64,000 nucleotides of DNA from Planctomycetota bacterium (GTDB lineage: Bacteria; Planctomycetota; Brocadiia; Brocadiales; Brocadiaceae): the NCBI GenBank assembly GCA_016873165.1, contig VGXV01000011.1, forward strand, positions 1-64,000. The letters are read 5' to 3'. The position numbers and the translations under genes were made by a program. Shown one piece after another: positions 1 through 64,000 of this stretch (within the stretch, counting starts at the first letter, position 1; each line of letters opens with the position of its first letter). A model generated the notes under the pieces. The model did not search any database and had not been told where the DNA came from. It saw only the letters and a list, made by a program, of their open reading frames with translations.

Positions 1-1
1 A

Positions 2-184
2 ATGACTGCATATAGGCATATAAACTTATTGGTTGATTTGACAACGTACCTTGAATTACGTGACCTGAGCAAAAGAAGTGGACGGCCATATTCCGAAATT
101 GTAAGGGAGTCAATTTGGAATACCATCGAAAGCGCAAAGAAAAACAAAAAAGGCAAGCGTGAGGATGTTAAATATGACCAATAA
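2..184 (+). CDS. Small ribbon-helix-helix-like protein, possibly 5'-incomplete
   Basis: This short protein (60 aa from the first ATG) has a beta-strand-like start followed by two predicted helices (LRDLSKRSGRPYSEIVRESI), the pattern of CopG/Arc ribbon-helix-helix DNA-binding proteins, then a lysine-rich tail. A repressor or copy-control role in the mobile element is inferred. Its stop codon overlaps the start of the primase gene, so the two are probably cotranscribed. Because the ATG sits at the very edge of the window, the true start could lie upstream. The fold assignment is by pattern only. Confidence 0.55.
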   Translation: MTAYRHINLLVDLTTYLELRDLSKRSGRPYSEIVRESIWNTIESAKKNKKGKREDVKYDQ

Positions 185-2483
185 CCCCCCGAAAATTCTT
201 GAAATGGCTTTTTACTATCGTTTAAAAGGCTTTTCGTTAATACCGCTTGTCCCGAAAGACAAAAAACCCTTAATCCCCTGGACTGAATTTCAAAAGCGTT
301 ATGCTACGGACGATGAATTGAGAGCATGGTTTGGAAATGGCAGCCAAAACAATATAGGGATCGTAACGGGCAAAATATCAGGGATCGCAGTTGTTGACCT
401 TGACACCCCGGAAGCTGTGCATTATGCAAAAAAAATGAACTTTCCTGAAACCCCACTGGTAAAGACCAAGAATGGATTTCATGGCTATTGCGAATATCGA
501 GAAGGTATAAGGAATTTTCAAAAACGTGATGACTTACCAGGGATTGACCTTCGGGGTGACGGCGGTTACGTGGTAGCTCCACCGTCCGTACACCCTTCGG
601 GATGGCAATATATGTGGGTGGCATCGAAGAGTCTTGATGATTTGCCTTTAGCGGAGTTTCCAGAAATAATTTTGGCTAAAACACCAGAGGGAAAAACGCC
701 ATTGAAAGAACTCTATAAAGGAACTAAGAAAGGCACTCGTAATTATGACCTTGCAAGGCTTGCGGGATCGTGGGTAAGCGATGGCCTTTCCGATAAAGAG
801 TGCTTTGAAAACGCAAAGATATGGAATTCAAAGAACGACCCACCGTTATCAGAAAAAGAAATTGAGACCACCATAAAAAGTATTGCAAGAAGACACCAAG
901 AAGATATGAAAGTGGAGAAAGTGGAGAAAGTGGACAAAGTGGACGTGTCTTATAATAGCAAAAACAATATTCTATCTAAAGCGGTTGAATCAGCTTTGCC
1001 GGTAATTCCTTTTCCTATGGAAGCAATTCCAGAACGCTTAAAACAAATCATAGAAAAAATAAGTATTTCTTTTTGCGTTGATATTGATGTTGTCGCCAGC
1101 ATTGCATTAACGGTTTTGAGTTCCAGTATAGGGAACAGTGTCCGTGTATCGCCAAAAAAAGGATTTGAAGTTCCGCCATTTATATGGATGGGTATTGTTG
1201 CTGATTCAGGCTATGGAAAAACACATCCGATAAACTGCCTTACTCGACGAATAGATAAAAAACAAGCAAAAGCTTATAGGAAATACAAAGAGTTACTTAA
1301 AACCTATAATCAAAAAATGGCGAGATACAAAAGAGACAAAAACGCAGCACCACAAGAACTGGAGCTACCAATTCTAGAGCAATTCAAAACAACAGATTTC
1401 ACTATCGAATCTCTTGGCGGTATTTTCGAAAATCAACCGAGAGGGGTTTTAATCCATAAAGATGAATTATCTGGCTTGATGCTGTCTCTTAACCAATATA
1501 AGGGCGGAAAAGGCAACGACCGGCAGCATTTACTAGAGCTGTTCAATTGCGACAGTTGGAAGATTGATAGAAAGCTGGGATCAATGTATATACCGAACAC
1601 CGGTGCGGGGATTATCGGGGGGTTACAGCCACAAATAATGCCGAAAATCTTTGGGGATGATAGTTTTTGTGATGGGCTGATTTCTCGTTTTTTATTTGTG
1701 GTTGGTGATAATAAACCCCAGCGTTTTAACCGTGATGGGGTTTCCGAAGATGATTTATCGGTTTGGGTTGATACGATCGAATTTTGTTATGAAATTCCTT
1801 TGAAAATAAGCAATGAAGGATATGTTAAGCCTCTTGTTTTGGGTTTTTCTGAGGATGCTTTAAGCTTGTGGCAAGGTTTTCATGACGAACTCCTTGCTAT
1901 TAAAGCCTTCCTTCCTTACAAGGCTAGTGTATTTCCTCCTAAACTTATTACCTATAGTTTAAAGCTGGTCGGCATACTTCACATTTTGAAGGGCTTTAGG
2001 TATGGAAATTATAAAGGTGTGATTGCTAAAGACACCATCTCTGATGCTATTAAATTAACAAGATTCTATGGTGGTCAAGTGACAAAAATAATAAATGAAT
2101 ACGGCAAAACAGTAGAGGAAACAAAAGGATATGAAAAAATAATACTACAGGCATTGGAAATTTTAAAGGGTGAAGTTAAAAATCTAAAGCTGCCATTGAG
2201 CCGGATCACAGAGGTGGTAAACTCCTTATTGCCGGGGGGTCTTAAAATTGAAGATAATAAATGCGTTGGGGGCATCCTGAGAGGATTAAAATTGCAGACG
2301 AAAATAAGCACGGGGGGTGTGTCTTATCTGTTATGGGAAGAAGCGAAGATGAAAATTCTACTTAGAAGGACGTCCACTTTGTCCACTACATCCACTTTGT
2401 CCACTACGTCCACTATCGAGGAAGAACTGGATGACGAAATTCCTGAAGTCGATTTTGCGGAGGAGGTCAAAACGAATGTTTAA
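174..2483 (+). CDS. Bifunctional DNA primase/polymerase with DUF3987-type helicase domain
   Basis: Replication protein of the mobile element. The first ~170 residues match the Prim-Pol (AEP) fold, with the metal-binding VVDLD, the KTKNGFHGY strand and the DLRGDGGYVVAPPS block. A primase C-terminal-like helical region follows (GTRNYDLARLAGSW), then a DUF3987-type ATPase with Walker A ADSGYGKTHP and a Walker B-like VLIHKDELSG. The ATG at 174 is preferred because GAGG lies 9 nt upstream; GTG 159 and ATG 165 are alternatives. It overlaps the upstream small gene. The linker after the Prim-Pol part and the C-terminus are both built from 9-bp tandem repeats (see repeat entries). Such proteins are typical of plasmids, phages and phage satellites; initiation of element replication is inferred. 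Confidence 0.85.
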   Translation: MTNNPPKILEMAFYYRLKGFSLIPLVPKDKKPLIPWTEFQKRYATDDELRAWFGNGSQNNIGIVTGKISGIAVVDLDTPEAVHYAKKMNFPETPLVKTKNGFHGYCEYREGIRNFQKRDDLPGIDLRGDGGYVVAPPSVHPSGWQYMWVASKSLDDLPLAEFPEIILAKTPEGKTPLKELYKGTKKGTRNYDLARLAGSWVSDGLSDKECFENAKIWNSKNDPPLSEKEIETTIKSIARRHQEDMKVEKVEKVDKVDVSYNSKNNILSKAVESALPVIPFPMEAIPERLKQIIEKISISFCVDIDVVASIALTVLSSSIGNSVRVSPKKGFEVPPFIWMGIVADSGYGKTHPINCLTRRIDKKQAKAYRKYKELLKTYNQKMARYKRDKNAAPQELELPILEQFKTTDFTIESLGGIFENQPRGVLIHKDELSGLMLSLNQYKGGKGNDRQHLLELFNCDSWKIDRKLGSMYIPNTGAGIIGGLQPQIMPKIFGDDSFCDGLISRFLFVVGDNKPQRFNRDGVSEDDLSVWVDTIEFCYEIPLKISNEGYVKPLVLGFSEDALSLWQGFHDELLAIKAFLPYKASVFPPKLITYSLKLVGILHILKGFRYGNYKGVIAKDTISDAIKLTRFYGGQVTKIINEYGKTVEETKGYEKIILQALEILKGEVKNLKLPLSRITEVVNSLLPGGLKIEDNKCVGGILRGLKLQTKISTGGVSYLLWEEAKMKILLRRTSTLSTTSTLSTTSTIEEELDDEIPEVDFAEEVKTNV
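909..944 (+). repeat. 9-bp tandem repeat, 4 units, in primase linker
   Basis: Four head-to-tail units of AAAGTGGA(G/C) encode a KVE KVE KVD KVD linker. The unit is the reverse complement of the repeats near the 3' end of the same gene. Confidence 0.9.
2373..2417 (+). repeat. 9-bp tandem repeat, 5 units, inverted relative to 909-944
   Basis: Five units of TCCACT(TTG/ACA/ACG/ATC) encode a Ser/Thr-rich C-terminal stretch (STLSTTSTLSTTSTI). TCCACTTTG is the exact reverse complement of the CAAAGTGGA in the upstream array. Confidence 0.9.
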
Positions 2484-2775
2484 GGTCGTTCAAGAACTGA
2501 CGGTTAAGGTTGGCGGGCAGGTTAAAACTTTTCAGCCGGGAAGTTTTGTAAGGCTACCGGAAGCGGCGGCGCAAATGTTTATCCAGCAGGGCAAAATCGA
2601 AAAGGTATTTGAAAAGGTATTTAAAAAGGCAGAATCAAACAAACTCAAGCCTTCAAGATATATATGTCCCCTTTGCGGCGGCTATGGCAAAAGGTTGATG
2701 TTCAACCAAAACAGGGTCGGCAAATACGGCTGGTTCTGGTATTGTATACATTGTAAGCCTTATCATTATAATTAG
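2476..2775 (+). CDS. Small zinc-ribbon protein of the mobile element
   Basis: A 100-residue protein of unknown function. The N-terminal half (VVQELTVKVGGQVKTF, then SFVRLPEAAAQMFIQQGKIE) looks like a small beta domain; the C-terminal half carries two CxxC pairs (CPLCGG and CIHC), a likely zinc ribbon. The start at 2476 is chosen over an upstream in-frame start because a strong GGAGGAGG-like ribosome-binding site lies just before it and the ATG overlaps the primase stop (ATGTTTAA). Translational coupling to the primase is likely. A DNA-binding or replication-accessory role is inferred from position only. Confidence 0.65.
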   Translation: MFKVVQELTVKVGGQVKTFQPGSFVRLPEAAAQMFIQQGKIEKVFEKVFKKAESNKLKPSRYICPLCGGYGKRLMFNQNRVGKYGWFWYCIHCKPYHYN

Positions 2776-2777
2776 TT

Positions 2778-2915
2778 ATGACCGATTCTGAATGGGACTC
2801 TTTTGAAAAACAGCAAGAATTTGAAAATCTTATAAATAATCAGGAAAGGAAAGCAATGGAAGCAAAAACCGAAGCAGAGCGAGTAATTGGCGAAATTTGG
2901 AAAAAAAGACAATGA
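2778..2915 (+). CDS. Very small charged protein (45 aa), hypothetical
   Basis: An open frame beginning 2 nt after the previous stop. It encodes a strongly charged, helix-prone peptide rich in Glu, Lys and Gln (it starts MTDSEWDSFEKQQEF), reminiscent of small coiled-coil proteins in phage and plasmid early regions. It overlaps the PC4-like gene start by about 29 nt. No family was recognised, and there is no clear ribosome-binding site; expression by coupling to the gene before it is possible. Confidence 0.4.
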   Translation: MTDSEWDSFEKQQEFENLINNQERKAMEAKTEAERVIGEIWKKRQ

Positions 2916-3075
2916 AAAAATTATTATTAGTCAAATAGTATATAACGGCTTACCATATATTGACTTACGTCAGTTCTTTCTTGGCGGTAGTGGGGAATGG
3001 TTGCCGACCAAAAAAGGCTTAACGTTAAGCCCATCAAAGGTGAAAAACTTAATTGATATTCTTCAAAAAATTTAA
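2887..3075 (+). CDS. PC4/Sub1-family single-stranded DNA-binding protein
   Basis: The 62-residue product matches the core of the PC4 transcriptional coactivator fold: KIIISQIVYNGLPYIDLRQF, then GEWLPTKKGLTLS. In bacteria this short family is known from phages, plasmids and some chromosomes and binds ssDNA or acts as a small transcription factor. The only in-frame start is a TTG at 2887, inside the previous small frame. Its position between the replication and excision genes fits an element-encoded ssDNA-binding accessory protein; that role is inferred. Confidence 0.7.
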   Translation: MAKFGKKDNEKIIISQIVYNGLPYIDLRQFFLGGSGEWLPTKKGLTLSPSKVKNLIDILQKI

Positions 3076-3089
3076 CAGGAGATAAAAAA

Positions 3090-3302
3090 ATGAATGAATT
3101 AAAAATTGTGGATAATAACGGCGGGCTTATGAATATGAACGAAGCGGCAGCATACCTGCAAATCAAGAAGTCAACCTTATATCAAATGACCATGAGACGG
3201 GAAATTCCTTGTGTCAAAATCGGCAAGCTAAACCGCTTTCGTAAAATCGATTTGGACAATTTTATCAATAATAATTTGAAAGAGGCAAATCAGGTTGATT
3301 AG
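3090..3302 (+). CDS. Excisionase-type helix-turn-helix protein
   Basis: A 70-residue protein with a MerR/Xis-like winged helix (HTH_17): MNMNEAAAYLQIKKSTLYQM, then REIPCVKIGKLNRFRKIDLD. Family members bind att-site arms and steer integrases towards excision, or act as AlpA-like activators. A good ribosome-binding site (CAGGAGAT) precedes the ATG at 3090. The end overlaps the methylase start by 8 nt. With an integrase 1.1 kb downstream, a recombination directionality factor is the most likely role. Confidence 0.75.
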   Translation: MNELKIVDNNGGLMNMNEAAAYLQIKKSTLYQMTMRREIPCVKIGKLNRFRKIDLDNFINNNLKEANQVD

Positions 3303-4113
3303 AACACCAATAACGAGAATCGGCGGCAAAGGGCTAGTTACGAACTGGCTTAAAGGTTTTATCCCTGAACACGTCACGTATTGTGAACCGTTTGCGGGAT
3401 CGGCTTCGCTTCTCTTTGTCAAAGAACCTTCAAGGGTTGAGATACTCAACGACATTGATTCAATCCTCATTGAGTTTTTCAAGGCCATAAAGAACGAACG
3501 AGACAGGCAAGATTTGATAAAAGAACTTGAATCAATGCCTTACAGCCGAATACTTTGGCAAACTATAAGAACACGCTGGAAAGAAGATCAAAAACCTTTG
3601 GAATACATTAAATGCCTTTCTGAGTGGTTTTATTTGAACCGTTCTACCTTTTCCGGCGATATGCGTTATGGCGGCTTTGCTACACCAAGCACAACCGGTC
3701 GAAACCCTGCACAAACTTTCAGGAATGCCGTTGAAAGCCTTGAAGCAGCGTCAGAACGGTTGAAGTATGCCACGGTCGAATGCCTGGATTATGCCGAATG
3801 CATAAGGCGTTACGATTCCGAAAACACCTTCTTTTATATCGATGCTCCGTATTCTGGCAGCGAAGCTTATTACGGCGATTCCTTCGCAGAAAACGACCAT
3901 TTCGGGCTTGCCGAATTGCTTCGTGGCATAAAGGGTCGTTGCATGGTTTCGCATTATTCCAGCGTGGTTTACGATGGCCTGTATGCCGATTTTAACCGGT
4001 ATGAGTATCAATCTTTCAAGGGGTCTTATAAATCATCCGGCGAAAAGAAGCCGAAAACGGTTGAAGCTATTTATTGTAATTTTGAAATCCAAAAAGTCCT
4101 GACAGGTTTTTAA
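3295..4113 (+). CDS. D12-class N6-adenine DNA methyltransferase (Dam-like)
   Basis: A solitary adenine methylase of 272 aa. The N-terminal SAM-binding pieces are visible (ITRIGGKG and YCEPFAGSASLLF), as is the helical target-recognition insert (WFYLNRSTFSGDMRYGGF). Motif IV reads YIDAPYSG, so the usual DPPY is DAPY, which many D12 enzymes tolerate in related forms but is worth noting. No restriction endonuclease lies beside it, so protection of the element or regulation of its replication is more likely than restriction-modification. The start is TTG at 3295, overlapping the excisionase stop. Confidence 0.8.
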   Translation: MIRTPITRIGGKGLVTNWLKGFIPEHVTYCEPFAGSASLLFVKEPSRVEILNDIDSILIEFFKAIKNERDRQDLIKELESMPYSRILWQTIRTRWKEDQKPLEYIKCLSEWFYLNRSTFSGDMRYGGFATPSTTGRNPAQTFRNAVESLEAASERLKYATVECLDYAECIRRYDSENTFFYIDAPYSGSEAYYGDSFAENDHFGLAELLRGIKGRCMVSHYSSVVYDGLYADFNRYEYQSFKGSYKSSGEKKPKTVEAIYCNFEIQKVLTGF

Positions 4114-4295
4114 TGTTACATTGAAAAACCAACACTGGGGACTTAACGGGCAGGGGTCAACCCCGACGGGGGGGTCTGTTTGAGAAAATTTAGAATCCAA
4201 ATATTCGTGGGTTTAGTGGGTGTGCTTTTCTTTGCGTTCCTGGTAATAAACAAAAGAAATCAAGAAACAAAGCACATGAAAACACATAAAAACAC

Positions 4296-4332
4296 TTGAC
4301 ATGTTTTAAAAAGTACGGTAGTACGTACCTTA
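4296..4332 (+). promoter_or_regulatory. Putative integrase promoter with overlapping operator-like sequence
   Basis: A perfect TTGACA (4296-4301) is followed by AAGTACGGTAGTACGTACCT (4311-4330), which contains the palindrome GTACGTAC and a GGTA/TACC inverted pair in the position where RNA polymerase would bind. A weak TAGTAC at 17-bp spacing may be the -10. Control of the integrase by binding at this site is inferred. Confidence 0.4.
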
Positions 4333-4391
4333 CATACATTATATGCTTGTATCGGAAGCATGATAATATAATGGCGTGGGAACATGCCAGC

Positions 4392-4441
4392 AAAAGCCGT
4401 TAGCCTTGTTGCCGATACCAGCAGGGTTTAACGGCTTTTTT
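4392..4441 (+). terminator. Rho-independent terminator-like hairpin
   Basis: AAAAGCCGTTA (4392-4402) pairs with TAACGGCTTTT (4429-4439), followed by more T. The 11-bp stem encloses a 26-nt loop, unusually long for a terminator. It lies 16 nt before the integrase start, so it may attenuate transcription into the integrase or end an upstream transcript. Confidence 0.6.
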
Positions 4442-4457
4442 ATTGAAAGGGTCAATT

Positions 4458-5630
4458 ATGGCGGTTAGATGGAGAAAGTATTACAAAGAATGTAAGGGCA
4501 AGCGAAATGATGGGGATCGTTACGGCAAGGTAACAGAAAAGGGTATCGAATGCGAAGGGAAGCGGGGCAAGCATTGTCCAGAGGGCGTATCTTCACCTTG
4601 CGGGGCGTGGTCGATTGATTACAGGGAAATTGACGGTCGATGGGTTTCAAAGGTATTTACAGGCATATCAAAGACAGAAGCAAGGGAAAGGCTGGAAGAT
4701 ATCAGGTCAAACATCAGGCGGGGAATGATAGGCTTACCACAGGCAAGAAAGACACCTACCCTTAGAGAGTACAGCGAAAAGTATTTGGAGTTTCACAAGA
4801 CAGATAAGGAAAGTACATTACTTGCACGGCGAAGGGCTGTAAGCGTATTGGTGAAATATCTTGGGGATTACCGTTTAGATAAGGTCACGCCGTTTATAAT
4901 TGAAAGGTATCGCATTGAAAGGAAAGAAAGAGATCAGGTTAAGGATTCGGTTGTCAATGAGGATATTGCAAAATTAACTCATTTGTATAATACAGCCATA
5001 AAACAGGGCTTAATTGATAAGAGCCCATGCCAGAATGTAAAACGGCTGAAGGTGACACAGACAAAAGACCGTATTCTTTCGGGGGATGAAATATTCTTAT
5101 TGCTTGGCGAACTTCAGGGAAAAGACCGGCTGGTGGTAATGATAGGGTTTTTTACCGGTTTAAGGTTAGGCGGGGTCTTGGGTCTCTCATGGGATGATAT
5201 AGACCTGAATAAGGGGTTGATTCATTCTAACCATAAGACGGGCAAGCTGGTATCAATTCCTATATCCAACTACCTTGTTAGCGAATTGCAGAAGTGGAAA
5301 GAATCAAACTCCGGCGATAAATTGTTTATTGAAGGGAAGATAACTCAAAGGGTAATTATTCGATACAGCGAACATTTCAGCCAGTTATTTAAGAGTTTTG
5401 GCATTCAGGACTTTACCTTTCATAACCTGAGACATACCTTCGCAAGTATCCTTCAGGGTGAACTTGGTATCGGTGCAGTGGTTGTTCAGGGTATGACGGG
5501 GCATTCAAGTTTGGGAATGTTGCAAAAGTATTCACATACCGGCATGGATTCAAAGAAAACGGCGATTAATGCATTGACTGAACATGTCTTGAGTAAGCAA
5601 TCAAAGACCTCTTTGGCCATAGCGCAATAG
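4458..5630 (+). CDS. Tyrosine recombinase / integrase
   Basis: Site-specific integrase (390 aa) of the mobile element. The N-terminal ~80 residues form a cysteine-containing AP2/arm-type DNA-binding region (KECKGK, CEGKRGKHC, SPCGAWSIDY). A SAM-like core-binding domain follows (LREYSEKYLEFHK to LYNTAIKQGLIDKSP). The catalytic domain shows R in TGLRLGG, Lys in NHKTGKLVSIP, HNLRHTFAS and GHSSLGMLQKYSH with the nucleophilic Tyr. ATG 4458 is chosen over TTG 4443 because GAAAGGG lies 7 nt upstream. It is the last gene of the element; the attachment site is expected in the 5631-6022 spacer. Confidence 0.92.
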   Translation: MAVRWRKYYKECKGKRNDGDRYGKVTEKGIECEGKRGKHCPEGVSSPCGAWSIDYREIDGRWVSKVFTGISKTEARERLEDIRSNIRRGMIGLPQARKTPTLREYSEKYLEFHKTDKESTLLARRRAVSVLVKYLGDYRLDKVTPFIIERYRIERKERDQVKDSVVNEDIAKLTHLYNTAIKQGLIDKSPCQNVKRLKVTQTKDRILSGDEIFLLLGELQGKDRLVVMIGFFTGLRLGGVLGLSWDDIDLNKGLIHSNHKTGKLVSIPISNYLVSELQKWKESNSGDKLFIEGKITQRVIIRYSEHFSQLFKSFGIQDFTFHNLRHTFASILQGELGIGAVVVQGMTGHSSLGMLQKYSHTGMDSKKTAINALTEHVLSKQSKTSLAIAQ

Positions 5631-5633
5631 ATA

Positions 5634-5655
5634 AAGTACGACTACGGTACGACTT
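5634..5655. repeat. GTACGACT direct repeat after integrase (candidate att/arm site)
   Basis: Two copies of GTACGACT separated by 3 bp start 4 nt after the integrase stop. The same ACGGTAC core and AAGTACG start occur in the near-palindrome before the integrase (4311-4330). Integrase arm- or core-binding is a guess. Confidence 0.35.
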
Positions 5656-6022
5656 AGCTTTAAGCACACTGGCAACGATTTTCCTTGTTAAGCTACAGCA
5701 ATAAGACTTTTATGGTAAGAGGTAAATAAAATAAGAAGTTTAATATATAAACCACCGATAACACAAAAGGAATAAATTTCTTACTAAACAGGAAGATTTT
5801 CCCTTTTGTTTTGTGAAAAAAAGAAATAATTCCTGAAATACAGTAAAATAAATGGTTTTATAAGTTATTTAATATTAATGAGATAAACAAACATTGCTTT
5901 GAAGGTTCTCCAAAGATTGTGCGATAATGGTATTATTTTTGCGCATGTAAAGGTCGAAAATCTGTCTAGGGTTTGATGCAATTATTAAAATTAACGTAAT
6001 ATTCCTTTAAGGAACGAATTAA
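5656..6022. other. Spacer between mobile element and flagellar genes
   Basis: An AT-rich stretch with no gene. It probably contains the element-chromosome junction and the promoter of the flagellar block. I found no tRNA gene that could serve as attachment site and no convincing sigma-28 or sigma-54 promoter. Confidence 0.5.
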
Positions 6023-6478
6023 ATGGAAACCAATTTAGACATAAATCCATTCCTGCAAATTGATCCCGTTAATGTAAACAGCATTAATACATTAAATAAT
6101 CTCGCCGGTCAAAAGAAAATTAATAATAATGATGATATGTCTATCAGGAAGGTATCTCAGGAATTCGAGGCGATTTTGTTGAATTTTCTAGTAAAAGCAA
6201 TGTGGAAAACTATTCCAAAGGAAGGTTTATTTGATGGTGGCGGGAGTATGCAAGGCTATACTGAAATAATGCAAAATGCCCTGGCGGAAGATTTAGCAGC
6301 AAAAGGCGGTTTTGGGGTTGCTCCTGTTATATACAATCAATTAAAACCTAAAAGCAATGCTGCAGCGGAAGCATTGAATAAAAATGTATCATTATCTCAG
6401 GAAAATGTGAAAAGAAAAATAACGGATAATGATACGGATAAGAATAAAGAAACGTCTTCTGTTAATTTTAAAGGATAG
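6023..6478 (+). CDS. flgJ: Flagellar rod-binding protein FlgJ-like (no muramidase domain)
   Basis: A 151-residue protein with the FlgJ N-terminal rod-binding domain at about residues 35-110: KVSQEFEAILLNFLVKAMWK, then GGGSMQGYTEIMQNALAEDLA and GFGVAPVIYNQL. The C-terminal muramidase found in enterobacterial FlgJ is absent, as in many bacteria that have split or lost it. It helps assemble the flagellar rod in the periplasm. It is first in a tight operon; flgN follows after 5 nt. The extended low-complexity Asn/Lys tail is of unknown function. Confidence 0.85.
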   Translation: METNLDINPFLQIDPVNVNSINTLNNLAGQKKINNNDDMSIRKVSQEFEAILLNFLVKAMWKTIPKEGLFDGGGSMQGYTEIMQNALAEDLAAKGGFGVAPVIYNQLKPKSNAAAEALNKNVSLSQENVKRKITDNDTDKNKETSSVNFKG

Positions 6479-6483
6479 AGGCA

Positions 6484-7005
6484 ATGAAAATTCAAGAGAA
6501 TGTTGTGGGTACGTTATTAGTTGAACTGGCTGGCACGCTTGAAAGATTGTCGGTTGTTTATGATGAATTGGTTGAGATCGCAAAGACAAAGCACAATTGT
6601 CTTATATCATCAAATATTGAAGAGTTGGAAACACTTATCTATGCAGAGAGAAACAAGGCGGAATTAGCGCAACTTCTTGAAGAAAAACGTCAAAGGATAG
6701 TAAGCAAATATTGCGAAATACGCGGTATAAAAGCAAAAGGAATATCCATTCGTAAACTAATGGATAAAATGGACGAATTTTACAGTAATAAATTAAGAAT
6801 ACTGGTTGATACATTAACAAAGTCAATAATGGAATTGAAAAAATTGAATGATATGAATATGGCGCTTACGCATCATTCGCTTGAAGTTACGGAGGATATT
6901 ATCGATATATTTTGTCCACCGGTATTTAAGCATTCTGTATATCAGAATACAGGAAAAATGAAAGAGAAAGAAGTATCAAGGGTTTTGATCGATACTAAAA
7001 TTTAG
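6484..7005 (+). CDS. flgN: Flagellar export chaperone FlgN
   Basis: A 173-residue, almost entirely helical protein of the FlgN family: LAGTLERLSVVYDELVEIAK, then NIEELETLIYAERNKAELAQ. FlgN is the cytoplasmic chaperone for the hook-filament junction proteins FlgK and FlgL before type III export. The position directly before flgK, with flgL next, supports the assignment strongly, as sequence conservation in this family is low. A GAGG ribosome-binding site precedes the ATG, 5 nt after flgJ. Confidence 0.8.
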   Translation: MKIQENVVGTLLVELAGTLERLSVVYDELVEIAKTKHNCLISSNIEELETLIYAERNKAELAQLLEEKRQRIVSKYCEIRGIKAKGISIRKLMDKMDEFYSNKLRILVDTLTKSIMELKKLNDMNMALTHHSLEVTEDIIDIFCPPVFKHSVYQNTGKMKEKEVSRVLIDTKI

Positions 7006-7019
7006 AGGGAGCAGGGGGT

Positions 7020-8972
7020 ATGGCCTCATCAGATATACAAATTGGTATGAGTGGAGTTCTTGCCGCGCAACGTGCGATGCTGGTTTCCGCTCATAACATA
7101 TCGAATGCAAACACAAAAGGATATACAAAACAAACAGCAAGTCTTGCAACACGATTGCCTTCCCAAACAAGTATAGGAAGTATTGGGCAGGGCGTTGATC
7201 TGGTAAAGATATTGAGGCAGAAGGATGATTATCTTAACAGCAGGATCAGGTTTGTCACATCATCTCTTGGTGCCGCCTCAACAAAAAGCCAGCAATTGAG
7301 AGAACTTGAAACGGTGTTTAACGAATTAAGTGATTCCAGCATAAGTAATTCTTTGACAAGTTTCTTTAAATTCGTTAATGACCTTTCACAAGATGAGAGC
7401 ACCAGCACACGCTCCGTGCTTATAGAAAAGGCTACTACCCTGACGGAATCTATAAGAGCAGTAGTGGATGAACTGGATAAGATGAAGGAGTTTGTAGAAC
7501 AATCTGTAGAGTCCAAACTAGAAGAAGTAAACGCATTGGCGAAAGATATCGTTGAACTGAATAAGGAAATCTTCACGTTAAAAACTACAGGCGGGGAGCC
7601 AAACGACTTGTTGGACAAGAGAGATATGTTGCTCAACGAACTCAGCAAGTTTATGAACGTTACCGCAAGGACGCAGGACAATGGTATGATAGACGTGATG
7701 ATTTCAGGAGGAGTGCTGGTGAATGGTTCAAATGCTATGACGCTTGAATCCAGTGTTGATTCAAACGGTAAGATCAATATTACCAGTTATGGAAGCGCCA
7801 AACACAAACCTACAGGCGGAGAATTGAGCAGTTTGCTGGAGATGTATAATACCACACTGCCGGCATATGATACAAAACTGGATACTTTTGCAACCGGGCT
7901 TATAAAAGAATTTAACACGATTCACAGCGAAGGTGTGGGTACAGATGGTGGATTTACTACGGTACTCGGAACAAATAAAGTATCAAGCACGACTGCAATA
8001 TTAAATAATGCAGGGTTGCCTTTTGCGCCATCAAGTGGTGATATATACGTTACGGTAATAAATACCAGCACGGGGGAAGAGGTCAAAACCAAGATTTCGG
8101 TAGATGTAACAACCGACACACTTACTACATTAAGCACTGCAATAGACGGTATTGCAAATATTTCTTCTGCTATTTCAGACAAGAAATTGCAGGTTACTGC
8201 AAGTTCCGGGTATAAATTTAATTTTTCATATGCATTGGATCCGAATCCCGGGACTTTAGGGTCTTCAACGGTATCACTTTCAGGAGTATATAGCGGTAGT
8301 AACAATGATACCTATACATTCAAGGCATTGGGAACAGGCACGATTGGAACGACATCCGGGCTTCAGGTAGAGGTAAGGGACAGCGGTGCAAATCTTATAG
8401 CAACGCTTGATGTCGGGAGCGGATATACCGCAGGGAATACCCTTGAGGTTGCAAATGGTGTTTCTGTTACATTTTCTGCTGCCTCAGTTACTACTGGTAA
8501 TACCCTTTCTTCAGTAGTTCTCAATGATTCTGATCAAACAAATCTGTTGGCGGCCTTGGGTATAAATACTTTTTTTAGCGGAAGCGACGCGTCAGATATA
8601 GGTATTGAGAAAAAAATACAGGAAGATGTTACACTCATTGCAACATCGATAGGGGAACGCGGGAATAATATAAATGCATTACGTTTATCAGCATTGCAAA
8701 ACGATAACAGCGCTGTGGAAAATACTACTTTATCCGACTATTTACACCAGATTGCCTCGGCATTAGGAGAAGAGGCAAATAATGCTTACAATTCTGAAGA
8801 GAAATATACTGCATTGGAGACGAGCCTTCAGAATAGAAGAGAAGAGGTTTCCGGGGTGAATGTCGATGAAGAATTGGTCACCATGATACGATTTCAGCAT
8901 GCATACCAGGCATCAGCAAAGTATATTTCAACAGTGGATCGATTAATAAATACATTGTTAAATTCACTGTAA
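7020..8972 (+). CDS. flgK: Flagellar hook-associated protein 1 FlgK
   Basis: Hook-filament junction protein (650 aa). The N-terminus has the axial-protein heptad signature (GMSGVLAAQRAMLVSAHNIS, then NANTKGYTKQ), and the C-terminus closes the coiled coil with VNVDEELVTMIRFQHAYQAS and YISTVDRLINTLL. Between them lies a long Ser/Thr/Gly-rich variable region (about residues 300-530), which makes the protein longer than the ~550 aa of E. coli FlgK and presumably forms surface domains. It is exported by the flagellar type III system with FlgN as chaperone. A GGGAGCAGGGGG ribosome-binding region precedes the ATG. Confidence 0.93.
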   Translation: MASSDIQIGMSGVLAAQRAMLVSAHNISNANTKGYTKQTASLATRLPSQTSIGSIGQGVDLVKILRQKDDYLNSRIRFVTSSLGAASTKSQQLRELETVFNELSDSSISNSLTSFFKFVNDLSQDESTSTRSVLIEKATTLTESIRAVVDELDKMKEFVEQSVESKLEEVNALAKDIVELNKEIFTLKTTGGEPNDLLDKRDMLLNELSKFMNVTARTQDNGMIDVMISGGVLVNGSNAMTLESSVDSNGKINITSYGSAKHKPTGGELSSLLEMYNTTLPAYDTKLDTFATGLIKEFNTIHSEGVGTDGGFTTVLGTNKVSSTTAILNNAGLPFAPSSGDIYVTVINTSTGEEVKTKISVDVTTDTLTTLSTAIDGIANISSAISDKKLQVTASSGYKFNFSYALDPNPGTLGSSTVSLSGVYSGSNNDTYTFKALGTGTIGTTSGLQVEVRDSGANLIATLDVGSGYTAGNTLEVANGVSVTFSAASVTTGNTLSSVVLNDSDQTNLLAALGINTFFSGSDASDIGIEKKIQEDVTLIATSIGERGNNINALRLSALQNDNSAVENTTLSDYLHQIASALGEEANNAYNSEEKYTALETSLQNRREEVSGVNVDEELVTMIRFQHAYQASAKYISTVDRLINTLLNSL

Positions 8973-9006
8973 CGGCACATAGGGTGATCTTTTGTGCTGC
9001 AAAGCG

Positions 9007-9034
9007 GCAGAGACGTACGGACGTGCGTCTCTGC
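9007..9034 (+). terminator. Hairpin between flgK and flgL
   Basis: GCAGAGACG pairs with CGTCTCTGC around a 10-nt loop, followed by an A-rich rather than T-rich stretch. It resembles the GAGACGCAT palindromes at 51212 and 56733, so it may be a member of that repeat family rather than a true terminator. Confidence 0.5.
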
Positions 9035-9073
9035 AGACAAAAATAATTTTAATGAGTTGTGGAGGAAAATGCC

Positions 9074-9988
9074 ATGTCATTTAGAGTTACTCAGGCGAGT
9101 TTAAGCAACACGACCCTTTCTAATATTCAACTAAATTATAAAAAGATGCAGGAAATCCAAGAGAAGCTGTCCAGCGGTAAACGAATAAACCGTGCATCGG
9201 ACGACCCCGTGAGCACCAAGAAATTGCTCGGGTTTAAATCGGAAGAAAATGAATTGCAGCAATATTTGGATTCTATTAAACAAGCGAAAGATAAAATAGA
9301 ATTTATCTTCGATGCATTGGAAAATATACAGGACATTATGGTGAAAATTCAGACAAAAACGGTTCAGGCGGCGGATGGCACATTGGGAGAAGATGAAAGG
9401 GGAATTATTGCCAGCGAGCTGGATGAATTTATGGAGACCATTATTCAATTTTCAAATATAACGGACAGTAATGGCCGGTATCTGTTTTCAGGAACAAAAA
9501 CGACAACATCACCCTTTGGCGCTACGAGAGATTCGAGCGGTGAAATAACAGCCGTAGACTATAATGGCAATAATGAAACAATACAGTATAAAGTAGGGAG
9601 TAATACTTTTATCCAAGTCAACCAGCCGGGCGGAACGTTGTTTAAGGAAAACGGCATATTTGAAACCCTTATAAATTTAAGGGACGAATTGAAGAGCAGT
9701 AATTTTAATTCAAGCACGTTCTTGTCGTATAAGAAAGATTTTGAAACGGCAAATACTACCATATTAACAGAAATTACAAAGTTTGGCTCAAAGGTCGACC
9801 GATTAGAGTTAACGGAAAATAGAATAGAAAATTCGAAAACTGCTCTGAAGGAATTAATCTCTTATACCGAAGACGCTGATATAGCGGAGTTAATCACAGA
9901 CTTAAAAAATCAGGAAAACGTACTGCAATCAGCGCTACAAACAGGCGCAAGGATTATTCAGCCGACATTGCTTGATTTTATTGGATGA
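9074..9988 (+). CDS. flgL: Flagellar hook-associated protein 3 FlgL
   Basis: A 304-residue flagellin-like junction protein. The N-terminus is typical (FRVTQASLSNTTLSNIQLNY, KLSSGKRINRASDDP), as is the central SGRYLFSGTKT-like block (NGRYLFSGTKTTTSPF). The C-terminal helix reads LITDLKNQENVLQSALQTGA. ATG 9074 is chosen because GGAGGA is 8 nt upstream; a GTG at 9059 lies inside that ribosome-binding region. It sits with flgK at the hook tip below the filament. It is separated from flgK by about 100 nt with a palindrome. Confidence 0.92.
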   Translation: MSFRVTQASLSNTTLSNIQLNYKKMQEIQEKLSSGKRINRASDDPVSTKKLLGFKSEENELQQYLDSIKQAKDKIEFIFDALENIQDIMVKIQTKTVQAADGTLGEDERGIIASELDEFMETIIQFSNITDSNGRYLFSGTKTTTSPFGATRDSSGEITAVDYNGNNETIQYKVGSNTFIQVNQPGGTLFKENGIFETLINLRDELKSSNFNSSTFLSYKKDFETANTTILTEITKFGSKVDRLELTENRIENSKTALKELISYTEDADIAELITDLKNQENVLQSALQTGARIIQPTLLDFIG

Positions 9989-10255
9989 TATGGTGTATAA
10001 AATTTAGACATCGTTTGCCTGCAAATTCAACTTTATTTCCTGTCACTATAATTACCTTCTAAAATCCCATCCGTACCTCCCAGTAAGTATAAAATTATTT
10101 GAAAGTTTTATAACTGTCCTCTTTATAAATATATAAGTTCGTTTTGTATAATTATTAATTTATTTGTTTACAAACGGTATTATGTTTGCTAAATTATCCG
10201 CCATGTGGGATTCCAAATCTCTTAAACCTTAATTTATATAGGGGGTAAACTTAAA

Positions 10256-10702
10256 ATGGTACAGAAGCAAAAGGAAAAACTGAAGACGGAAAAATTGGGT
10301 GAGTTAAGCTATAACAAAGAAGATGTTATTCGGTTTGAAGACGGTATTGTAGGGTATGAGGAACTTAAACAATTTGTTCTTATTAATTTCCCCGATTGCC
10401 GTCCTTTCGAATGGTTAGTCTCTGTTGATAATCCTATTGTTGCGTTTCCTGTCATTAATCCAATGCCTCTTTTTACGGACTATAATCCGTTAAAAGCAAT
10501 TAAAGATGTATCAGCATTAGGAGTTAAAGATAAAAAAAAGATTGAGACATTTTGTATAGTGAATGTTGGCGAAGATACTTCGAATGTGACTATCAATTTG
10601 AAAGGGCCGATACTTGTTAATATGGAAAACAATAAGGGGAAGCAATTTGTTTTGACTGAAGATTTTTATACCCTGCATTATCCACTCATTCAGAAAAAAT
10701 AA
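10256..10702 (+). CDS. fliW: Flagellar assembly factor FliW
   Basis: A 148-residue FliW: YNKEDVIRFEDGIVGYEELK, RPFEWLVSVDNPIVAFPVIN and the C-terminal VTINLKGPILVNMENNKGKQ. In Bacillus and other bacteria FliW binds flagellin and, when freed, binds CsrA and blocks its repression of flagellin mRNA. The next gene is csrA, the classic pairing. It has a strong GGGGG ribosome-binding site. This gene follows flgL after about 270 bp, so it may have its own promoter. Confidence 0.93.
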   Translation: MVQKQKEKLKTEKLGELSYNKEDVIRFEDGIVGYEELKQFVLINFPDCRPFEWLVSVDNPIVAFPVINPMPLFTDYNPLKAIKDVSALGVKDKKKIETFCIVNVGEDTSNVTINLKGPILVNMENNKGKQFVLTEDFYTLHYPLIQKK

Positions 10703-10822
10703 TTGGCTAAAGATGTATTCGACAGACACCATGTTTAAACTGCAAAGGTCTTCACCTGTTTTTTCCGGAAGATATTTTGCAACATATAAATAGTTTTTAT
10801 AAATTTCTGAAGGGGTGCAACA

Positions 10823-11116
10823 GTGCTTATACTAACAAGGAAGTTAGGAGAAAGCATAACAATTGGTGATGACATAAAAATTACCATATTGGAATTTCAG
10901 GGAAAGCAAGTGAAACTGGGAATTATTGCGCCCAAGGATATCGAGATTCATAGGGAAGAAGTTTACGAAAAGATTCAGGCGCAGAATAGGGAAGCCTCAA
11001 AAGTGTCCAAACATGAGTTGGCAGAAGCGGCGAAAAAATGGAAATATGGCGCTGAAGGGCTTCGTCTTCAGGGGAAATTTACCACAAAAAGAGAGGCGAT
11101 TGGAGAAACAGATTAA
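10823..11116 (+). CDS. csrA: Carbon storage regulator CsrA, extended C-terminus
   Basis: RNA-binding translational regulator. Residues 1-60 are canonical Csr[40 protein letters not shown], with the conserved R6 and R44-like residues in GxxxPxxxxIHREE. The protein runs to 97 aa instead of about 61-75, with a charged tail ([20 protein letters not shown]) of unknown role; FliW binds the CsrA C-terminal region in Bacillus, so the tail may matter for that interaction (inference). The start is GTG preceded by AAGGGGTG. Confidence 0.92.
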
Positions 11117-11203
11117 GTGGTCGTTTTTGCATGATTATTTAATGTAATTTTTTACATAATTCTGGCAGTAACAATTCTTATTACTTATTAAAGGAAACAA
11201 ATC

Positions 11204-12280
11204 ATGTCTATTATTGATGAGAAAGACCATGTAAATTTTGAAACAAATGCTTCACGAGCTAAGGATTTGATAAAAAACGATAATTGGAATGGGGCATTTA
11301 AATATTTAAAAGCGGCAGTGGAAGCGGACCCAAATTATGCCGAAGGGTATAACCTTCTTGGCATTTATTACACAAGAAACCATAATTATCCTGAGGCTAT
11401 CGAAAATTTCAGGCAGGCATTGCATAGTGATTTTGATTTGACAGAGGCTCATTATAACCTGGCTTCTTTATATTTGGAACGAGAAGAGTATAATATGGCT
11501 CTTCCCCATTTTAAAGAGGTAGTATTGGCGGATCCGGAAGATTCGGAGACGTACAATCTCATGGGGGTATGTTGTGCGAAAAGTGGTATGGCTGAGGATG
11601 CAAAAACGTTTTTTTCAGAATCGTTGCGTTTACAGCCGGATAATATATCCGCTGCGGTGAATATTTCCAAATTACTGATAAAAAATAATGAAATTTCAGA
11701 GGCAAAAGGAATACTTCTTTATTTTATCAAAAAGGGCATTGCTAATTTTGAGGTGCATTATTTGCTTGGTATTGTGTATAAAATACTGGAAGATTTTCCA
11801 AGAGCGTTGCATCACCTCAGAGAAGCAGTGCTGGAAGATAAAAATAATGCAGAAGCCTACAATTTGCTCGGGGAGTGTTGTGTAAAAATGAATTTTGACA
11901 AACAGGCTGAATCATTTTTTGTAATGGCTGCCAGGCTGGACACCGCATATTTAGATGCATATTATAATCTCGGAAACCTTTATTATAATCAACAGAAGTA
12001 TCACGATGCCATTCTCACTTTGGAAGAATACCTCAGGACAAAGGAAGCTACGGATTTTATTGATTCACTTTGGGCGGACAGCAAATCTAAGGATGAAACT
12101 GTTCCACTGTATAATTTATTGGGGAATTGTTACAAAGCGACAAATAATCCCGTAAAAGCACGGGAAATTTGGGAAAAATCATTATCGATATTGCCGGAAC
12201 AACAGGACATAAAAGAGGCAGTTTCCGGACTTTCACAAACTTCTCAAATGCATAAGCGCATTAGCCTTGTAATTGATTAA
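11204..12280 (+). CDS. Tetratricopeptide repeat protein
   Basis: A cytoplasmic 358-residue protein made of about eight TPR units, with typical W/Y-LG-Y-A-P spacing (NYAEGYNLLGIYYTRNHNYP, DLTEAHYNLASLYLEREEYN, AEAYNLLGECCVKMNFDKQA). No signal peptide or membrane segment is visible. TPR proteins are protein-interaction scaffolds; the partner cannot be told from the sequence. It lies just after the flagellar regulators in the same direction and ends 9 nt from the convergent dehydrogenase gene. A flagellar or motility link is possible but based only on position. Confidence 0.8.
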   Translation: MSIIDEKDHVNFETNASRAKDLIKNDNWNGAFKYLKAAVEADPNYAEGYNLLGIYYTRNHNYPEAIENFRQALHSDFDLTEAHYNLASLYLEREEYNMALPHFKEVVLADPEDSETYNLMGVCCAKSGMAEDAKTFFSESLRLQPDNISAAVNISKLLIKNNEISEAKGILLYFIKKGIANFEVHYLLGIVYKILEDFPRALHHLREAVLEDKNNAEAYNLLGECCVKMNFDKQAESFFVMAARLDTAYLDAYYNLGNLYYNQQKYHDAILTLEEYLRTKEATDFIDSLWADSKSKDETVPLYNLLGNCYKATNNPVKAREIWEKSLSILPEQQDIKEAVSGLSQTSQMHKRISLVID

Positions 12281-12289
12281 TTATCCCCT

Positions 12290-13309
12290 TTAAGGCGCAA
12301 TAATTATTTTAACAGAGTCTTTTGCGTCCGCTACGAGGCGAAATCCCTTGGCGGTATCAGTGAGAGGCAATTTATGGGTTATCAGATCGTTCACGGCAAT
12401 CCTCCCCGACTTGATTAATTCGATTGCCACTGCCATGTCTGCCGGTGGCCCGGCATAGGACATAACGATAGAATTACAGTTGCGCCAGAGATTCCATAAA
12501 TCTACAGGGATTTTCACCTCCGGTTCCGTTGGCGCAAAAAAGAGAATCGTTCCTCCTCTTTCTATTGAATGAAAGGATTGTTCTATTGCCGACCTCGCGC
12601 CGGTGCATACAATTACCAGGTCTGCCAGTCTTCCGCTATTGTTTTTGCGTATAATGGAAGGTACGTCTTCTTTTGCGTTAATTGCAATATCCGCGCCGAT
12701 TTTTTTTGCAAATTTTAAACGATATTCGCTTATATCTACCGCGAATATTTTGCCTGCGCCGAGCGCTTTTGCCAATTGAATATGGAGTAATCCCGATATG
12801 CCACTGCCGATGACGAGCAGACTTTGCCCCGGTTGGAAATTGGAGAGTTGTTGTCCGCGAATTGAGCATGCCAAAGGTTCTACAAAGGTTCCTTCATCAT
12901 AAGATACTTCTTCGGGTAAAATAAATGTGCCGCGATCAACGTTGATTTGGGGAACACGCAGGAATTCCGCAAAACCACCAGGATAAAAATTGGTGGTTCG
13001 CAATGTATCGCATACGGAATAATGTCCGTTCAGGCAGTAATAGCATGTATTGCAGGGGACATGATGTGCAACTGTCACTCTATCCCCTACCTTAAATTGC
13101 TTAACGTTATTGCCAATGGCTACTATTTCTCCTGCAATTTCATGACCCAAAACCAAAGGCGCCTTTTTAATGCGATACCATTCCATCACATCGCTGCCAC
13201 ATATTCCGCTGGCAATTATTTTTACCAGTAATTCGCCTGATCCGATTTGCGGGGTAGGCATTTCTTCTATTCGAATGTCATTGTTGTTGTAATACATTGC
13301 TACTCGCAT
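12290..13309 (-). CDS. Zinc-dependent medium-chain alcohol/polyol dehydrogenase
   Basis: A 339-residue MDR-family dehydrogenase. Catalytic zinc residues are visible in ASGICGSD and VLGHEIAGE; the structural zinc lobe has four Cys in PCNTCYYCLNGHYSVC; the Rossmann motif is IGSGISGLLHIQL with acidic D in FAVDISE, favouring NAD(H). It resembles sorbitol/threonine dehydrogenase-like enzymes; the substrate cannot be predicted. The next gene on this strand upstream is an LsrF-like aldolase, so the pair may act on the same small carbonyl compounds. Confidence 0.82.
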   Translation of the reverse strand: MRVAMYYNNNDIRIEEMPTPQIGSGELLVKIIASGICGSDVMEWYRIKKAPLVLGHEIAGEIVAIGNNVKQFKVGDRVTVAHHVPCNTCYYCLNGHYSVCDTLRTTNFYPGGFAEFLRVPQINVDRGTFILPEEVSYDEGTFVEPLACSIRGQQLSNFQPGQSLLVIGSGISGLLHIQLAKALGAGKIFAVDISEYRLKFAKKIGADIAINAKEDVPSIIRKNNSGRLADLVIVCTGARSAIEQSFHSIERGGTILFFAPTEPEVKIPVDLWNLWRNCNSIVMSYAGPPADMAVAIELIKSGRIAVNDLITHKLPLTDTAKGFRLVADAKDSVKIIIAP

Positions 13310-13443
13310 ATAATTCCTCTTCTCATCTTGTCATAAAACCCAAGATGTACATGTGAAGTGATGAGCTTGTAAGATTCAGGAAAATCTGATCATTGAAAAA
13401 AATAGTGTCTTTTCTTTAAACCATGCCGGCAATATATGATATT

Positions 13444-14235
13444 TTATTTATTTTTCTTTGCTTCATTAAATATTTTGTCAGCTTTGTCTACGGTGGCATT
13501 TTCGTGAATGATTGCACGCAAGGCCTTTATCATGGGAACGGGGTGCTCATTTTGCCAGATATTTCTTCCTAAATTTACCCCTATTGAGCCTTTTTGCATG
13601 CCATCATGGACAAATTCAAAAACTTCCCGGTCTGAACCCACCTTTGGTCCGCCTGCCATAACAACAGGGACGGGGCAACCGTTTGTTACCTTTTCAAAGT
13701 TTTCGCACCAATAGGTTTTCACCACTTTAGCGCCCAATTCTGCGCATATACGACAGCAGAGGGCAAGATAACGTGCATCCCGTTTTTCCAGTTCTTTTCC
13801 GACCGCAGTGACTGCCATTACCGGCATTCCGTATCTTTCAGCTTCATTCACTACTTTTGCCAAATTTAATAACGTTTCTTTTTCATAATCACTGCCAATA
13901 AAAACGGAAAGCCCGACACCGGAAACGTTGAGACGAAGAGCCTCTTCCATAGATGTAGTGATTTCTTCGTTCGCGAGGTCTTTGCCTACCATACTGGTAC
14001 CGCCTGAAATCCTTAAAATAATCGGTTTGCTGTTTTGCGGGTTTATGCAGGCACGCAATACACCCCTTGTACAGAAAAGGGCGTCGCTATATTCGAGAAT
14101 TGGTTTAATGGTTTCTCCGGGTCTTTCTAACTTTGTTGTAGGGCCCTGAAAATAACCATGATCAATTGGCAAGTACATGCAGCGTCCATTTGGTTTAATC
14201 AGTTGAGATAAGCGATTTTTCATTCCCCAATCCAT
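13444..14235 (-). CDS. LsrF/DhnA-family class I aldolase
   Basis: A 263-residue TIM-barrel enzyme of the DeoC/LsrF/FbaB class. It has strong similarity in pattern to LsrF (3-hydroxy-5-phosphonooxypentane-2,4-dione thiolase): ALDWG-like start (MDWGMKNRLSQLI), PIDHGYFQGPTTKLERPG, and the Schiff-base lysine region AKVVKTYWCENF, then CPVPVVMAGGPKVGSDREVF and GVNLGRNIWQNEHPV. The same family includes archaeal-type class I fructose-bisphosphate aldolase and ADTH synthase (AroA'), so the substrate is uncertain. No other lsr gene is present. A role in sugar-phosphate or aromatic precursor metabolism is as plausible as autoinducer-2 breakdown. Confidence 0.78.
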   Translation of the reverse strand: MDWGMKNRLSQLIKPNGRCMYLPIDHGYFQGPTTKLERPGETIKPILEYSDALFCTRGVLRACINPQNSKPIILRISGGTSMVGKDLANEEITTSMEEALRLNVSGVGLSVFIGSDYEKETLLNLAKVVNEAERYGMPVMAVTAVGKELEKRDARYLALCCRICAELGAKVVKTYWCENFEKVTNGCPVPVVMAGGPKVGSDREVFEFVHDGMQKGSIGVNLGRNIWQNEHPVPMIKALRAIIHENATVDKADKIFNEAKKNK

Positions 14236-14341
14236 GATATTTAATTCCTCCTTTTTAAAAAAACTTAGATTCAGACTGCTATACTTACGTGAGTTCTCTC
14301 TTGGTTAAAATAATATTTTTAAGCGAAACAAAGGGTGTATA

Positions 14342-15079
14342 TTAGATTCCCTCGCCATTGTTGTAATTTTTCATAAAAGCTGTCATTATTATTGATTCGG
14401 TGTCAGATTCCTGATTATTATCATTGCTTGTAATATCTAAACTTTCTTCTAACTTTTTAATACGCATCCGGAGTTTATTATTTTCTTTAATCAATGCTTT
14501 AAATGCTTCTGCAATCGGATCGGGTAGTTGTCCATGATCTAACATGACATCGTGATCTTTGTTTTTACTTCTTTCTATAATTCTGCCAGGAACGCCTACT
14601 ACCGTAGCATTCGGTGGTACGTCTTTTATCACTACAGAACCTGAGCCTATACGAACGTTATCTCCTATGGAAATGTTGCCTAAAACACATGCATTTGAGC
14701 CTACGATAACCTTTTTCCCTAACGTCGGATGCCTCTTTGTTTTTTCAAAAGTTGTTCCGCCAAGCACCACCCCTTTGTATATGAGGCACCCATCGCCAAT
14801 AGTTGCGGTTTCGCCAATGACAACTCCCATACCATGGTCAATAAACACACCACGACCAATCTGTGCGGCCGGATGAATTTCTACCCCTGTTAAAAAACGA
14901 TTAATGTGGGAGATAAGGCGAGCAATGAAATACCATTGTTTCTTCCAGAAAAATGAAGATATCCGGAATATCCATAACGCATGCAATCCCGGATAACAGA
15001 AAACTATTTCAAATTTGCTTTTTGCCGCGGGATCATTTTGAAAAGCCGCATTAATATCTTCTTTTAATCGTTCGAACAT
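14342..15079 (-). CDS. cysE: Serine O-acetyltransferase CysE
   Basis: Catalyses acetyl-CoA plus L-serine to O-acetylserine, the first step of cysteine synthesis. The left-handed beta-helix hexapeptide repeats are clear (VEIHPAAQIGRGVFIDHGMG, then VIGETATIGDGCLIYKGVVL), with the catalytic His in DHGMGVVIG and the substrate loop GTTFEKTKRHPTLG. A coiled-coil-like extension (ALIKENNKLRMRIKKLEESL) follows the catalytic part. The last residues are GEGI, which resembles the GDGI tail by which E. coli CysE docks into CysK. The start codon shares one base with the cysK stop (TAATG), so the two are translationally coupled. Confidence 0.93.
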   Translation of the reverse strand: MFERLKEDINAAFQNDPAAKSKFEIVFCYPGLHALWIFRISSFFWKKQWYFIARLISHINRFLTGVEIHPAAQIGRGVFIDHGMGVVIGETATIGDGCLIYKGVVLGGTTFEKTKRHPTLGKKVIVGSNACVLGNISIGDNVRIGSGSVVIKDVPPNATVVGVPGRIIERSKNKDHDVMLDHGQLPDPIAEAFKALIKENNKLRMRIKKLEESLDITSNDNNQESDTESIIMTAFMKNYNNGEGI

Positions 15080-16008
15080 TAAAATTCCTTAAACAATACG
15101 GTGGATAAATATCTTTCGCCGGTGTCAGGAAATACCACCACCAGTAATTTCCCATTGTTTTCAGGCCTTGCGGCGACCTGAAGTGCGGCATACGCTGCGG
15201 CGCCGGAAGAAATACCTACTAAAATTCCTTCATTTCGTGCAAGTTGGCGGGAAGCGGCAAATGCCTGTTCATTTTCAACCTTGACGATTTCATCAATTAT
15301 TTTAGTATTAAGGATGTCAGGCACGAATCCCGCGCCAATGCCCTGTATTTTATGTGGACCAGGTTTTCCTCCGGAAAGTACGGGAGAATCCGATGGCTCC
15401 ACCGCAATTACCTTTAATGAAGGTTTTCGTTTTTTAATAACTTCACCAACCCCGGTAATAGTGCCGCCTGTGCCTACACCACTGACAAAAATATCTATCT
15501 TTCCGTTGGTATCATTCCAAATTTCTTCGGCAGTCGTTTTGCGGTGTATTTCCGGATTTGCCAGATTTTTAAATTGCTGCGGCATAAATGAGTTTGGGGT
15601 GTTTCGGATTAATTCTTCCGCTTTATTAATGGCTCCTTTCATACCTTCAGCGCCTGGTGTTAATACAATTTCTGCTCCAAACGCTTTCAAAAGCTCCCGG
15701 CGTTCCAGGCTCATGGTATCCGGCATTGTTAAAATTAATTTATAATTTCTGGCTGCGGCAACAAAGGCTAAAGCAATTCCTGTATTGCCAGAGGTGGGTT
15801 CTATAATAATGGTATCTTTTTTGATTAATCCTGCTTTTTCGCCAGCTTCAATCATGGCAATTCCTATACGGTCTTTTACACTGGCCATAGGGTTGAAAGA
15901 TTCCATTTTTGCAACGATGGTGCAGCCCAAACCTTTTGATATTTTATTTAGTCTAACTAATGGTGTATTGCCAATGGTTGCAGTGATATCATCGTATATC
16001 TTTGTCAT
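15079..16008 (-). CDS. cysK: Cysteine synthase A (O-acetylserine sulfhydrylase)
   Basis: A PLP-dependent enzyme making cysteine from O-acetylserine and sulfide. It is 309 aa with PLP lysine K45 in MASVKDRIG, the TSGNTG substrate loop, [10 protein letters not shown] phosphate-binding loop, [11 protein letters not shown] and the C-terminal [12 protein letters not shown]. It is upstream of and coupled to cysE, which fits the cysteine synthase complex. The start is ATG, preceded by GGGGGGA on the coding strand. This operon supplies cysteine for, among other things, Fe-S proteins. Confidence 0.95.
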
Positions 16009-16112
16009 ATCGTCCCCCCTTGGTTAATTATCTGAAGAATGTATAAATGAGAGAGAAAATATACTATGTTATAAACTATTTCTCAAGATATTTTTAAAAG
16101 CCTTAATTTTAC

Positions 16113-16140
16113 TTGACAAAACAGACTTTGAGTATAGTAT
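16113..16140 (+). promoter_or_regulatory. Putative sigma-70 promoter of the omega-like gene
   Basis: TTGACA at 16113-16118 and TAGTAT at 16135-16140 (spacer 16 bp) lie about 100 nt before the omega-like start, in an AT-rich divergent intergenic region. The -35 is a perfect match; the -10 matches 4 of 6. Confidence 0.45.
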
Positions 16141-16236
16141 CTATAGTTTCGATGTATCTTATTTATCTGTATGCATTTCAAAAAAATTTTATTTTTATAA
16201 AATTCCTGGAACATATTCTTTTTAGAGGATGTTGTT

Positions 16237-16449
16237 ATGAATTACAAAAGTCTGGATACATTTATAAATCAGGTTGGTGGTCCATTACGTTTAACAGCTT
16301 TGATTATTGGCAGGGCAAGACAAATTACGAAAAAGGCACCCCCTTATATAGAAACGGAAATTGACGATCCCGTTGAAATTTCCTTTATGGAATTAATGCA
16401 GAATAAAATCAAGTTAAGTGGCGAAGCACAAAAACAAAATAATGTTTGA
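16237..16449 (+). CDS. RNA polymerase omega-subunit-like protein
   Basis: A 70-residue protein resembling RpoZ in the region GPLRLTALIIGRARQITKKA followed by EISFMELMQNKIKL, which fits the omega pattern of an RAR-Q motif and a second conserved helix. Omega supports assembly of beta' into RNA polymerase. The gmk gene that often precedes rpoZ is not present here; the gene stands alone between divergent cysK and an ABC operon. Because the family is short and divergent, I regard the assignment as probable rather than certain. Confidence 0.6.
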   Translation: MNYKSLDTFINQVGGPLRLTALIIGRARQITKKAPPYIETEIDDPVEISFMELMQNKIKLSGEAQKQNNV

Positions 16450-16844
16450 TGACGGTCTTTCTTGTTGTGTTTTCAGATAATGTGCGACGTTAATATGAAA
16501 ATGCGAATTATGTTTATTTGAAATGGTTTTAGAATGGTTACACAATGTTTTTAAATTCTGATATGAGAAACTGCCTGCCTAAAAATATCATTTCGATGAC
16601 TTCGGGTATTGATTGACCCGCTATCTTTCTGTAAAGTTTCTAAAACTGTTTTTTATAATCCAACCAGTCATTGTATCTGCAAGTAGGTAGCACATGAAGA
16701 CAGGTAGTACACAAATAATGATGATGTAATTTAAGTAAGACATTAGTAGTGATGTATCTGGAATAACTGAATCCAACCGAGCATTTTATTTAAAAGTTTC
16801 AAACGTTTTCTGCTGTTTGATATGTCTATGGGGAGTAAAAAATA
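16450..16844. other. AT-rich spacer with no recognised gene
   Basis: Nearly 400 bases between the omega-like gene and the ABC operon. Only a short CGGGT/ACCCG hairpin near 16603-16620 stands out. A promoter for the downstream operon is expected here but no convincing consensus was seen. Confidence 0.5.
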
Positions 16845-17789
16845 ATGATTAAGGTTGAACATTTGGCAAAGCGGTATGCAGATGTTTATGCAGTGAATGA
16901 CATTTCCTTTGAAGTCAATGAGGGAGAAATATTAGGGCTTTTAGGTCCTAATGGTGCAGGCAAAACAACGACCATGCGTATCTTGACCTGTTACATGCCT
17001 GCGACTTCTGGTACTGCGATAGTGGAAGGTTACGATGTTTTTCGCGACTCAATAAATGTGCGCAGATTAATTGGATATTTGCCGGAGAATGTGCCGCTCT
17101 ACCCTGAAATGAGGGTGAACGAATATCTTCTGTTTCGTGCAAAACTCAAAAAGGTTCCTTATCGCGACCGTAAAATGAAAATTGAAGAATGCATAGAGAA
17201 GTGCAGAATTCAGGACGTAAAAAAACAAATCATTGGCACACTTTCAAAGGGTTATCGGCAAAGGGTAGGGTTGGCCGATACCCTTGTTCATGATCCTAAA
17301 ATCCTTATCCTTGATGAACCTACCATCGGGCTTGATCCCAATCAGATCAGGCAGGTGAGGCAGCTTATTAAAGAATTGGGAGAAAAACATACCATTTTGC
17401 TGTCAACCCACATCCTTCCGGAAGTCGAGATGATCTGCGGCCGGGTGATTATCATAAATAAGGGAAAGATTGTTGCTATGGATACACCGTCAAATTTGGC
17501 AGATCAGCTTAAAGGCGGAAACAACATTGCACTTGAGGTGCGCGGAAACGGTGGAAAGGTTAAGGAGGCTTTATCCGGTATAAAAGGCATCAAGAGGATT
17601 ACCTGGCATGATAATGGTGAAATTAGTAAATATTCAATTGAAACGGAAAGAGATTCCGATGTTCGGGAAGAAATATTTTCAAATATAGTCAAAAATAATG
17701 GAATTATCAGAGAAATGAAACAAGATGCGATAACACTTGAAGAAATATTTCATCAAATTACGACGAAAGAAAAGGAGGTGGTGGCATAA
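16845..17789 (+). CDS. ABC transporter ATP-binding protein, GldA-like
   Basis: ATPase subunit (314 aa) of a Gld-type exporter. All motifs are present: Walker A GPNGAGKT, signature LSKGYRQRVG, Walker B ILILDEPTIGLDP and switch LLSTHILPE. The family (ABC-2, with GldA and CcmA-type proteins) powers a membrane permease; in Bacteroidetes the relatives are needed for gliding, but elsewhere the substrate is unknown. The permease gene begins immediately after the stop, and an auxiliary GldG-like protein and a DUF4340 protein follow, a recurrent four-gene arrangement. Confidence 0.85.
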   Translation: MIKVEHLAKRYADVYAVNDISFEVNEGEILGLLGPNGAGKTTTMRILTCYMPATSGTAIVEGYDVFRDSINVRRLIGYLPENVPLYPEMRVNEYLLFRAKLKKVPYRDRKMKIEECIEKCRIQDVKKQIIGTLSKGYRQRVGLADTLVHDPKILILDEPTIGLDPNQIRQVRQLIKELGEKHTILLSTHILPEVEMICGRVIIINKGKIVAMDTPSNLADQLKGGNNIALEVRGNGGKVKEALSGIKGIKRITWHDNGEISKYSIETERDSDVREEIFSNIVKNNGIIREMKQDAITLEEIFHQITTKEKEVVA

Positions 17790-18500
17790 ATGACAAGTAC
17801 AGGTACTATATTTCAGAGAGAAATTAATGCCTATTTTCTTTCTCCGATTGCTTACGTTATTATTGCAGTATTTATGGTGTTTTCAGGTTATTTTTTCTCG
17901 ATTATGTTAGGAATAACCCAGGAAACAACGCTGAGGTACAGCCTTGCCTATACGCAATTTATCCTTTCCATCCTCACTCCTGTCATTACTATGAGGTTGC
18001 TTGCGGAAGAAAATAAAACAGGAACAGTGGAGCCTCTCATGACAGCGCCGGTTACCGATTTTGATGTGGTTTTTGGAAAATTCCTGGCCGCATGGGCGTT
18101 ATATAACATTATGATAGCTCCAACGGCATTTTATATTATTTTCCTGGTGTGGGTAGGCTCTCCTGACTATGGCGCAATAGTTTCCAGTTACATTGGATTA
18201 ATCCTTATGGGTGGATTATTTATATCTATCGGTATGCTGGTTTCTGCCGTGACAAAAAATCAGATTGTTGCGGCGGTTATTGGTATTGTAGCGCTGCTTA
18301 TATTGCTTGTAATCGGATTAGCAAGTACGGGGAATGAAGGGTGGCTTTATAGCACATTGCAGTATATCGGCACATATGATCACTGGGAGGCATTTACCAA
18401 AGGAGTTTTAGATACAAAAGACATAGTTTATTACTTTAGTTTTTCGGCGTTACTTTTATTTATTGTTGTACGCATTGTTGAGAGCAGGAGATGGAGATGA
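17790..18500 (+). CDS. ABC-2 type permease, GldF-like
   Basis: A 236-residue inner-membrane protein with about six hydrophobic segments (AYVIIAVFMVFSGYFFSIML, FILSILTPVITMRLLAEENK, AAVIGIVALLILLVIGLAST). The MRLLAEENKTGTVEPLMTAP stretch is the conserved cytoplasmic loop of ABC-2 permeases of this class. It starts directly after the ATPase stop and overlaps the next gene by 10 nt, so the three genes are one operon. Confidence 0.82.
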   Translation: MTSTGTIFQREINAYFLSPIAYVIIAVFMVFSGYFFSIMLGITQETTLRYSLAYTQFILSILTPVITMRLLAEENKTGTVEPLMTAPVTDFDVVFGKFLAAWALYNIMIAPTAFYIIFLVWVGSPDYGAIVSSYIGLILMGGLFISIGMLVSAVTKNQIVAAVIGIVALLILLVIGLASTGNEGWLYSTLQYIGTYDHWEAFTKGVLDTKDIVYYFSFSALLLFIVVRIVESRRWR

Positions 18501-20197
18501 ACACTGTGGGTAATAAAAAGAGAGATTGGTTTGATTTATACAGTGGTTATATTATTCTAGCCGGAATTATTGCCGTTATTTCCGGTTTCGGGGTTTCCAG
18601 GATCTTAAATGATTGGAATATTTCTTCGTTAATACCAATAGGTGTTGGCGGGGCGGTTATTATAGGATTCAGCGTATCAAAGGCGGTTAGAAACAAGTGG
18701 TTTTCTACCGAAGCATCCAAAAGGAAAGCTCTTGTCGGGACAAACGTGGCGGTAATGTCGATTTTTGCCGCGAGTATTTTTGCAATCGTTGGATTCCTCA
18801 ACAACAGGCACTATATACGATTTGATCTTACCCTTACCGGAAAGTACACTCTTTCACCAAAAACAAAAAACATATTAAAGAACCTTGATAAACCCATTGT
18901 GGTTACTACTCTCTTTAATCAGGGCGAGATGTTTTATGAGCAAATTGTAGACATTTTAAAGGAATATGCTCACCACAGCGATCAAATAAAAATTGAAAAT
19001 ATTGACCCGTTAAGAAATCGTAGCCGGGTGGAAGAATTGGCAATGCGTCTTAAAATTAGTGACCTTCAGTTAAATTCTGTTGTGTTTGAATGTGGCGAGC
19101 AGAGTAAACATGTATTGCAAAGTGAAGTAATAGAACGTCAGTATCCCTTTAAATTTAAGGGGGAAGAATCTTTTACGGAAGCAATTCTCAATGTTACACA
19201 GGAAAAACAGACAACTATTTATTTTGTTCAGGGACATGGCGAACGCCAGTTTGATGATTATGACCGGCAAGGTATTTCCGGGCTTGCGAATTCCCTGAAG
19301 CGTGATAACAGTTGTGTGGCGCCTTTAAATATTCTGGATAAAAAGCAGATTCCCGATGACTGCGATGTGTTAGTTGTTGCGGGCCCTTCCAAATCCTATT
19401 TGACCGAAGAGTTGAACATTATAAGAAACTATCTGGAAAACAGGGGGAAATTGTTGCTTATGATGGAGCCTGCGGTATCGCCAAATATTCCCACCGGCTT
19501 CAAAACCCTTTTGGCAGAGTACGGCATTGTGGTTCGGGATGACATTGTAATTTATAATACCGTCAAAATGCCTCTTTTTGGTCTTCAAACGGTGGCTGAA
19601 ATTTATGTGGGGAATGAAGAATACGGAGAACACAAAATTACCGATGATTTAAAAAATTACAATACAATTCTTTACGGGGCATGCTCTGTTGATGCTGCGC
19701 CTCCAAATGACCAAATGCCTTATGAAGCAAAGATATTGATGAATGCCCCTGATAGTGCCTGGGGAGAAACTGATGTTGCTGATCTGCGGTATAAAAAACC
19801 GGAGAAAAATATGGAGATGGATGTATTAAGTCCTATCTCTTTGGCAGTTGTTGCCGAGGTAAAAGAATTGCCAAAAACTATTACACAGGCACATCCGGCA
19901 ATGGCGAATGATCCGAATGCAAAACCCAAAGGTGCGCGGCTGGTTGTATATGGAGATGTGGACTTTGCCACAAACGAATTTGCTGATAATCCTGGGAATA
20001 AGGATTTGATTCGTAATTCCATTAGTTGGCTGGCAAAAAAAGAAACACAGCTCGGTATTTCTGCAAAAGAATCTGATTTCCGGAAGGCCGTGATCCACCC
20101 AACCCAAATGAAGGTTATTTTTTGGGTATCAATTGCCGGTATTCCTGTGATTCCTATCATTATCGGTGGCATTGTGTGGTGGAAACGACGCCGTTAA
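18491..20197 (+). CDS. GldG-like ABC transporter auxiliary protein
   Basis: A 568-residue membrane-anchored protein. Two N-terminal membrane segments (YSGYIILAGIIAVISGFGVS and VAVMSIFAASIFAIVGFLNN) are followed by a large extracytoplasmic ABC_transp_aux domain (YTLSPKTKNILKNLDKPIVV, then IYFVQGHGERQFDDYDRQGI and LLMMEPAVSPNIPTGFKTLL). A last membrane helix (VSIAGIPVIPIIIGGIVWWK) ends in a short basic tail. The arrangement equals GldG of Flavobacterium. It likely forms the periplasmic part of the exporter with the two preceding proteins. Confidence 0.8.
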   Translation: MEMNTVGNKKRDWFDLYSGYIILAGIIAVISGFGVSRILNDWNISSLIPIGVGGAVIIGFSVSKAVRNKWFSTEASKRKALVGTNVAVMSIFAASIFAIVGFLNNRHYIRFDLTLTGKYTLSPKTKNILKNLDKPIVVTTLFNQGEMFYEQIVDILKEYAHHSDQIKIENIDPLRNRSRVEELAMRLKISDLQLNSVVFECGEQSKHVLQSEVIERQYPFKFKGEESFTEAILNVTQEKQTTIYFVQGHGERQFDDYDRQGISGLANSLKRDNSCVAPLNILDKKQIPDDCDVLVVAGPSKSYLTEELNIIRNYLENRGKLLLMMEPAVSPNIPTGFKTLLAEYGIVVRDDIVIYNTVKMPLFGLQTVAEIYVGNEEYGEHKITDDLKNYNTILYGACSVDAAPPNDQMPYEAKILMNAPDSAWGETDVADLRYKKPEKNMEMDVLSPISLAVVAEVKELPKTITQAHPAMANDPNAKPKGARLVVYGDVDFATNEFADNPGNKDLIRNSISWLAKKETQLGISAKESDFRKAVIHPTQMKVIFWVSIAGIPVIPIIIGGIVWWKRRR

Positions 20198-20303
20198 TCA
20201 TCTTCGTCAATTGGTAATAAATATTTTCTGATAAATACACATTATTCGGGTTCTGATCGCTTTCAATAAGGGTTCATTCTTTGTGGGAGGAAATAGTTAA
20301 GCA

Positions 20304-22754
20304 ATGAAGTTAAAAACGACCATAATTCTCTTGATAGTAGCAATTATAGGCATAACGTATGTATTTGTTTATGAGAAAAAGCAATTGCCCCATGAGGAAT
20401 GGGAGCAGTTACAAAAGAAAGTCCTGCCATATTTCAAATCAGCTTTAGTGAATAAACTGGAATTAAAGAATGAATTCGGCAAAATAGTTATGGAAAAGGC
20501 GGATAATGATTATTGGTTCATTGTAGAGCCTTTCAGACTTCGCGCAAACAATTCTGAAGTATCGAGCATTCTTTCTGATGTTGAGTTTATGACGAAGGTG
20601 GGTTCTTTTGAAAAGGAAGGGGATAAGCCTTTTGATCTGAAAGATTACGGCCTGGAAGGACAAGAAAATTATATTACGATGTATACCAGTGTCAAAACCA
20701 GTCCTGATAAGATACAGGTAACAGGGCCTAAGAACAAATATACCGTGTTTATTGGGAAAAAACTTGCAGCGGGCGATAATGTGTATATTAAGCTCGATAC
20801 AAGCGATGAAGTTGTTGTCGTGGCCGGTTCCTTCTTTGAAAAGATTAATAAAAGTCTTCTTGATTTAAGAAGCAAATGGGTTTTTACGTTTGATAAAGAA
20901 GCGGTTTCTCAGTTGCAAATAAAAACGAATGATTCCGATATTATTTGTGAAAAAAAGGGGGAGTTTTGGAGAATTACGGAGCCGCTTCAGGATCTTGCAG
21001 ATTCACAAAAGATAAAGGATATCGTTGCAAAACTCAAAAATCTTGAAATTGCCCGTGAAGATTTTCTTCCCGAAGGAGAAGTCAATTTATCAAAGTTCGG
21101 CCTTGATAATCCGGCATACACTGTTACTGTTACCGAACGGGGGCATGTTCAATCTGTTATTTTTGGATATTCATTAGATGATAAGGTTTATGCCAAACGG
21201 GTAGATGAGCAAACTCTTTTTTTGCTGAAGGATATTATTCTTGCTGAGATTAAAAAGAAGCCGAATGATTTAAGGGATAGAGCGGTAGTGAGATTTGATT
21301 CTCACGGTTCGTATGGCATCAATAAATTGGAATTTAAAACATCGTCGGGTCTCATATCCATTGAAAAATCACTGGATCTTGACTGGGTCATCAGGAAACC
21401 GATTGATATTTATGCGGACCAGGATACTACGAAGAATTTTATTGAAAAAATTAAAACTCTCGAAATAGCGGACTTTGTTTCAGACAAACCTGATGATTTA
21501 TCAATATATGGTTTAAAAGAACCTGTGTTTGAAGTTTCAGTGACAAAAGAAGAAAATAAAGAATTGGCAAAATTTTATGTGGGGAACAAACTACCCGATG
21601 GTAATAAATGCTATGTGAAAAGAGTCGGAGAAGATCCTGTATATACCGTTCTGACGGCTGAATTTTACGATAGGTTGGAAAATTCTTTGATTGCCTTTAG
21701 AGACAGGCTGGTGTGCGATTTTGACAAAAATCTGGTAAAGAAGATTGTAATTGAAAAAGCAGACAGAACTTTTTTATGCGAAAAAACAAATAAAACAGAT
21801 GAGGAAGGCAATGCCATATGGGAATTAAGCAAGCCTATTCAGACGCATGCTGACACAAACAAGCTGAATCAGATCGTTTGGAGTCTCTCTTTCTTAAAAG
21901 CGGAAAATCATGTTGCGGAAAATCCAAATGACCTGAAGATATTTGGGTTGGATAATCCAAGGATGAAAATACAGGTAACGTACGAAAAAACTATTAATCA
22001 AAATGCCGGTAATGCGAACCGTTCTGCGCAAGAAATGCAGAATATTGCAGCGGATTCAAAGGAAAATATTAACAAAATTATTGAAACAAAAACATTGTTA
22101 ATAGGGGGCACGGCAGGCGAAGGAGAGATGGTCAATTCGTATGCCATGTTTGATGGCAGTGATTTGGTGTTCGAGCTGTCCTGGCCAAAAATAAGGGATT
22201 TTAGCGCAGAGTTGGCGCCAACAAAGGTTTTGGATTTTGAGAGGATGAATGTGAGAAAACTTACTCTTGCGTATCCTGACAGAAATATACAAATAGAAAA
22301 GACGAACAATTTCTGGGAAATAAAAAATTACGATCAAAAGGATTTTCAAGGCCGGGAAGTTGATTACTATATTCATAGTCTTGAGAAACTGGTTGGTGAA
22401 TATATAGAACAGTACAAAACGACTAATCTGACCCAATTTTCATTAGACGTGCCTCTGCTTACCATTACCATTGAATTTGATGATGGTAAAGAAGATGCTC
22501 TCTGCATTGGGAAAAAGAAAGATGAAAACAGTTATTATGCCAAAAGTAAAAATTCAGAATTTATCTATGTTATTGATAAAACTGCTATAGAGAAACTTAT
22601 GGTAAAGGAAGATGGTTTTACTATCCAGGCTGCTGAAAAAAAATTCAAGGAAGCAATGGACGTGTTAAACACAGCAAAAGAACATATTCCTGCGGAAGGC
22701 GGGAGCATGCATGGCAAGCCATCCGGCCGCAGTCCTCATGGAGGTTTTCATTAA
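20304..22754 (+). CDS. DUF4340-domain protein, tandem repeats, membrane-anchored
   Basis: An 816-residue protein with one N-terminal membrane anchor (TIILLIVAIIGITYVFVYEK) and an extracytoplasmic part built of repeated DUF4340 units. The unit is seen at least four times as W-x-I-x-x-P followed by a KFGLDNP-type motif: DYWFIVEPFRL/DYGLEGQ, EFWRITEPLQD/KFGLDNPAY, DWVIRKPIDIY/IYGLKEPVF and IWELSKPIQTH/IFGLDNPRM. DUF4340 proteins commonly follow GldG-like genes; their function is unknown. A short His/Gly-rich tail ends the protein. It is likely part of the same envelope system as the ABC exporter. Confidence 0.75.
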   Translation: MKLKTTIILLIVAIIGITYVFVYEKKQLPHEEWEQLQKKVLPYFKSALVNKLELKNEFGKIVMEKADNDYWFIVEPFRLRANNSEVSSILSDVEFMTKVGSFEKEGDKPFDLKDYGLEGQENYITMYTSVKTSPDKIQVTGPKNKYTVFIGKKLAAGDNVYIKLDTSDEVVVVAGSFFEKINKSLLDLRSKWVFTFDKEAVSQLQIKTNDSDIICEKKGEFWRITEPLQDLADSQKIKDIVAKLKNLEIAREDFLPEGEVNLSKFGLDNPAYTVTVTERGHVQSVIFGYSLDDKVYAKRVDEQTLFLLKDIILAEIKKKPNDLRDRAVVRFDSHGSYGINKLEFKTSSGLISIEKSLDLDWVIRKPIDIYADQDTTKNFIEKIKTLEIADFVSDKPDDLSIYGLKEPVFEVSVTKEENKELAKFYVGNKLPDGNKCYVKRVGEDPVYTVLTAEFYDRLENSLIAFRDRLVCDFDKNLVKKIVIEKADRTFLCEKTNKTDEEGNAIWELSKPIQTHADTNKLNQIVWSLSFLKAENHVAENPNDLKIFGLDNPRMKIQVTYEKTINQNAGNANRSAQEMQNIAADSKENINKIIETKTLLIGGTAGEGEMVNSYAMFDGSDLVFELSWPKIRDFSAELAPTKVLDFERMNVRKLTLAYPDRNIQIEKTNNFWEIKNYDQKDFQGREVDYYIHSLEKLVGEYIEQYKTTNLTQFSLDVPLLTITIEFDDGKEDALCIGKKKDENSYYAKSKNSEFIYVIDKTAIEKLMVKEDGFTIQAAEKKFKEAMDVLNTAKEHIPAEGGSMHGKPSGRSPHGGFH

Positions 22755-22795
22755 CTATGATAACAAACAACTTTTATTTATAAGAAAATATCGGA

Positions 22796-24193
22796 ATGAA
22801 ACTGTATCCGTTCTTTTTTTTACTTAACATCATTATATATGCAAATGCCGTATTATTATCAAATAATACGGCATTTGCGTTAAATGAAATCTCTAACCGC
22901 AGAACACCTGTCGTCGTTGCCATAGAGAAGACAAGCCCTGCTGTTGCCAATATCAGTACGGAAAGGTTTATTAAACAACGACACGGAGATCCGTTTTTTG
23001 GGTTCAGGAGTGAATTATTTGAGCAATTTTTCAATGATTATTTTAATAAGAATCAAAGAAAGATGGTTGAACGCCCTTTAGGTTCCGGAGTAATTATTGA
23101 TGAAGAGGGTTATATTGTGACAAACGAGCATGTTGTAAGCCGTGCTTCAAAGCTTAATGTACGATTGGCAAACGGTAAAAATTACGAGGCCACGATGATT
23201 AGTTCCGATCCTGTAAGCGACCTTGCAGTGTTAAAAATTGAATCAGAAGATCCGCTTCCTTACGTTAAAATTGGAACGTCGAAAGACCTCATGATCGGTG
23301 AAACGGTGATCGCTTTGGGGAACCCCTTTGGTTTGGAAAATTCCGTAACCACGGGAGTTCTGAGTGCAAAGAACCGAACTTTTACGTTTAGCAGTGATTA
23401 CGGAGATATTGAATACGATGGGCTTCTTCAAACAGATGCATTGATAAATCCCGGGAATAGCGGGGGGCCTTTAATAAATATTGACGGAGAACTTATCGGG
23501 ATAAACACAGCAATCGTAAACCATGCCCAGGGAATAGGATTTGCCATTCCGGTAGACAAGGTTCGTGAAACACTGGTCAAACTCTTTAATTTCAGAGAAC
23601 TCAACAAAATATGGTTTGGTGCACAGGTAGAGGAGCAGGAAGATGTTTCAAAAGGCATCCTGGTATCCTCTGTTGAAAAAGAAAGTCCGGCCTATAAAGC
23701 AAAAATAAAGACCGGAGATTATATTGTGCAGATTGACTCGAAAAGAATTTTTGATGTTCTTGATTTCGAAAAATACATTCTGAAAAAAAATGCGGGGGAT
23801 AAATTAAACATTATCATTACCCGCAACGACAGGGAGATTGAATTATCGGTAAGCCTGGAAAAGGCTCCAATGCCTTCAGTAGAAAAACTTGCTTTAGAGA
23901 GATTTGGGCTTTATGTGCAGGATTTGACGCCTCAACTTGCGCAGCAATTGAATTTATGGTGGGTTAAAGGAGGTGTGTTAATTAGTGATGTCCAGAAAAA
24001 AAGTCCTGCGGATAGTGTTGGAATTAAGGCTGGCCATGTGCTTGTTTATGTGGGACAGTACAGAGTGAATAATATTGAAGAATTTGGCGCATTGCTTAAG
24101 ATAATGAAAAAAAATGAGATTTGGGATGTGGGGATTGTTTGGTCGGATATTTATGGTGAACATCAGGGATACACACGATTAAAAGCTCGTTAG
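22796..24193 (+). CDS. Periplasmic serine protease, HtrA/DegP family
   Basis: A 465-residue trypsin-like protease with a Sec signal peptide ending in AFA (about residue 28). The catalytic triad is visible: H112 in VTNEHVVS, D142 in PVSDLAVLK and S222 in NPGNSGGPL. Two PDZ domains follow (about 270-355 and 365-460). It degrades or refolds damaged envelope proteins. The last residues extend beyond PDZ2 without a clear domain. The most unusual point is that the second half of the signal peptide, codons 16-28, is encoded by a perfect 17-bp hairpin. No obvious ribosome-binding site is present before the ATG. Confidence 0.9.
   Translation: MKLYPFFFLLNIIIYANAVLLSNNTAFALNEISNRRTPVVVAIEKTSPAVANISTERFIKQRHGDPFFGFRSELFEQFFNDYFNKNQRKMVERPLGSGVIIDEEGYIVTNEHVVSRASKLNVRLANGKNYEATMISSDPVSDLAVLKIESEDPLPYVKIGTSKDLMIGETVIALGNPFGLENSVTTGVLSAKNRTFTFSSDYGDIEYDGLLQTDALINPGNSGGPLINIDGELIGINTAIVNHAQGIGFAIPVDKVRETLVKLFNFRELNKIWFGAQVEEQEDVSKGILVSSVEKESPAYKAKIKTGDYIVQIDSKRIFDVLDFEKYILKKNAGDKLNIIITRNDREIELSVSLEKAPMPSVEKLALERFGLYVQDLTPQLAQQLNLWWVKGGVLISDVQKKSPADSVGIKAGHVLVYVGQYRVNNIEEFGALLKIMKKNEIWDVGIVWSDIYGEHQGYTRLKAR
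22841..22878 (+). repeat. Perfect 17-bp inverted repeat inside the htrA signal-peptide codons
   Basis: GCAAATGCCGTATTATT (22841-22857) is followed by a 4-nt loop ATCA and its exact complement (22862-22878). It sits 45 nt after the start codon and spans the signal-peptidase site. Confidence 0.95.
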
Positions 24194-24427
24194 TGTACAG
24201 AGAGAGAAACAAAGATAGAGTATTCCGGATGATTTTGTACTCAGTTGCCGGGTTTTTTCTACCAATTTCCTGCCGATGCCATATGAATTGACTACTGCGC
24301 CCAAATGTTGCGCCCTCCGGTATGTTCACCCCACTAAGCCATTTTCTTGAACACTTTGTCCGCACAAATATTAACCATCAGAGCTATTGAAGCCAACCTC
24401 ATTACTATCATTTGTACATAATAGAAA

Positions 24428-25402
24428 ATGAATAATACGCAGAATATTTTAATAATTGATGATTCTGAAGACCTATGTTTACTGCTGGGGACTATCTTGA
24501 AAAAAGAAGGCTACAAAAATGTTTCCTTCGCAAAGTCTGCGAAGGAAGCTTATGAAATGCTTCGAATAGATCATCCTTTAAAGTCCGCCATAACGTATGA
24601 TTTGATATTAATGGATATTGTAATGCCTGAAATAGATGGCATTGAGGCATGCATACAAATAAAAGCGAAAGAACATGTAAGAGATATTCCAATTATAATT
24701 ATTACAGGCAGTGTGGAAGACAACTATATAAAGCAAGCATTTGAAGCCGGCGCTATAGATTATGTAAACAAACCTATAAATAGAATCGAGCTTTTGGCGC
24801 GGGTACGTTCCGTTCTAAAACTAAAACAAGAGGTGGACCAGAGAAAAGAAGTCATGCGGCAACTGGAGGAATCGAATCGAAAATTACAACTCCTTTCCTA
24901 TGTAGACGGTTTAACCGGCATCGCGAATCGCCGCCATTTCGATGAAATGCTTGATAAAGAATGGAGACGCTCATTGCGTGATAAAACATCGTTAACGTTA
25001 TTGCTTTTAGATGTTGATTTTTTTAAGAAATTTAATGATAGTTACGGACATCAGGCGGGCGATGAATGCCTTAAACAAGTGGCAAAAACAATACATGGCA
25101 TTGTTAATCGCCCCGGTGATTTAGCCGCAAGATACGGGGGAGAAGAATTTGCGATTATTTTAACAGAAATGAACCGTGAACATGCGGTGGTATTTGCCGA
25201 GAAGGTGCGTGAATCCATTGAATTACTTAAAATTCCGCATAAACATTCGACCGTTTCTGATCACGTTACGTGCAGTATCGGTGTTTCGGTTGTAATTCCT
25301 AATAAAAATATCTCTCCAGGAACATTAATTGAGTCTGCTGACAAAGCCCTTTATAACGCAAAACTGGAAGGTCGAAACAGAATAAAAATAGTTACCGGCT
25401 GA
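24428..25402 (+). CDS. Response regulator with GGDEF domain (diguanylate cyclase)
   Basis: A 324-residue PleD-like protein: receiver domain (1-~135) with phospho-acceptor D63 in LILMDIVMPEIDG and K in YVNKPINRIE, a short coiled coil (KLKQEVDQRKEVMRQLEESN), and a C-terminal GGDEF domain. The active-site loop is GGEEF and the product-inhibition I-site RPGD lies five residues before it, so a catalytically competent, feedback-inhibited cyclic di-GMP synthase is predicted. It is a single gene with 230-320 bp on either side. The HD-GYP proteins at 41.6 and 51.8 kb would be the opposing activities. Confidence 0.9.
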   Translation: MNNTQNILIIDDSEDLCLLLGTILKKEGYKNVSFAKSAKEAYEMLRIDHPLKSAITYDLILMDIVMPEIDGIEACIQIKAKEHVRDIPIIIITGSVEDNYIKQAFEAGAIDYVNKPINRIELLARVRSVLKLKQEVDQRKEVMRQLEESNRKLQLLSYVDGLTGIANRRHFDEMLDKEWRRSLRDKTSLTLLLLDVDFFKKFNDSYGHQAGDECLKQVAKTIHGIVNRPGDLAARYGGEEFAIILTEMNREHAVVFAEKVRESIELLKIPHKHSTVSDHVTCSIGVSVVIPNKNISPGTLIESADKALYNAKLEGRNRIKIVTG

Positions 25403-25718
25403 ATTTTTCTATTGAGATTTTGCAGAGAAAGGTTAAATATTATCCATTTCGTTAGAAAGTTTTTTACTCAAGGTTTGAAAATCCTCAGTAACTCGGTTGG
25501 ATACGGAAAACGTTTTTGACTTCGTTCTCATGCAGAATGATCCAAAGGATTTTTTCGTACACGTGGGAGAGATTTTGCCGAAGATTTATCAGGAAGGATT
25601 ATATACTTAAAATAAACTTGACTTTGCTTTATATCCGATATAAGGTAAAACACACAGGAAGGGGGCGGAGGCTTTATTTTTATGGCGGGTTAACTGAGGA
25701 TCAACAAGGGTATTTGAT
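25403..25718. other. Spacer without a recognised gene
   Basis: About 315 bases between the GGDEF gene and the DUF4143 ATPase. Overlapping frames exist but none has a family match or a good start, and no hairpin stands out. Confidence 0.4.
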
Positions 25719-26936
25719 ATGGAAAGAATCATCAAAAGAACGGTTTTTGATGGAATTAAAAAATACCTGCATACAGATGATATTATTGTCTTGCACGGGG
25801 CGCGCCAGGTCGGCAAGACAACGATCCTTTACTTTATAGAAGACTACCTGAAAAAACTGGGTGAAACCACCCATTTTATTGATCTCGAGGATTCCAGATT
25901 TGTGAAGACACTGGATTTGGGTGTTGGAGAGTTTGTCAGGCATCTTAAAGAAGAAGGGTTGTTATCTGCCGGCACGAAAAGAAAGACCTTTGTCTTTATT
26001 GATGAGATTCAGTACCTGGCTAATCCGTCATCATTTCTCAAACTTACGGCAGACCATCATAAAAATATCAAACTCATTGTTTCAGGTTCATCCAGCTTTG
26101 CCATAAAAACCAAATTTAAGGATTCCCTTGTCGGCAGGACGGTAAATTTTGAAATCTTTAATTTATCCTTCAGGGAATTTTTATTATTCAGACAATACCC
26201 CTTTGAACAGGGCAAGGTATATACACAAAAAAAGATAGATGAACTCAGGGCATTTGTTAAAGAGTATATCCTTTACGGAGGTTATCCAAAGATTGTTCTT
26301 ACCTCTGAGATAGACAGAAAGGAAAAATACCTGCAGCAGATTATTGACACCTATGTAAAGAAAGACATCAGAGACCTTGCCGATATTAAAGATATAGACA
26401 AATACAACAAATTGCTGGAAGCGCTTGCCTCGCAAAGCGGCCAGCAGTTGAATATTGCCGAACTCTCCAATACCACAAAGATAGCAAAACAGACCATAGA
26501 AAAATATCTGTTCATCATGGAAAATACTTATATAATCAGACTGGTAAAACCATTCAGCAAAAATATACGTTCGGAACTCTTTAAATTGCCCAGGATATAT
26601 TTTTACGATACGGGGCTTATGCAGATGCTTTGGCTAAAGGGATTGCAAAAAGAACTTATCGGCAATGTATTTGAAACAGGGATATTTGCTGAAATAGTAA
26701 AGAAATATGGACATGATGCAATATTTTACTGGCGGACAAAAGACAGAAAAGAAATAGATTTTATATTAAAAATAAAGAACTCCATACTGCCGGTAGAAGT
26801 GAAATTGAACTTTGAACAGTTCAACCCCTCGTCGATGCAGTATTTTAATAAACATTACGGCATAGACAAATACAAAGTCGTTGGTTTAAACGGCACGCCA
26901 AAAAATGAATCTTATGTTTATCCGTGGGATGTATAA
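25719..26936 (+). CDS. AAA ATPase with DUF4143 domain
   Basis: A 405-residue protein of the widespread ATPase family with an N-terminal AAA_14 domain (Walker A LHGARQVGKTTIL, Walker B KTFVFIDEIQYLANP, sensor VSGSSSFAIKTK) and a C-terminal DUF4143 part with a PD-(D/E)XK-like signature: FYWRTKDRKEIDFILK and LPVEVKLNF. The family is common in accessory DNA and is suspected to act in defence or as toxin-like modules; its function is not established. A winged-helix segment (SGQQLNIAELSNTTKIAKQT) sits between the two. It is monocistronic here. Confidence 0.85.
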   Translation: MERIIKRTVFDGIKKYLHTDDIIVLHGARQVGKTTILYFIEDYLKKLGETTHFIDLEDSRFVKTLDLGVGEFVRHLKEEGLLSAGTKRKTFVFIDEIQYLANPSSFLKLTADHHKNIKLIVSGSSSFAIKTKFKDSLVGRTVNFEIFNLSFREFLLFRQYPFEQGKVYTQKKIDELRAFVKEYILYGGYPKIVLTSEIDRKEKYLQQIIDTYVKKDIRDLADIKDIDKYNKLLEALASQSGQQLNIAELSNTTKIAKQTIEKYLFIMENTYIIRLVKPFSKNIRSELFKLPRIYFYDTGLMQMLWLKGLQKELIGNVFETGIFAEIVKKYGHDAIFYWRTKDRKEIDFILKIKNSILPVEVKLNFEQFNPSSMQYFNKHYGIDKYKVVGLNGTPKNESYVYPWDV

Positions 26937-27021
26937 GGGAATGTGCAGGATTGTCGTGTTGCATCGAGTATATTACTCCTTTTGTATTTATTTTCAAAAT
27001 TTTAACAGATAAGCTTCCAAA

Positions 27022-28500
27022 TTGAGCCAACTCAAAAAACTTGCATCACAAACCGCTATCTATGGTTTGAGCACTATACTTGGCCGCTTGCTTAACTACC
27101 TTCTCGTGCCTTTGCACACAAGAGTTTTTGGGGCGGCTGATTATGGCGTGGTAAGCGAACTGTATGCGTATTCCTCGTTTTTTATTGTGATGCTTACCTA
27201 TGGAATGGAAACTGCTTTTTTCCGTTTTTCACAGGATGAAGAAAAAAAAGAAAAAGTATTCCCAACGGCATTTGTATCCCTTTGCGTCACTTCAATTATT
27301 TTTATGCTTGGCATGGGCATTTTTGCGCAACCGCTTGCAAATGCCATCCGTTATCCGAATCATCCGGAATACATTATTATTTTTTCCCTTATCCTTGGTC
27401 TTGATGCGATAGCAAGTATTCCCTTCGCGTTGCTTCGCCAGCAAGGCCGTCCGGCAAAATTTGCCATAGTAAAGAATATCAATATCTTCAGCAATATTCT
27501 CCTGAATCTCTATTTTTTAATGTTGTGTCCATACCTGAAACATACATCAAATATTACGCTGCCGTTCTATAATGAAAATATTGGTGTGGGGTATGTTTTT
27601 GTTTCAAACCTTGTGGCAAGCGTTATTACGCTTCCTCTCTTATCAAAAGAAATATCCCGTATAAAAACAGGCTTTGATCCGGTGGTTTGGAGGAAAATGG
27701 CTGCTTACGGGTTGCCTCTGATAATTGTGGGGTTGGGCGGCATGGTGAATGAAACGCTTGATCGGGCTATCATGAAATATTTGCTTCCGGCTGACAAAGA
27801 GACATTGAGCCAGGTTGGAATTTACGGGGCGAATTATAAGCTTTCCATCCTGATGAGTTTGTTTATTCAGGCATTTCGTTTTGCGGCGGAGCCGTTCTTT
27901 TTTTCTCACGCAAAGACATCGGATAAAAGAATTATATATGCGCGTGTAATGGATTATTTTGTAATCGTATGTCTGGGAATATTCTTATTCGTAACTTTAT
28001 ACATTGATATCTTCAAATACTTTATTGGCCGCCAATTTTATGACGGATTGAAGGTGGTTCCGGTATTGCTGCTCGCCAATGTATGTCTCGGTATTTATTA
28101 TAATCTTTCCATCTGGTACAAGCTTTCCGATCAAACCAAAAAGGGCGCTATGATATCATTAATTGGCGCGGGTGTTACGATTGGGCTAAATATCTGGTGG
28201 ATTCCTGTATTTGGATACGCAGGCTCGGCATGGGCAACCTTTATTTGTTATTTCAGTATGATGGTGATTTGCTATTTTATGGGAATAAAATATTACCCGA
28301 TACCGTATCATGTTAAACAGATATTGTGTTTTACAGGAATAGCGCTCTTTTTATTTTTTACCGGATGGTATTGCAGAAACTATTATTATGCAGATGACCT
28401 GATACAAACCCTTTGTGTAAATTCCGCCTTGTTTGTGTGTTTCATCGTAGCGGCTTGTTTATTCATTAAAAAAGATAAAATGCTAACTTTGCCAGCATAA
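27022..28500 (+). CDS. Oligosaccharide flippase / polysaccharide biosynthesis protein (Wzx-like)
   Basis: A 492-residue inner-membrane protein with about 12-14 hydrophobic segments and the MATE/MVF/PST arrangement (starts LASQTAIYGLSTILGRLLNY, then LLVPLHTRVFGAADYGVVSE). It is expected to flip lipid-linked sugar units for surface polysaccharide. The C-terminal end GWYCRNYYYADDLIQTLCVN precedes a last helix. The start is a TTG without a strong ribosome-binding site. No glycosyltransferase genes lie beside it, so it is isolated from its usual cluster. Confidence 0.82.
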   Translation: MSQLKKLASQTAIYGLSTILGRLLNYLLVPLHTRVFGAADYGVVSELYAYSSFFIVMLTYGMETAFFRFSQDEEKKEKVFPTAFVSLCVTSIIFMLGMGIFAQPLANAIRYPNHPEYIIIFSLILGLDAIASIPFALLRQQGRPAKFAIVKNINIFSNILLNLYFLMLCPYLKHTSNITLPFYNENIGVGYVFVSNLVASVITLPLLSKEISRIKTGFDPVVWRKMAAYGLPLIIVGLGGMVNETLDRAIMKYLLPADKETLSQVGIYGANYKLSILMSLFIQAFRFAAEPFFFSHAKTSDKRIIYARVMDYFVIVCLGIFLFVTLYIDIFKYFIGRQFYDGLKVVPVLLLANVCLGIYYNLSIWYKLSDQTKKGAMISLIGAGVTIGLNIWWIPVFGYAGSAWATFICYFSMMVICYFMGIKYYPIPYHVKQILCFTGIALFLFFTGWYCRNYYYADDLIQTLCVNSALFVCFIVAACLFIKKDKMLTLPA

Positions 28501-28524
28501 CAGTATCGTGTCCGGAGAGAGGGC

Positions 28525-28589
28525 GGACATTCCCGATTTTTTGCAAATTCATTCTTCTTGTTCCCAAGTTCCTGCTTGGGAATGCTCCC
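28525..28589. repeat. Partial inverted-repeat element, family A
   Basis: Left arm ACATTCCCGATTTTTTGCAA (28527-28546) and a right end GGGAATGCTCCC (28578-28589), with the hairpin TTCCCAAGTTCCTGCTTGGGAA between. The left arm matches family A elements at 34855, 35468 and 39470; the right arm is only partly conserved. Confidence 0.65.
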
Positions 28590-28805
28590 GGAAAAACTGT
28601 TTTTAGCGTATAATAGGAACATTTTGTTGAGGATACGTGTTTTTCTGGTATCAATATTCAAAGGCAAAAACAACTTAATAGCTTTATATGGCTTGATTTA
28701 CTACACTACTTTTGTTACTATTTGCTCTTTGTTAAAATTAATTGAAAAAGGGTGGATTTTATTGAGAAAAATAGAAAGATTTGTTTATTTTCAAAGGTGT
28801 ATAGT

Positions 28806-29765
28806 TTGCGTAAGTATTTAATAGGTATAGATTTAGGTGGTACAAATTTAAAAGCAGGAATTGTAGACCGAAACGGTAAGATTCTCCATCAGTTTTCAAT
28901 TAAAACGGACGCAAATGCCGAATCCCAGGTAATTTCCCGCCAGATATGTGAACTTGTTGCAGAAATAATAAAGAAAGGCCGCATTGGACAAGCAGATATT
29001 GTTGGCATAGGGCTTGGTTCTCCCGGACTTATTGATAAAAAAGGCGAGACAATTTTGTTTTCGCCGAATTTGCCAAAATGGCATGATGTTCCGATTAAAA
29101 AAGTTATCGGGGAAAAATTCGATTTGCCCTGCATTCTGGAAAATGATGCAAATGCTGCCGCATGGGGTGAAAAGTGGGTAGGGGCGGGGAAAAATGCCAA
29201 TTCATTGGTGATGTTGACTCTGGGGACAGGGATTGGAGGTGGCATTATCATTGATAATAAACTGTGGCGGGGAATGAATAATGTGGCCGCGGAGATTGGC
29301 CATATGACTATCCAGGCGGATGGTCCCCGATGTAATTGCGGGAATTACGGGTGCATAGAGGTCTATGCGTCTGCAACGGGCATGGTCCGGCGTTTCAAGG
29401 AATTATTGGAAAGTGGCAAGGCTTCATCATTAAAAAAGAATGATGAAATTACCGCAAAGAGGATCAGTGAAGCTGCCGTGCAGGGGGATAAAACGGCATT
29501 GAGTATTATTGAGGAAACAGGACGTTATCTTGGCATTGCTATGGTGAATATCATACATATATTGAATCCCGAGGTGATAGTATTGGCAGGCGGGATGATC
29601 GGTTCCGGGGAATTGTTAATGAATCCGATTAAACAGATAATAGAAAAAAGGGCTTTAAAGGCATCATATAAGGATACGAAAATACTATTTTCGCAACTTG
29701 GTACTGATGCGGGAATAATAGGAGCTGCTGGATGTCTACTGAAAGAATTAGAAATTTCTGCATAA
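28806..29765 (+). CDS. ROK-family sugar kinase (glucokinase-like)
   Basis: A 319-residue kinase. Phosphate motif [11 protein letters not shown], catalytic Asp region [24 protein letters not shown] and the zinc loop [14 protein letters not shown] (CxCGxxGCxE) place it in ROK; glucose or N-acetyl-sugar phosphorylation is typical. The start is placed at TTG 28806 with AAAGGTG upstream, because the residues before it do not match the family; an upstream ATG would add 18 aa. The end overlaps lepA by 34 nt, heading an operon with lepA, lepB and an LptB-like gene. Confidence 0.88.
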
Positions 29766-31531
29766 TTGCACATATCGATCACGGAAAATCAACCCTTGCA
29801 GACCGCCTTATGGAAAGGACACAGGCGATATCGTCAAGAGAATTCAGGAATCAAATGCTTGACGATATGGATCTGGAACGCGAGCGCGGCATTACTATAA
29901 AGGCCAGCGCGGTTGCATTGACACTTAAGCGAGGGGGGATCGAGTATAATTTAAATCTTATCGATACTCCCGGACATGTTGATTTCAGCTATGAAGTATC
30001 GCGGAGTCTTGGCTCCTGTGAAGGGGCTTTGCTGCTGGTGGATGCCTCGCAGGGGGTGGAGGCGCAGACTGTAGCCAATGCGTATCTTGCAATGGAACAT
30101 GATTTGACAATTATCCCTGTGGTCAGCAAAATTGATTTGCCGCAGTCACGCCCTCAGGAGGTATTGGCCGAAATGGAAAAGACCCTGGGCATTGATACAA
30201 AGGATGCGTTAATGGTGAGCGCAAAAAGCGGAGAAGGCATCGATCAGATTTTTGATGCTATTATTAAATATATTCCGCCTCCGAAAGGGGATTCTAATGC
30301 GCCGCTGCGGGCGCTTATCTTTGATTCGGAGTATGATGAATACAGGGGCGTTATTGTTTACCTGCGGGTATTTGACGGCTCGATTAAGGTGGGTGATGAA
30401 ATATTTATGATGAAGACAAAACGCTCATTTAAAGTGGAGGAAGTCGGCGCCTTTAGGCCAAAAATGACGCAGAAAAACGGGCTTTTTACGGGTGAGGTAG
30501 GATATTGCATCGCCAACATCAAGTCTCTTCATGATGTTAAAGTAGGTGATACGGTTACCCTGAATAAGGAAAGGGCGGAGAAACCGTTGGCCGGATACCG
30601 GCAGCCGATACCCATGGTCTATTGCGGGATTTATCCTACGGATAATGCCGATTTTAAACTTCTTCGTGAAGCTTTGGAACGTTTAAGTCTGAATGATTCC
30701 TCTTTTACCTTTGTTCCTGAAACCTCTCAGGCGCTGGGATTCGGTTTCCGGTGCGGGTTTCTCGGTCTTTTACATATGGATATAGTTCAGGAGCGTCTGG
30801 AAAGGGAAAGCAACATCAATATAGTACAAACGGCTCCCAACGTAACGTATGAGATTTTAAAAACGAATAAGGAAGTAATTAAAGTTGATAATCCGGAAAG
30901 CGTCCCTCCGGTAAATGAAATAGATGAATTTCGTGAACCGATGGTGCGCGCCAGTTTTGTCTTGCCTGCGGAGTATTTAGGAGCTATTATGCAGCTTGCC
31001 GAAGGAAGAAGGGGCAGATACAAAAGCACCGAATATTTAAGCGAAAAACGTGCGATCCTTGTATACGAATTGCCGTTGGCGGAAATAATATTTGATTTTT
31101 TTGATAAAATGAAATCCGCCACGAGAGGCTATGGAACATTGGATTACGATTTAATAGGATACGAACCTGCAGACCTTGTGAAACTGGATATCCTCGTTGG
31201 CGGCAAAAGGGTGGATGCCCTTTCAACAATCGTGCACAGGAAAGATGCGGAGAACAGAGGGAGAAAGCAGGTAAAGAAACTGAAAAACGAGATTTCCCGG
31301 CACTTGTTTGAAGTAGTTCTGCAGGCGGCTATCGGAAGCAGGGTAATTGCAAGAGAGACGATCAGGCCCATTGCCAAAAATGTCACTGCGAAATGTTACG
31401 GCGGTGATATTACAAGAAAAAGGAAACTTTTGGAAAAACAAAAAGAAGGGAAAAAAAGGATGAAATCGGTGGGAAACGTGGAGATACCCCAGAAAGCATT
31501 CTTGTCCGTGTTGTCGATTGATGATGAATAA
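29732..31531 (+). CDS. lepA: Elongation factor 4 (LepA)
   Basis: A ribosomal back-translocase/assembly GTPase, 599 aa, the normal length. G1 [10 protein letters not shown], switch [12 protein letters not shown]3 [11 protein letters not shown]4 VVSKIDLP and G5 VSAKSGEGI are visible, as is the LepA-specific C-terminal domain ([20 protein letters not shown]). AGGAG lies 8 nt before the ATG, inside the end of the ROK gene. Its stop shares a base with the signal peptidase start (TAATG); lepA-lepB pairing is a classic arrangement. Confidence 0.97.
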
Positions 31532-33048
31532 TGGGGTGGCTTGTGTCCAAAAGTAAGGAAAGTATAAAAACAGATTTGCCTGAAAAAAAGAAAAAGCGTA
31601 AACATAAGTTACGTGAAAATATAGAATCAATTGCAATAGCGGTGGCGTTAGCATTTGCCATTCGTTACTTTGTTGTGGAGGCATTTAAAATTCCGACAGG
31701 GTCGATGGCGCCTACTCTTCTGGGAATGCATAAGGATGTCAATTGTCCTAACTGTGAATGGAGTTTCTATGCCGACCGCCAAAGCGAGACCGCTACCTGC
31801 CCGAATTGTCAATTGGAAATAAATATTTCTCTTCACTGCAATACGTGCAACAGCAGGATTCGCTATAACTGGCCTGCATGGTTGTGGAGAAAAGGCGCCT
31901 GCACGAACTGTCAAACAAAGATCGTTTGGAATGATTTATCAAACCGGGTTGTTCATGGCGGCAACAGGATACTGGTGAATAAATTCTGGTATAAATTTAC
32001 ACAACCGAAACGATGGGATGTCATGGTATTTGTCTATCCGTTCTATGATATCAAATGTAAAAATTGTTCGGTTCTGATACCCGATGTGAAATGGCGCGAT
32101 AGTTTGTCGTGTCCGCGATGCGGAGGCACAAGGTTTTCAAAGAAAAAGAAGAATTATATAAAACGGTTGATCGGTTTGCCCGGCGAAAAGCTGCAAATCG
32201 TGAATGGCGATATTTATATAAATGATAAAATACAAAGAAAACCCGGCAAGATACAGGATACGTTATGGTTGTCGGTGTATAACAGTAATTATGTAATTAA
32301 AGAGGAAGTAGTTCCTTCCTGGATTACCGGCAGTGGATATTGGAATATTTCGGAAAGATCACTTGCGTTGGATAATTTGAGTAAAGGTAATCCAGAGACG
32401 TCGTTGATTACTTTCGGGCAACAAATATCCGATCAGAACGGTTACAATAACAGGTCAGGTGATAATGAAATGGGTGACGTCAAAATCAGCCTCGATGTTA
32501 CTCCTGCACGGGGTTCTCATGCATTGGTATTCGTTCTCGAGAAAAATGAAGATATTTTTACCGCAAGTATTCCTATTGGAGATATAGCGGATAAGTGCAC
32601 TCTTTCGAGATCGAATGATGATGTTGTTGTGGAAAAAGATTTTCATTTGCAGGCGGATCAGGCGCACAAGATCGAATTCTCCAATGTGGACCATATAGTA
32701 TCACTTGCCGTAAATGACATTGAAGTATTTTCGTTCGATTATGATGACGGGGCGGTTCCTGCGTCGCGTCCATCCGATGCCAGCAAGGTACGTTTAGGGG
32801 GAACGAACGTGAAGGCAAAGTATGAAAATATTCAAATCTATCATGATGTTTACTATACAAACCTTTCAAGCGATACTTTTGGCACGTCTCAGCCAATTCA
32901 ACTGAAAGAAAAGGATTATTTTGTTTTAGGGGACAACAGCAGAAACAGCAATGATAGCCGCGTGTGGAAGTTTGTTCCTGAAAAGAATGTTGTAGGGAAG
33001 GCATTTTTTGTATTCTGGCCATTAGAAAATATCAGTTTTATTAAATAA
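31531..33048 (+). CDS. lepB: Signal peptidase I with zinc ribbons and a large inserted domain
   Basis: Removes Sec signal peptides at the outer face of the inner membrane. Catalytic S58 lies in KIPTGSMAPT after a single membrane segment (IESIAIAVALAFAIRYFVVE), the general-base K211 in NYIKRLIGLPGE, and the conserved box near the end is VLGDNSRNSNDSR. At 505 aa it is far longer than usual. Six CxxC pairs (C72/75, 90/93, 103/106, 124/127, 176/179, 194/197) suggest three zinc ribbons between the catalytic Ser and Lys. Residues ~240-455 form a beta-rich inserted domain, LamG/DUF1080-like by pattern. It is translationally coupled to lepA. Confidence 0.9.
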   Translation: MGWLVSKSKESIKTDLPEKKKKRKHKLRENIESIAIAVALAFAIRYFVVEAFKIPTGSMAPTLLGMHKDVNCPNCEWSFYADRQSETATCPNCQLEINISLHCNTCNSRIRYNWPAWLWRKGACTNCQTKIVWNDLSNRVVHGGNRILVNKFWYKFTQPKRWDVMVFVYPFYDIKCKNCSVLIPDVKWRDSLSCPRCGGTRFSKKKKNYIKRLIGLPGEKLQIVNGDIYINDKIQRKPGKIQDTLWLSVYNSNYVIKEEVVPSWITGSGYWNISERSLALDNLSKGNPETSLITFGQQISDQNGYNNRSGDNEMGDVKISLDVTPARGSHALVFVLEKNEDIFTASIPIGDIADKCTLSRSNDDVVVEKDFHLQADQAHKIEFSNVDHIVSLAVNDIEVFSFDYDDGAVPASRPSDASKVRLGGTNVKAKYENIQIYHDVYYTNLSSDTFGTSQPIQLKEKDYFVLGDNSRNSNDSRVWKFVPEKNVVGKAFFVFWPLENISFIK

Positions 33049-33053
33049 TAAAT

Positions 33054-33872
33054 ATGAATTTGCTCAGGACAGAAGGGTTAACAAAATCTTTCGGTAAACG
33101 TACCGTAGTAAATCAGGTAAGTTTCGAGGTAAACAGAGGCGAGATAGTAGGATTGCTTGGTCAAAACGGAGCAGGCAAAAGCACTTCTTTTAATATGGTT
33201 ATCGGAATTATCCGGCCGGACAGCGGAAGGGTGATTTTTCAAAATGAGGATGTTACTTATGCTCCGATATATTTGCGTGCCCGCAAAGGAATGGGATATT
33301 TGTGCCAGGAAACGTCTGTATTTCAGCGGTTAACAGTGGAAGAAAACATCCTTGCCATTCTGGAAACTCACCGATACAGTTCAAATGAAAAATATAAACT
33401 TCTGGTAGAACTGCTTGCCGAATTCAATTTGAAACCGCTTTCAAAACATAAGGCGTTTACCCTTTCGGGCGGAGAAAGAAGACGCCTTGAAATTGCGCGT
33501 GCGCTTGCAAGTTCTCCCTCAATGATTTTGCTTGATGAGCCTTTTACCGGCGTAGACCCTATTGCGGTAAATGAAGTGCAGGAAATTGTTTTGAGGCTCA
33601 GAGACAAAGGAATCGGCATACTTATTACCGATCACAATGTCCGCGAAGCGTTGAGCATTACATCTCATTCATACATCATCAATGAAGGCGCTGTTGTTGC
33701 AAAAGGCACGACGCAGGAAATATTGAATAATCCTGTTGCGCGTCAGTCTTATCTGGGAGATAATTTCCCCACCAGTGAGTATCGGTTGGCCGATTTTGAT
33801 GACCCACGCAGGCGAACAGCAATAGACAAAAGCAGAAAACCCATAGTTCGGAAAGATACCATTATAAAATAA
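33054..33872 (+). CDS. lptB: LptB-like ABC transporter ATP-binding protein
   Basis: A 272-residue ATPase with Walker A GQNGAGKS, signature LSGGERRRLEIARAL, Walker B MILLDEPFTGVDP and the GIGILITDHNVREAL switch region. This pattern (GQNGAGKST-FNMVIGI-RPDSG with LSGGERRR-EIARAL) is characteristic of LptB, which energises LPS transport to the outer membrane. It follows lepB by 5 nt. LptC, LptA and the permeases are not in the window. The C-terminal ~35 residues (basic, RRRTAIDKSRKP) extend past the family core. Confidence 0.82.
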   Translation: MNLLRTEGLTKSFGKRTVVNQVSFEVNRGEIVGLLGQNGAGKSTSFNMVIGIIRPDSGRVIFQNEDVTYAPIYLRARKGMGYLCQETSVFQRLTVEENILAILETHRYSSNEKYKLLVELLAEFNLKPLSKHKAFTLSGGERRRLEIARALASSPSMILLDEPFTGVDPIAVNEVQEIVLRLRDKGIGILITDHNVREALSITSHSYIINEGAVVAKGTTQEILNNPVARQSYLGDNFPTSEYRLADFDDPRRRTAIDKSRKPIVRKDTIIK

Positions 33873-33884
33873 GGATTAAGTATT

Positions 33885-34604
33885 TTGCGCAACAATTATA
33901 TTATTTATTTTGTAACGGTTTCCATTTTGTTTTTTTGGAGTGGTTGTGCCACCCAACAAAAAACGGAAATACCGGTATTAAAAGAAAAAGAAACTGCTCC
34001 GGAAGAAGTTAAAAGGCCGTCGGCAGCAACGACTACAACTACTGCCTATACGATTCAAAAAGGCGATACGTTGTGGCGTATTTCAAAAAAATACGGCGTG
34101 TCTGTAGATTCAATTACGGCAATAAATCAGATCGAAAATACACGAGATTTAAAAATAGGACAGAAGATTATTATTCCTTCGAAAAATGTCTCTTATAATT
34201 CGTATGGTGGCCGCACAGTGTCGTCTCGTAATAGCGTTTCGTCGAAAGGTTTTATCTGGCCTGTAAAAGGAGAAATCGTATCGCATTATAATCAGACGAA
34301 AAATGGTAAGAAATTTATGGGGATAAGTATACAGCCTCAGGCAGGGCAGAAAATCGTTGCGGCAAAAAAAGGAACGGTGGAAGCCATTTCTTCATTGGAA
34401 AATAATTTTCATGTTGTTGTGATCAAGCATGATTGGTCGGTGAGGACATTATATGGCGGTCATTATATACCAATCGTTGGAGAAGGAAATTATATTGAAC
34501 AAGGGCAGCCGATAGCGACGTTTGATTCAAATACACCGGATGAACTTAGTTTTAAAGTATATGTAAAAGACAAACCTGTTAACCCTATTTCTTATTTACC
34601 TTAA
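33885..34604 (+). CDS. LysM lipoprotein with degenerate M23 peptidase domain
   Basis: A 239-residue envelope lipoprotein: signal peptide ending in the lipobox FWSGC (Cys about residue 21), a Thr-rich linker, one LysM domain (YTIQKGDTLWRISKKYGVSV, GQKIIIPS), then an M23 (LytM) fold: GFIWPVKGEIVSHYNQTKNG to GGHYIPIVGEGNYIEQGQPI. In active M23 enzymes the zinc ligands are HxxxD and HxH; here the first reads FMGISIQ and the second GGHYI, so key ligands seem lost. An NlpD/EnvC-like regulatory role in peptidoglycan splitting is the likely one. The start is TTG. Confidence 0.8.
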   Translation: MRNNYIIYFVTVSILFFWSGCATQQKTEIPVLKEKETAPEEVKRPSAATTTTTAYTIQKGDTLWRISKKYGVSVDSITAINQIENTRDLKIGQKIIIPSKNVSYNSYGGRTVSSRNSVSSKGFIWPVKGEIVSHYNQTKNGKKFMGISIQPQAGQKIVAAKKGTVEAISSLENNFHVVVIKHDWSVRTLYGGHYIPIVGEGNYIEQGQPIATFDSNTPDELSFKVYVKDKPVNPISYLP

Positions 34605-34619
34605 TGAGGGGGATGTGTT

Positions 34620-34847
34620 ATGCCCGTATATGAATTTAAATGCAAAAAATGTGAAATAAAATTTGAGGAATATTTTAAAAGCGCGTCCGAGCAAAAAAAA
34701 TTGTTTTGCCCTTCCTGTAAAAGCGAACATGTTGAAAAAGTATTTTCTGTTTTTGGAACTTCAGAAGCAGGGAATGGCAATCTTGCATCTGCTGGCGGCA
34801 ACAAGGCAGGCAGCGGAGGCGGTTGCGGTTGTTGTGCGATGGGTTAG
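34620..34847 (+). CDS. FmdB-family putative regulatory zinc ribbon protein
   Basis: A 75-residue protein with the FmdB zinc ribbon: MPVYEFKCKKCEIKFEEYF, then FCPSCKSEHVEKVFSVFG, and a Gly/Cys-rich tail (GSGGGCGCCAMG). The family is named after a regulator of formamidase in Methylophilus; function elsewhere is unknown. The extra cluster of Cys at the C-terminus is common in the family. It follows the LysM gene by 15 nt in the same transcription unit. Confidence 0.85.
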   Translation: MPVYEFKCKKCEIKFEEYFKSASEQKKLFCPSCKSEHVEKVFSVFGTSEAGNGNLASAGGNKAGSGGGCGCCAMG

Positions 34848-34850
34848 AAG

Positions 34851-34880
34851 GAGAGCATTCCTGATTTTTTGTAACGTATC
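34851..34880. repeat. Single family A arm
   Basis: GAGCATTCCTGATTTTTTGT (34853-34872) is one mutated arm of the family A inverted repeat. No second arm was found before the HIT gene. Confidence 0.6.
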
Positions 34881-34977
34881 TTTTCAGAGTAGGATGGGTG
34901 AAGCGTCAGCGCACCCATCAGAATAAAGGGAAATGTAGATATTTTTGAGAGCGATATTAAAGTAAAGGGTTTACTGA

Positions 34978-35463
34978 ATGACAAAAAACATCTGGGCTCC
35001 ATGGCGTGTGACGTACATTAAAAATTCTCCTCAAGAGGATGCTTGTTTTTTGTGCGAAGCGTTTGATGGCGATTTGGAAGAAGAAAAATATATTATATGC
35101 CGCGGCAGGGAATGCTTTTGTATTCTGAATAAATATCCCTATAACAGCGGGCATCTGATGGTTGTTCCCAACCGGCATGTCGCTGATATTGCCGAACTTG
35201 CCGATGGTGAGTTGTTAGAGATAATGAAGATGACTGCCGAAATGAAAAAGCACCTTGCATCCCTTATGAAACCCGATGGTTTTAATATTGGGATTAATAT
35301 GGGAAAATCGGCGGGCGCGGGGTTGCTCGGCCATATACATCTGCATATTGTGCCGAGATGGGATGGTGATACGAATTTTATGCCTGTTTTATCAGATGCT
35401 AAAGTCATACCTCAATCATTGGAAGATTTTTCTCTGGAATTGAAAAAACACATCCGGGGTTAA
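34978..35463 (+). CDS. HIT-family hydrolase (AP4A-like)
   Basis: A 161-residue histidine-triad protein with the motif GHIHLHIVPRW, an N-terminal CXXC (DACFLCEAF) and YPYNSGHLMVVPNRHV. The family hydrolyses dinucleoside polyphosphates or AMP-derivatives; the W-x-GDTNFMPVL region after the triad is typical of Ap4A phosphorylase-like HIT proteins. It lies alone between two repeat units. The stop codon lies inside the 9-bp duplicated target of the family A element that follows. Confidence 0.9.
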   Translation: MTKNIWAPWRVTYIKNSPQEDACFLCEAFDGDLEEEKYIICRGRECFCILNKYPYNSGHLMVVPNRHVADIAELADGELLEIMKMTAEMKKHLASLMKPDGFNIGINMGKSAGAGLLGHIHLHIVPRWDGDTNFMPVLSDAKVIPQSLEDFSLELKKHIRG

Positions 35464-35653
35464 CATAGGGAGTATTCCCGATTTTTTGCAACGTATCATT
35501 ATATTATGCTTCGACTCCGCTCAGCATGACACGTACCGTCACCCTGAGCGGAGTCGAAGGGTTGGAGTCTCTCGTTGAAAGTGCGGAGGTTTTTTCTGTA
35601 AAATATACGTTGATTGTTTTTTACAAAAAATCGGGAATGCTCCCGTTAACATA
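35459..35653. mobile_element. Non-coding inverted-repeat (MITE-like) element, family A, with 9-bp target duplication
   Basis: The element itself is 35468-35644 (177 bp). Its ends are GGGAGTATTCCCGATTTTTT and, on the other strand, GGGAGCATTCCCGATTTTTT, about 22 bp of near-perfect terminal inverted repeat. It is flanked by GTTAACATA at 35459-35467 and again at 35645-35653, a 9-bp direct repeat as made by a transposase. The interior holds the CTTCGACTCCGCTCA palindrome and no ORF. The duplication contains the HIT stop codon. Confidence 0.85.
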
Positions 35654-35771
35654 AAAGGATACATGATGCAGATATTTGATGCGCGACATTTTGTGGATTG
35701 TGCGCCTGTATCTTATGTCCTAATCTTCCGCATCCCATATTCCGAATCATGTACTATCTTATAATTTAAAA

Positions 35772-36467
35772 ATGATGGTGAGTTGTATGAAAGTATCGGG
35801 CATTTTGGTTGGCGCTGGTCTTGGATTACGAATGGGCGGAAAGGTGAAAAAACCTTTTATCCGGATTCATGACAAACCGGTATTTCTTCATACAATAGAT
35901 CGTTTTTCTCAATGCAGCCTGGTTACTGAAATGGTATTAGTTGTCGGAGAATCGGAGAGAGACTATGTTCTCGATACCTGGCGGGATTTGCTGGATGCAT
36001 ACGGGGTAAAAAAAATTGTTCCGGGCGGAAAAAGGAGGCAGGACAGCGTATTTAACGGTCTAAGCAATGTCGATACTGATGCGGAAATTGTGCTTATTCA
36101 CGATGCTGTCAGGCCACTTGTTAAAAAAGAACACATAGAAGAAGTTATTCATAAGGTAAAAGAATGTAAGGCTGCAATTCTTGCCGCGCCGATGAAGGCA
36201 ACGGTAAAAGAAATAAATGATGATTTTTCAATAAAGAGGACTGTCCCCAGAAGCAAACTTTGGATGGCTCAAACTCCCCAGGGATTTGAGAAAAACTTAA
36301 TAATGAAAGTATTTCATCAGTTCCGGAATACAGAGAGAGAATTCACCGATGATGCCCAAATGGTGGAAGAAGCAGGGTATCCTGTATATATTGTCCCCGG
36401 TTCCGATGATAATATAAAAATCACAACACCTGATGATATAAGTATTGCGGCGGCATTATTGAAATAG
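35772..36467 (+). CDS. ispD: 2-C-methyl-D-erythritol 4-phosphate cytidylyltransferase IspD
   Basis: Third enzyme of the MEP isoprenoid pathway (CTP plus MEP to CDP-ME). Motifs are GAGLGLRMGGKVKKPF (nucleotide loop), VPGGKRRQDSVFNGL, LIHDAVRPLV, MAQTPQGFE, DDAQMVEEAG and PGSDDNIKITTPDD. At 231 aa it is the normal length. ATG 35787 (protein starting MKVSGIL) is the better family start, although two more ATGs lie upstream from 35772. The hemerythrin gene follows 7 nt after the stop; ispF is not adjacent. Confidence 0.93.
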   Translation: MMVSCMKVSGILVGAGLGLRMGGKVKKPFIRIHDKPVFLHTIDRFSQCSLVTEMVLVVGESERDYVLDTWRDLLDAYGVKKIVPGGKRRQDSVFNGLSNVDTDAEIVLIHDAVRPLVKKEHIEEVIHKVKECKAAILAAPMKATVKEINDDFSIKRTVPRSKLWMAQTPQGFEKNLIMKVFHQFRNTEREFTDDAQMVEEAGYPVYIVPGSDDNIKITTPDDISIAAALLK

Positions 36468-36474
36468 CGCATAG

Positions 36475-37152
36475 ATGAAAAAATATTTCCTACTCTTTGT
36501 TATTCTCACGTGTTTCCCTGTGGTTTCCTGCGCCAATAAGGAATATAGAGTATTCGACAGTTTTAAAAATTATGAAGGATCCGATGCATTTGCCACGGAA
36601 TTATTGAGAGCAGATTTTCTGATACAGGAAAGGATTTTGAAAATACTTGAAAAGGCGCTGATTCTCCTCGAAGAAAATGATGATTCCGTCACGAAAAAAA
36701 CTTTTGAAGAAATTATAGAAGTTATGAGTTATTTCTTTGATAAATGCCATTTTGAAAAAGAAAACGCCATTTTGTTTCCGTTTGTCAAAAATGTACAGGG
36801 CGGACTGGAAAAGAAGGATTTTCTGGGGCAATTATTAATGGAACATATATCGGTGAGAGACAGGAAGCGGATGTTGTTGAATGCCATAGAAGAGATACAT
36901 CTTGGTAAAAAGGCGAGGAAGAGAATAAGAAAAATCGGTTACGGATACATTAAATTTACGCAAAAGCATATTAAAATGGAAGAAAAGGTTCTTTTCCCAT
37001 GGCTTGATGAATTATTGTCCCACGATGATCAGTTGGCATTGATAGAACGGTTGAATACGGTGGAAGTTAAAGATATTGATGACGGTTTGCATGAAAAATA
37101 TTCAATAACGATAGAAAAACTTGAGAATCAGTTAACTGTGTATAGCGAATAA
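36475..37152 (+). CDS. Exported hemerythrin-like (HHE) lipoprotein
   Basis: A 225-residue protein with an N-terminal signal and possible lipobox (PVVSC, Cys about residue 19) followed by a four-helix hemerythrin-like domain. Iron-ligand candidates are His/Glu in CHFEKENAILFPF, LLMEHISVRD and KHIKMEEKVLFPWLDE; the first helix (LLRADFLIQERILKIL) lacks the usual His. It may bind a di-iron or other metal centre for oxygen or NO sensing/storage in the periplasm; this is inferred. It starts 7 nt after ispD. Confidence 0.75.
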   Translation: MKKYFLLFVILTCFPVVSCANKEYRVFDSFKNYEGSDAFATELLRADFLIQERILKILEKALILLEENDDSVTKKTFEEIIEVMSYFFDKCHFEKENAILFPFVKNVQGGLEKKDFLGQLLMEHISVRDRKRMLLNAIEEIHLGKKARKRIRKIGYGYIKFTQKHIKMEEKVLFPWLDELLSHDDQLALIERLNTVEVKDIDDGLHEKYSITIEKLENQLTVYSE

Positions 37153-37206
37153 AGAATTGTTATAGTTTTTAGATTTATAGACTTTTTTAATGCACTGGAG
37201 TTTGTT

Positions 37207-37893
37207 ATGAAGAAATATTTTTTAATTATTTTTGTTTGCATGAATTTTTTCATTGCCAATGGCGCTTTTGCCCAGCAAGGGCAAAAGGTAACCGTTGCTG
37301 AAATATTGGGGGAAAGGAAAGAGTATTATTTCGATACCGATGAGTTGTTCAACATGCCGGCGGGATTTATTAATGCTGTTGCCGGCGCCGGCAAAGAAGG
37401 ACAGTGGAAGGTGCTGAAAGTGCAGCATTCACCTTCTGCCGATAATGTTGTTGTGCAGTCAAAAAGCGATAAGACAGCGCAACGCTTTCCATTGCTCATT
37501 GTTGATGGGGCAGATTATGAGGATGCCATGGCATACGTGAAATTTCGTGCGGAAGGCGGTGAAATAGACCGTGCTGCGGGGATAGTTTTCAGGTATAAGG
37601 ATAATCAAAACTATTATGTGCTGAGAGCAAATGCCCTGGAAAACAATGTGCATTTGTATAAAGTGGTGAATGGACAGCAAACAATGATCGGGGAAAGGAA
37701 TATAAAAGTATCTTCAAACGAGTGGTATTTGTTAAAGGTCATCTATGACGGGAAAAAGATACGATGTTTTTTCGAGAATACAATGATAATGGAAGTTTCT
37801 GACGATACGTTTGATTCCGGCAGCATAGGCCTCTGGACAAAATCCGATTCTTACGTATTGTTTGATGATTTTGTAATTCAGGAAAATGCTTAA
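37207..37893 (+). CDS. Secreted DUF1080/LamG-like protein
   Basis: A 228-residue exported protein with signal peptide (FLIIFVCMNFFIANGAFAQQ) and a single jelly-roll domain of the DUF1080/3-keto-disaccharide hydrolase type: VKFRAEGGEIDRAAGIVFRY, NYYVLRANALENNVHLYKVV, then SIGLWTKSDSYVLFDDFVI. It is abundant in planctomycetes. No catalytic residues can be picked out, so a binding rather than enzymatic role is equally likely. It lies between the hemerythrin and lysS genes, all in one direction. Confidence 0.8.
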   Translation: MKKYFLIIFVCMNFFIANGAFAQQGQKVTVAEILGERKEYYFDTDELFNMPAGFINAVAGAGKEGQWKVLKVQHSPSADNVVVQSKSDKTAQRFPLLIVDGADYEDAMAYVKFRAEGGEIDRAAGIVFRYKDNQNYYVLRANALENNVHLYKVVNGQQTMIGERNIKVSSNEWYLLKVIYDGKKIRCFFENTMIMEVSDDTFDSGSIGLWTKSDSYVLFDDFVIQENA

Positions 37894-37936
37894 CAATGAA
37901 ATCTGAATATTTGGTTGCCAAAGGATGTGACGATCG

Positions 37937-39367
37937 ATGGAAAAATATGAACAGGAACGCTTTGCAAAGCTTCAAAAATTAAGGGAAAAGGGTATTGATC
38001 CGTTTGGCGGGCGATATGACAATACGCAATCAATACAAACAATTCTGAAAGAATTTGTGCCGGAGCGTGATGATCTGAAGGTTAAGGCTGCCGGACGCAT
38101 CATGACAATGCGTCCTCATGGAAAGACGGTATTCTTAGACATACGGGATTGGACGGGGAAGATACAGGTATACATTAAGCGCGATAAAATCGGAGAAGAA
38201 CCGTTCGAATTATCCAAATTGCTCGACCTCGGTGACCTTCTGGGGGTTGAAGGTGTTCTTTTCAAAACCAGAACAGGAGAGGTGACGATTTATGCGGACA
38301 GTTTTACCCTGTTGTCAAAATCGCTTCTCAATCCTCCTGAAAAGTGGCATGGTCTCAAGGATGTTGAACTGCGGCACAGGCAGCGCTATGTTGATCTGTT
38401 TACCAGCCCTGAGGTTATGCAGACATTTTTAAAACGTATACAGATCATCAAGCACATACGCACATTTCTGGATGCGAGGGATTTTGTGGAAGTCGAGACG
38501 CCCATGATGCAGTCAATACCCGGCGGCGCTGTGGCAAGACCCTTTATTACTCATCATAACGCCCTGGATATCGATTTGTATCTGCGGATAGCGCCGGAGC
38601 TTTATCTGAAAAGATTACTGGTCGGCGGCATGGAAAGGGTATATGAAATTAACCGCAACTTTCGGAACGAAGGCATTTCCACGCGTCACAATCCTGAATT
38701 TACCATGATGGAATTATATCAGGCCTACAGCGATTACAATGGGATGATGGAGTTAACGGAAGGGCTTGTTGTTTCGTTGGTGGAAAAGTTATATGGAAAT
38801 TATGAAATTCCATTCGGCGAAATAACAATTAATATGAAGCCTCCATGGCGCCGGGCAACTTTTTGCGAACTTCTGGAAGAACATAGCGGAATAAAATATG
38901 ACGACGAAGAAGGATTGATCCGGAAATCAAAGGAATTGGGCTTGGAAACGGCAGGTATAGACAGGGACAATATAGCCAATAATCTTTTTGAGGAACTGGT
39001 GGAGAAGGCGTTGGTAAACCCCACATTTGTTCTGGATTATCCCACTTCAATTTGTCCTCTGACAAAAACATGCGCGCACGACCCTCGTTTTGCCCAGAGA
39101 TTTGAACTGTACATAGCATCCATGGAAGTGGCAAATTCATACTCGGAGCTGAATGATTCCATAGAACAGGATAAAAGATTTCATGAACAGTTAGGCACCG
39201 AAGCGGATATTGCCGGGAAAATCGATGAAGATTTTTTAACTGCCCTCAAATACGGCATGCCTCCGGCGGGAGGTCTTGGGATAGGCATCGACAGGCTTAT
39301 CATGCTGCTTACCAATAATGTTTCAATCCGGGAAGTTATTTTGTTTCCGTTGTTAAAACCGAAGTAA
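37937..39367 (+). CDS. lysS: Lysyl-tRNA synthetase, class II
   Basis: Charges tRNA-Lys. It is 476 aa, with an N-terminal OB-fold anticodon-binding domain (AAGRIMTMRPHGKTVFLDIR) and class II motifs 1-3: DFVEVETPMMQSIPGGAVARP, FRNEGISTRHNPEFTMMELYQ (given here in part) and GLGIGIDRLIMLLTN. ATG 37937 gives MEKYEQERF, a usual LysS start. AAGGATG upstream may serve as the ribosome-binding site at rather long spacing. Confidence 0.95.
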   Translation: MEKYEQERFAKLQKLREKGIDPFGGRYDNTQSIQTILKEFVPERDDLKVKAAGRIMTMRPHGKTVFLDIRDWTGKIQVYIKRDKIGEEPFELSKLLDLGDLLGVEGVLFKTRTGEVTIYADSFTLLSKSLLNPPEKWHGLKDVELRHRQRYVDLFTSPEVMQTFLKRIQIIKHIRTFLDARDFVEVETPMMQSIPGGAVARPFITHHNALDIDLYLRIAPELYLKRLLVGGMERVYEINRNFRNEGISTRHNPEFTMMELYQAYSDYNGMMELTEGLVVSLVEKLYGNYEIPFGEITINMKPPWRRATFCELLEEHSGIKYDDEEGLIRKSKELGLETAGIDRDNIANNLFEELVEKALVNPTFVLDYPTSICPLTKTCAHDPRFAQRFELYIASMEVANSYSELNDSIEQDKRFHEQLGTEADIAGKIDEDFLTALKYGMPPAGGLGIGIDRLIMLLTNNVSIREVILFPLLKPK

Positions 39368-39469
39368 TAAGAAAATACATAAGTTCGCAAGGAATTTCAA
39401 TGTAGGGGTTCAAAATCTTGAACCACTGCAAGGCTGAAGACTTCGTCGTGAGATCCGTTGAACGAAAGG

Positions 39470-39594
39470 GGGAGCATTCCCGATTTTCGTGACTCCTGTT
39501 AGGTACAGTAGATTAACCCTGACAGGGTTTTCAACCCCTGTCAGGGTTGTTTTGTCCCGACCCCATGAACGGTTACAAAAAATCGGGAATGCAC
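39470..39594. mobile_element. Inverted-repeat element, family A, enclosing a CCCTGACAGGG palindrome
   Basis: Left arm GGGAGCATTCCCGATTTT (39470-39487) and right arm TTACAAAAAATCGGGAATGC (39573-39592) match the ends of the 35.5 kb element; the outermost bases of the right end differ (CACAC instead of CTCCC). Inside are AACCCTGACAGGGTT (39515-39529) and AACCCCTGTCAGGGTT (39533-39548). No target duplication was seen. Confidence 0.7.
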
Positions 39595-39618
39595 ACAATT
39601 TGAAGGAGGTTAAATAAT

Positions 39619-39831
39619 ATGCACCGTTTCCTTATCGTGATCGAAAAAACGAATGATAACTATTCTGCATACTCACCTGATTTACCGGGATGTGTGGCTA
39701 CCGGTGCAGCTCGTGATGAAGTAGAGCAAAATATGTATGAAGCCATTGAATTGCATTTGCAAGGGCTGAAGGAAGATGGGTTATCTATCCCTCAGCCGAC
39801 TTCCTTCGCAGAGTATATTGCCGTCAGATAA
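39619..39831 (+). CDS. hicB: HicB-like antitoxin-family protein, no HicA nearby
   Basis: A 70-residue protein with the HicB/UPF0150 RNase-H-like fold: FLIVIEKTNDNYSAYSPDLP, GCVATGAARDEVEQNMYEAI and LHLQGLKEDGLSIPQPTS. HicB normally neutralises the mRNA interferase HicA; no partner was found on either side, and there is no C-terminal DNA-binding extension. It has an excellent ribosome-binding site (GAAGGAGG). It is boxed between two inverted-repeat elements (39470-39594 and 39921-40065), suggesting that it may have lost a partner by rearrangement or moved with them. Confidence 0.8.
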   Translation: MHRFLIVIEKTNDNYSAYSPDLPGCVATGAARDEVEQNMYEAIELHLQGLKEDGLSIPQPTSFAEYIAVR

Positions 39832-39920
39832 AATTCATGGTGGATTAGGTTATTCCATGTCACCATACTTAAAACCCGCCGGAAATACATTTGCAACACA
39901 CATTCCAAAAAACTAAATTC

Positions 39921-40065
39921 TTGTATCACTTTAGTTTTTTGAAAAAACATGATTTCTCAGCTATTCTGCAACCCTGACAGGGTTCTGAAACCCTGTCAGG
40001 GTTAAACCAGTAAGCAAGATTTACCTTATGTTATCACAGTTTTTCAAAAAACTAAAGTGATACAA
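39921..40065. mobile_element. Inverted-repeat element, family B, enclosing the same CCCTGACAGGG palindrome
   Basis: Left end TTGTATCACTTTAGTTTTTT and right end AAAAAACTAAAGTGATACAA are perfect complements, extended by GAAAAA/TTTTTC. The interior has AACCCTGACAGGGTT (39970-39984) and AACCCTGTCAGGGTT (39989-40003), the same unit as in the family A element before hicB. Just outside the left end, CAAAAAACTAAA forms an extra hairpin with TTTAGTTTTTTG. Confidence 0.75.
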
Positions 40066-40110
40066 AATTTTCAATTTTATTCTGTTGTGCTACGATAATG
40101 GAGTTTCATT

Positions 40111-41538
40111 TTGCTAACTATACAAAACAACCCTAAAAAAATATTAGAACACTATTTTGGATATTCATCTTTTGTATGGCAGCAGGAAAACATTATCGAA
40201 CATGTTTTGGCGAAAAAACATGCAATAGTTGTCGCTCCCACAGGTATAGGAAAATCGTTGTGTTATCAGGTGCCGGCAATAATGAGTGACGACCTGACCG
40301 TTGTTATCTCGCCGCTTATTTCCCTTATGAAAGACCAGGTAGATTCCTTATTGAGCCGTGGTATTGAAGCAACATATATCAACTCAACTCTCAGCAGAAA
40401 CATACGGGAATCAAGATACTCGGAACTTGAACAGGGTGGGTACCGCATTCTCTATGTCACTCCCGAGCGTTTTCGCAAGTCAGACTTTGCTCACATACTC
40501 TCCGGACGCAGGATAAACCTTCTGGCTGTTGATGAAGCTCATTGTATAAGCGAATGGGGGCATGATTTTCGTCCAGACTATACAAGGTTGGGAGAAATTC
40601 GCCGGTTATTAGGGAATCCAATAACTATTGCGCTCACCGCCACTGCAACTCCGGCAGTACAAAAGGATATTGTTTATCAGTTGGGGTTAAAACCGGAAGA
40701 AGTAGAAATATTTCATGGAGGAATAGATCGTCCCAATCTTGATTTACAGATAGAGGAAGTTTTTAGTGACGATGAGAAGCTGGAGCATATTCTTTATATT
40801 GCTGATACCTATAAAGGCAGCGGCATAGTCTATTTTACTCTGATTAAGACGTTAGAAGCATTTAGCGGGATGTTAATAAGGCGAGGGGTTTCGCATCTTT
40901 GTTACCATGGCAATTTAGAGGCGGCGCAGCGTTCTTCCGTTCAGGAACAATTTATGCAAAAGAATGACACACTTGTGCTGGCAACAAATGCGTTTGGAAT
41001 GGGGATTGATAAAAAGGATATTCGTTTTGTAATTCATGCGGATATTCCCGGTTCAATGGAATCGTACTATCAGGAAATTGGCCGTGCGGGAAGGGATGGC
41101 AAGGATTCATTATGCGCGTTATTGTATAATGAAAGCGATTTGTTGACACAGATGGAATTTATACGGTGGAACAATCCTGATGCCGAATACTATCAGAGGG
41201 TGTATTGTTTCCTCTCAGAAGACATTGAAAAAATATCAGCGCTCGGCATTGATTGGTTCAAAAAGAAACTTCACGCTAAAAACCGTCAAGACTATAGATT
41301 GGAGACTGTTCTTAAGATGCTTGACCGTTATGGGGTTATAGAAGGCGCTGATGATATATATAAAGCCAAAGTGCTTTCTTCTCTGCCGCCGCAATTGCTG
41401 GATCAGAGTTATCTGGAGAAAAAACACAGGAATGATTTGCAAAAACTTTATAAACTCGTGCAATACGTGAAGCATGCCGGCAATCGTAAATTATTTATCA
41501 AAGAGTATTTTGGCATACAAGATTTAAATCCGGGATGA
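40111..41538 (+). CDS. RecQ-like DNA helicase, C-terminally short
   Basis: A 475-residue superfamily 2 helicase with RecQ motifs: I APTGIGKSLCYQ, II AVDEAHCISEWGHDFRPDY, III ALTATATPAV, V ATNAFGMGIDKKDIRFVIH and VI YYQEIGRAGRDG. The protein ends in KLFIKEYFGIQDLNPG where longer RecQ proteins continue into the Cys4 zinc and RQC/HRDC domains, and the expected Cys before the YFG is not present. This may be a natural short form or a truncated gene. The start is TTG 40111 with GGAG 7 nt upstream. The neighbouring HD-GYP fragment is convergent. Confidence 0.85.
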   Translation: MLTIQNNPKKILEHYFGYSSFVWQQENIIEHVLAKKHAIVVAPTGIGKSLCYQVPAIMSDDLTVVISPLISLMKDQVDSLLSRGIEATYINSTLSRNIRESRYSELEQGGYRILYVTPERFRKSDFAHILSGRRINLLAVDEAHCISEWGHDFRPDYTRLGEIRRLLGNPITIALTATATPAVQKDIVYQLGLKPEEVEIFHGGIDRPNLDLQIEEVFSDDEKLEHILYIADTYKGSGIVYFTLIKTLEAFSGMLIRRGVSHLCYHGNLEAAQRSSVQEQFMQKNDTLVLATNAFGMGIDKKDIRFVIHADIPGSMESYYQEIGRAGRDGKDSLCALLYNESDLLTQMEFIRWNNPDAEYYQRVYCFLSEDIEKISALGIDWFKKKLHAKNRQDYRLETVLKMLDRYGVIEGADDIYKAKVLSSLPPQLLDQSYLEKKHRNDLQKLYKLVQYVKHAGNRKLFIKEYFGIQDLNPG

Positions 41539-41567
41539 AGAAAATGTTTTTTGATAGCTACAGTCAA

Positions 41568-41957
41568 TCAGCTAAATTTTTTCAGCATATGTTGAAAATT
41601 AGTTAAATCATTTTGTTTTTCATATATTTCCTCAAAACTTGAAGCAATATCAATAAACGTTTTCAATACTTTTGGGTCGAAGTGCTCCGGCCTCGTTCTG
41701 CCGTCTCCTTTTGTGATAATATCAAAAGCTTTCTGATGGCTGAAAGCCGGTTTATACGGTCTTTTGCTTCGTAAGGCGTCATATTGATCACAAAGCATTA
41801 CTATCCTGCCTTCCATTGGTATATCTTCTCCTTTCAACCCTTTCGGATACCCCGCGCCGTCCCATCTCTCATGATGACACAGGGCAATTGACGCAGACAT
41901 TTGTATATCATAGTGAGATGAACCTGAAAGTATCTCCTCTCCCATATTTAAAATCAT
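41568..41957 (-). pseudogene. 5'-truncated HD-GYP phosphodiesterase fragment
   Basis: The 129 residues match only the C-terminal part of an HD-GYP domain ([40 protein letters not shown]). The receiver domain and the HD part are missing. It aligns closely with the end of the intact HD-GYP response regulator at 51.8-52.9 kb, so it is probably the remains of a paralogue. A heptamer tandem repeat lies directly at its truncated end and next to the stop of the hybrid kinase gene. Confidence 0.8.
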
Positions 41958-41974
41958 TTTGTCATTAGAATTTG

Positions 41975-42005
41975 TTTCGTATTTCGTATTTCGTGTTTCG
42001 TATTT
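41975..42005. repeat. Heptanucleotide tandem repeat (TTTCGTA)n
   Basis: Four units, TTTCGTA TTTCGTA TTTCGTG TTTCGTA, followed by TTT, between the truncated HD-GYP gene and the stop codon of the hybrid kinase. Confidence 0.85.
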
Positions 42006-45000
42006 ACTTATCCAGCGCCTCTCTTACCTTTTTCAGAAGCTCTGATGGCGAGACGGGTTTTGGAATAAAATGCAATCCTTCCTTAAGAATTATTTTTTTC
42101 TCAACCATATCTTCTGAATAGCCGCTGGTGAAAAGAACTTTTATTCCCGGCGTCTTCTTCCGTATTGCGTCATATGCCTCTTTGCCATTCTTTCCCGGCA
42201 TAATTACATCAAAGAGAAGAAGTTGTATCTTTTCTCTGTTTTTCGTGTATTTACTTATTGCATCCTTTCCGTTTACTGCCGTTATTACCGTATATCCCGC
42301 GGTCTCAAGCACCATTTTAACAAGGTGCCTTATTTCTTCTTCATCCTCTGCAATCAGTATTGTTTCAGTGCCATGCACTGTAAGCAACGAGGGCGTTTCT
42401 TGCCGTTGCGTCATTTCAGCCGCAGGTTCAACCATAGGCATGTATATCCTGAATATCGTGCCTTTGCCTGGTTCACTATAGACGTTTATATAGCTGTTGT
42501 GCTGTTTGACTATTCCGTATATAATTGCCAGGCCAAGTCCTGTGCCCTTCCCCACTTCTTTGGTAGTAAAGAACGGTTCGAATATCTTTTTCCGTGTCTT
42601 TTCATCCATCCCTGTGCCCGTGTCTGAAACAATTATTACGGCATGCCTTCCCGGAGTCCCGTGACCGTGCGCCAGTGTAAAATTGTTATCCAATTCCACA
42701 ATTTCTGTGTTTATCGTCAAAATGCCTCCGTTAGGCATGGCGTCTCTCGCATTTGTGGCAAGGTTCATCAATATTTGCTCTATCTGTCCGCTGTCGGCCA
42801 TTACAATACATTCATTATCCGAGAGCGAAGTCTTCAATTCAACGTCTTCTCCTATAATCCTCAGCAAAAGATGTTCGGTTGCTCTTATAATTTCATTCAG
42901 ATTTACCGGTTTTGGATTATTTATCTGTTTCCTGCCGAATGCAAGGATGCCCTTCGTCAGGTGGCTTGCTTTTTCTGCTGAAAGGAGTATCTTTTGCGCA
43001 TAATCTTTTATCGGATTATTTTCTTTCATTGCCATTTGTATCAAGTTTCCATACCCGATTATTGCAGTAAGTATATTGTTAAAGTCATGGGCGATTCCGC
43101 CTGCAAGCTGGCCAATAGACTCCAATTTCTGGGTATGATAAAGCTGTTCCTTCAGTTTCTCCTTTTCTTCCGCCTCCTGCTTGAAGGCGGTAATGTCTTC
43201 CGCAACTCCGACAAAATTGGTTACCATTCCTTCCGTATTTTTTATTGGTGAAATACTTGCAATTTCCCAAAACAATTCTCCGGTCTTTTTTTTGTTGATA
43301 AATTCTCCCTTCCATTCGTTTCCGGAAGTAATTGTATTCCATAAACGTGTATATTCTTCTTTTGGCGTCATACCGGATTTTAAAATACGCGGAGTATTCC
43401 CAATGACTTCTTCCGGGGCATAACCGGTTGATTGTGTAAATTTCGGGTTAACATACTGAATAACGCCGCTTGTATCGGTGATGATGACTATAGCCGGGCT
43501 TTGTTCGATAGCGCGCGATAATTTTCGAAGCTGGCTTTCCATCTGCTTGCGTTCGGTAATGTCCGTGGAAATGCCGCAAACAGCGTAAACAGCGCCGGTA
43601 TAGTCGTAAAGGGGGAATTTGACAGAGATATAAGTATGTTGCCCGTCTTCATGAGTCGCAACCTCTTCAAATTTCATGGGGATTTTTGAGTCAAATACCT
43701 TCCGGTCGTTTGCGAGATGGGACTCGGCTATTTCTTTAGGGAAACAGTTGTAAGGGGTCTTGCCTTCCACTTCATTATTTTTGAGATGGAATAATTTTTC
43801 AAACTGCCGGTTGATAAAAAGATATCTTCCTTGTCGGTCCTTGATATAGACAACTGCCTGGGTATTGTCAAGAATAGAGCGCAGCTTTTCTTCGCTTTCT
43901 GATAATGCTTTTTCCGCCTTTTTGCGCCAGGTAATATCCGTTGAGATGCCGCACACTGATTTGACCGCTCCTGTATTGTCAAAAATGGGAAATTTAACAG
44001 AAATGTAAGAGTGTTCTCCATCCTCGTGTGGCGCAATCTCATCAAATTCCAAAGGGGTCCCTGACTTTATTGCCATCAGGTCGTTTTTCCTGAAGGCGTC
44101 CGCCATTTTAGCTGGCCACAGGTCATAATCGGTTTTGCCTTTTATTTCACCCATTTTTATATGAAACAATTCTTCAAACCGTTTGTTGATAAAGGTGTAA
44201 CGTCCCTGGATATCTTTTACATACACAACCGCAGTGGTATTATTTAAAATGGAATGGAGCGTTTCTTCGCTTTTCCGCAACGCATCCTCAGCCTGTTTTC
44301 GCTTGATGACCTGTCCCAGTTGAACGGTGGCGGAAGAGACGAGGTTTATGAGCCGTTCATCCTTTTCCCGTGGTTCAAACATATAAAATGCAATAACTGC
44401 AATTACTTCCTCATTTGTCAGGACGGGAAAGGCAACCCCTGCTTTTAACCCGGCTTCCTTTGCAAGCGGCGCGCGCAGATAATTTGCATCAAGGGTAACG
44501 TCATGTATCCATTCGGGTTGTTTTGAAAGCCATACACGTCCGGGAAGCCCAACACCAGGTGAGAAACGGTATCTCCCGCTCAGTTTGCTGAATTTTTCCA
44601 GGCCATCTGTTTTACTGTAAAAGGTATGATCCCGCTCCAGATATTTGCCCTCCTTGTGAATCACCCACGCTTCACCGTAAATCCAGCTTGTTGCGCTGCA
44701 CACCTTTTCCAGCGTAATAACAAGCGCATCATGCAGATTTCCGGATTCACCCACCGCTAAGATCAAAGATTGCAGAAGATTTACCTCCTCTTCTTTTTGT
44801 CTTCGCTCGGTGATGTCCTGAACCGTTCCTGCTATACGAATGGCTTTCCTATTATTATCAAACAGAACGGTTGCCTTTTCATGAACGATACGTACGATAT
44901 TGTCCTTCAATAGTATCCGGTGATCAATTTCATAGGGCTTCTTTCCCTGAATGGCATCGTCAACTGATTTTTTCACAAGCTCAAGGTCATCCGGATGTAC

Positions 45001-46344
45001 GCATTCCAAAAATACCTCATAGGATGCGACAAACTCTCCCTTTGCCATGCCAAATATGCGGTAAACTTCATCTGACCAATGGAGTTCATTTTTTGTTATA
45101 TCCCATTCCCAGTTCCCAAGCCGTGCGATCCTCTGCGCTTCGGCAAGCCTTTCATTGCTTTTAATAAGCTCGGAAGTCCTTGTTTTAATATCATGGGACA
45201 TGACATTAAATGACTCACAGAGCGCCCCGATTTCATCGTTCGTTTTTGCCGGGATGATGCTATCAAGATTGCCGCGGGCAATATCTGTTGCGGCTTGTGA
45301 AATAGCATAGAGCGGTTTTACTACCTTCTTCAGAAAAAGGATCAGGAGAGAAACGATCATTCCAATAACAACGATGCCGGTTATCCCAGCGCTTATAAGT
45401 ACGTTTTTTATAGGTGCAAATACCTCATCCTTGTCAATTTCAATCAGCAGCACCCATTGCAGGGAGGGGATATACATTGAGGCTCCTACCACGTCTATGC
45501 CCCGGTAATCTTTGTATAATCCGGTTATTTCCTTTTTTGATGTTAACCCGGACCTGACGGGCAATGTATCAACGGTCTGTTTCAATATCGCATTTTTTAT
45601 GAAAATAGAATTCGTAAGCATGAGTTTATCCCGATTGACCAGATAAATCGCCATGGTTTTCCATGCGCCTTTCCCTTTGCCCCAGGAGATTGCGCCCAGT
45701 TTACGGTTATATTCTCCGCCTAAAAGGTCATCGAGTTCTGAAATCTGCACAAAATTGACAATTACCCCAATAATCCTGTGTGTATTTTTTGTCAGTACCG
45801 GGGTTGAAATTGCAAGTTCGGGGTATCCCATATGATGGATATGCGTTTCTGTTACGGCAGCAGCATCTTTTCCCTTTATAAAAAAGACCTCGCGGGAAAG
45901 ATCCCTTCCGATCTCAGCTTTGTTTGTAGAGGCGAGAACCTTTCCTTCTGTGGAGAGGATATGAATGGTAGTAATGGTCTCGTCAAGGGCAATTTTGTTC
46001 TTAATAAGATGTTTACTCAGGGCATCTGCGGCTGAAGTATTTCCGCGAATCATCCTGAAAACCTGGGTTCTGATAAACCCGTCGCTGGCAAAGTCCCGGG
46101 CGCGGCGTTTGGACTGCTCCAGAAATTGATAGACATGCCCCTCATATGCCTCGGCAATAATGGTGAGGGTGTCGAGGACACGGTTTTTTAAATATACTCT
46201 GTTATGGTTATAAACCAGGAGAAAGGTGCTAATTACCGGAAGGAATACGGCAAGAATTCCCAGTATGGCTTTTTTTGAAAGAGACCATGTGTTTTTCTTT
46301 TTATAAAGAAGCGAATCAAATGTTTGTGGCGGAATATTTGTCAT
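42004..46344 (-). CDS. Giant hybrid sensor histidine kinase (Cache-HAMP-PAS-GAF-PAS x3-kinase-REC)
   Basis: A membrane sensor of 1446 aa from the chosen start (MTNIPPQTF). Order by rough position: membrane helix ([20 protein letters not shown]), a large periplasmic Cache domain, second helix and HAMP (~320-400), PAS (~410-530), GAF (~545-690), three PAS domains (~705-1075; the first two nearly identical to each other), HisKA with H in [18 protein letters not shown], HATPase ([31 protein letters not shown]), and a C-terminal receiver ([20 protein letters not shown]). Sixteen more in-frame residues precede the chosen ATG but run towards the inserted family B element. Ligand and output partner are unknown; a receiver-linked HD-GYP fragment lies downstream. 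Confidence 0.9.
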
Positions 46345-46377
46345 AGGTTGTTTTTTAACAATGTCTTCACAATATGA

Positions 46378-46709
46378 ACAGAAGTGTAACACTTTAGTTC
46401 TTTGAAAAAGACTTCGATTTTCCTTATTTTATAATGCGCCTCTAATATTGGCGCATGGAACAAATTTCACATCCATTAACTCCGCACTTTAGTGCGGAGA
46501 TATCCACAATAAATACACCGGCTTTAGCCATGACCTTCTGGTACAGTGAAAGCCTTGTAGGTGGATTAAGCGGAGCGAATCCACCATTTATGCGATAATT
46601 GTTGGTGGATACGGCGTAAAAACCAGCGCCTTTATCCACCCTACCCACACTGAAGCATGGGGTTAAGACATAGGCAGTTTTTCAAAAAACTAAAGTGTTA
46701 CACAGAAGT
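46378..46709. mobile_element. Inverted-repeat element, family B, with 8-bp target duplication
   Basis: Element 46386-46701 (316 bp) with ends GTAACACTTTAG...AAAAA and the complement TTTTTC..CTAAAGTGTTAC. ACAGAAGT flanks it on both sides (46378-46385 and 46702-46709), an 8-bp direct repeat. Inside are CCGCACTTTAGTGCGG and a GCATGGGGTTAAG-type hairpin half, and most of the left part is shared with the copy at 50860-51158. No long ORF. It lies just upstream of the hybrid kinase start. Confidence 0.85.
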
Positions 46710-46837
46710 TGGGTTGAGGAACGAAACCCAACAGATATTTGATGCCGCGACGGTTGATGTTGTGTTTCACTTTCGTTCAACCCAATCTACTACTGGTTTT
46801 CGAAATATTGAATAGATTTTCACTCAGATGCACGACC

Positions 46838-46939
46838 CTTCGACTCCGCTCAAATGACTTTGCTGTCATCTGAGCGGAGTCGAAGTATTAAAAGACTTAT
46901 GCAATATAAATATTCGGAAACCAGATTTGTTTGACTATA
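46838..46939. repeat. CTTCGACTCCGCTCA palindrome with TTTGACTATA end (family H, copy 1)
   Basis: CTTCGACTCCGCTCA (46838-46852) pairs with TGAGCGGAGTCGAAG (46871-46885). A trailing AAACCAGATTTGTTTGACTA segment (46918-46937) matches the right end of the element at 50546-50751. A left TATAGTCAAA arm is not present in this copy. Confidence 0.7.
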
Positions 46940-46946
46940 AAAACGT

Positions 46947-46970
46947 AGTGGCAAGGCGCGCCTTGCCACT
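46947..46970. repeat. 24-bp perfect palindrome, copy 1
   Basis: AGTGGCAAGGCG followed directly by CGCCTTGCCACT: a loop-free 24-bp palindrome. An identical copy is at 51318-51341. Confidence 0.95.
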
Positions 46971-47017
46971 ATATGAACGGTTTTTGCAGGGTGGGCGAAG
47001 TTCTAACTTAATGTTCA

Positions 47018-47165
47018 GGAATTTCAAAGTTTCTCATTATGCCTTTTACCCACCCCTAAATCCCCTCCCAAGAGGGGACTTCTTGTATTCCCCTCTTGGG
47101 AGGGGTAAGGGGTGGGTAAAAAGAAGAGTCGTTGGGTTTTTGTCTTTTAAAACCCAACCTAATTA
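47018..47165. repeat. Palindrome-rich repeat with GGAATTTCAA leader (family F, copy 1)
   Basis: Starts GGAATTTCAAAGTTTCTCAT and contains an inverted repeat of CCCACCCCTAAATCCCCTCC against GGAGGGGTAAGGGGTGGG, then GTTGGGTTTTTGTC..AAAACCCAAC. Most of it recurs at 50272-50443. Confidence 0.8.
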
Positions 47166-47173
47166 AATCTTTA

Positions 47174-47218
47174 GGAATTTCAATCTTTGGGTGGGCATTG
47201 CCCACCCAACGTATTACT
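47174..47218. repeat. GGAATTTCAA unit with GGGTGGGCATTGCCCACCC hairpin
   Basis: GGAATTTCAATCTTT is followed by GGGTGGGCATTGCCCACCC. Related units lie at 51159 and 56675. Confidence 0.75.
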
Positions 47219-47226
47219 CCGTTCTG

Positions 47227-50070
47227 TTAGAAATCACTTAAATCATCATCTTCCATTGGAATTATACTTCGCGGGTTTGTTTTTGTCTGCGTGGCTTCCC
47301 TGCCGTTTCTTTTGTGCTCCGGTTTTTTCGTTACCGTTGCCGCTATTTTCGCAGCAGGCATTGCCTGTCTCTTTCCCGGAGAGGGAGATGCCATTGGCTT
47401 TGTTTCCTCTGCAATTGTTCCCTCGCTTCCAGAGTTAACCTCTCTCCCTATCTTCTCTACCAGATCATTTAACGACTGTGCCTGTGCCGTAAGCTCTTCG
47501 CTTGCAGCCGCTGTCTCCTCCGCCGTTGCCGCATTCTGCTGCGTCACCTGATCCATCTGCTGCACCGTCTTTCCTATCTGATCTATCCCGTTTGCCTGTT
47601 CCTCCGAAGCGGTCGATATCTCATTCACCAGATGCACTACCCTCTGCACCTGCTCCACTACCCCGGAAAATACCTCCTTCACCTGCTTTACCGCGCTCGA
47701 TAATACCGACTTCGTCTTATCCACCAACTCCTTTCCCGTCTCCGCCTTCTTCACACTGTCCGTTATCAATGTCGTTATATCCTTCGCCGCCGTTGAACTC
47801 TTATGGGCAAGGTTCCTCACCTCTTCCGCCACCACCGCAAAACCTCTCCCGTGTTCCCCGGCCCTTGCCGCTTCCACAGCAGCGTTTAACGCAAGCAGGT
47901 TTGTCTGGAATGCTATTCCTTCAATAATTTTGATAATATCGGCAATTTTTCCGCTGCTTTCCGATATCTCATGCATTGCGCCTGCCATCTCTATCACGGC
48001 GTTGTTTCCGCTTTCCACAGTGCCCACTACCGCTATGTTTCCCCTCTCTACTGAATCGTTGCACTGTTTCGCGAGGGACGCCGCCTCTTTCGCGTTATCC
48101 GCGTTCTGCTTTGTCATTGACGACATTTCTTCCATCGTAGAAGACGTTTCTTCTATAGATGCTGCTTGCTGCGTAGATGCTTCAGAAAGGCTCTGGCTCG
48201 ATGCCGATATCTCTTCCGAAGCGGACGCAAGCTGTGTCGCGCTTCCCGTTAATTCAGCAAGGAGGTTCTTAAACAGGCTTGATATCTTATTCGTCAGTTT
48301 AATCACGATGATTCCCAACCCTGCAACAAATCCGCCGGATAGGGCGCCGATGATGATCATCCACATGCCAAGCCTGTTTACCGATGCAAAAGCCTCCGCC
48401 TTGTCGATCTCTGCAATCAGCGCCCAGTTTGTGTCTCCTACCTTTATGGGAGTGTAGGAAGATAATACCGGATTTCCGTTATAGTCGATAATGATCCTTG
48501 AACCGGTATTCCCCGCCAATGCGTCCCTGCTTGCTTCCGTATCGACTTTTCCCTTTTCCGGATTGGCAAAAGACGCCTTTACCGAGTGATTTGTGGGATC
48601 AAGAAAGGAATCCGATCTCATAAGCTTATCGGGGCCAACAAGATATGTTTCTCCCGTCTCTCCCATCCCTTCCCGCTGTTTCATGACGGAATTTATAAAG
48701 TTAAGCGAGAACTGGAGCGCAACGATTGTTTCCACCTTGCCGTTGTTTACCACGGGCTGGGCAATGAAAGCGGCAGGTTCTCCTTTGCTCGGGGCATAGG
48801 GTTCAAAGTCTACACGGCTTAACTGCTTTGTTTCCAGCACCTTGCGCGTAAGCTTTCCCAGGTTGGAACTGCTGTATTTTCCGTCCACCATATTGGTCTG
48901 GAAGTCAGGTTCTTTGCATACCGTATAAAATACATATCCGTCAGGATTCATGAGGAACAGATCATAATATCCGTATTTTTCTATATACTTGGCAAAGAAA
49001 TATTTGCCGTCATTATCCACCGGACAGAATGCCTCTGCCACGTCTATCTCTGCAAGGAGCGCCCATGTCAAATCTCCCACCTTCACCGGCGTATAGGCGG
49101 AAAGCACCGGATTGCCGTTGTAATCCTTTATTACCTCGGCTCCTGCCTTGCCGGAAATGGCGGCATTTGCCGCTTCGGTGTTTACCCCGTTTTTCTCTAT
49201 GGTGCCCGCGAATGATGCCTTTACGGAATGCCCCTCGGGATCAAGAAATGAGTCGGAACGCATGCGTTTATCAGACCCTACCAGATAGGTTTCCCCTGTT
49301 TTGCCTAATCCGTCACGTTCCTGCATGATTTTATTGACATCTTTCAGTGATATCTGAAATGCCGCGCATCCGATATAATTTCCGCTTGCGTCTTTAAGAG
49401 GCGCGGCGACAAAGGAGGCCGGTTCTTTTGACGGCTCGTACCAGGAGAAATCTTCAATAGCATTTTGATTTTTTGATTTCTGAAATACCCTTCCCAGCCC
49501 TGAGTTGCTCAAAGGGCCATTTATTAAGTTTGCTCCAAGGTCTGATTCTTTGCAGACGGTATATACTACGTTTCCTTCAGCATCTATTAAAAATACGTCG
49601 TAGAAACCAAAGTTCTCCATGAAAATGGAAAGCCCTTTTTCTCTGGTTTTGCTCAGTTCCTGATACTGCGGGCTTTCGAGACCGGCTTTGAACGCCTCGG
49701 CAAAGAGTCCGATTCCCCCGGTAAAACGAAGGTTCATCTGCACATCATTCATCAGGGTAATCCGGTCTCTGAAGTATGTCTCGATTTGTGTCTTTTTTAT
49801 CTCCCGCACTGCGATCAGCTTATTTATTGCTTCTTCACGGAGGGTATTCACCGTATCTACAAGCACTTCCATATCGTTTTTCCGGTCCATGAAGACTTGC
49901 TGTATCTGCGCCTTCTTTATCTCGCGGGTTCCCTCTAACTGGTTGAATGCCTGTACCCTCAGCGCCTTGCTGGAGTTGATATAACTGAGCACCCCTATGG
50001 CAATTAAGGGTATTACACCCGCCAATACAAACAAGATGATGATTTTTGCCGTCACTGACATCTTCTTCAT
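47227..50070 (-). CDS. Methyl-accepting chemotaxis protein with duplicated Cache domain
   Basis: A transmembrane chemoreceptor (947 aa). A first membrane helix ([20 protein letters not shown]) is followed by a coiled stretch and two tandem extracellular Cache-like units (about 150-330 and 350-560) that repeat GETYLVG[12 protein letters not shown] and HSVKASF. The second helix ([20 protein letters not shown]) leads to a cytoplasmic MCP domain with the hairpin tip [20 protein letters not shown] and the flanking [16 protein letters not shown]. No clear HAMP is seen. The ligand is unknown. GGGGAGGA upstream of ATG 50070 gives a good ribosome-binding site. No che genes are adjacent. Confidence 0.93.
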
Positions 50071-50271
50071 TTGGTTTTTCCTCCCCTTTTCTGGTTAAGA
50101 AATAATAAAAATATAGTAGTAATGAGAACAGGTTATCGTAAAGAGCTAAAATGATGCCATTTTAATTAAAGTTATTCAAGTTAATGTGAAATAATACGTA
50201 TTTCGTTCTAAAAAAGTAAGATAAATCAAGTGATTATTTGCTGAAAAAGTTATTAAATAGTTTAATGTATA
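50071..50271. other. Region upstream of the MCP gene
   Basis: AT-rich and gene-free; presumably holds the MCP promoter (on the minus strand). I see no specific motif I can defend. Confidence 0.4.
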
Positions 50272-50443
50272 GGAATTTCAAAGTTTCTCATTATGCCTTT
50301 TACCCACCCCTAAATCCCCTCCCAAGAGGGGACTTTTAATATGCCCTTCCCAAAAAGGGACTTCTCATATTCCCCTCTTGGGAGGGGTTAGGGGTGGGTA
50401 AAAAAAAGTCGTTGGGTTTTTGTCTTTTAAAAACCCAACCTAA
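50272..50443. repeat. Palindrome-rich repeat with GGAATTTCAA leader (family F, copy 2)
   Basis: Near-identical at both ends to 47018-47165 but with an extra inner unit (CCCTTCCCAAAAAGGGACTT). The copies differ mainly by this insertion. Confidence 0.8.
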
Positions 50444-50545
50444 TTTAAAATGCGAAACCTATGCAATATAAATAAGGCGTACATGCCTTACTTATATGGC
50501 AGAAAAACCATTACGTATTTTCTGTGCCACTCTATTATCAATTTG

Positions 50546-50751
50546 TATAGTCAAACACATCTGGTTTTTGAAATATCAAATAAGTTTTACTCAGAAACAC
50601 AACCCTTCGACGGAGTTTATACTGAGCGGTAAAAGATGCTTCGACTCCGCTCAGCATGACGAATCTGTCACCCTGAGCCCTTCGCTTATGTCATGCTGAG
50701 CGGAGTCGAAGCATTAAAAGGCTAATCGAAAACCAGATTTATTTGACTATA
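50546..50751. mobile_element. Inverted-repeat element, family H, copy 2
   Basis: Left end TATAGTCAAACACATCTGGT continues into TTT; right end AAAACCAGATTTATTTGACT continues into ATA: about 23 bp of imperfect terminal inverted repeat. The inside carries the CTTCGACTCCGCTCA palindrome twice (50639-50653 and its complement at 50698-50712). No flanking duplication was found. Confidence 0.65.
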
Positions 50752-50807
50752 CATGTCTGCCGAGAGACAGGAATACATTCATATCCAAACGGGCAAATGC
50801 TTCGCCC

Positions 50808-50849
50808 CTACACGAGGAATTCACAATTTATGACCCTCTTGAGTATGGT
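50808..50849. repeat. 42-bp repeat also found at 54301
   Basis: CCCTACACGAGGAATTC then (A/T)CAATTTATGACCCTCTT and GAGTAT; the same words occur at 54301-54343. In both places a family B arm lies within about 200 bp. Confidence 0.75.
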
Positions 50850-50859
50850 TAAACAAATC

Positions 50860-51158
50860 GTAACACTTTAGCTTTTTGAAAAAGACTTCGATTTCCCTTA
50901 TTATAATGCACCTCTAATATTGGCACATGGAACACATTTCACCTCCATTAACTCCGCACTTTAGTGCGGAGATATCCACAATAAATACACCGGCTTTAGT
51001 AGAGACAGGGTTGAAACCTGTCTCTGCAACCTGGCACAGTGAAAGATATTGTGCTAACTTTACCTCAGGGCTGAAGCCCATGATTGTTTCTCCCCTTAAC
51101 CCCATGCTGAAGCATGGGGTTAAGACATGAGCAATTTTTCAAAAAACTAAAGTGTTAC
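50860..51158. mobile_element. Inverted-repeat element, family B, copy 3
   Basis: Ends GTAACACTTTAGCTTTTTGA and complement CAAAAAACTAAAGTGTTAC. The left ~130 bp is nearly the same as in the 46.4 kb copy (CCGCACTTTAGTGCGG hairpin); the middle differs. A CCCCATGCTGAAGCATGGGG hairpin lies close to the right end. No direct repeat at its borders; the GGAATTTCAA unit starts right after it. Confidence 0.75.
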
Positions 51159-51260
51159 GGAATTTCAATCTTTGTAGGGTGGGCATTGCCCATCGTCTCA
51201 CGTTGCTTGCAGAGACGCATAGCAATGCGTCTCTACGTTTGGTGGGGGATGCCCACCCTA
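51159..51260. repeat. GGAATTTCAA unit with GAGACGCATAGCAATGCGTCTC hairpin
   Basis: Leader GGAATTTCAA, then GTAGGGTGGGCATTGCCC and the hairpin GAGACGCAT/ATGCGTCTC. Shared with 56675-56760. Confidence 0.8.
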
Positions 51261-51317
51261 CAGTGAAAAGTTGCCGAAGGCCTAAATAAATGTTAAGAAT
51301 TTCAAACTGTTCGTGTA

Positions 51318-51341
51318 GTGGCAAGGCGCGCCTTGCCACTG
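51318..51341. repeat. 24-bp perfect palindrome, copy 2
   Basis: Identical to 46947-46970 (AGTGGCAAGGCG and its complement). The sequence before it is AGAATTTCAA, one base from the common leader. Confidence 0.95.
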
Positions 51342-51393
51342 CTGTTTATAATAGATTTTACCGTTGTATCGATTGCGTATTTTCTCTTTCAGT

Positions 51394-51801
51394 TTAACTT
51401 TCTCCGAACCGATGTTTTGTATTTACCCGGTAGATAGTATCTATGAGAGTCATCACAATTTTTCTGTCGTTCTTCCGTTTGCTGCGGAGGATATTCAGGA
51501 GGCGTATTATTGTTTTCAGTTCTTCAGGTTCAAGATCCGTAGGGACAGAATTCAGTAACGTTGTTTTTGTTGTTTTTTTTCCTGTCAGCCGGTCTAATTT
51601 TTTCTGCGCCTCGTTTTTGAAAGAATATCCCATAATTTCAAAGATACGCTGCTGCTCATTCTCGTCCAGAGATTTGGTTCCCTGTAAAAATTGGTTGAGG
51701 TCATTTGGCGTAAACTTTAAAAGGACAGCGATGTCTTTTTTTGTCGCCTTTGATGTTTTAAAATATTCCCTGAGGGTTTCCCGTATTGCCTGATTTTTCA
51801 T
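51394..51801 (-). CDS. Small helix-turn-helix-like protein of unknown function
   Basis: A 135-residue protein of unknown family. The N-terminal third looks like a helix-turn-helix (AIRETLREYFKTSKATKKDI, NDLNQFLQGTKSLDENEQQR), possibly Cro/C1-like; the rest is charged helices (EELKTIIRLLNILRSKRKND). It overlaps the end of the HD-GYP regulator by 4 nt (ATGA), so the two are translated together. A partner or regulator of the signalling proteins is inferred from this coupling alone. Confidence 0.65.
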   Translation of the reverse strand: MKNQAIRETLREYFKTSKATKKDIAVLLKFTPNDLNQFLQGTKSLDENEQQRIFEIMGYSFKNEAQKKLDRLTGKKTTKTTLLNSVPTDLEPEELKTIIRLLNILRSKRKNDRKIVMTLIDTIYRVNTKHRFGES

Positions 51802-52895
51802 TTTACTCTCATCGTCTTCGGCGGTGCGTTATTTTGCGAATTATTATAGATTTCCTCGAATACGGTTTCTATTTTGATAAAGGCATTTAAGACGTCGGGA
51901 TCGAAATGCTGAGGCAGGGTTTTGCCATCGCCTTTTACAAGTATTTCCACCGTATTCCGGTGGCTTAATGCGTTTTTATAGGGTCGTAGACTTCTTAATG
52001 CGTCATATTGGTCACAAAGCATGGTGATCCTGCTTTCAAGGGGGATTTCCGCCCCTTTTAACCCATTGGGATATCCTGTTCCATCCCATTTCTCATGATG
52101 ATTTAAAGCGATCGATGATGACATTTGTATGTTTAAATGTTTTGAGTGGGAAAGGATTTTTTCTCCGATAACCGTATGCTTTTTCATTATTTCAAATTCT
52201 TCCGGGGTAAGATACCCGTCTTTTAAAAGAATGCTGTCATGTATTCCGATTTTTCCGATATCGTGCATAGGGCTTGCAAAACGGATTGTTTCGATAATAT
52301 CTTTTGGCAAACCCATAGTTTGGGCTATTTTTTGCGCATACAGCCCTATCCTCACGATATGAGCGCCTGTTTCCGGGTCTTTAAATTCCGCAGCGGCGGA
52401 TAATCGTTGTATTATTTCGTAGCTTAAATCTTTAACGGTTGAGAGAAGTATGGTAAGTTCCTGCGTTTTTTGTTTTACGGAGTCTTCCAGGGATTTTGTG
52501 TAATTCTTTTCGATTTGTTTGAGTCTGTTAAACTCAAGCGCTTTTTCCAGGCTGTATAATAAAATCTCCGGTTTAAAAGGTTTAAGGATAAAATCAAATG
52601 CGCCTTTTTTCAAGGCGGACATCGCATAATCCAGTTCGCCGTAAGCGGTCATTAAAATTACCGGTATGTCGGCATCGATGGTGCGTATCTTTTCGAGAAG
52701 TTCAATGCCTGACATCTTTGGCATATTAATGTCTGTTAATACAATACCATAGCTGTCTGATGATATTTTTTGAAAAGCCTTTTCGGGGTCACAGCTAACT
52801 GTGGTACTGTACCCGTATTTTCCCAGTAACAATGATAATGAATCGAGGATCGATATTTCATCATCAACAATAAGTACTTTATTGTTTTTTTCCAT
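51798..52895 (-). CDS. Response regulator with HD-GYP phosphodiesterase domain (RpfG-like)
   Basis: A 365-residue regulator: receiver (1-~120) with D in GIVLTDINMPKMSGIELL, a coiled linker, and an HD-GYP domain (about 165-340) that has HDIGKIGI and HHEKWDGTGYPNGLKG. HD-GYP proteins hydrolyse cyclic di-GMP. ATG 52895 is chosen because the residue sequence MEKNNKVLIVDDE is a receiver start; longer in-frame starts exist upstream. It lies next to a LuxR-type regulator with a similar receiver, and its C-terminus is very like the truncated gene at 41.6 kb. Confidence 0.88.
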   Translation of the reverse strand: MEKNNKVLIVDDEISILDSLSLLLGKYGYSTTVSCDPEKAFQKISSDSYGIVLTDINMPKMSGIELLEKIRTIDADIPVILMTAYGELDYAMSALKKGAFDFILKPFKPEILLYSLEKALEFNRLKQIEKNYTKSLEDSVKQKTQELTILLSTVKDLSYEIIQRLSAAAEFKDPETGAHIVRIGLYAQKIAQTMGLPKDIIETIRFASPMHDIGKIGIHDSILLKDGYLTPEEFEIMKKHTVIGEKILSHSKHLNIQMSSSIALNHHEKWDGTGYPNGLKGAEIPLESRITMLCDQYDALRSLRPYKNALSHRNTVEILVKGDGKTLPQHFDPDVLNAFIKIETVFEEIYNNSQNNAPPKTMRVK

Positions 52896-53071
52896 ATTCC
52901 TGTATGAGGTGTTAACTGCTATCATAAAAATGCTAACGTGTTGTGAGGACGTATGATTAAACAACAAAACAACTTAATATACTCACAACATGTTACAAAA
53001 GACAATACGCATATAATACGTAGTGTATGCGTATTATTGATACGTACTGGCATTTTTTATATATTATAGGT

Positions 53072-53917
53072 CTAACATACTTTAAGAAAAGAGGATAGGT
53101 TTATTTCCTTTTTTGCAATGCCAAGTTTATTCCGGATATTATCTCTGTGTTTTTCAATGGTGCGGAGGGAGATGTTCAGAAGTTTTGCGATTTCTTTGCT
53201 CGTGAGTCCGCTTTTTATCATATTGCAGATTTCAATTTCTCTTGGGCTGAGGTGGTATTCTTTGCCTGCCAGATTTGAACTGAATGAAGATGTTAACTCT
53301 TGTATGTTTTTTTGCAATAATTCGATATATTTTCGGGATTCGCCTTCGAGTTTGAGTTTTTGCAGGAGAGGAAGCAGGAGATTTTCCACATTGGCGGTGA
53401 TATTGTACTGTATCTGTTTTTTTTCGATTTCAAGCCGTCCGAGAATTTCACCGAGGGCGATGTTTTTTTGCGCCAGTTCCTGAGTTCTTTCTTTAATAGA
53501 ATTTTCCAGCGATTTTGTATAGTTTTTTTCTAACAGTCTGAGCCGGTTAAATTCGATGGCTTTTTCCAGACTATTGATGAGTATTTCAGGTTTATACGGT
53601 TTAAAGAGAAAGTCGAATGCGCCTGCCCTCAATGCGGAAACCGCATTGTCCAATTCCGCGTATGCCGTCATCAGGATCACCGGCAATTCAGGATTAATTT
53701 CCCGAATGTGCTCAAGAAGTTGTATTCCCGACATTTTTGGCATTTTTATATCGCTGAGAACAACGTTAAAGTTATTTGCAATCACTTTCGTAATTGCGCT
53801 TTCCGGTTCATCGCAAATGGCAGCATCGTATCCTGATTCCGTAAGAAAAGAAAATAAGGAATCAAGCACTTCTCTATCATCGTCAACAATAAGAATTTTT
53901 TTAGAATTATTTTTCAC
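53072..53917 (-). CDS. Response regulator, receiver plus LuxR-type HTH
   Basis: A 281-residue regulator: N-terminal receiver with D in NVVLSDIKMPKMSGIQLL and a C-terminal helix-turn-helix of the LuxR/FixJ type (LSPREIEICNMIKSGLTSKE, SLRTIEKHRDNIRNKLGI). A coiled-coil stretch of ~90 residues lies between them. Its receiver resembles that of the HD-GYP gene downstream, pointing to a duplication. The two are separated by 176 bp on the same strand. The cognate kinase is unknown; no kinase sits immediately beside it. Confidence 0.85.
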   Translation of the reverse strand: MKNNSKKILIVDDDREVLDSLFSFLTESGYDAAICDEPESAITKVIANNFNVVLSDIKMPKMSGIQLLEHIREINPELPVILMTAYAELDNAVSALRAGAFDFLFKPYKPEILINSLEKAIEFNRLRLLEKNYTKSLENSIKERTQELAQKNIALGEILGRLEIEKKQIQYNITANVENLLLPLLQKLKLEGESRKYIELLQKNIQELTSSFSSNLAGKEYHLSPREIEICNMIKSGLTSKEIAKLLNISLRTIEKHRDNIRNKLGIAKKEINLSSFLKVC

Positions 53918-54143
53918 CGGAAAGTCCTGATCTTTGTATAGATACTCTTTCCCATAAATATAAGCCTTTCATGCCTTTTTTCAATCATATTTTTTACCTT
54001 TTATCGCCGGATTGTGGTTGTCGTTCCAGAATGAATGCCGAACTCATAAAAAGCTTGAAATATAGTTCTGAAACCTTATACTAAAATCAGTTTGGTGTCT
54101 CCGATGTGAGGGAGAACAACCGGTTATCTGTCTTGCATTTTTT
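53918..54143. other. Region upstream of the LuxR-type regulator
   Basis: About 225 bp, presumably carrying the regulator's promoter on the minus strand. No repeat or gene recognised until the family B arm at 54144. Confidence 0.4.
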
Positions 54144-54343
54144 GTAACACTTTGGTTTTTTGAAAAATCGAGGGAGACATAACCCCGTTAGGGGTGATCT
54201 GTTTGTAGCGCAATAAAATTCAATAGGGTAAATAGCTCCATAGGAGCGGCCTGTTTGTGATTGACTGTTGTGGCATCCTAATCTTGCTACAAACAGGTTG
54301 CCCCTACACGAGGAATTCTCAATTTATGACCCTCTTGAGTATA
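54144..54343. repeat. Family B arm followed by the 42-bp repeat
   Basis: GTAACACTTTGGTTTTTTGA (54144-54163) is one family B arm; no second arm is found. CTACACGAGGAATTCTCAAT and TTATGACCCTCTTGAGTAT at 54301-54343 repeat the 50808 unit. Between them are GTTAGGGGT and GGAGCGGCCTGTTTGT words. Confidence 0.65.
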
Positions 54344-54429
54344 AATGCATGTTTGCGGGTAGGCGCTTCCATCGCATAAAAGTAAATATTAATGTATACC
54401 TTAACGAAAGAAAAAGGAATTTAAAAAAA

Positions 54430-56673
54430 ATGGATGTAAACTGTAACAAAACGGCACAGGAACTATCTTTATCCGTAAAACAGGTGAGTGCGGTAACGGC
54501 GCTTTTGAATGAGGGATGCACAATTCCCTTTATTGCGAGATACCGGAAAGAAATGACCGGAAGCCTTGATGAGGTGGCGATATTGGCAATAAGAGACAGG
54601 ATGGCCCGGTTGATTGAACTGGATAAACGAAGAGAAACTATTGTGAATTCATTGATAAAGCAGGAGAAACTGACTCCCGAACTGGAAAAGGCCGTGAATG
54701 AAGCGGAAACTATGGCGGCGCTTGAGGATATTTATCTGCCGTACAAACCAAAGAGGAAAACAAGGGCGACCGCGGCAAAAGAAAAAGGGCTGGAGCCATT
54801 GGCGAAACGTATATTTGAACAAAAAGGTTTTGATCTGCATGCCGAAGCCGTTGCGTATATTGATGCGGAGAAGGGAGTAAATTCGGAAGAGGAGGCGCTG
54901 CAGGGAGCAAGGGATATCATTGCCGAATGGATCAATGAGGATGCGGATACAAGAAAGGCGATGAGGGAGTTGTTTATGAAGGAAGGCATTCTTACGTCGG
55001 AAGTGATTAAAGGAAAAGAGGAAGAGGCGCAAAAGTATAAGGATTACTTTGAATGGAAAGAACCTGTTGCCGCAATACCGTCTCACCGCATGCTTGCCCT
55101 GCGCAGGGGAGAAAGGGAACAGTTCCTTTTGCTGAATATCACTCCTCCGCAGGAGATAGCAGTAGATCTCTTAAAACACAAATATCTTACCACTGTCAAT
55201 GAAATATCGACACAAGTGGAGATTGCCCTGAAAGATGCTTATAAACGGCTGTTAAGTCTCAGCATGGAAACGGAGATTCGGTTAAGCACAAAGAAAGAAG
55301 CGGATGAAGAGGCGATACGGGTATTTGCGAAAAACCTCAGACAATTATTGCTGGCGTCCCCGCTGGGGCAGAAAACAATTCTTGCGGTTGACCCCGGTTT
55401 CCGTACCGGCTGCAAGGTGGTATGCATGGATAGGCAAGGGAAGCTGCTGCATAATGAAACGATTTTCCCGCATGAACCGCAGAAGAAGATTGTTGAATCT
55501 GCCGTGGTGATAAAAAATCTTTGCAGGAAGTATGAGGTTGAAGCAATAGCAATCGGGAACGGAACGGCGAGCAGAGAGACGGAAAGTTTTGTGAGGGAGA
55601 TAGATTTGCCCAAAAATATTATTATTGTAATGGTGAATGAGAGCGGGGCGTCCGTGTATTCTGCAAGTGATGTTGCGCGTGAGGAGTTTCCCGATCACGA
55701 TGTGACCGTTCGCGGCGCGGTGTCTATTGGCAGAAGATTGGCGGATCCGTTGGCGGAACTGGTGAAAATAGACCCAAAATCCATTGGTGTAGGGCAGTAT
55801 CAGCATGATGTGGATCAAACTGCTCTCAGGCAGTCCCTTGATGATGTAGTGATGAGCTGCGTGAATTCTGTTGGGGTAGAGTTGAATACGGCAAGCAAGG
55901 AATTACTCTCCTATGTTTCCGGGCTTGGGACACAACTGGCAAAGAAGATTGTTGAGTACAGAAATGAAAACGGCCCTTTTAAGAACAGGGCGGAACTGGT
56001 TAAAGTGCCAAGATTGGGCGATAAGGCGTTTGAGCAGGCGGCAGGATTCCTGAGGATACGGAATGGAGAAAATCCCCTCGATTCCAGCGCAGTGCACCCG
56101 GAAAGTTATTATATTGTTGAAAAAATGGCGGAAGATTTGCATTGCGGCGTAGAAGATCTTATAAAAAATCCTTCGCTCCGCAACAAAATCGATCTTAAAA
56201 AATACGTGACGGACGAAACAGGTTTGCCGACGCTTAATGATATCTTTAGTGAATTGGACAAGCCGGGACGTGATCCGAGGGAAAAGTATGAAGCCTTTGC
56301 TTTTGCGGAGGGGATTAATGCCATAGAGGATCTGGAGGCCGGGATGACGTTGCCGGGAATTGTCACGAACATTACAAATTTTGGGGCATTTGTTGATATA
56401 GGGGTGCATCAGGATGGACTGATACATGTCAGCAATATGGCGGACAAATTTGTGAAAAACCCCGCCGATGTCGTAAGCGTTCAGCAAAAAGTAATGGTGA
56501 CGGTGATAGAGGTAGATATTGGAAGGAAACGGATTTCTTTGTCTATGAAAAGCGACCCATTTGGCAAAGAGGGAAATGCCGATAAAAAGCCAAAGAAGCG
56601 GGGCGCGGAACAACCTCCTGCCGGAGATTTACAGGCGCAGCTTGCCATGTTGAAGGCGAAATTTAATGGTTAA
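54430..56673 (+). CDS. tex: Tex-family transcription accessory protein (S1 domain)
   Basis: A 747-residue RNA-binding protein with the complete Tex layout: N-terminal helical region (VTALLNEGCTIPFIARYRKE), YqgF-like nuclease fold (ILAVDPGFRTGCKVVCMDRQ), two helix-hairpin-helix units (LNTASKELLSYVSGLGTQLA) and a C-terminal S1 domain (VTNITNFGAFVDIGVHQDGL). ATG 54430 (MDVNCNKTAQELSLS) is used; a long upstream extension to 54268 lies within repeat sequence and is discarded. It acts in transcription or RNA metabolism in the cytoplasm. Confidence 0.93.
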   Translation: MDVNCNKTAQELSLSVKQVSAVTALLNEGCTIPFIARYRKEMTGSLDEVAILAIRDRMARLIELDKRRETIVNSLIKQEKLTPELEKAVNEAETMAALEDIYLPYKPKRKTRATAAKEKGLEPLAKRIFEQKGFDLHAEAVAYIDAEKGVNSEEEALQGARDIIAEWINEDADTRKAMRELFMKEGILTSEVIKGKEEEAQKYKDYFEWKEPVAAIPSHRMLALRRGEREQFLLLNITPPQEIAVDLLKHKYLTTVNEISTQVEIALKDAYKRLLSLSMETEIRLSTKKEADEEAIRVFAKNLRQLLLASPLGQKTILAVDPGFRTGCKVVCMDRQGKLLHNETIFPHEPQKKIVESAVVIKNLCRKYEVEAIAIGNGTASRETESFVREIDLPKNIIIVMVNESGASVYSASDVAREEFPDHDVTVRGAVSIGRRLADPLAELVKIDPKSIGVGQYQHDVDQTALRQSLDDVVMSCVNSVGVELNTASKELLSYVSGLGTQLAKKIVEYRNENGPFKNRAELVKVPRLGDKAFEQAAGFLRIRNGENPLDSSAVHPESYYIVEKMAEDLHCGVEDLIKNPSLRNKIDLKKYVTDETGLPTLNDIFSELDKPGRDPREKYEAFAFAEGINAIEDLEAGMTLPGIVTNITNFGAFVDIGVHQDGLIHVSNMADKFVKNPADVVSVQQKVMVTVIEVDIGRKRISLSMKSDPFGKEGNADKKPKKRGAEQPPAGDLQAQLAMLKAKFNG

Positions 56674-56674
56674 A

Positions 56675-56790
56675 GGAATTTCAAATTCCTGTAGGGTGGG
56701 CATCGCCCACCGTCTCACGTTGCTTGTACAGACGCATAGCAATGCGTCTCTACGTTTTTTCTTGTACCCAAGCTCCTGCTTGGGAACACA
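56675..56790. repeat. GGAATTTCAA unit with two hairpins
   Basis: Leader GGAATTTCAA, GTAGGGTGGGCATCGCCCAC, the AGACGCATAGCAATGCGTCT hairpin, and TACCCAAGCTCCTGCTTGGG, also found at 28561. It starts 2 nt after the tex stop and may end its transcript. Confidence 0.8.
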
Positions 56791-56839
56791 ATGGTAAAGG
56801 AAGCTCATGCTTCTTATTCTTCTTATTTAAGTAATAATT

Positions 56840-58135
56840 ATGTGTCTTACAATTCCTGCAAAAGTAGTATCAGTTGAAAATTCATGCGCCGGTTTGCCGG
56901 TAAAGAGAATTACCATCCGCGATTCAAAAGGAGAAAAAACGATAAACGCATTGCCTGCCGATATCAGGGCGGGAGATTGGGTTCTGTATGCCTCTGATAT
57001 GGCGGTGGAAAAGATAAGCGAAGATGACGCAAGGGAAATACTGGAACTCCTGGAACCTAAGAGGTATATCGATATTTCCCGGCTTGATAGTGCGTTTCTG
57101 GAAATACTCAAGGCATGCCATACAAGAGAACTCAGACGTGAAGAAATCATCAGACTTCTTTGCATCGGCGACGATGCGGAGACAAACGCCCTGCTTTCAG
57201 AGGCAAATACCATACGGCAGGCAAGGCTGAGGGATTTCTTCTGCATACACGGCATAATAGAGTTTTCAAACCACTGCGTCAGGAACTGCCTTTACTGCGG
57301 ACTCAGAAGGGACTCAAAAGATATACGGCGTTACAGAATGGCGCCTGATGAAATAGTAAATTCCGTGTATGACGCCGTAAACCGCCGCGGATACAAACTT
57401 ATCGTTCTCCAGTCGGGCGATGATTTCTTTTACACTGACGATATGCTCTGCGGCATCATCAGAAAGATAAAGGAAAAGTGCAGGGTTTTTATTTTTATGA
57501 GCGTAGGAGAACGAAGCCGTGCAAGTTATGAAAAAATGAAGGATGCGGGGGCAAATGGCGTCCTTTTTCGCTTTGAGACCTCCAACAAGGCGCTCTATAG
57601 CTCCATCCATCCGGGACAGTCGCACGATGAAAGGATTGCTCTTCTCCGGGAAATGAAGAAGATGGGTTACTTTATTGCCACAGGGTTTCTCATCGGCCTG
57701 CCGGGACAGACGGTTGAAGATATAGCGGATGATATAATAACTACCAAATCCATCGGCGCAAACATGGTGTCTGTCGGTCCGTTCATACCCTCGGACATCA
57801 CTCCCCTGGCGCTGCACCCCGCGGGCAGCGCGGCAATGACGCTTAAGGTAACGGCCGTTTCGAGATTGCTGATGCCAAAGGCAAAGATACCGGTTACTAC
57901 CGCCCTTGAGACTATTGAAAACGAAGAGGGGCGGAGGCTCGGACTCTCTTCCGGCGCAAATTCGCTCATGTTCAACCTCACGCCAGAAAAATACCGGGAC
58001 GATTACAGGATTTATCCGAATAAGTATCACGGAAAAGAGGAGTTTTGGGAAAAATACGGACTCTATAAGGAAGAGATAAGTTACAAGATGCTTGAGAGAA
58101 AAATGTTTGAAGCGTTTGAGTCCTTTGAGGTATAG
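56840..58135 (+). CDS. HypC-HydE fusion protein (radical SAM hydrogenase maturase)
   Basis: A 431-residue fusion. Residues 1-~75 are HypC/HupF-like (MCLTIPAKVV with the essential C2, AGDWVLYASDMAVEKISEDD). From ~80 the sequence is HydE, a radical SAM enzyme: C146, C150 and C153 form CxxxCxxC in HCVRNCLYCGLRRDSKD; VLQSGDDFFY and FRFETSNKALY are also in the HydE pattern. HypC ferries the Fe(CN)2CO group with HypD in [NiFe] maturation, while HydE acts in [FeFe] cofactor assembly. The HypC part has Ala at 51 where a conserved His is expected. The start at ATG 56840 gives Cys as residue 2, as HypC requires. Confidence 0.88.
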   Translation: MCLTIPAKVVSVENSCAGLPVKRITIRDSKGEKTINALPADIRAGDWVLYASDMAVEKISEDDAREILELLEPKRYIDISRLDSAFLEILKACHTRELRREEIIRLLCIGDDAETNALLSEANTIRQARLRDFFCIHGIIEFSNHCVRNCLYCGLRRDSKDIRRYRMAPDEIVNSVYDAVNRRGYKLIVLQSGDDFFYTDDMLCGIIRKIKEKCRVFIFMSVGERSRASYEKMKDAGANGVLFRFETSNKALYSSIHPGQSHDERIALLREMKKMGYFIATGFLIGLPGQTVEDIADDIITTKSIGANMVSVGPFIPSDITPLALHPAGSAAMTLKVTAVSRLLMPKAKIPVTTALETIENEEGRRLGLSSGANSLMFNLTPEKYRDDYRIYPNKYHGKEEFWEKYGLYKEEISYKMLERKMFEAFESFEV

Positions 58136-58167
58136 TGCGTTAATAATAGCAAAAACAGGAGATTAAT

Positions 58168-58404
58168 ATGCAGACAAGCTATAAAGAAAAGATTTTGCAG
58201 GAGATAGAGAAAATCCCTGAAGACAAACTGGCGAATATGTATAAAATTATCCATTTGTTGACAGATGAGATAATATCTGACGCAAAAAAGACAGGCAAAA
58301 GGGTTTCCTTAAGAGGGATATGGAAAGGTAGTCTGATTGACGATTCTCTGTTTGATGATGCCCAGAAATCGCTCTTTCCCTACGAAAACAAAAGGACTAC
58401 ATAA
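58168..58404 (+). CDS. Antitoxin of a VapBC-type pair (DUF2281-like)
   Basis: A 78-residue antitoxin: an N-terminal helix (YKEKILQEIEKIPEDKLANM) and a C-terminal toxin-binding tail (GIWKGSLIDDSLFDDAQKSL). The stop overlaps the toxin start (TAATG). VapB-type proteins neutralise PIN toxins and repress their own operon. It sits between the fused hypC-hydE and hydG. Confidence 0.75.
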   Translation: MQTSYKEKILQEIEKIPEDKLANMYKIIHLLTDEIISDAKKTGKRVSLRGIWKGSLIDDSLFDDAQKSLFPYENKRTT

Positions 58405-58790
58405 TGGATTATATAACCGATACCCATTCGCTTGTTTGGTATTTTACAGATGATAATAGGCTGAGCAGTAATGCACTCCAAGCTTTTCAGGCATCAGAGA
58501 GCGAAGGAATTGTGATTGTGCCTGCCGTTGTTTTGGCTGAGGTAATGTTTATAGCAAAAAAGGGTAAAATTACTCTTTCATTTGAAGATACTCTCAAACG
58601 GATTGAAGAAAGCAAAAACTTTGAAACAGCGCCGTTAAATGCAGAGATATTGAAAACTGCTAATGCGATTGAAGCCGATTTGGAGATGCACGACAGGCTT
58701 ATAGCGGCGACAGCCTTGCATTATAATGCGGCATTGATTACAAAGGATAGGGCAATTGCCCTTTCTGGCATTGTAGCAACTGTTTGGTAA
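58404..58790 (+). CDS. vapC: VapC-family PIN-domain toxin
   Basis: A 128-residue PIN ribonuclease. Acidic metal ligands are visible as D6 in YITDTHSLVW, E in VVLAEVMFIA, D in EMHDRLIAATA and D in LITKDRAIAL. It cleaves RNA when its antitoxin is lost. Translationally coupled to the antitoxin. Base composition (24 of 60 G+C at 58441-58500) is lower than in hydG and the hydrogenase genes around it, which fits insertion into the operon. Confidence 0.85.
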   Translation: MDYITDTHSLVWYFTDDNRLSSNALQAFQASESEGIVIVPAVVLAEVMFIAKKGKITLSFEDTLKRIEESKNFETAPLNAEILKTANAIEADLEMHDRLIAATALHYNAALITKDRAIALSGIVATVW

Positions 58791-58818
58791 AAAGTCCTAC
58801 AATACTGAGGAGATAACA

Positions 58819-58863
58819 ATGCTCACTCAATCTGAAACAGATGCTTTATTCGCAATAGAGTGA
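58819..58863 (+). other. 14-codon ORF with strong ribosome-binding site
   Basis: ACTGAGGAGATAACAATG opens a frame of 14 codons (MLTQSETDALFAIE) that ends 11 nt before hydG. The sequence looks like the start of a longer protein cut short. It may be a gene remnant of the inserted module or a leader peptide; I cannot decide. Confidence 0.35.
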
Positions 58864-58874
58864 AGAAAGAATAA

Positions 58875-60251
58875 ATGCAAAAAACATTTATAGACGAAGA
58901 TAGATTCCAATCCTTGCTCACGAATATCCCCTCACCGTCACCGGCTGTAGTGGCGGATGTGTTAAAAAAGGGCAGGGAGTTGAAAGGGCTTACACCTGAA
59001 GAAGCGGCGATATTAATACATGTTGCTGACCAGAGTTTTATTCAGGAAATATTCGATACGGCCTTTCACATAAAAAACACCGTCTATGGAGGCAGGCTTG
59101 TGTTCTTTGCACCTCTCTACATCAGCAATTTCTGCGTAAATAACTGCAGGTACTGCGGTTTTCGCGCAGGCAATCCCGCCCCGAGAAAAAAACTTACCAT
59201 AGATGAGATCAGGGAACAGACCGATTGCCTCATAAGGATGGGGCACAAGAGGATCCTGCTGGAGACGGGAGAGGACGCCGGAAACAACCCAATAGATTAC
59301 GTCCTGGACGCAATAGACGCCATATATTCCATAAAAAACGAAAAGGGTGAAGTAAGAAGGGTCAATGTAAACATTGCCGCAACAACGGTTGAAAACTACA
59401 GAAGGCTCAAGGCAAAAGGCATTGGCACATACCAGCTTTTCCAGGAGAGTTATCACAGGCAAACTTACGAAAATGTTCACTATGGCCTTAAAGGCAATTA
59501 TCTGAGACAGCTCTATGCCCTTGACAACGCCTTTGAGGGGGGAATTGATGACGTCGGTATGGGCGTCCTCTTTGGTTTGTATGACTGGCGGTTTGAGACA
59601 CTGTGTCTGATATCCCATGCGTCTTACCTCATGGATAAATTCGGAATAGGCCCGCATACGATCTCCGTGCCAAGGCTTAGACCCGCCACCGCTGTGAATC
59701 TGGCGCCGCCGTTTCCCGTCAGCGACAGCGATTTTCTGAAGCTCATAGCCATCCTTAGAATCGCCGTTCCCTACACCGGCATGATAATAACCACAAGAGA
59801 AAGGCCGGAGATAAGGGAAGAGGCATTTCGCCTGGGGATTACTCAGGCAAGCGCCGCGTCAAGCACGGCGCCGGGGGGATTTAAGAAGGAAACGGCAAAG
59901 GAGTCCGGGCAATTTGAGTTATCGGACAAGCGGAGCCTTGATGAGATTACGGCAAGCGTAATGAAGCAGGGCTTTATGCCCAGTTTCTGCACAGCCTGCT
60001 ACCGCAGGAACAGGACGGGCGCCGTATTCATGGAACTCGCAAAGCCGGGAGATATCCACGAGTTTTGCGCCCCCAACAGCGTACTTACGCTGATGGAATA
60101 CCTGGAAGACAACGCCTCTGCGGAAAGCAGGCGTTTGGGGATGGAGTTGATAAACAAGTCATTGGAAGGCATAGAAAATCCTTCGGTAAGAAATGAGACG
60201 GAAGAAAGGCTGGTAAGGATAAGAAACGGGGAGAGAGACTTGTATTTTTAG
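58875..60251 (+). CDS. hydG: HydG, tyrosine lyase producing CO and cyanide
   Basis: A 458-residue radical SAM enzyme. The SAM cluster motif is CxxxCxxC at C87, C91, C94 (FCVNNCRYCGFRAGN). The C-terminal auxiliary cluster motif is CxxC-x22-C at C372, C375 and C398 (FCTACYRRNRTG ... HEFC), which separates HydG from the thiamine enzyme ThiH. HydG splits tyrosine to make Fe(CO)(CN) units in [FeFe] maturation. In this locus the hydrogenase visible is [NiFe], so HydG may serve a different purpose (see findings). The hypA gene follows after 22 nt. Confidence 0.93.
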   Translation: MQKTFIDEDRFQSLLTNIPSPSPAVVADVLKKGRELKGLTPEEAAILIHVADQSFIQEIFDTAFHIKNTVYGGRLVFFAPLYISNFCVNNCRYCGFRAGNPAPRKKLTIDEIREQTDCLIRMGHKRILLETGEDAGNNPIDYVLDAIDAIYSIKNEKGEVRRVNVNIAATTVENYRRLKAKGIGTYQLFQESYHRQTYENVHYGLKGNYLRQLYALDNAFEGGIDDVGMGVLFGLYDWRFETLCLISHASYLMDKFGIGPHTISVPRLRPATAVNLAPPFPVSDSDFLKLIAILRIAVPYTGMIITTRERPEIREEAFRLGITQASAASSTAPGGFKKETAKESGQFELSDKRSLDEITASVMKQGFMPSFCTACYRRNRTGAVFMELAKPGDIHEFCAPNSVLTLMEYLEDNASAESRRLGMELINKSLEGIENPSVRNETEERLVRIRNGERDLYF

Positions 60252-60273
60252 GAATTATCTGCTTTTAAGAAAG

Positions 60274-60618
60274 ATGCATGAACTGTCAATAGTCACAAGC
60301 ATGATCAGTATTGTCCGGGAAAATATGGCGCGGCACGGGGCGGGGCGTCTTAAAAAGATAAAGATACGGGTGGGTGAAATGACTGCCGTCGAGCCGGAAG
60401 CCCTTCGATTCTGTTTTGAGGTCTGCGCCGGGGGAACCGACATGGAGGGCGTAATCCTCGATATCGAAGAGGTCCCCGTCAGGGGACAATGTATTCACTG
60501 CAAAAATGAGTTCCCCCTGGACAGGTACCTCGACTCCCGATGCCCAGTGTGCGGAGGAGAATCTGGCGGCTACGTGTCAGGCACGGAGCTTGATATTGTT
60601 AGCATGGAGGTAGAGTAG
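60274..60618 (+). CDS. hypA: Hydrogenase nickel-insertion protein HypA
   Basis: A 114-residue HypA. The N-terminal nickel site is MHE (His2, Glu3). The zinc site has two CxxC pairs: CIHCKNEF and RCPVCGGE. The intervening EMTAVEPEALRFCFEVCAGG and the terminal LDIVSMEVE are typical. With HypB it delivers nickel to the hydrogenase large subunit precursor. It ends where hypB starts (no gap). Confidence 0.95.
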   Translation: MHELSIVTSMISIVRENMARHGAGRLKKIKIRVGEMTAVEPEALRFCFEVCAGGTDMEGVILDIEEVPVRGQCIHCKNEFPLDRYLDSRCPVCGGESGGYVSGTELDIVSMEVE

Positions 60619-61284
60619 ATGCACGACGTCCTTATCAATACAAAGATACTGGTAAAAAACAATGAAATAGCAAACCAAAACCGAAAATTATTGAAGGATA
60701 AGGGGATATTTGCTATCAATCTGATGAGTTCTCCGGGTTCGGGAAAGACCTCTATCGTTGAAAAAACCATAGATTTCCTGAAAGACAGGATAAAGATCGC
60801 CGTTATTGTGGGCGACATTCAGACCGATTTGGATGCGCAAAGGATCGCAAGGCACGGCATCCCCGTCAGACAAATAAACACGGGCAGGAGTTGCCACCTT
60901 GACGCCCACATGATACAGCATACCCTTCCGTGGCTTTTCGAACAGGGAAAAACAGATTTGGTGATAATAGAAAATGTAGGCAACATGGCGTGCCCTGCAG
61001 AATACGACCTCGGCGAGGATTTCAAGGCGGCGGTAATGAGCGTAACGGAAGGGGATGACAAACCCCTAAAATACCCCGCCCTTTTCAGGGCTTCCCGGTA
61101 TCTCTTGATAAATAAGGTTGACCTTTTGGCATACACTGATTTTAATATGGAAAAGGCACGGCACAGCGCATGGGCGATTAATCCGGAGTTAAAGATAATA
61201 GAGACGTCCTGTGCCGATGAAACGGGTATCGCGGAGTGGGTGGATAGTATTTTTAAAGGAGATCATGAAAATAGAGTAAGATGA
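60619..61284 (+). CDS. hypB: Hydrogenase nickel-insertion GTPase HypB
   Basis: A 221-residue SIMIBI GTPase with P-loop SSPGSGKTS, VGDIQTDLDAQRIARHGIPV, the Ni/Zn site GRSCHLDAHM, and GTPase motifs VIIENVGNMACPAEYDLGE and LLINKVDLL. The His-rich N-terminal store and the CxxCGC motif present in some HypB proteins are lacking. Translated directly after hypA. HypC is present as a fusion; HypD, HypE and HypF are not seen in the window. Confidence 0.95.
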   Translation: MHDVLINTKILVKNNEIANQNRKLLKDKGIFAINLMSSPGSGKTSIVEKTIDFLKDRIKIAVIVGDIQTDLDAQRIARHGIPVRQINTGRSCHLDAHMIQHTLPWLFEQGKTDLVIIENVGNMACPAEYDLGEDFKAAVMSVTEGDDKPLKYPALFRASRYLLINKVDLLAYTDFNMEKARHSAWAINPELKIIETSCADETGIAEWVDSIFKGDHENRVR

Positions 61285-61345
61285 TCTGTAACGCGTTACA
61301 TATATTAATGAGATGCTCTTAGTAGACAAATAGGAGTTAATTTTT

Positions 61346-61723
61346 ATGAAAACAAAATCATTAGGGCGATATATCGTGGCTGATCCTGATACCTGTCATG
61401 GAGAACCGACATTTCGCGGCACGTGCATTTTGGTTGCAGATGTGCTTGAGCAAGTTGCCAATGGTATGGACTGGGAGGCAATAATTGAAGAATGGCGCGG
61501 CAAACTGACTAAAGAAGCAATTGCTGAAGCCGTTCGCCTTGCTCGTGAGGCATTAATTACGCATACGCCGGAATTAATAACGGAGACGACTAAACGAGGG
61601 ACGATAGATGAGGGACGAGTGACGAGAGATGAAAGGGCGATTAGCGTCCCTCGTCTTTCCTTAAAATTCGTGAGATTCGTGTTCCACAAAAACTTTCCAA
61701 AAAAAGAAGTTTTTACGGAGTAA
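61346..61723 (+). CDS. DUF433 antitoxin-like protein with extra C-terminal tail
   Basis: Residues 1-~75 are a DUF433 (VapB45-like) domain: ADPDTCHGEPTFRGTCILVA, then LEQVANGMDWEAIIEEWRGK and IAEAVRLAREAL. The family normally ends soon after this; here ~50 more residues run through a GGACGA-repeat-like stretch with an inverted repeat ACGAGGGACG (61594-61603)/CGTCCCTCGT (61645-61654). No toxin immediately follows, although a separate antitoxin-toxin pair begins 70 nt downstream. Confidence 0.7.
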   Translation: MKTKSLGRYIVADPDTCHGEPTFRGTCILVADVLEQVANGMDWEAIIEEWRGKLTKEAIAEAVRLAREALITHTPELITETTKRGTIDEGRVTRDERAISVPRLSLKFVRFVFHKNFPKKEVFTE

Positions 61724-61794
61724 TACTAAAATAAAGTGTGACAAAATAAACGGTTTAGATGCATGTCATAAGGCAAAAGAGGGGGGGATACATA

Positions 61795-62016
61795 ATGTTA
61801 AAAATAGTTGAGGAAGTGCCGTTTTTCCAGGACGAAAAAACAAAGGAGAAATTTCTCCTGGTATTGGGTGCCCTGAGCACACGTCTGATAAGTTTGAGAA
61901 AGGCGGCAGAAATTATGGAATTAGAAGAAGCCACCTTACTTGAAATTATGGAAATGCTCGGTTTTGAATTTTCATACTTAGAGGAAAAGGATATAGAGGT
62001 AGAAAGGAACAGCTAA
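61795..62016 (+). CDS. UPF0175-family antitoxin
   Basis: A 73-residue protein of the UPF0175 type, with the helix-turn-helix ALSTRLISLRKAAEIMELEE and EIMEMLGFEFSY. This family pairs with DUF3368 PIN toxins, as here: the toxin begins right after the stop. ATG 61795 is chosen because GGGGGGG lies 8 nt upstream. Confidence 0.8.
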   Translation: MLKIVEEVPFFQDEKTKEKFLLVLGALSTRLISLRKAAEIMELEEATLLEIMEMLGFEFSYLEEKDIEVERNS

Positions 62017-62496
62017 TTGAAGGTTGTATTTAATACTTCCCCTATTATTTTTCTTTACAAACTTGGATATCTTGAGCTTGCATTAAATCTATTCGATGAT
62101 ATTTATATCCCTGCATCCGTATTTACAGAAATCAGCAGGAAGGAGGACAAATTAAATACTCTTATTGAGGTATTAATTCAGGAAGAAGCATTTAAACAAA
62201 GAGAGATTAAGCTAATCAATATCTTTCGCGGTTTAAACCAAAGAATCGGGAGAGGAGAATCAGAAGCTATTGTTCTGGCTATAGAACTGGAAGCAGATTA
62301 TGTAATACTTGACGATTTTGTGGCAAGAAAAGAGGCAATAAAACTAGGGTTGAATGTTAAAGGTACACTTGGAATTATAAGAAAGTTAATGATCGATAAG
62401 TATATAGAAGTAATAGCCATAGATGATTTATACGAGAAACTTAAAGAAATGAAATTTAGGGTAAAAAAGGATGTTTTCAATAAAATATTCGAATAG
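62017..62496 (+). CDS. DUF3368 PIN-like toxin
   Basis: A 159-residue PIN-fold protein: N-terminal VVFNTSPIIFLYKLGYLELA, E in VFTEISRKED, RGESEAIVLAIELEADYVIL and the D pair in LDDFVARKEA. Related to VapC-like nucleases. Its start is TTG, coupled to the antitoxin. A local 60 bp (62041-62100) is only 17/60 G+C, against 42/60 in the hydrogenase small subunit 800 bp later, which marks it as foreign to the surrounding operon. Confidence 0.82.
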   Translation: MKVVFNTSPIIFLYKLGYLELALNLFDDIYIPASVFTEISRKEDKLNTLIEVLIQEEAFKQREIKLINIFRGLNQRIGRGESEAIVLAIELEADYVILDDFVARKEAIKLGLNVKGTLGIIRKLMIDKYIEVIAIDDLYEKLKEMKFRVKKDVFNKIFE

Positions 62497-62588
62497 GTGG
62501 TTGGTTATTAAAACTTCCCAGATAAAAGGAAAACGGATGATTTGATTTGCAGCATATTGTTTATGGTCAAAAATACAGGAGATGCGAA

Positions 62589-63578
62589 ATGAAAAACCTT
62601 CTTTGCCTTCACGGACTCGGCTGCGGCGGCGATACAATCTCCCTCCTGAACGCCGAAGAACCGGATTTGCTGACCGCCCTTGAAATGCTTGAGATAAACG
62701 TTGCATGGCACCCCTCCATCTCACTTGAAAAGGGCGACGACGTCAAACAAATCTGCGCCGATTTTGCCAGCGGGAAACGTAGCCTGGATTTATTTATTGT
62801 GGAAGGCGCCGTTCCGACGGGGCCGGACGGCACCGGGCGTATCTTTGAATTTCTCGACAGGCCATTCATTGACTGGGTCAGGGACCTGGCGGCCGTCGCG
62901 GAATACACTATCGCCGTAGGCACGTGCGCGACTTCCGGCGGCATTCCCTCGGCAAACCCGAACCCTACCGGGGCAAACGGTCTGCAATTCACGCGGGATA
63001 AAACCGGCGGCATTCTTGGGACAGACTACCGGTCTAAGGCAGGTTTTCCCGTGATAAATATCCCTGGATGCCCGTCCCATCCCGACTGGATACTGGAATC
63101 GCTTTATCTTATTGCTACAGGAAAACTACTCCATGAGCATCTTGACTACGCAAACCGTCCCGCCCATTTTTTCAATAATCTCGCCCACCACTCCTGCCCA
63201 AGAAACGAGTTCTATGAATTTAAGGCGTCCGCTGAAGAATTCGGGCAGATGGGCTGTCTGTTCGAGCGCCTGGGCTGCCGGGGCACTCAGTGCGAATCCG
63301 ACTGCAATATCCGCCTGTGGCTTGGCAGGACGGGTTCCTGCACAAGGGGTGGTTATCCATGCATATCATGCACCTCACAGAATTTTCCTCTTCCGGATAT
63401 TAACTATTTCAAAACCGAGACCATGGCAGGCGTGCCAAAGGCCCTGCCGAAAGACGTGCCAAAGGCATGGTACATAGGCATGGTCGGGCTTGCGAAAATG
63501 GCAACGCCGGAACGTCTGAAGATAAACGCCGTTTCTACACAGAACAAATACCGTAAAAAAGGAGAGGGTCAATCATGA
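62589..63578 (+). CDS. [NiFe] hydrogenase small subunit, group 2/1h-like
   Basis: The Fe-S subunit (329 aa) without a Tat signal, so probably cytoplasmic. The proximal cluster motif reads GLGCGGDTISLLNAEE: C12 then Asp15 where CxxC is normal; the other ligands are C113 (GTCATSGGIP) and C161 (NIPGCPSHPDW). The medial/distal cluster region has HHSCPRN, GCLFERLGC and PCISC. The close pattern to cyanobacterial HupS/HupU proteins (HPSISLEKGDDV, LQFTRDKTGG, VINIPGCP) suggests group 2 or 1h; the group cannot be fixed by eye. ATG 62589 has AGGAGAT upstream. Overlaps the large subunit by 4 nt. Confidence 0.92.
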   Translation: MKNLLCLHGLGCGGDTISLLNAEEPDLLTALEMLEINVAWHPSISLEKGDDVKQICADFASGKRSLDLFIVEGAVPTGPDGTGRIFEFLDRPFIDWVRDLAAVAEYTIAVGTCATSGGIPSANPNPTGANGLQFTRDKTGGILGTDYRSKAGFPVINIPGCPSHPDWILESLYLIATGKLLHEHLDYANRPAHFFNNLAHHSCPRNEFYEFKASAEEFGQMGCLFERLGCRGTQCESDCNIRLWLGRTGSCTRGGYPCISCTSQNFPLPDINYFKTETMAGVPKALPKDVPKAWYIGMVGLAKMATPERLKINAVSTQNKYRKKGEGQS

Positions 63579-64000
63579 GCAAGACAATATCCATTTCTCC
63601 GTTTAACAGGGTTGAGGGCGATTTAAAAATTAAGGTGAAAATAGAGGACGGCAGGGTGGCGGACGCCAGGGCGTCCGGAACTATGTTCCGCGGATTTGAG
63701 CAGATACTCAAAGGGCATTTCCCGGAGGACGCCGTCATTTATACGCCCAGGATATGCGGCATTTGCTCCATATCGCACTCAGTCGCGTCCTCCAATGCGC
63801 TCGCGGCTATTTCAGAGGCGTTTGTCCCTTCAAGGAACGGACAGCTTGCAAAAAATATAAGCCACGCGACGGAAAACGCCATGAGCCATATTACGCAGTT
63901 TTATCTCTATTTTGGACCCGACCTCCTGAATAAAAAATATACCGGTTTTACGTATTATCCGGCCATGGAAAAACAGATGACGGGGTTAAAAGGGGAATCG
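63575..64000 (+). CDS. [NiFe] hydrogenase large subunit, partial (runs off window)
   Basis: The catalytic subunit, first ~142 residues only. ATGA overlaps the small subunit stop. The L1 motif is NRVEGDLKIKV (Asp replaces the His of the more usual EGH) and the L2 motif RICGICSISHS supplies the first nickel cysteines. The second CxxC near the C-terminus lies beyond the window. RVEGDL with this L2 fits group 2/1h rather than periplasmic group 1 enzymes. Confidence 0.93.
   Translation, partial: MSKTISISPFNRVEGDLKIKVKIEDGRVADARASGTMFRGFEQILKGHFPEDAVIYTPRICGICSISHSVASSNALAAISEAFVPSRNGQLAKNISHATENAMSHITQFYLYFGPDLLNKKYTGFTYYPAMEKQMTGLKGES

Follow-up and report, generated by a model that had tools for sequence, protein, structure and literature searches.

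A HypC-HydE fusion protein and a predicted HypD-independent route to the iron half of the [NiFe] hydrogenase cofactor

A single polypeptide encoded in a genome of the Brocadiaceae (Planctomycetota) unites a HypC domain with a radical SAM enzyme of the HydE family, and stands at the head of an operon that also encodes HydG, the nickel-inserting proteins and both subunits of a [NiFe] hydrogenase. We propose that HydG and this HypC::HydE fusion together replace HypCDEF, with tyrosine as the source of both CO and cyanide. We consider this reading likely (with a probability of about 0.78); it is inferred from genomes, and its chemistry is untested.

The machinery that supplies CO and cyanide differs between [FeFe] and [NiFe] enzymes, as was set out in a paper of 2019 (PMC6802093). 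On the [NiFe] side, Fe(CN)2CO is carried by HypC to the large subunit (PMC9002611, PMC8692609). On the [FeFe] side, HydG converts two tyrosines to [Fe(cys)(CN)(CO)2], which is passed directly to HydE, and the latter reduces and dimerises this product for HydF (PMC12752695).

The fusion protein and its operon

The fusion lies at 56840..58135 on the forward strand of the window, by which we mean the whole stretch of 64,000 nucleotides that was analysed. Its frame is open throughout, from ATG to TAG, and specifies 431 residues. Residues 1-72 (56840..57055, forward strand) constitute the HypC domain, detected over residues 1-71 by the PF01455 HupF_HypC profile with 44.9 bits (cut-off 28.5), and about residues 86-403 (57095..58048, forward strand) constitute the HydE radical-SAM domain, detected by TIGR03956 rSAM_HydE with 276 bits (cut-off 254.6), the match being placed at residues 93-403. 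When the HypC domain alone was compared with TIGR00074, its score remained below the cut-off (39.1 vs 48). Structures of HypC align with the first part of the protein, and Thermotoga maritima HydE aligns with the second part from end to end (5.8e-77). An AlphaFold2 model computed from an alignment of 68 fusion proteins attained a pLDDT of 89.6 and a pTM of 0.89, and a Foldseek comparison of this model with T. maritima HydE (PDB: 3ciw) gave 1.1 A over 310 columns. The radical-SAM motif CX3CX2C, comprised of Cys146, Cys150 and Cys153 (57275..57298, forward strand), is present in 89/89 fusion proteins. An earlier note, made from the sequence alone, had read this frame as a HypC with its Cys2 joined to a radical SAM HydE; that claim held, both profiles being above their cut-offs, and it understated the case. 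The fusion is the sole HypC of the window genome, which is rated 100% complete, and a genome-wide profile search of that genome found neither HypD nor HydA.

The same note had conceded that a frameshift or an assembly error near position 57070 would refute the fusion. We reject this possibility: the identical HypC-HydE junction occurs in relatives at 88, 84, 79 and 71% identity, one of which is a genome assembled as a single contig and 99% complete (G001), and the architecture is retained in distant homologues down to approximately 37% identity. A HydE-like radical SAM protein encoded on Bradyrhizobium plasmids was also considered as a candidate and set aside, as it is unrelated to hydrogenase genes.

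The order of the operon is HypC::HydE - HydG - HypA - HypB - [NiFe] small subunit - large subunit, all on the forward strand. HydG (58875..60251, 458 residues) scores 534 bits against TIGR03955 (cut-off 312) and displays both the radical-SAM CX3CX2C and a C-terminal CX2CX22C motif. It is followed by the nickel chaperone HypA (60274..60618; TIGR00100, 97.6 bits, cut-off 88.1) and the nickel GTPase HypB (60619..61284; TIGR00073, 266 bits, cut-off 121). The small subunit (62547..63578) is matched by PF01058 and PF14720, and the large subunit begins at 63575, runs to the end of the window at 64000 and continues to contig position 65029 (PF00374, 196 bits; ORF 7576-9030 of locus L002), with the motifs RICGICSISH and DPCLVCTVH. 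Two sets of further genes interrupt this series on the same strand. The fusion is separated from HydG by a pair of genes, one antitoxin-like and one with a PIN domain (58168..58790; PF01850), and HypB from the small subunit by DUF433 and DUF3368-like genes (61346..62496; PF04255, with PF11848 below its cut-off). Neither set belongs to the mechanism. The window genome resembles Candidatus Kuenenia, its nearest named relative being K. hertensis, whose fusion is 88% identical. The points at which defence-type genes break into the Kuenenia hydrogenase operon differ: the window has PIN/antitoxin-like pairs, and in K. hertensis a type I restriction-modification system, together with other genes, separates the fusion from HypA (L068 11375-19293).

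Outside the window the fusion occurs with group-3b-like [NiFe] subunits, HypA, an M52 protease and HydG. Across 79 fusion loci HydG adjoins the fusion in 56 (within 300 bp in 46), and a [NiFe] large subunit is found in 36, HypA in 32 and the M52 protease in 30; these counts are lower bounds, many loci being cut off at contig edges. HypD, HypE and HypF were found in 0 of these 79 local neighbourhoods. HydF likewise had no convincing match in the fusion neighbourhoods, to which this search was confined, with only two marginal matches of 28 bits, and the same search recovered it in six canonical Hyd loci. We also looked for an additional conserved maturation factor in these operons and found none: the clusters of neighbouring ORFs were hydrogenase or membrane subunits, the M52 protease and unrelated genes. 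The recurrent neighbour families were named by reading their sequences rather than by profile.

Phyletic spread and ancestry of the fusion

A scan of GTDB species representatives yielded at least 235 relatives of the fusion, of which the top 80 were retained; almost all of these align from residue 1 to approximately residue 395 or further. About 88 distinct proteins share the HypC::HydE architecture, and they come from around ten phyla of bacteria, the CPR and DPANN archaea. The bacterial carriers include Omnitrophota, Elusimicrobiota, Margulisbacteria, Saganbacteria, Spirochaetota, Lentisphaerota and Planctomycetota, among others; those of the CPR are Moran-, Peregrini-, Berkel- and Falkowbacteria, and those of DPANN are Micrarchaeota, Nanoarchaeota and Woesearchaeota. 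Among relatives within the window's own phylum the fusion was recovered in 18 genomes, including G086, the single-contig G001, and G052, in which the fusion is split across two contigs.

In a HydE tree the fused sequences and 11 canonical HydE proteins fall on opposite sides of one branch with support of 100/99, so that the simplest reading is that the fusion arose once and then spread by wide transfer. A single bacterial family holds two distant forms of the fusion that are only about 43% identical (G010 and the window genome, G000), one grouping with CPR sequences and the other with Scalindua sequences, a distribution that probably reflects horizontal transfer.

Maturation genes across whole genomes

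Whole-genome searches covered the 18 planctomycete fusion genomes and 50 others reached via fusion loci, i.e. 68 genomes. The 50 come from among the loci that matched the query alignment best, and 30 of the 80 loci lay outside these searches. Most fusion genomes are metagenome-assembled, many of them incomplete, and for the 50 no completeness figures are given. HypD (PF01924) is absent genome-wide from all 68 (0/18 and 0/50). HypF (HypF_C) and HypE above its cut-off were sought genome-wide only in the 18 planctomycetes, and each was found in 0/18. [FeFe] HydA was found in 0/18 planctomycetes and in 9/50 of the others, and a [NiFe] large subunit above the PF00374 cut-off was present in 16/18 and 46/50 respectively (62/68); it was undetected in G038, G044, G119, G135 and G141, and its match in G137 was weak. 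A preponderance of the fusion in [FeFe] genomes without a [NiFe] enzyme, which the earlier note had named as a further refutation, is thereby excluded.

In contrast, planctomycetes that possess [NiFe] large subunits without the fusion had, in the same search, HypD in 8/8 and HypF in 8/8. The contrast of 0/16 against 8/8 gives a Fisher p of 1.4e-6, uncorrected for kinship. In control genomes, that of Escherichia coli among them, these profile searches gave the expected matches. A protein on contig C33 of the window genome was considered as a hidden HypE and rejected: it scores 115 bits against TIGR02124, below the cut-off of 251.6, and lacks the C-terminal cysteine of HypE. Since a similar paralogue also exists in genomes with a true HypE, we take the C33 protein to belong to a related ATP-binding family. 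An Elusimicrobia genome (L202, G139) provides a within-genome control: a single contig there holds both systems, namely [NiFe] genes with the fusion and a HydA-HydG-HydE-HydF set, whose HydE keeps the canonical Arg54.

Residue changes in the fused domains

The HypC part of the fusion retains Cys2 in 88/88 proteins with an intact N-terminus. The position of His51 is instead occupied by Gln (77) or Ala (8), the latter being the residue of the window protein. In canonical HypC, His51 is a proposed iron ligand along with HypC Cys2 and HypD Cys41 (PMC12134894), and the loss of His51 from the fused domain is consistent with the loss of HypD.

In the HydE part the clearest systematic changes map to strand beta-1, in the segment Cys135-Ile-His137 (57242..57250, forward strand), which corresponds to the positions of His52 and Arg54 of T. 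maritima HydE. The first position is Cys in 88/88 fused proteins and His, Tyr or Phe in the 11 canonical ones; the second is His in 88/88 fused proteins and Arg in 11/11 canonical ones. Both residues are also invariant in the A2 set. Relative to the 11 canonical sequences, the adjoining Val51 has also become Cys or Phe and Val289 has become Ser, along with a few milder changes; otherwise the strictly conserved positions are mostly unaltered. Positions 135, 137, 139, 141 and 143 alternate on one strand, and this suggests that Cys135 and His137 could face the barrel cavity, a possibility inferred from the alternation without coordinates.

No position separates fusion-linked from canonical HydG, and no [NiFe]-specific signature was found in this comparison. 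The radical-SAM cysteines are present in 67/67 fusion-linked HydG proteins and the auxiliary-cluster motif CX2CX22C in 58/67; the remaining nine have a CX5C spacing, which is also seen in a canonical HydG.

The [NiFe] large subunits of fusion genomes

Both CxxC motifs, which furnish the cysteine pairs of the [NiFe] site, are kept in the complete large subunits examined, with one selenocysteine exception. This is in a deltaproteobacterial metagenome-assembled genome (L069 5699-7600), where an in-frame TGA occupies the place of the first L2 cysteine (DPUMACAVH), and the protein is probably a [NiFeSe] hydrogenase whose maturation does without HypD. The Arg and Pro-Thr/Ser motifs are largely retained in the large subunits of fusion genomes. 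These motifs hydrogen-bond both cyanides in [NiFe] structures, and their retention therefore favours the standard ligand set.

The large subunit of the window ends at the last His of DPCLVCTVH and has no C-terminal extension. Downstream of it (L002 9166-16606) are hybrid histidine kinases, an HD-domain response regulator and a GGDEF regulator, as read from their sequences; by analogy, the missing extension and the regulators give a layout like that of predicted H2-sensing hydrogenases. A second large subunit of the window genome is found on contig C53 and is followed by an M52 protease. CPR-type large subunits (L071, L073, L170) also stop exactly at the last His of DPCxxCxxH, and would thus need no maturation protease.

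A proposed pathway and its weak point

What is shown is the fusion itself, the identity of its domains, its conserved residues, its operon company, the presence of [NiFe] large subunits and the genome-wide absences, of HypD in all 68 genomes and of HypE, HypF and HydA in the 18 planctomycetes. The chemistry in its entirety, including the tyrosine origin of CO and cyanide, the hand-over from HydE to HypC and the control of the ligand ratio, is inferred without any biochemistry.

We envisage the fusion as the central enzyme of a route that assembles the iron half of the [NiFe] cofactor without HypD, HypE or HypF. HydG would cleave tyrosine and build a mononuclear Fe-CO-CN complex, which the HydE domain would take over; its radical-SAM chemistry, altered at the Cys135/His137 site, would not proceed to dimerisation into an [FeFe] subcluster. 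The invariant cysteine and histidine of the barrel might capture the iron in place of HypD Cys41. The covalently attached HypC domain would then receive the iron on Cys2 and pass it on to the apo large subunit; HypA and HypB would next insert nickel, and the M52 protease would trim the large subunit where an extension exists. The earlier note had inferred from the fusion a link between the two maturation systems. Such a link is supported, with a refinement: since HypD is missing from 68/68 genomes, and HypE and HypF from the 18 in which they were sought genome-wide, we favour a replacement for HypCDEF over a bridge between co-existing pathways.

The weak point is the ligand ratio. The HydG and HydE known so far give Fe(CN)(CO)2, whereas the known [NiFe] sites hold Fe(CN)2(CO); the known product therefore calls for an extra step or another stoichiometry. 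HydE might swap one CO for a second cyanide, or the enzymes might bear another ligand set; either remains possible. A bolder reading, toward which we lean only slightly, is that HydG and the fusion constitute a third, widespread Fe-CO-CN route, supplying tyrosine-derived CO and cyanide to [NiFe] enzymes without HypD, HypE or HypF in about ten bacterial phyla, the CPR and DPANN, and possibly yielding Fe(CO)2(CN) in some.

Alternative explanations

One alternative is that HydG and the fusion provide only CO or Fe-CO, with an unidentified substitute for HypE and HypF making the two cyanides. The stoichiometry problem would then vanish, and the largely kept two-cyanide pocket motifs hint that the site is an ordinary Fe(CN)2CO one. 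Against this, the operons contain no recurrent conserved enzyme of unknown function and HydG itself makes cyanide (PMC12752695), and we regard the alternative as unlikely.

Also unlikely, though somewhat less so, is a non-standard [NiFe] site, e.g. Fe(CO)2(CN) rather than Fe(CN)2CO, built by the fusion and HydG. This is a sub-case of the main pathway that differs in its product. In its favour, Fe(CN)(CO)2 is the known product of HydG and substrate of HydE (PMC12752695), HydG is unaltered here, and no other cyanide source was seen; the largely kept cyanide-pocket motifs of the large subunits speak against it.

That the fusion serves an [FeFe] hydrogenase or some other enzyme, its [NiFe] neighbours being coincidental, is very improbable. 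HydA does occur in 9/50 of the non-planctomycete fusion genomes, but it is missing from the other 41 and from all 18 planctomycetes, the neighbourhood of the fusion holds no convincing HydF, and the HydA encoded close to the fusion came with a HydE, HydG and HydF of its own. An artefact, through frameshift or genes missed in draft genomes, is all but excluded and already refuted for the fusion itself: most fusion genomes are indeed metagenome-assembled, but the window genome is rated complete, G001 is a nearly complete single contig, and HypD is uniformly absent across all the genomes searched.

Relationship to known systems and implications

With the canonical HypC-HypD and HypE/HypF system (PMC12134894) the fusion genomes share the essential Cys2 of HypC, four-Cys [NiFe] large subunits, HypA/HypB and the M52 protease. 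They differ in having no HypD and, in the 18 tested, no HypE or HypF, and the fused HypC differs from its canonical counterpart in lacking His51, in being joined to a radical-SAM enzyme and in having HydG alongside. With the HydG-HydE-HydF system of the [FeFe] H-cluster (PMC12752695) they share a HydG with all known Cys and His sites and CX3CX2C, and a HydE whose fold lies within 1.1 A of the T. maritima protein, with most strictly conserved residues. Unlike that system, the fusion side has no convincing HydF (in the loci searched) and usually no HydA, and unlike canonical HydE, the fused form has Cys135/His137 in place of His/Tyr52 and Arg54, plus its N-terminal HypC.

Two other systems offer partial parallels. 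HypX (PMC6802093) likewise gives [NiFe] enzymes a diatomic ligand by an alternative route, in its case an oxygen-dependent supply of CO; it differs in furnishing CO only and in working together with HypCDEF, and it is not known to have any sequence relation to the fusion. HmdB, of [Fe]-hydrogenase cofactor synthesis, is likewise a HydE-like radical SAM protein recruited to another class of hydrogenase, but the fusion scores 75.7 bits against its profile, far under the cut-off of 320.9. Every part of the proposed pathway belongs to a known family, and we found no description of the fusion or of a HypDEF-free [NiFe] pathway in the full-text literature searched, which leaves out preprints and most subscription papers; within that literature the pathway appears to be undescribed.

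The proposed pathway is at odds with statements that all six Hyp proteins are needed, and the genomes suggest that in some natural lineages HydG, which is known to make CO and cyanide, took over the [NiFe] task. If true, it would offer a compact gene set for the production of [NiFe] hydrogenases in other hosts, would be open to a direct isotope test, and would explain the [NiFe] hydrogenases without HypD in anammox bacteria, Omnitrophota, Elusimicrobia, and members of the CPR and DPANN.
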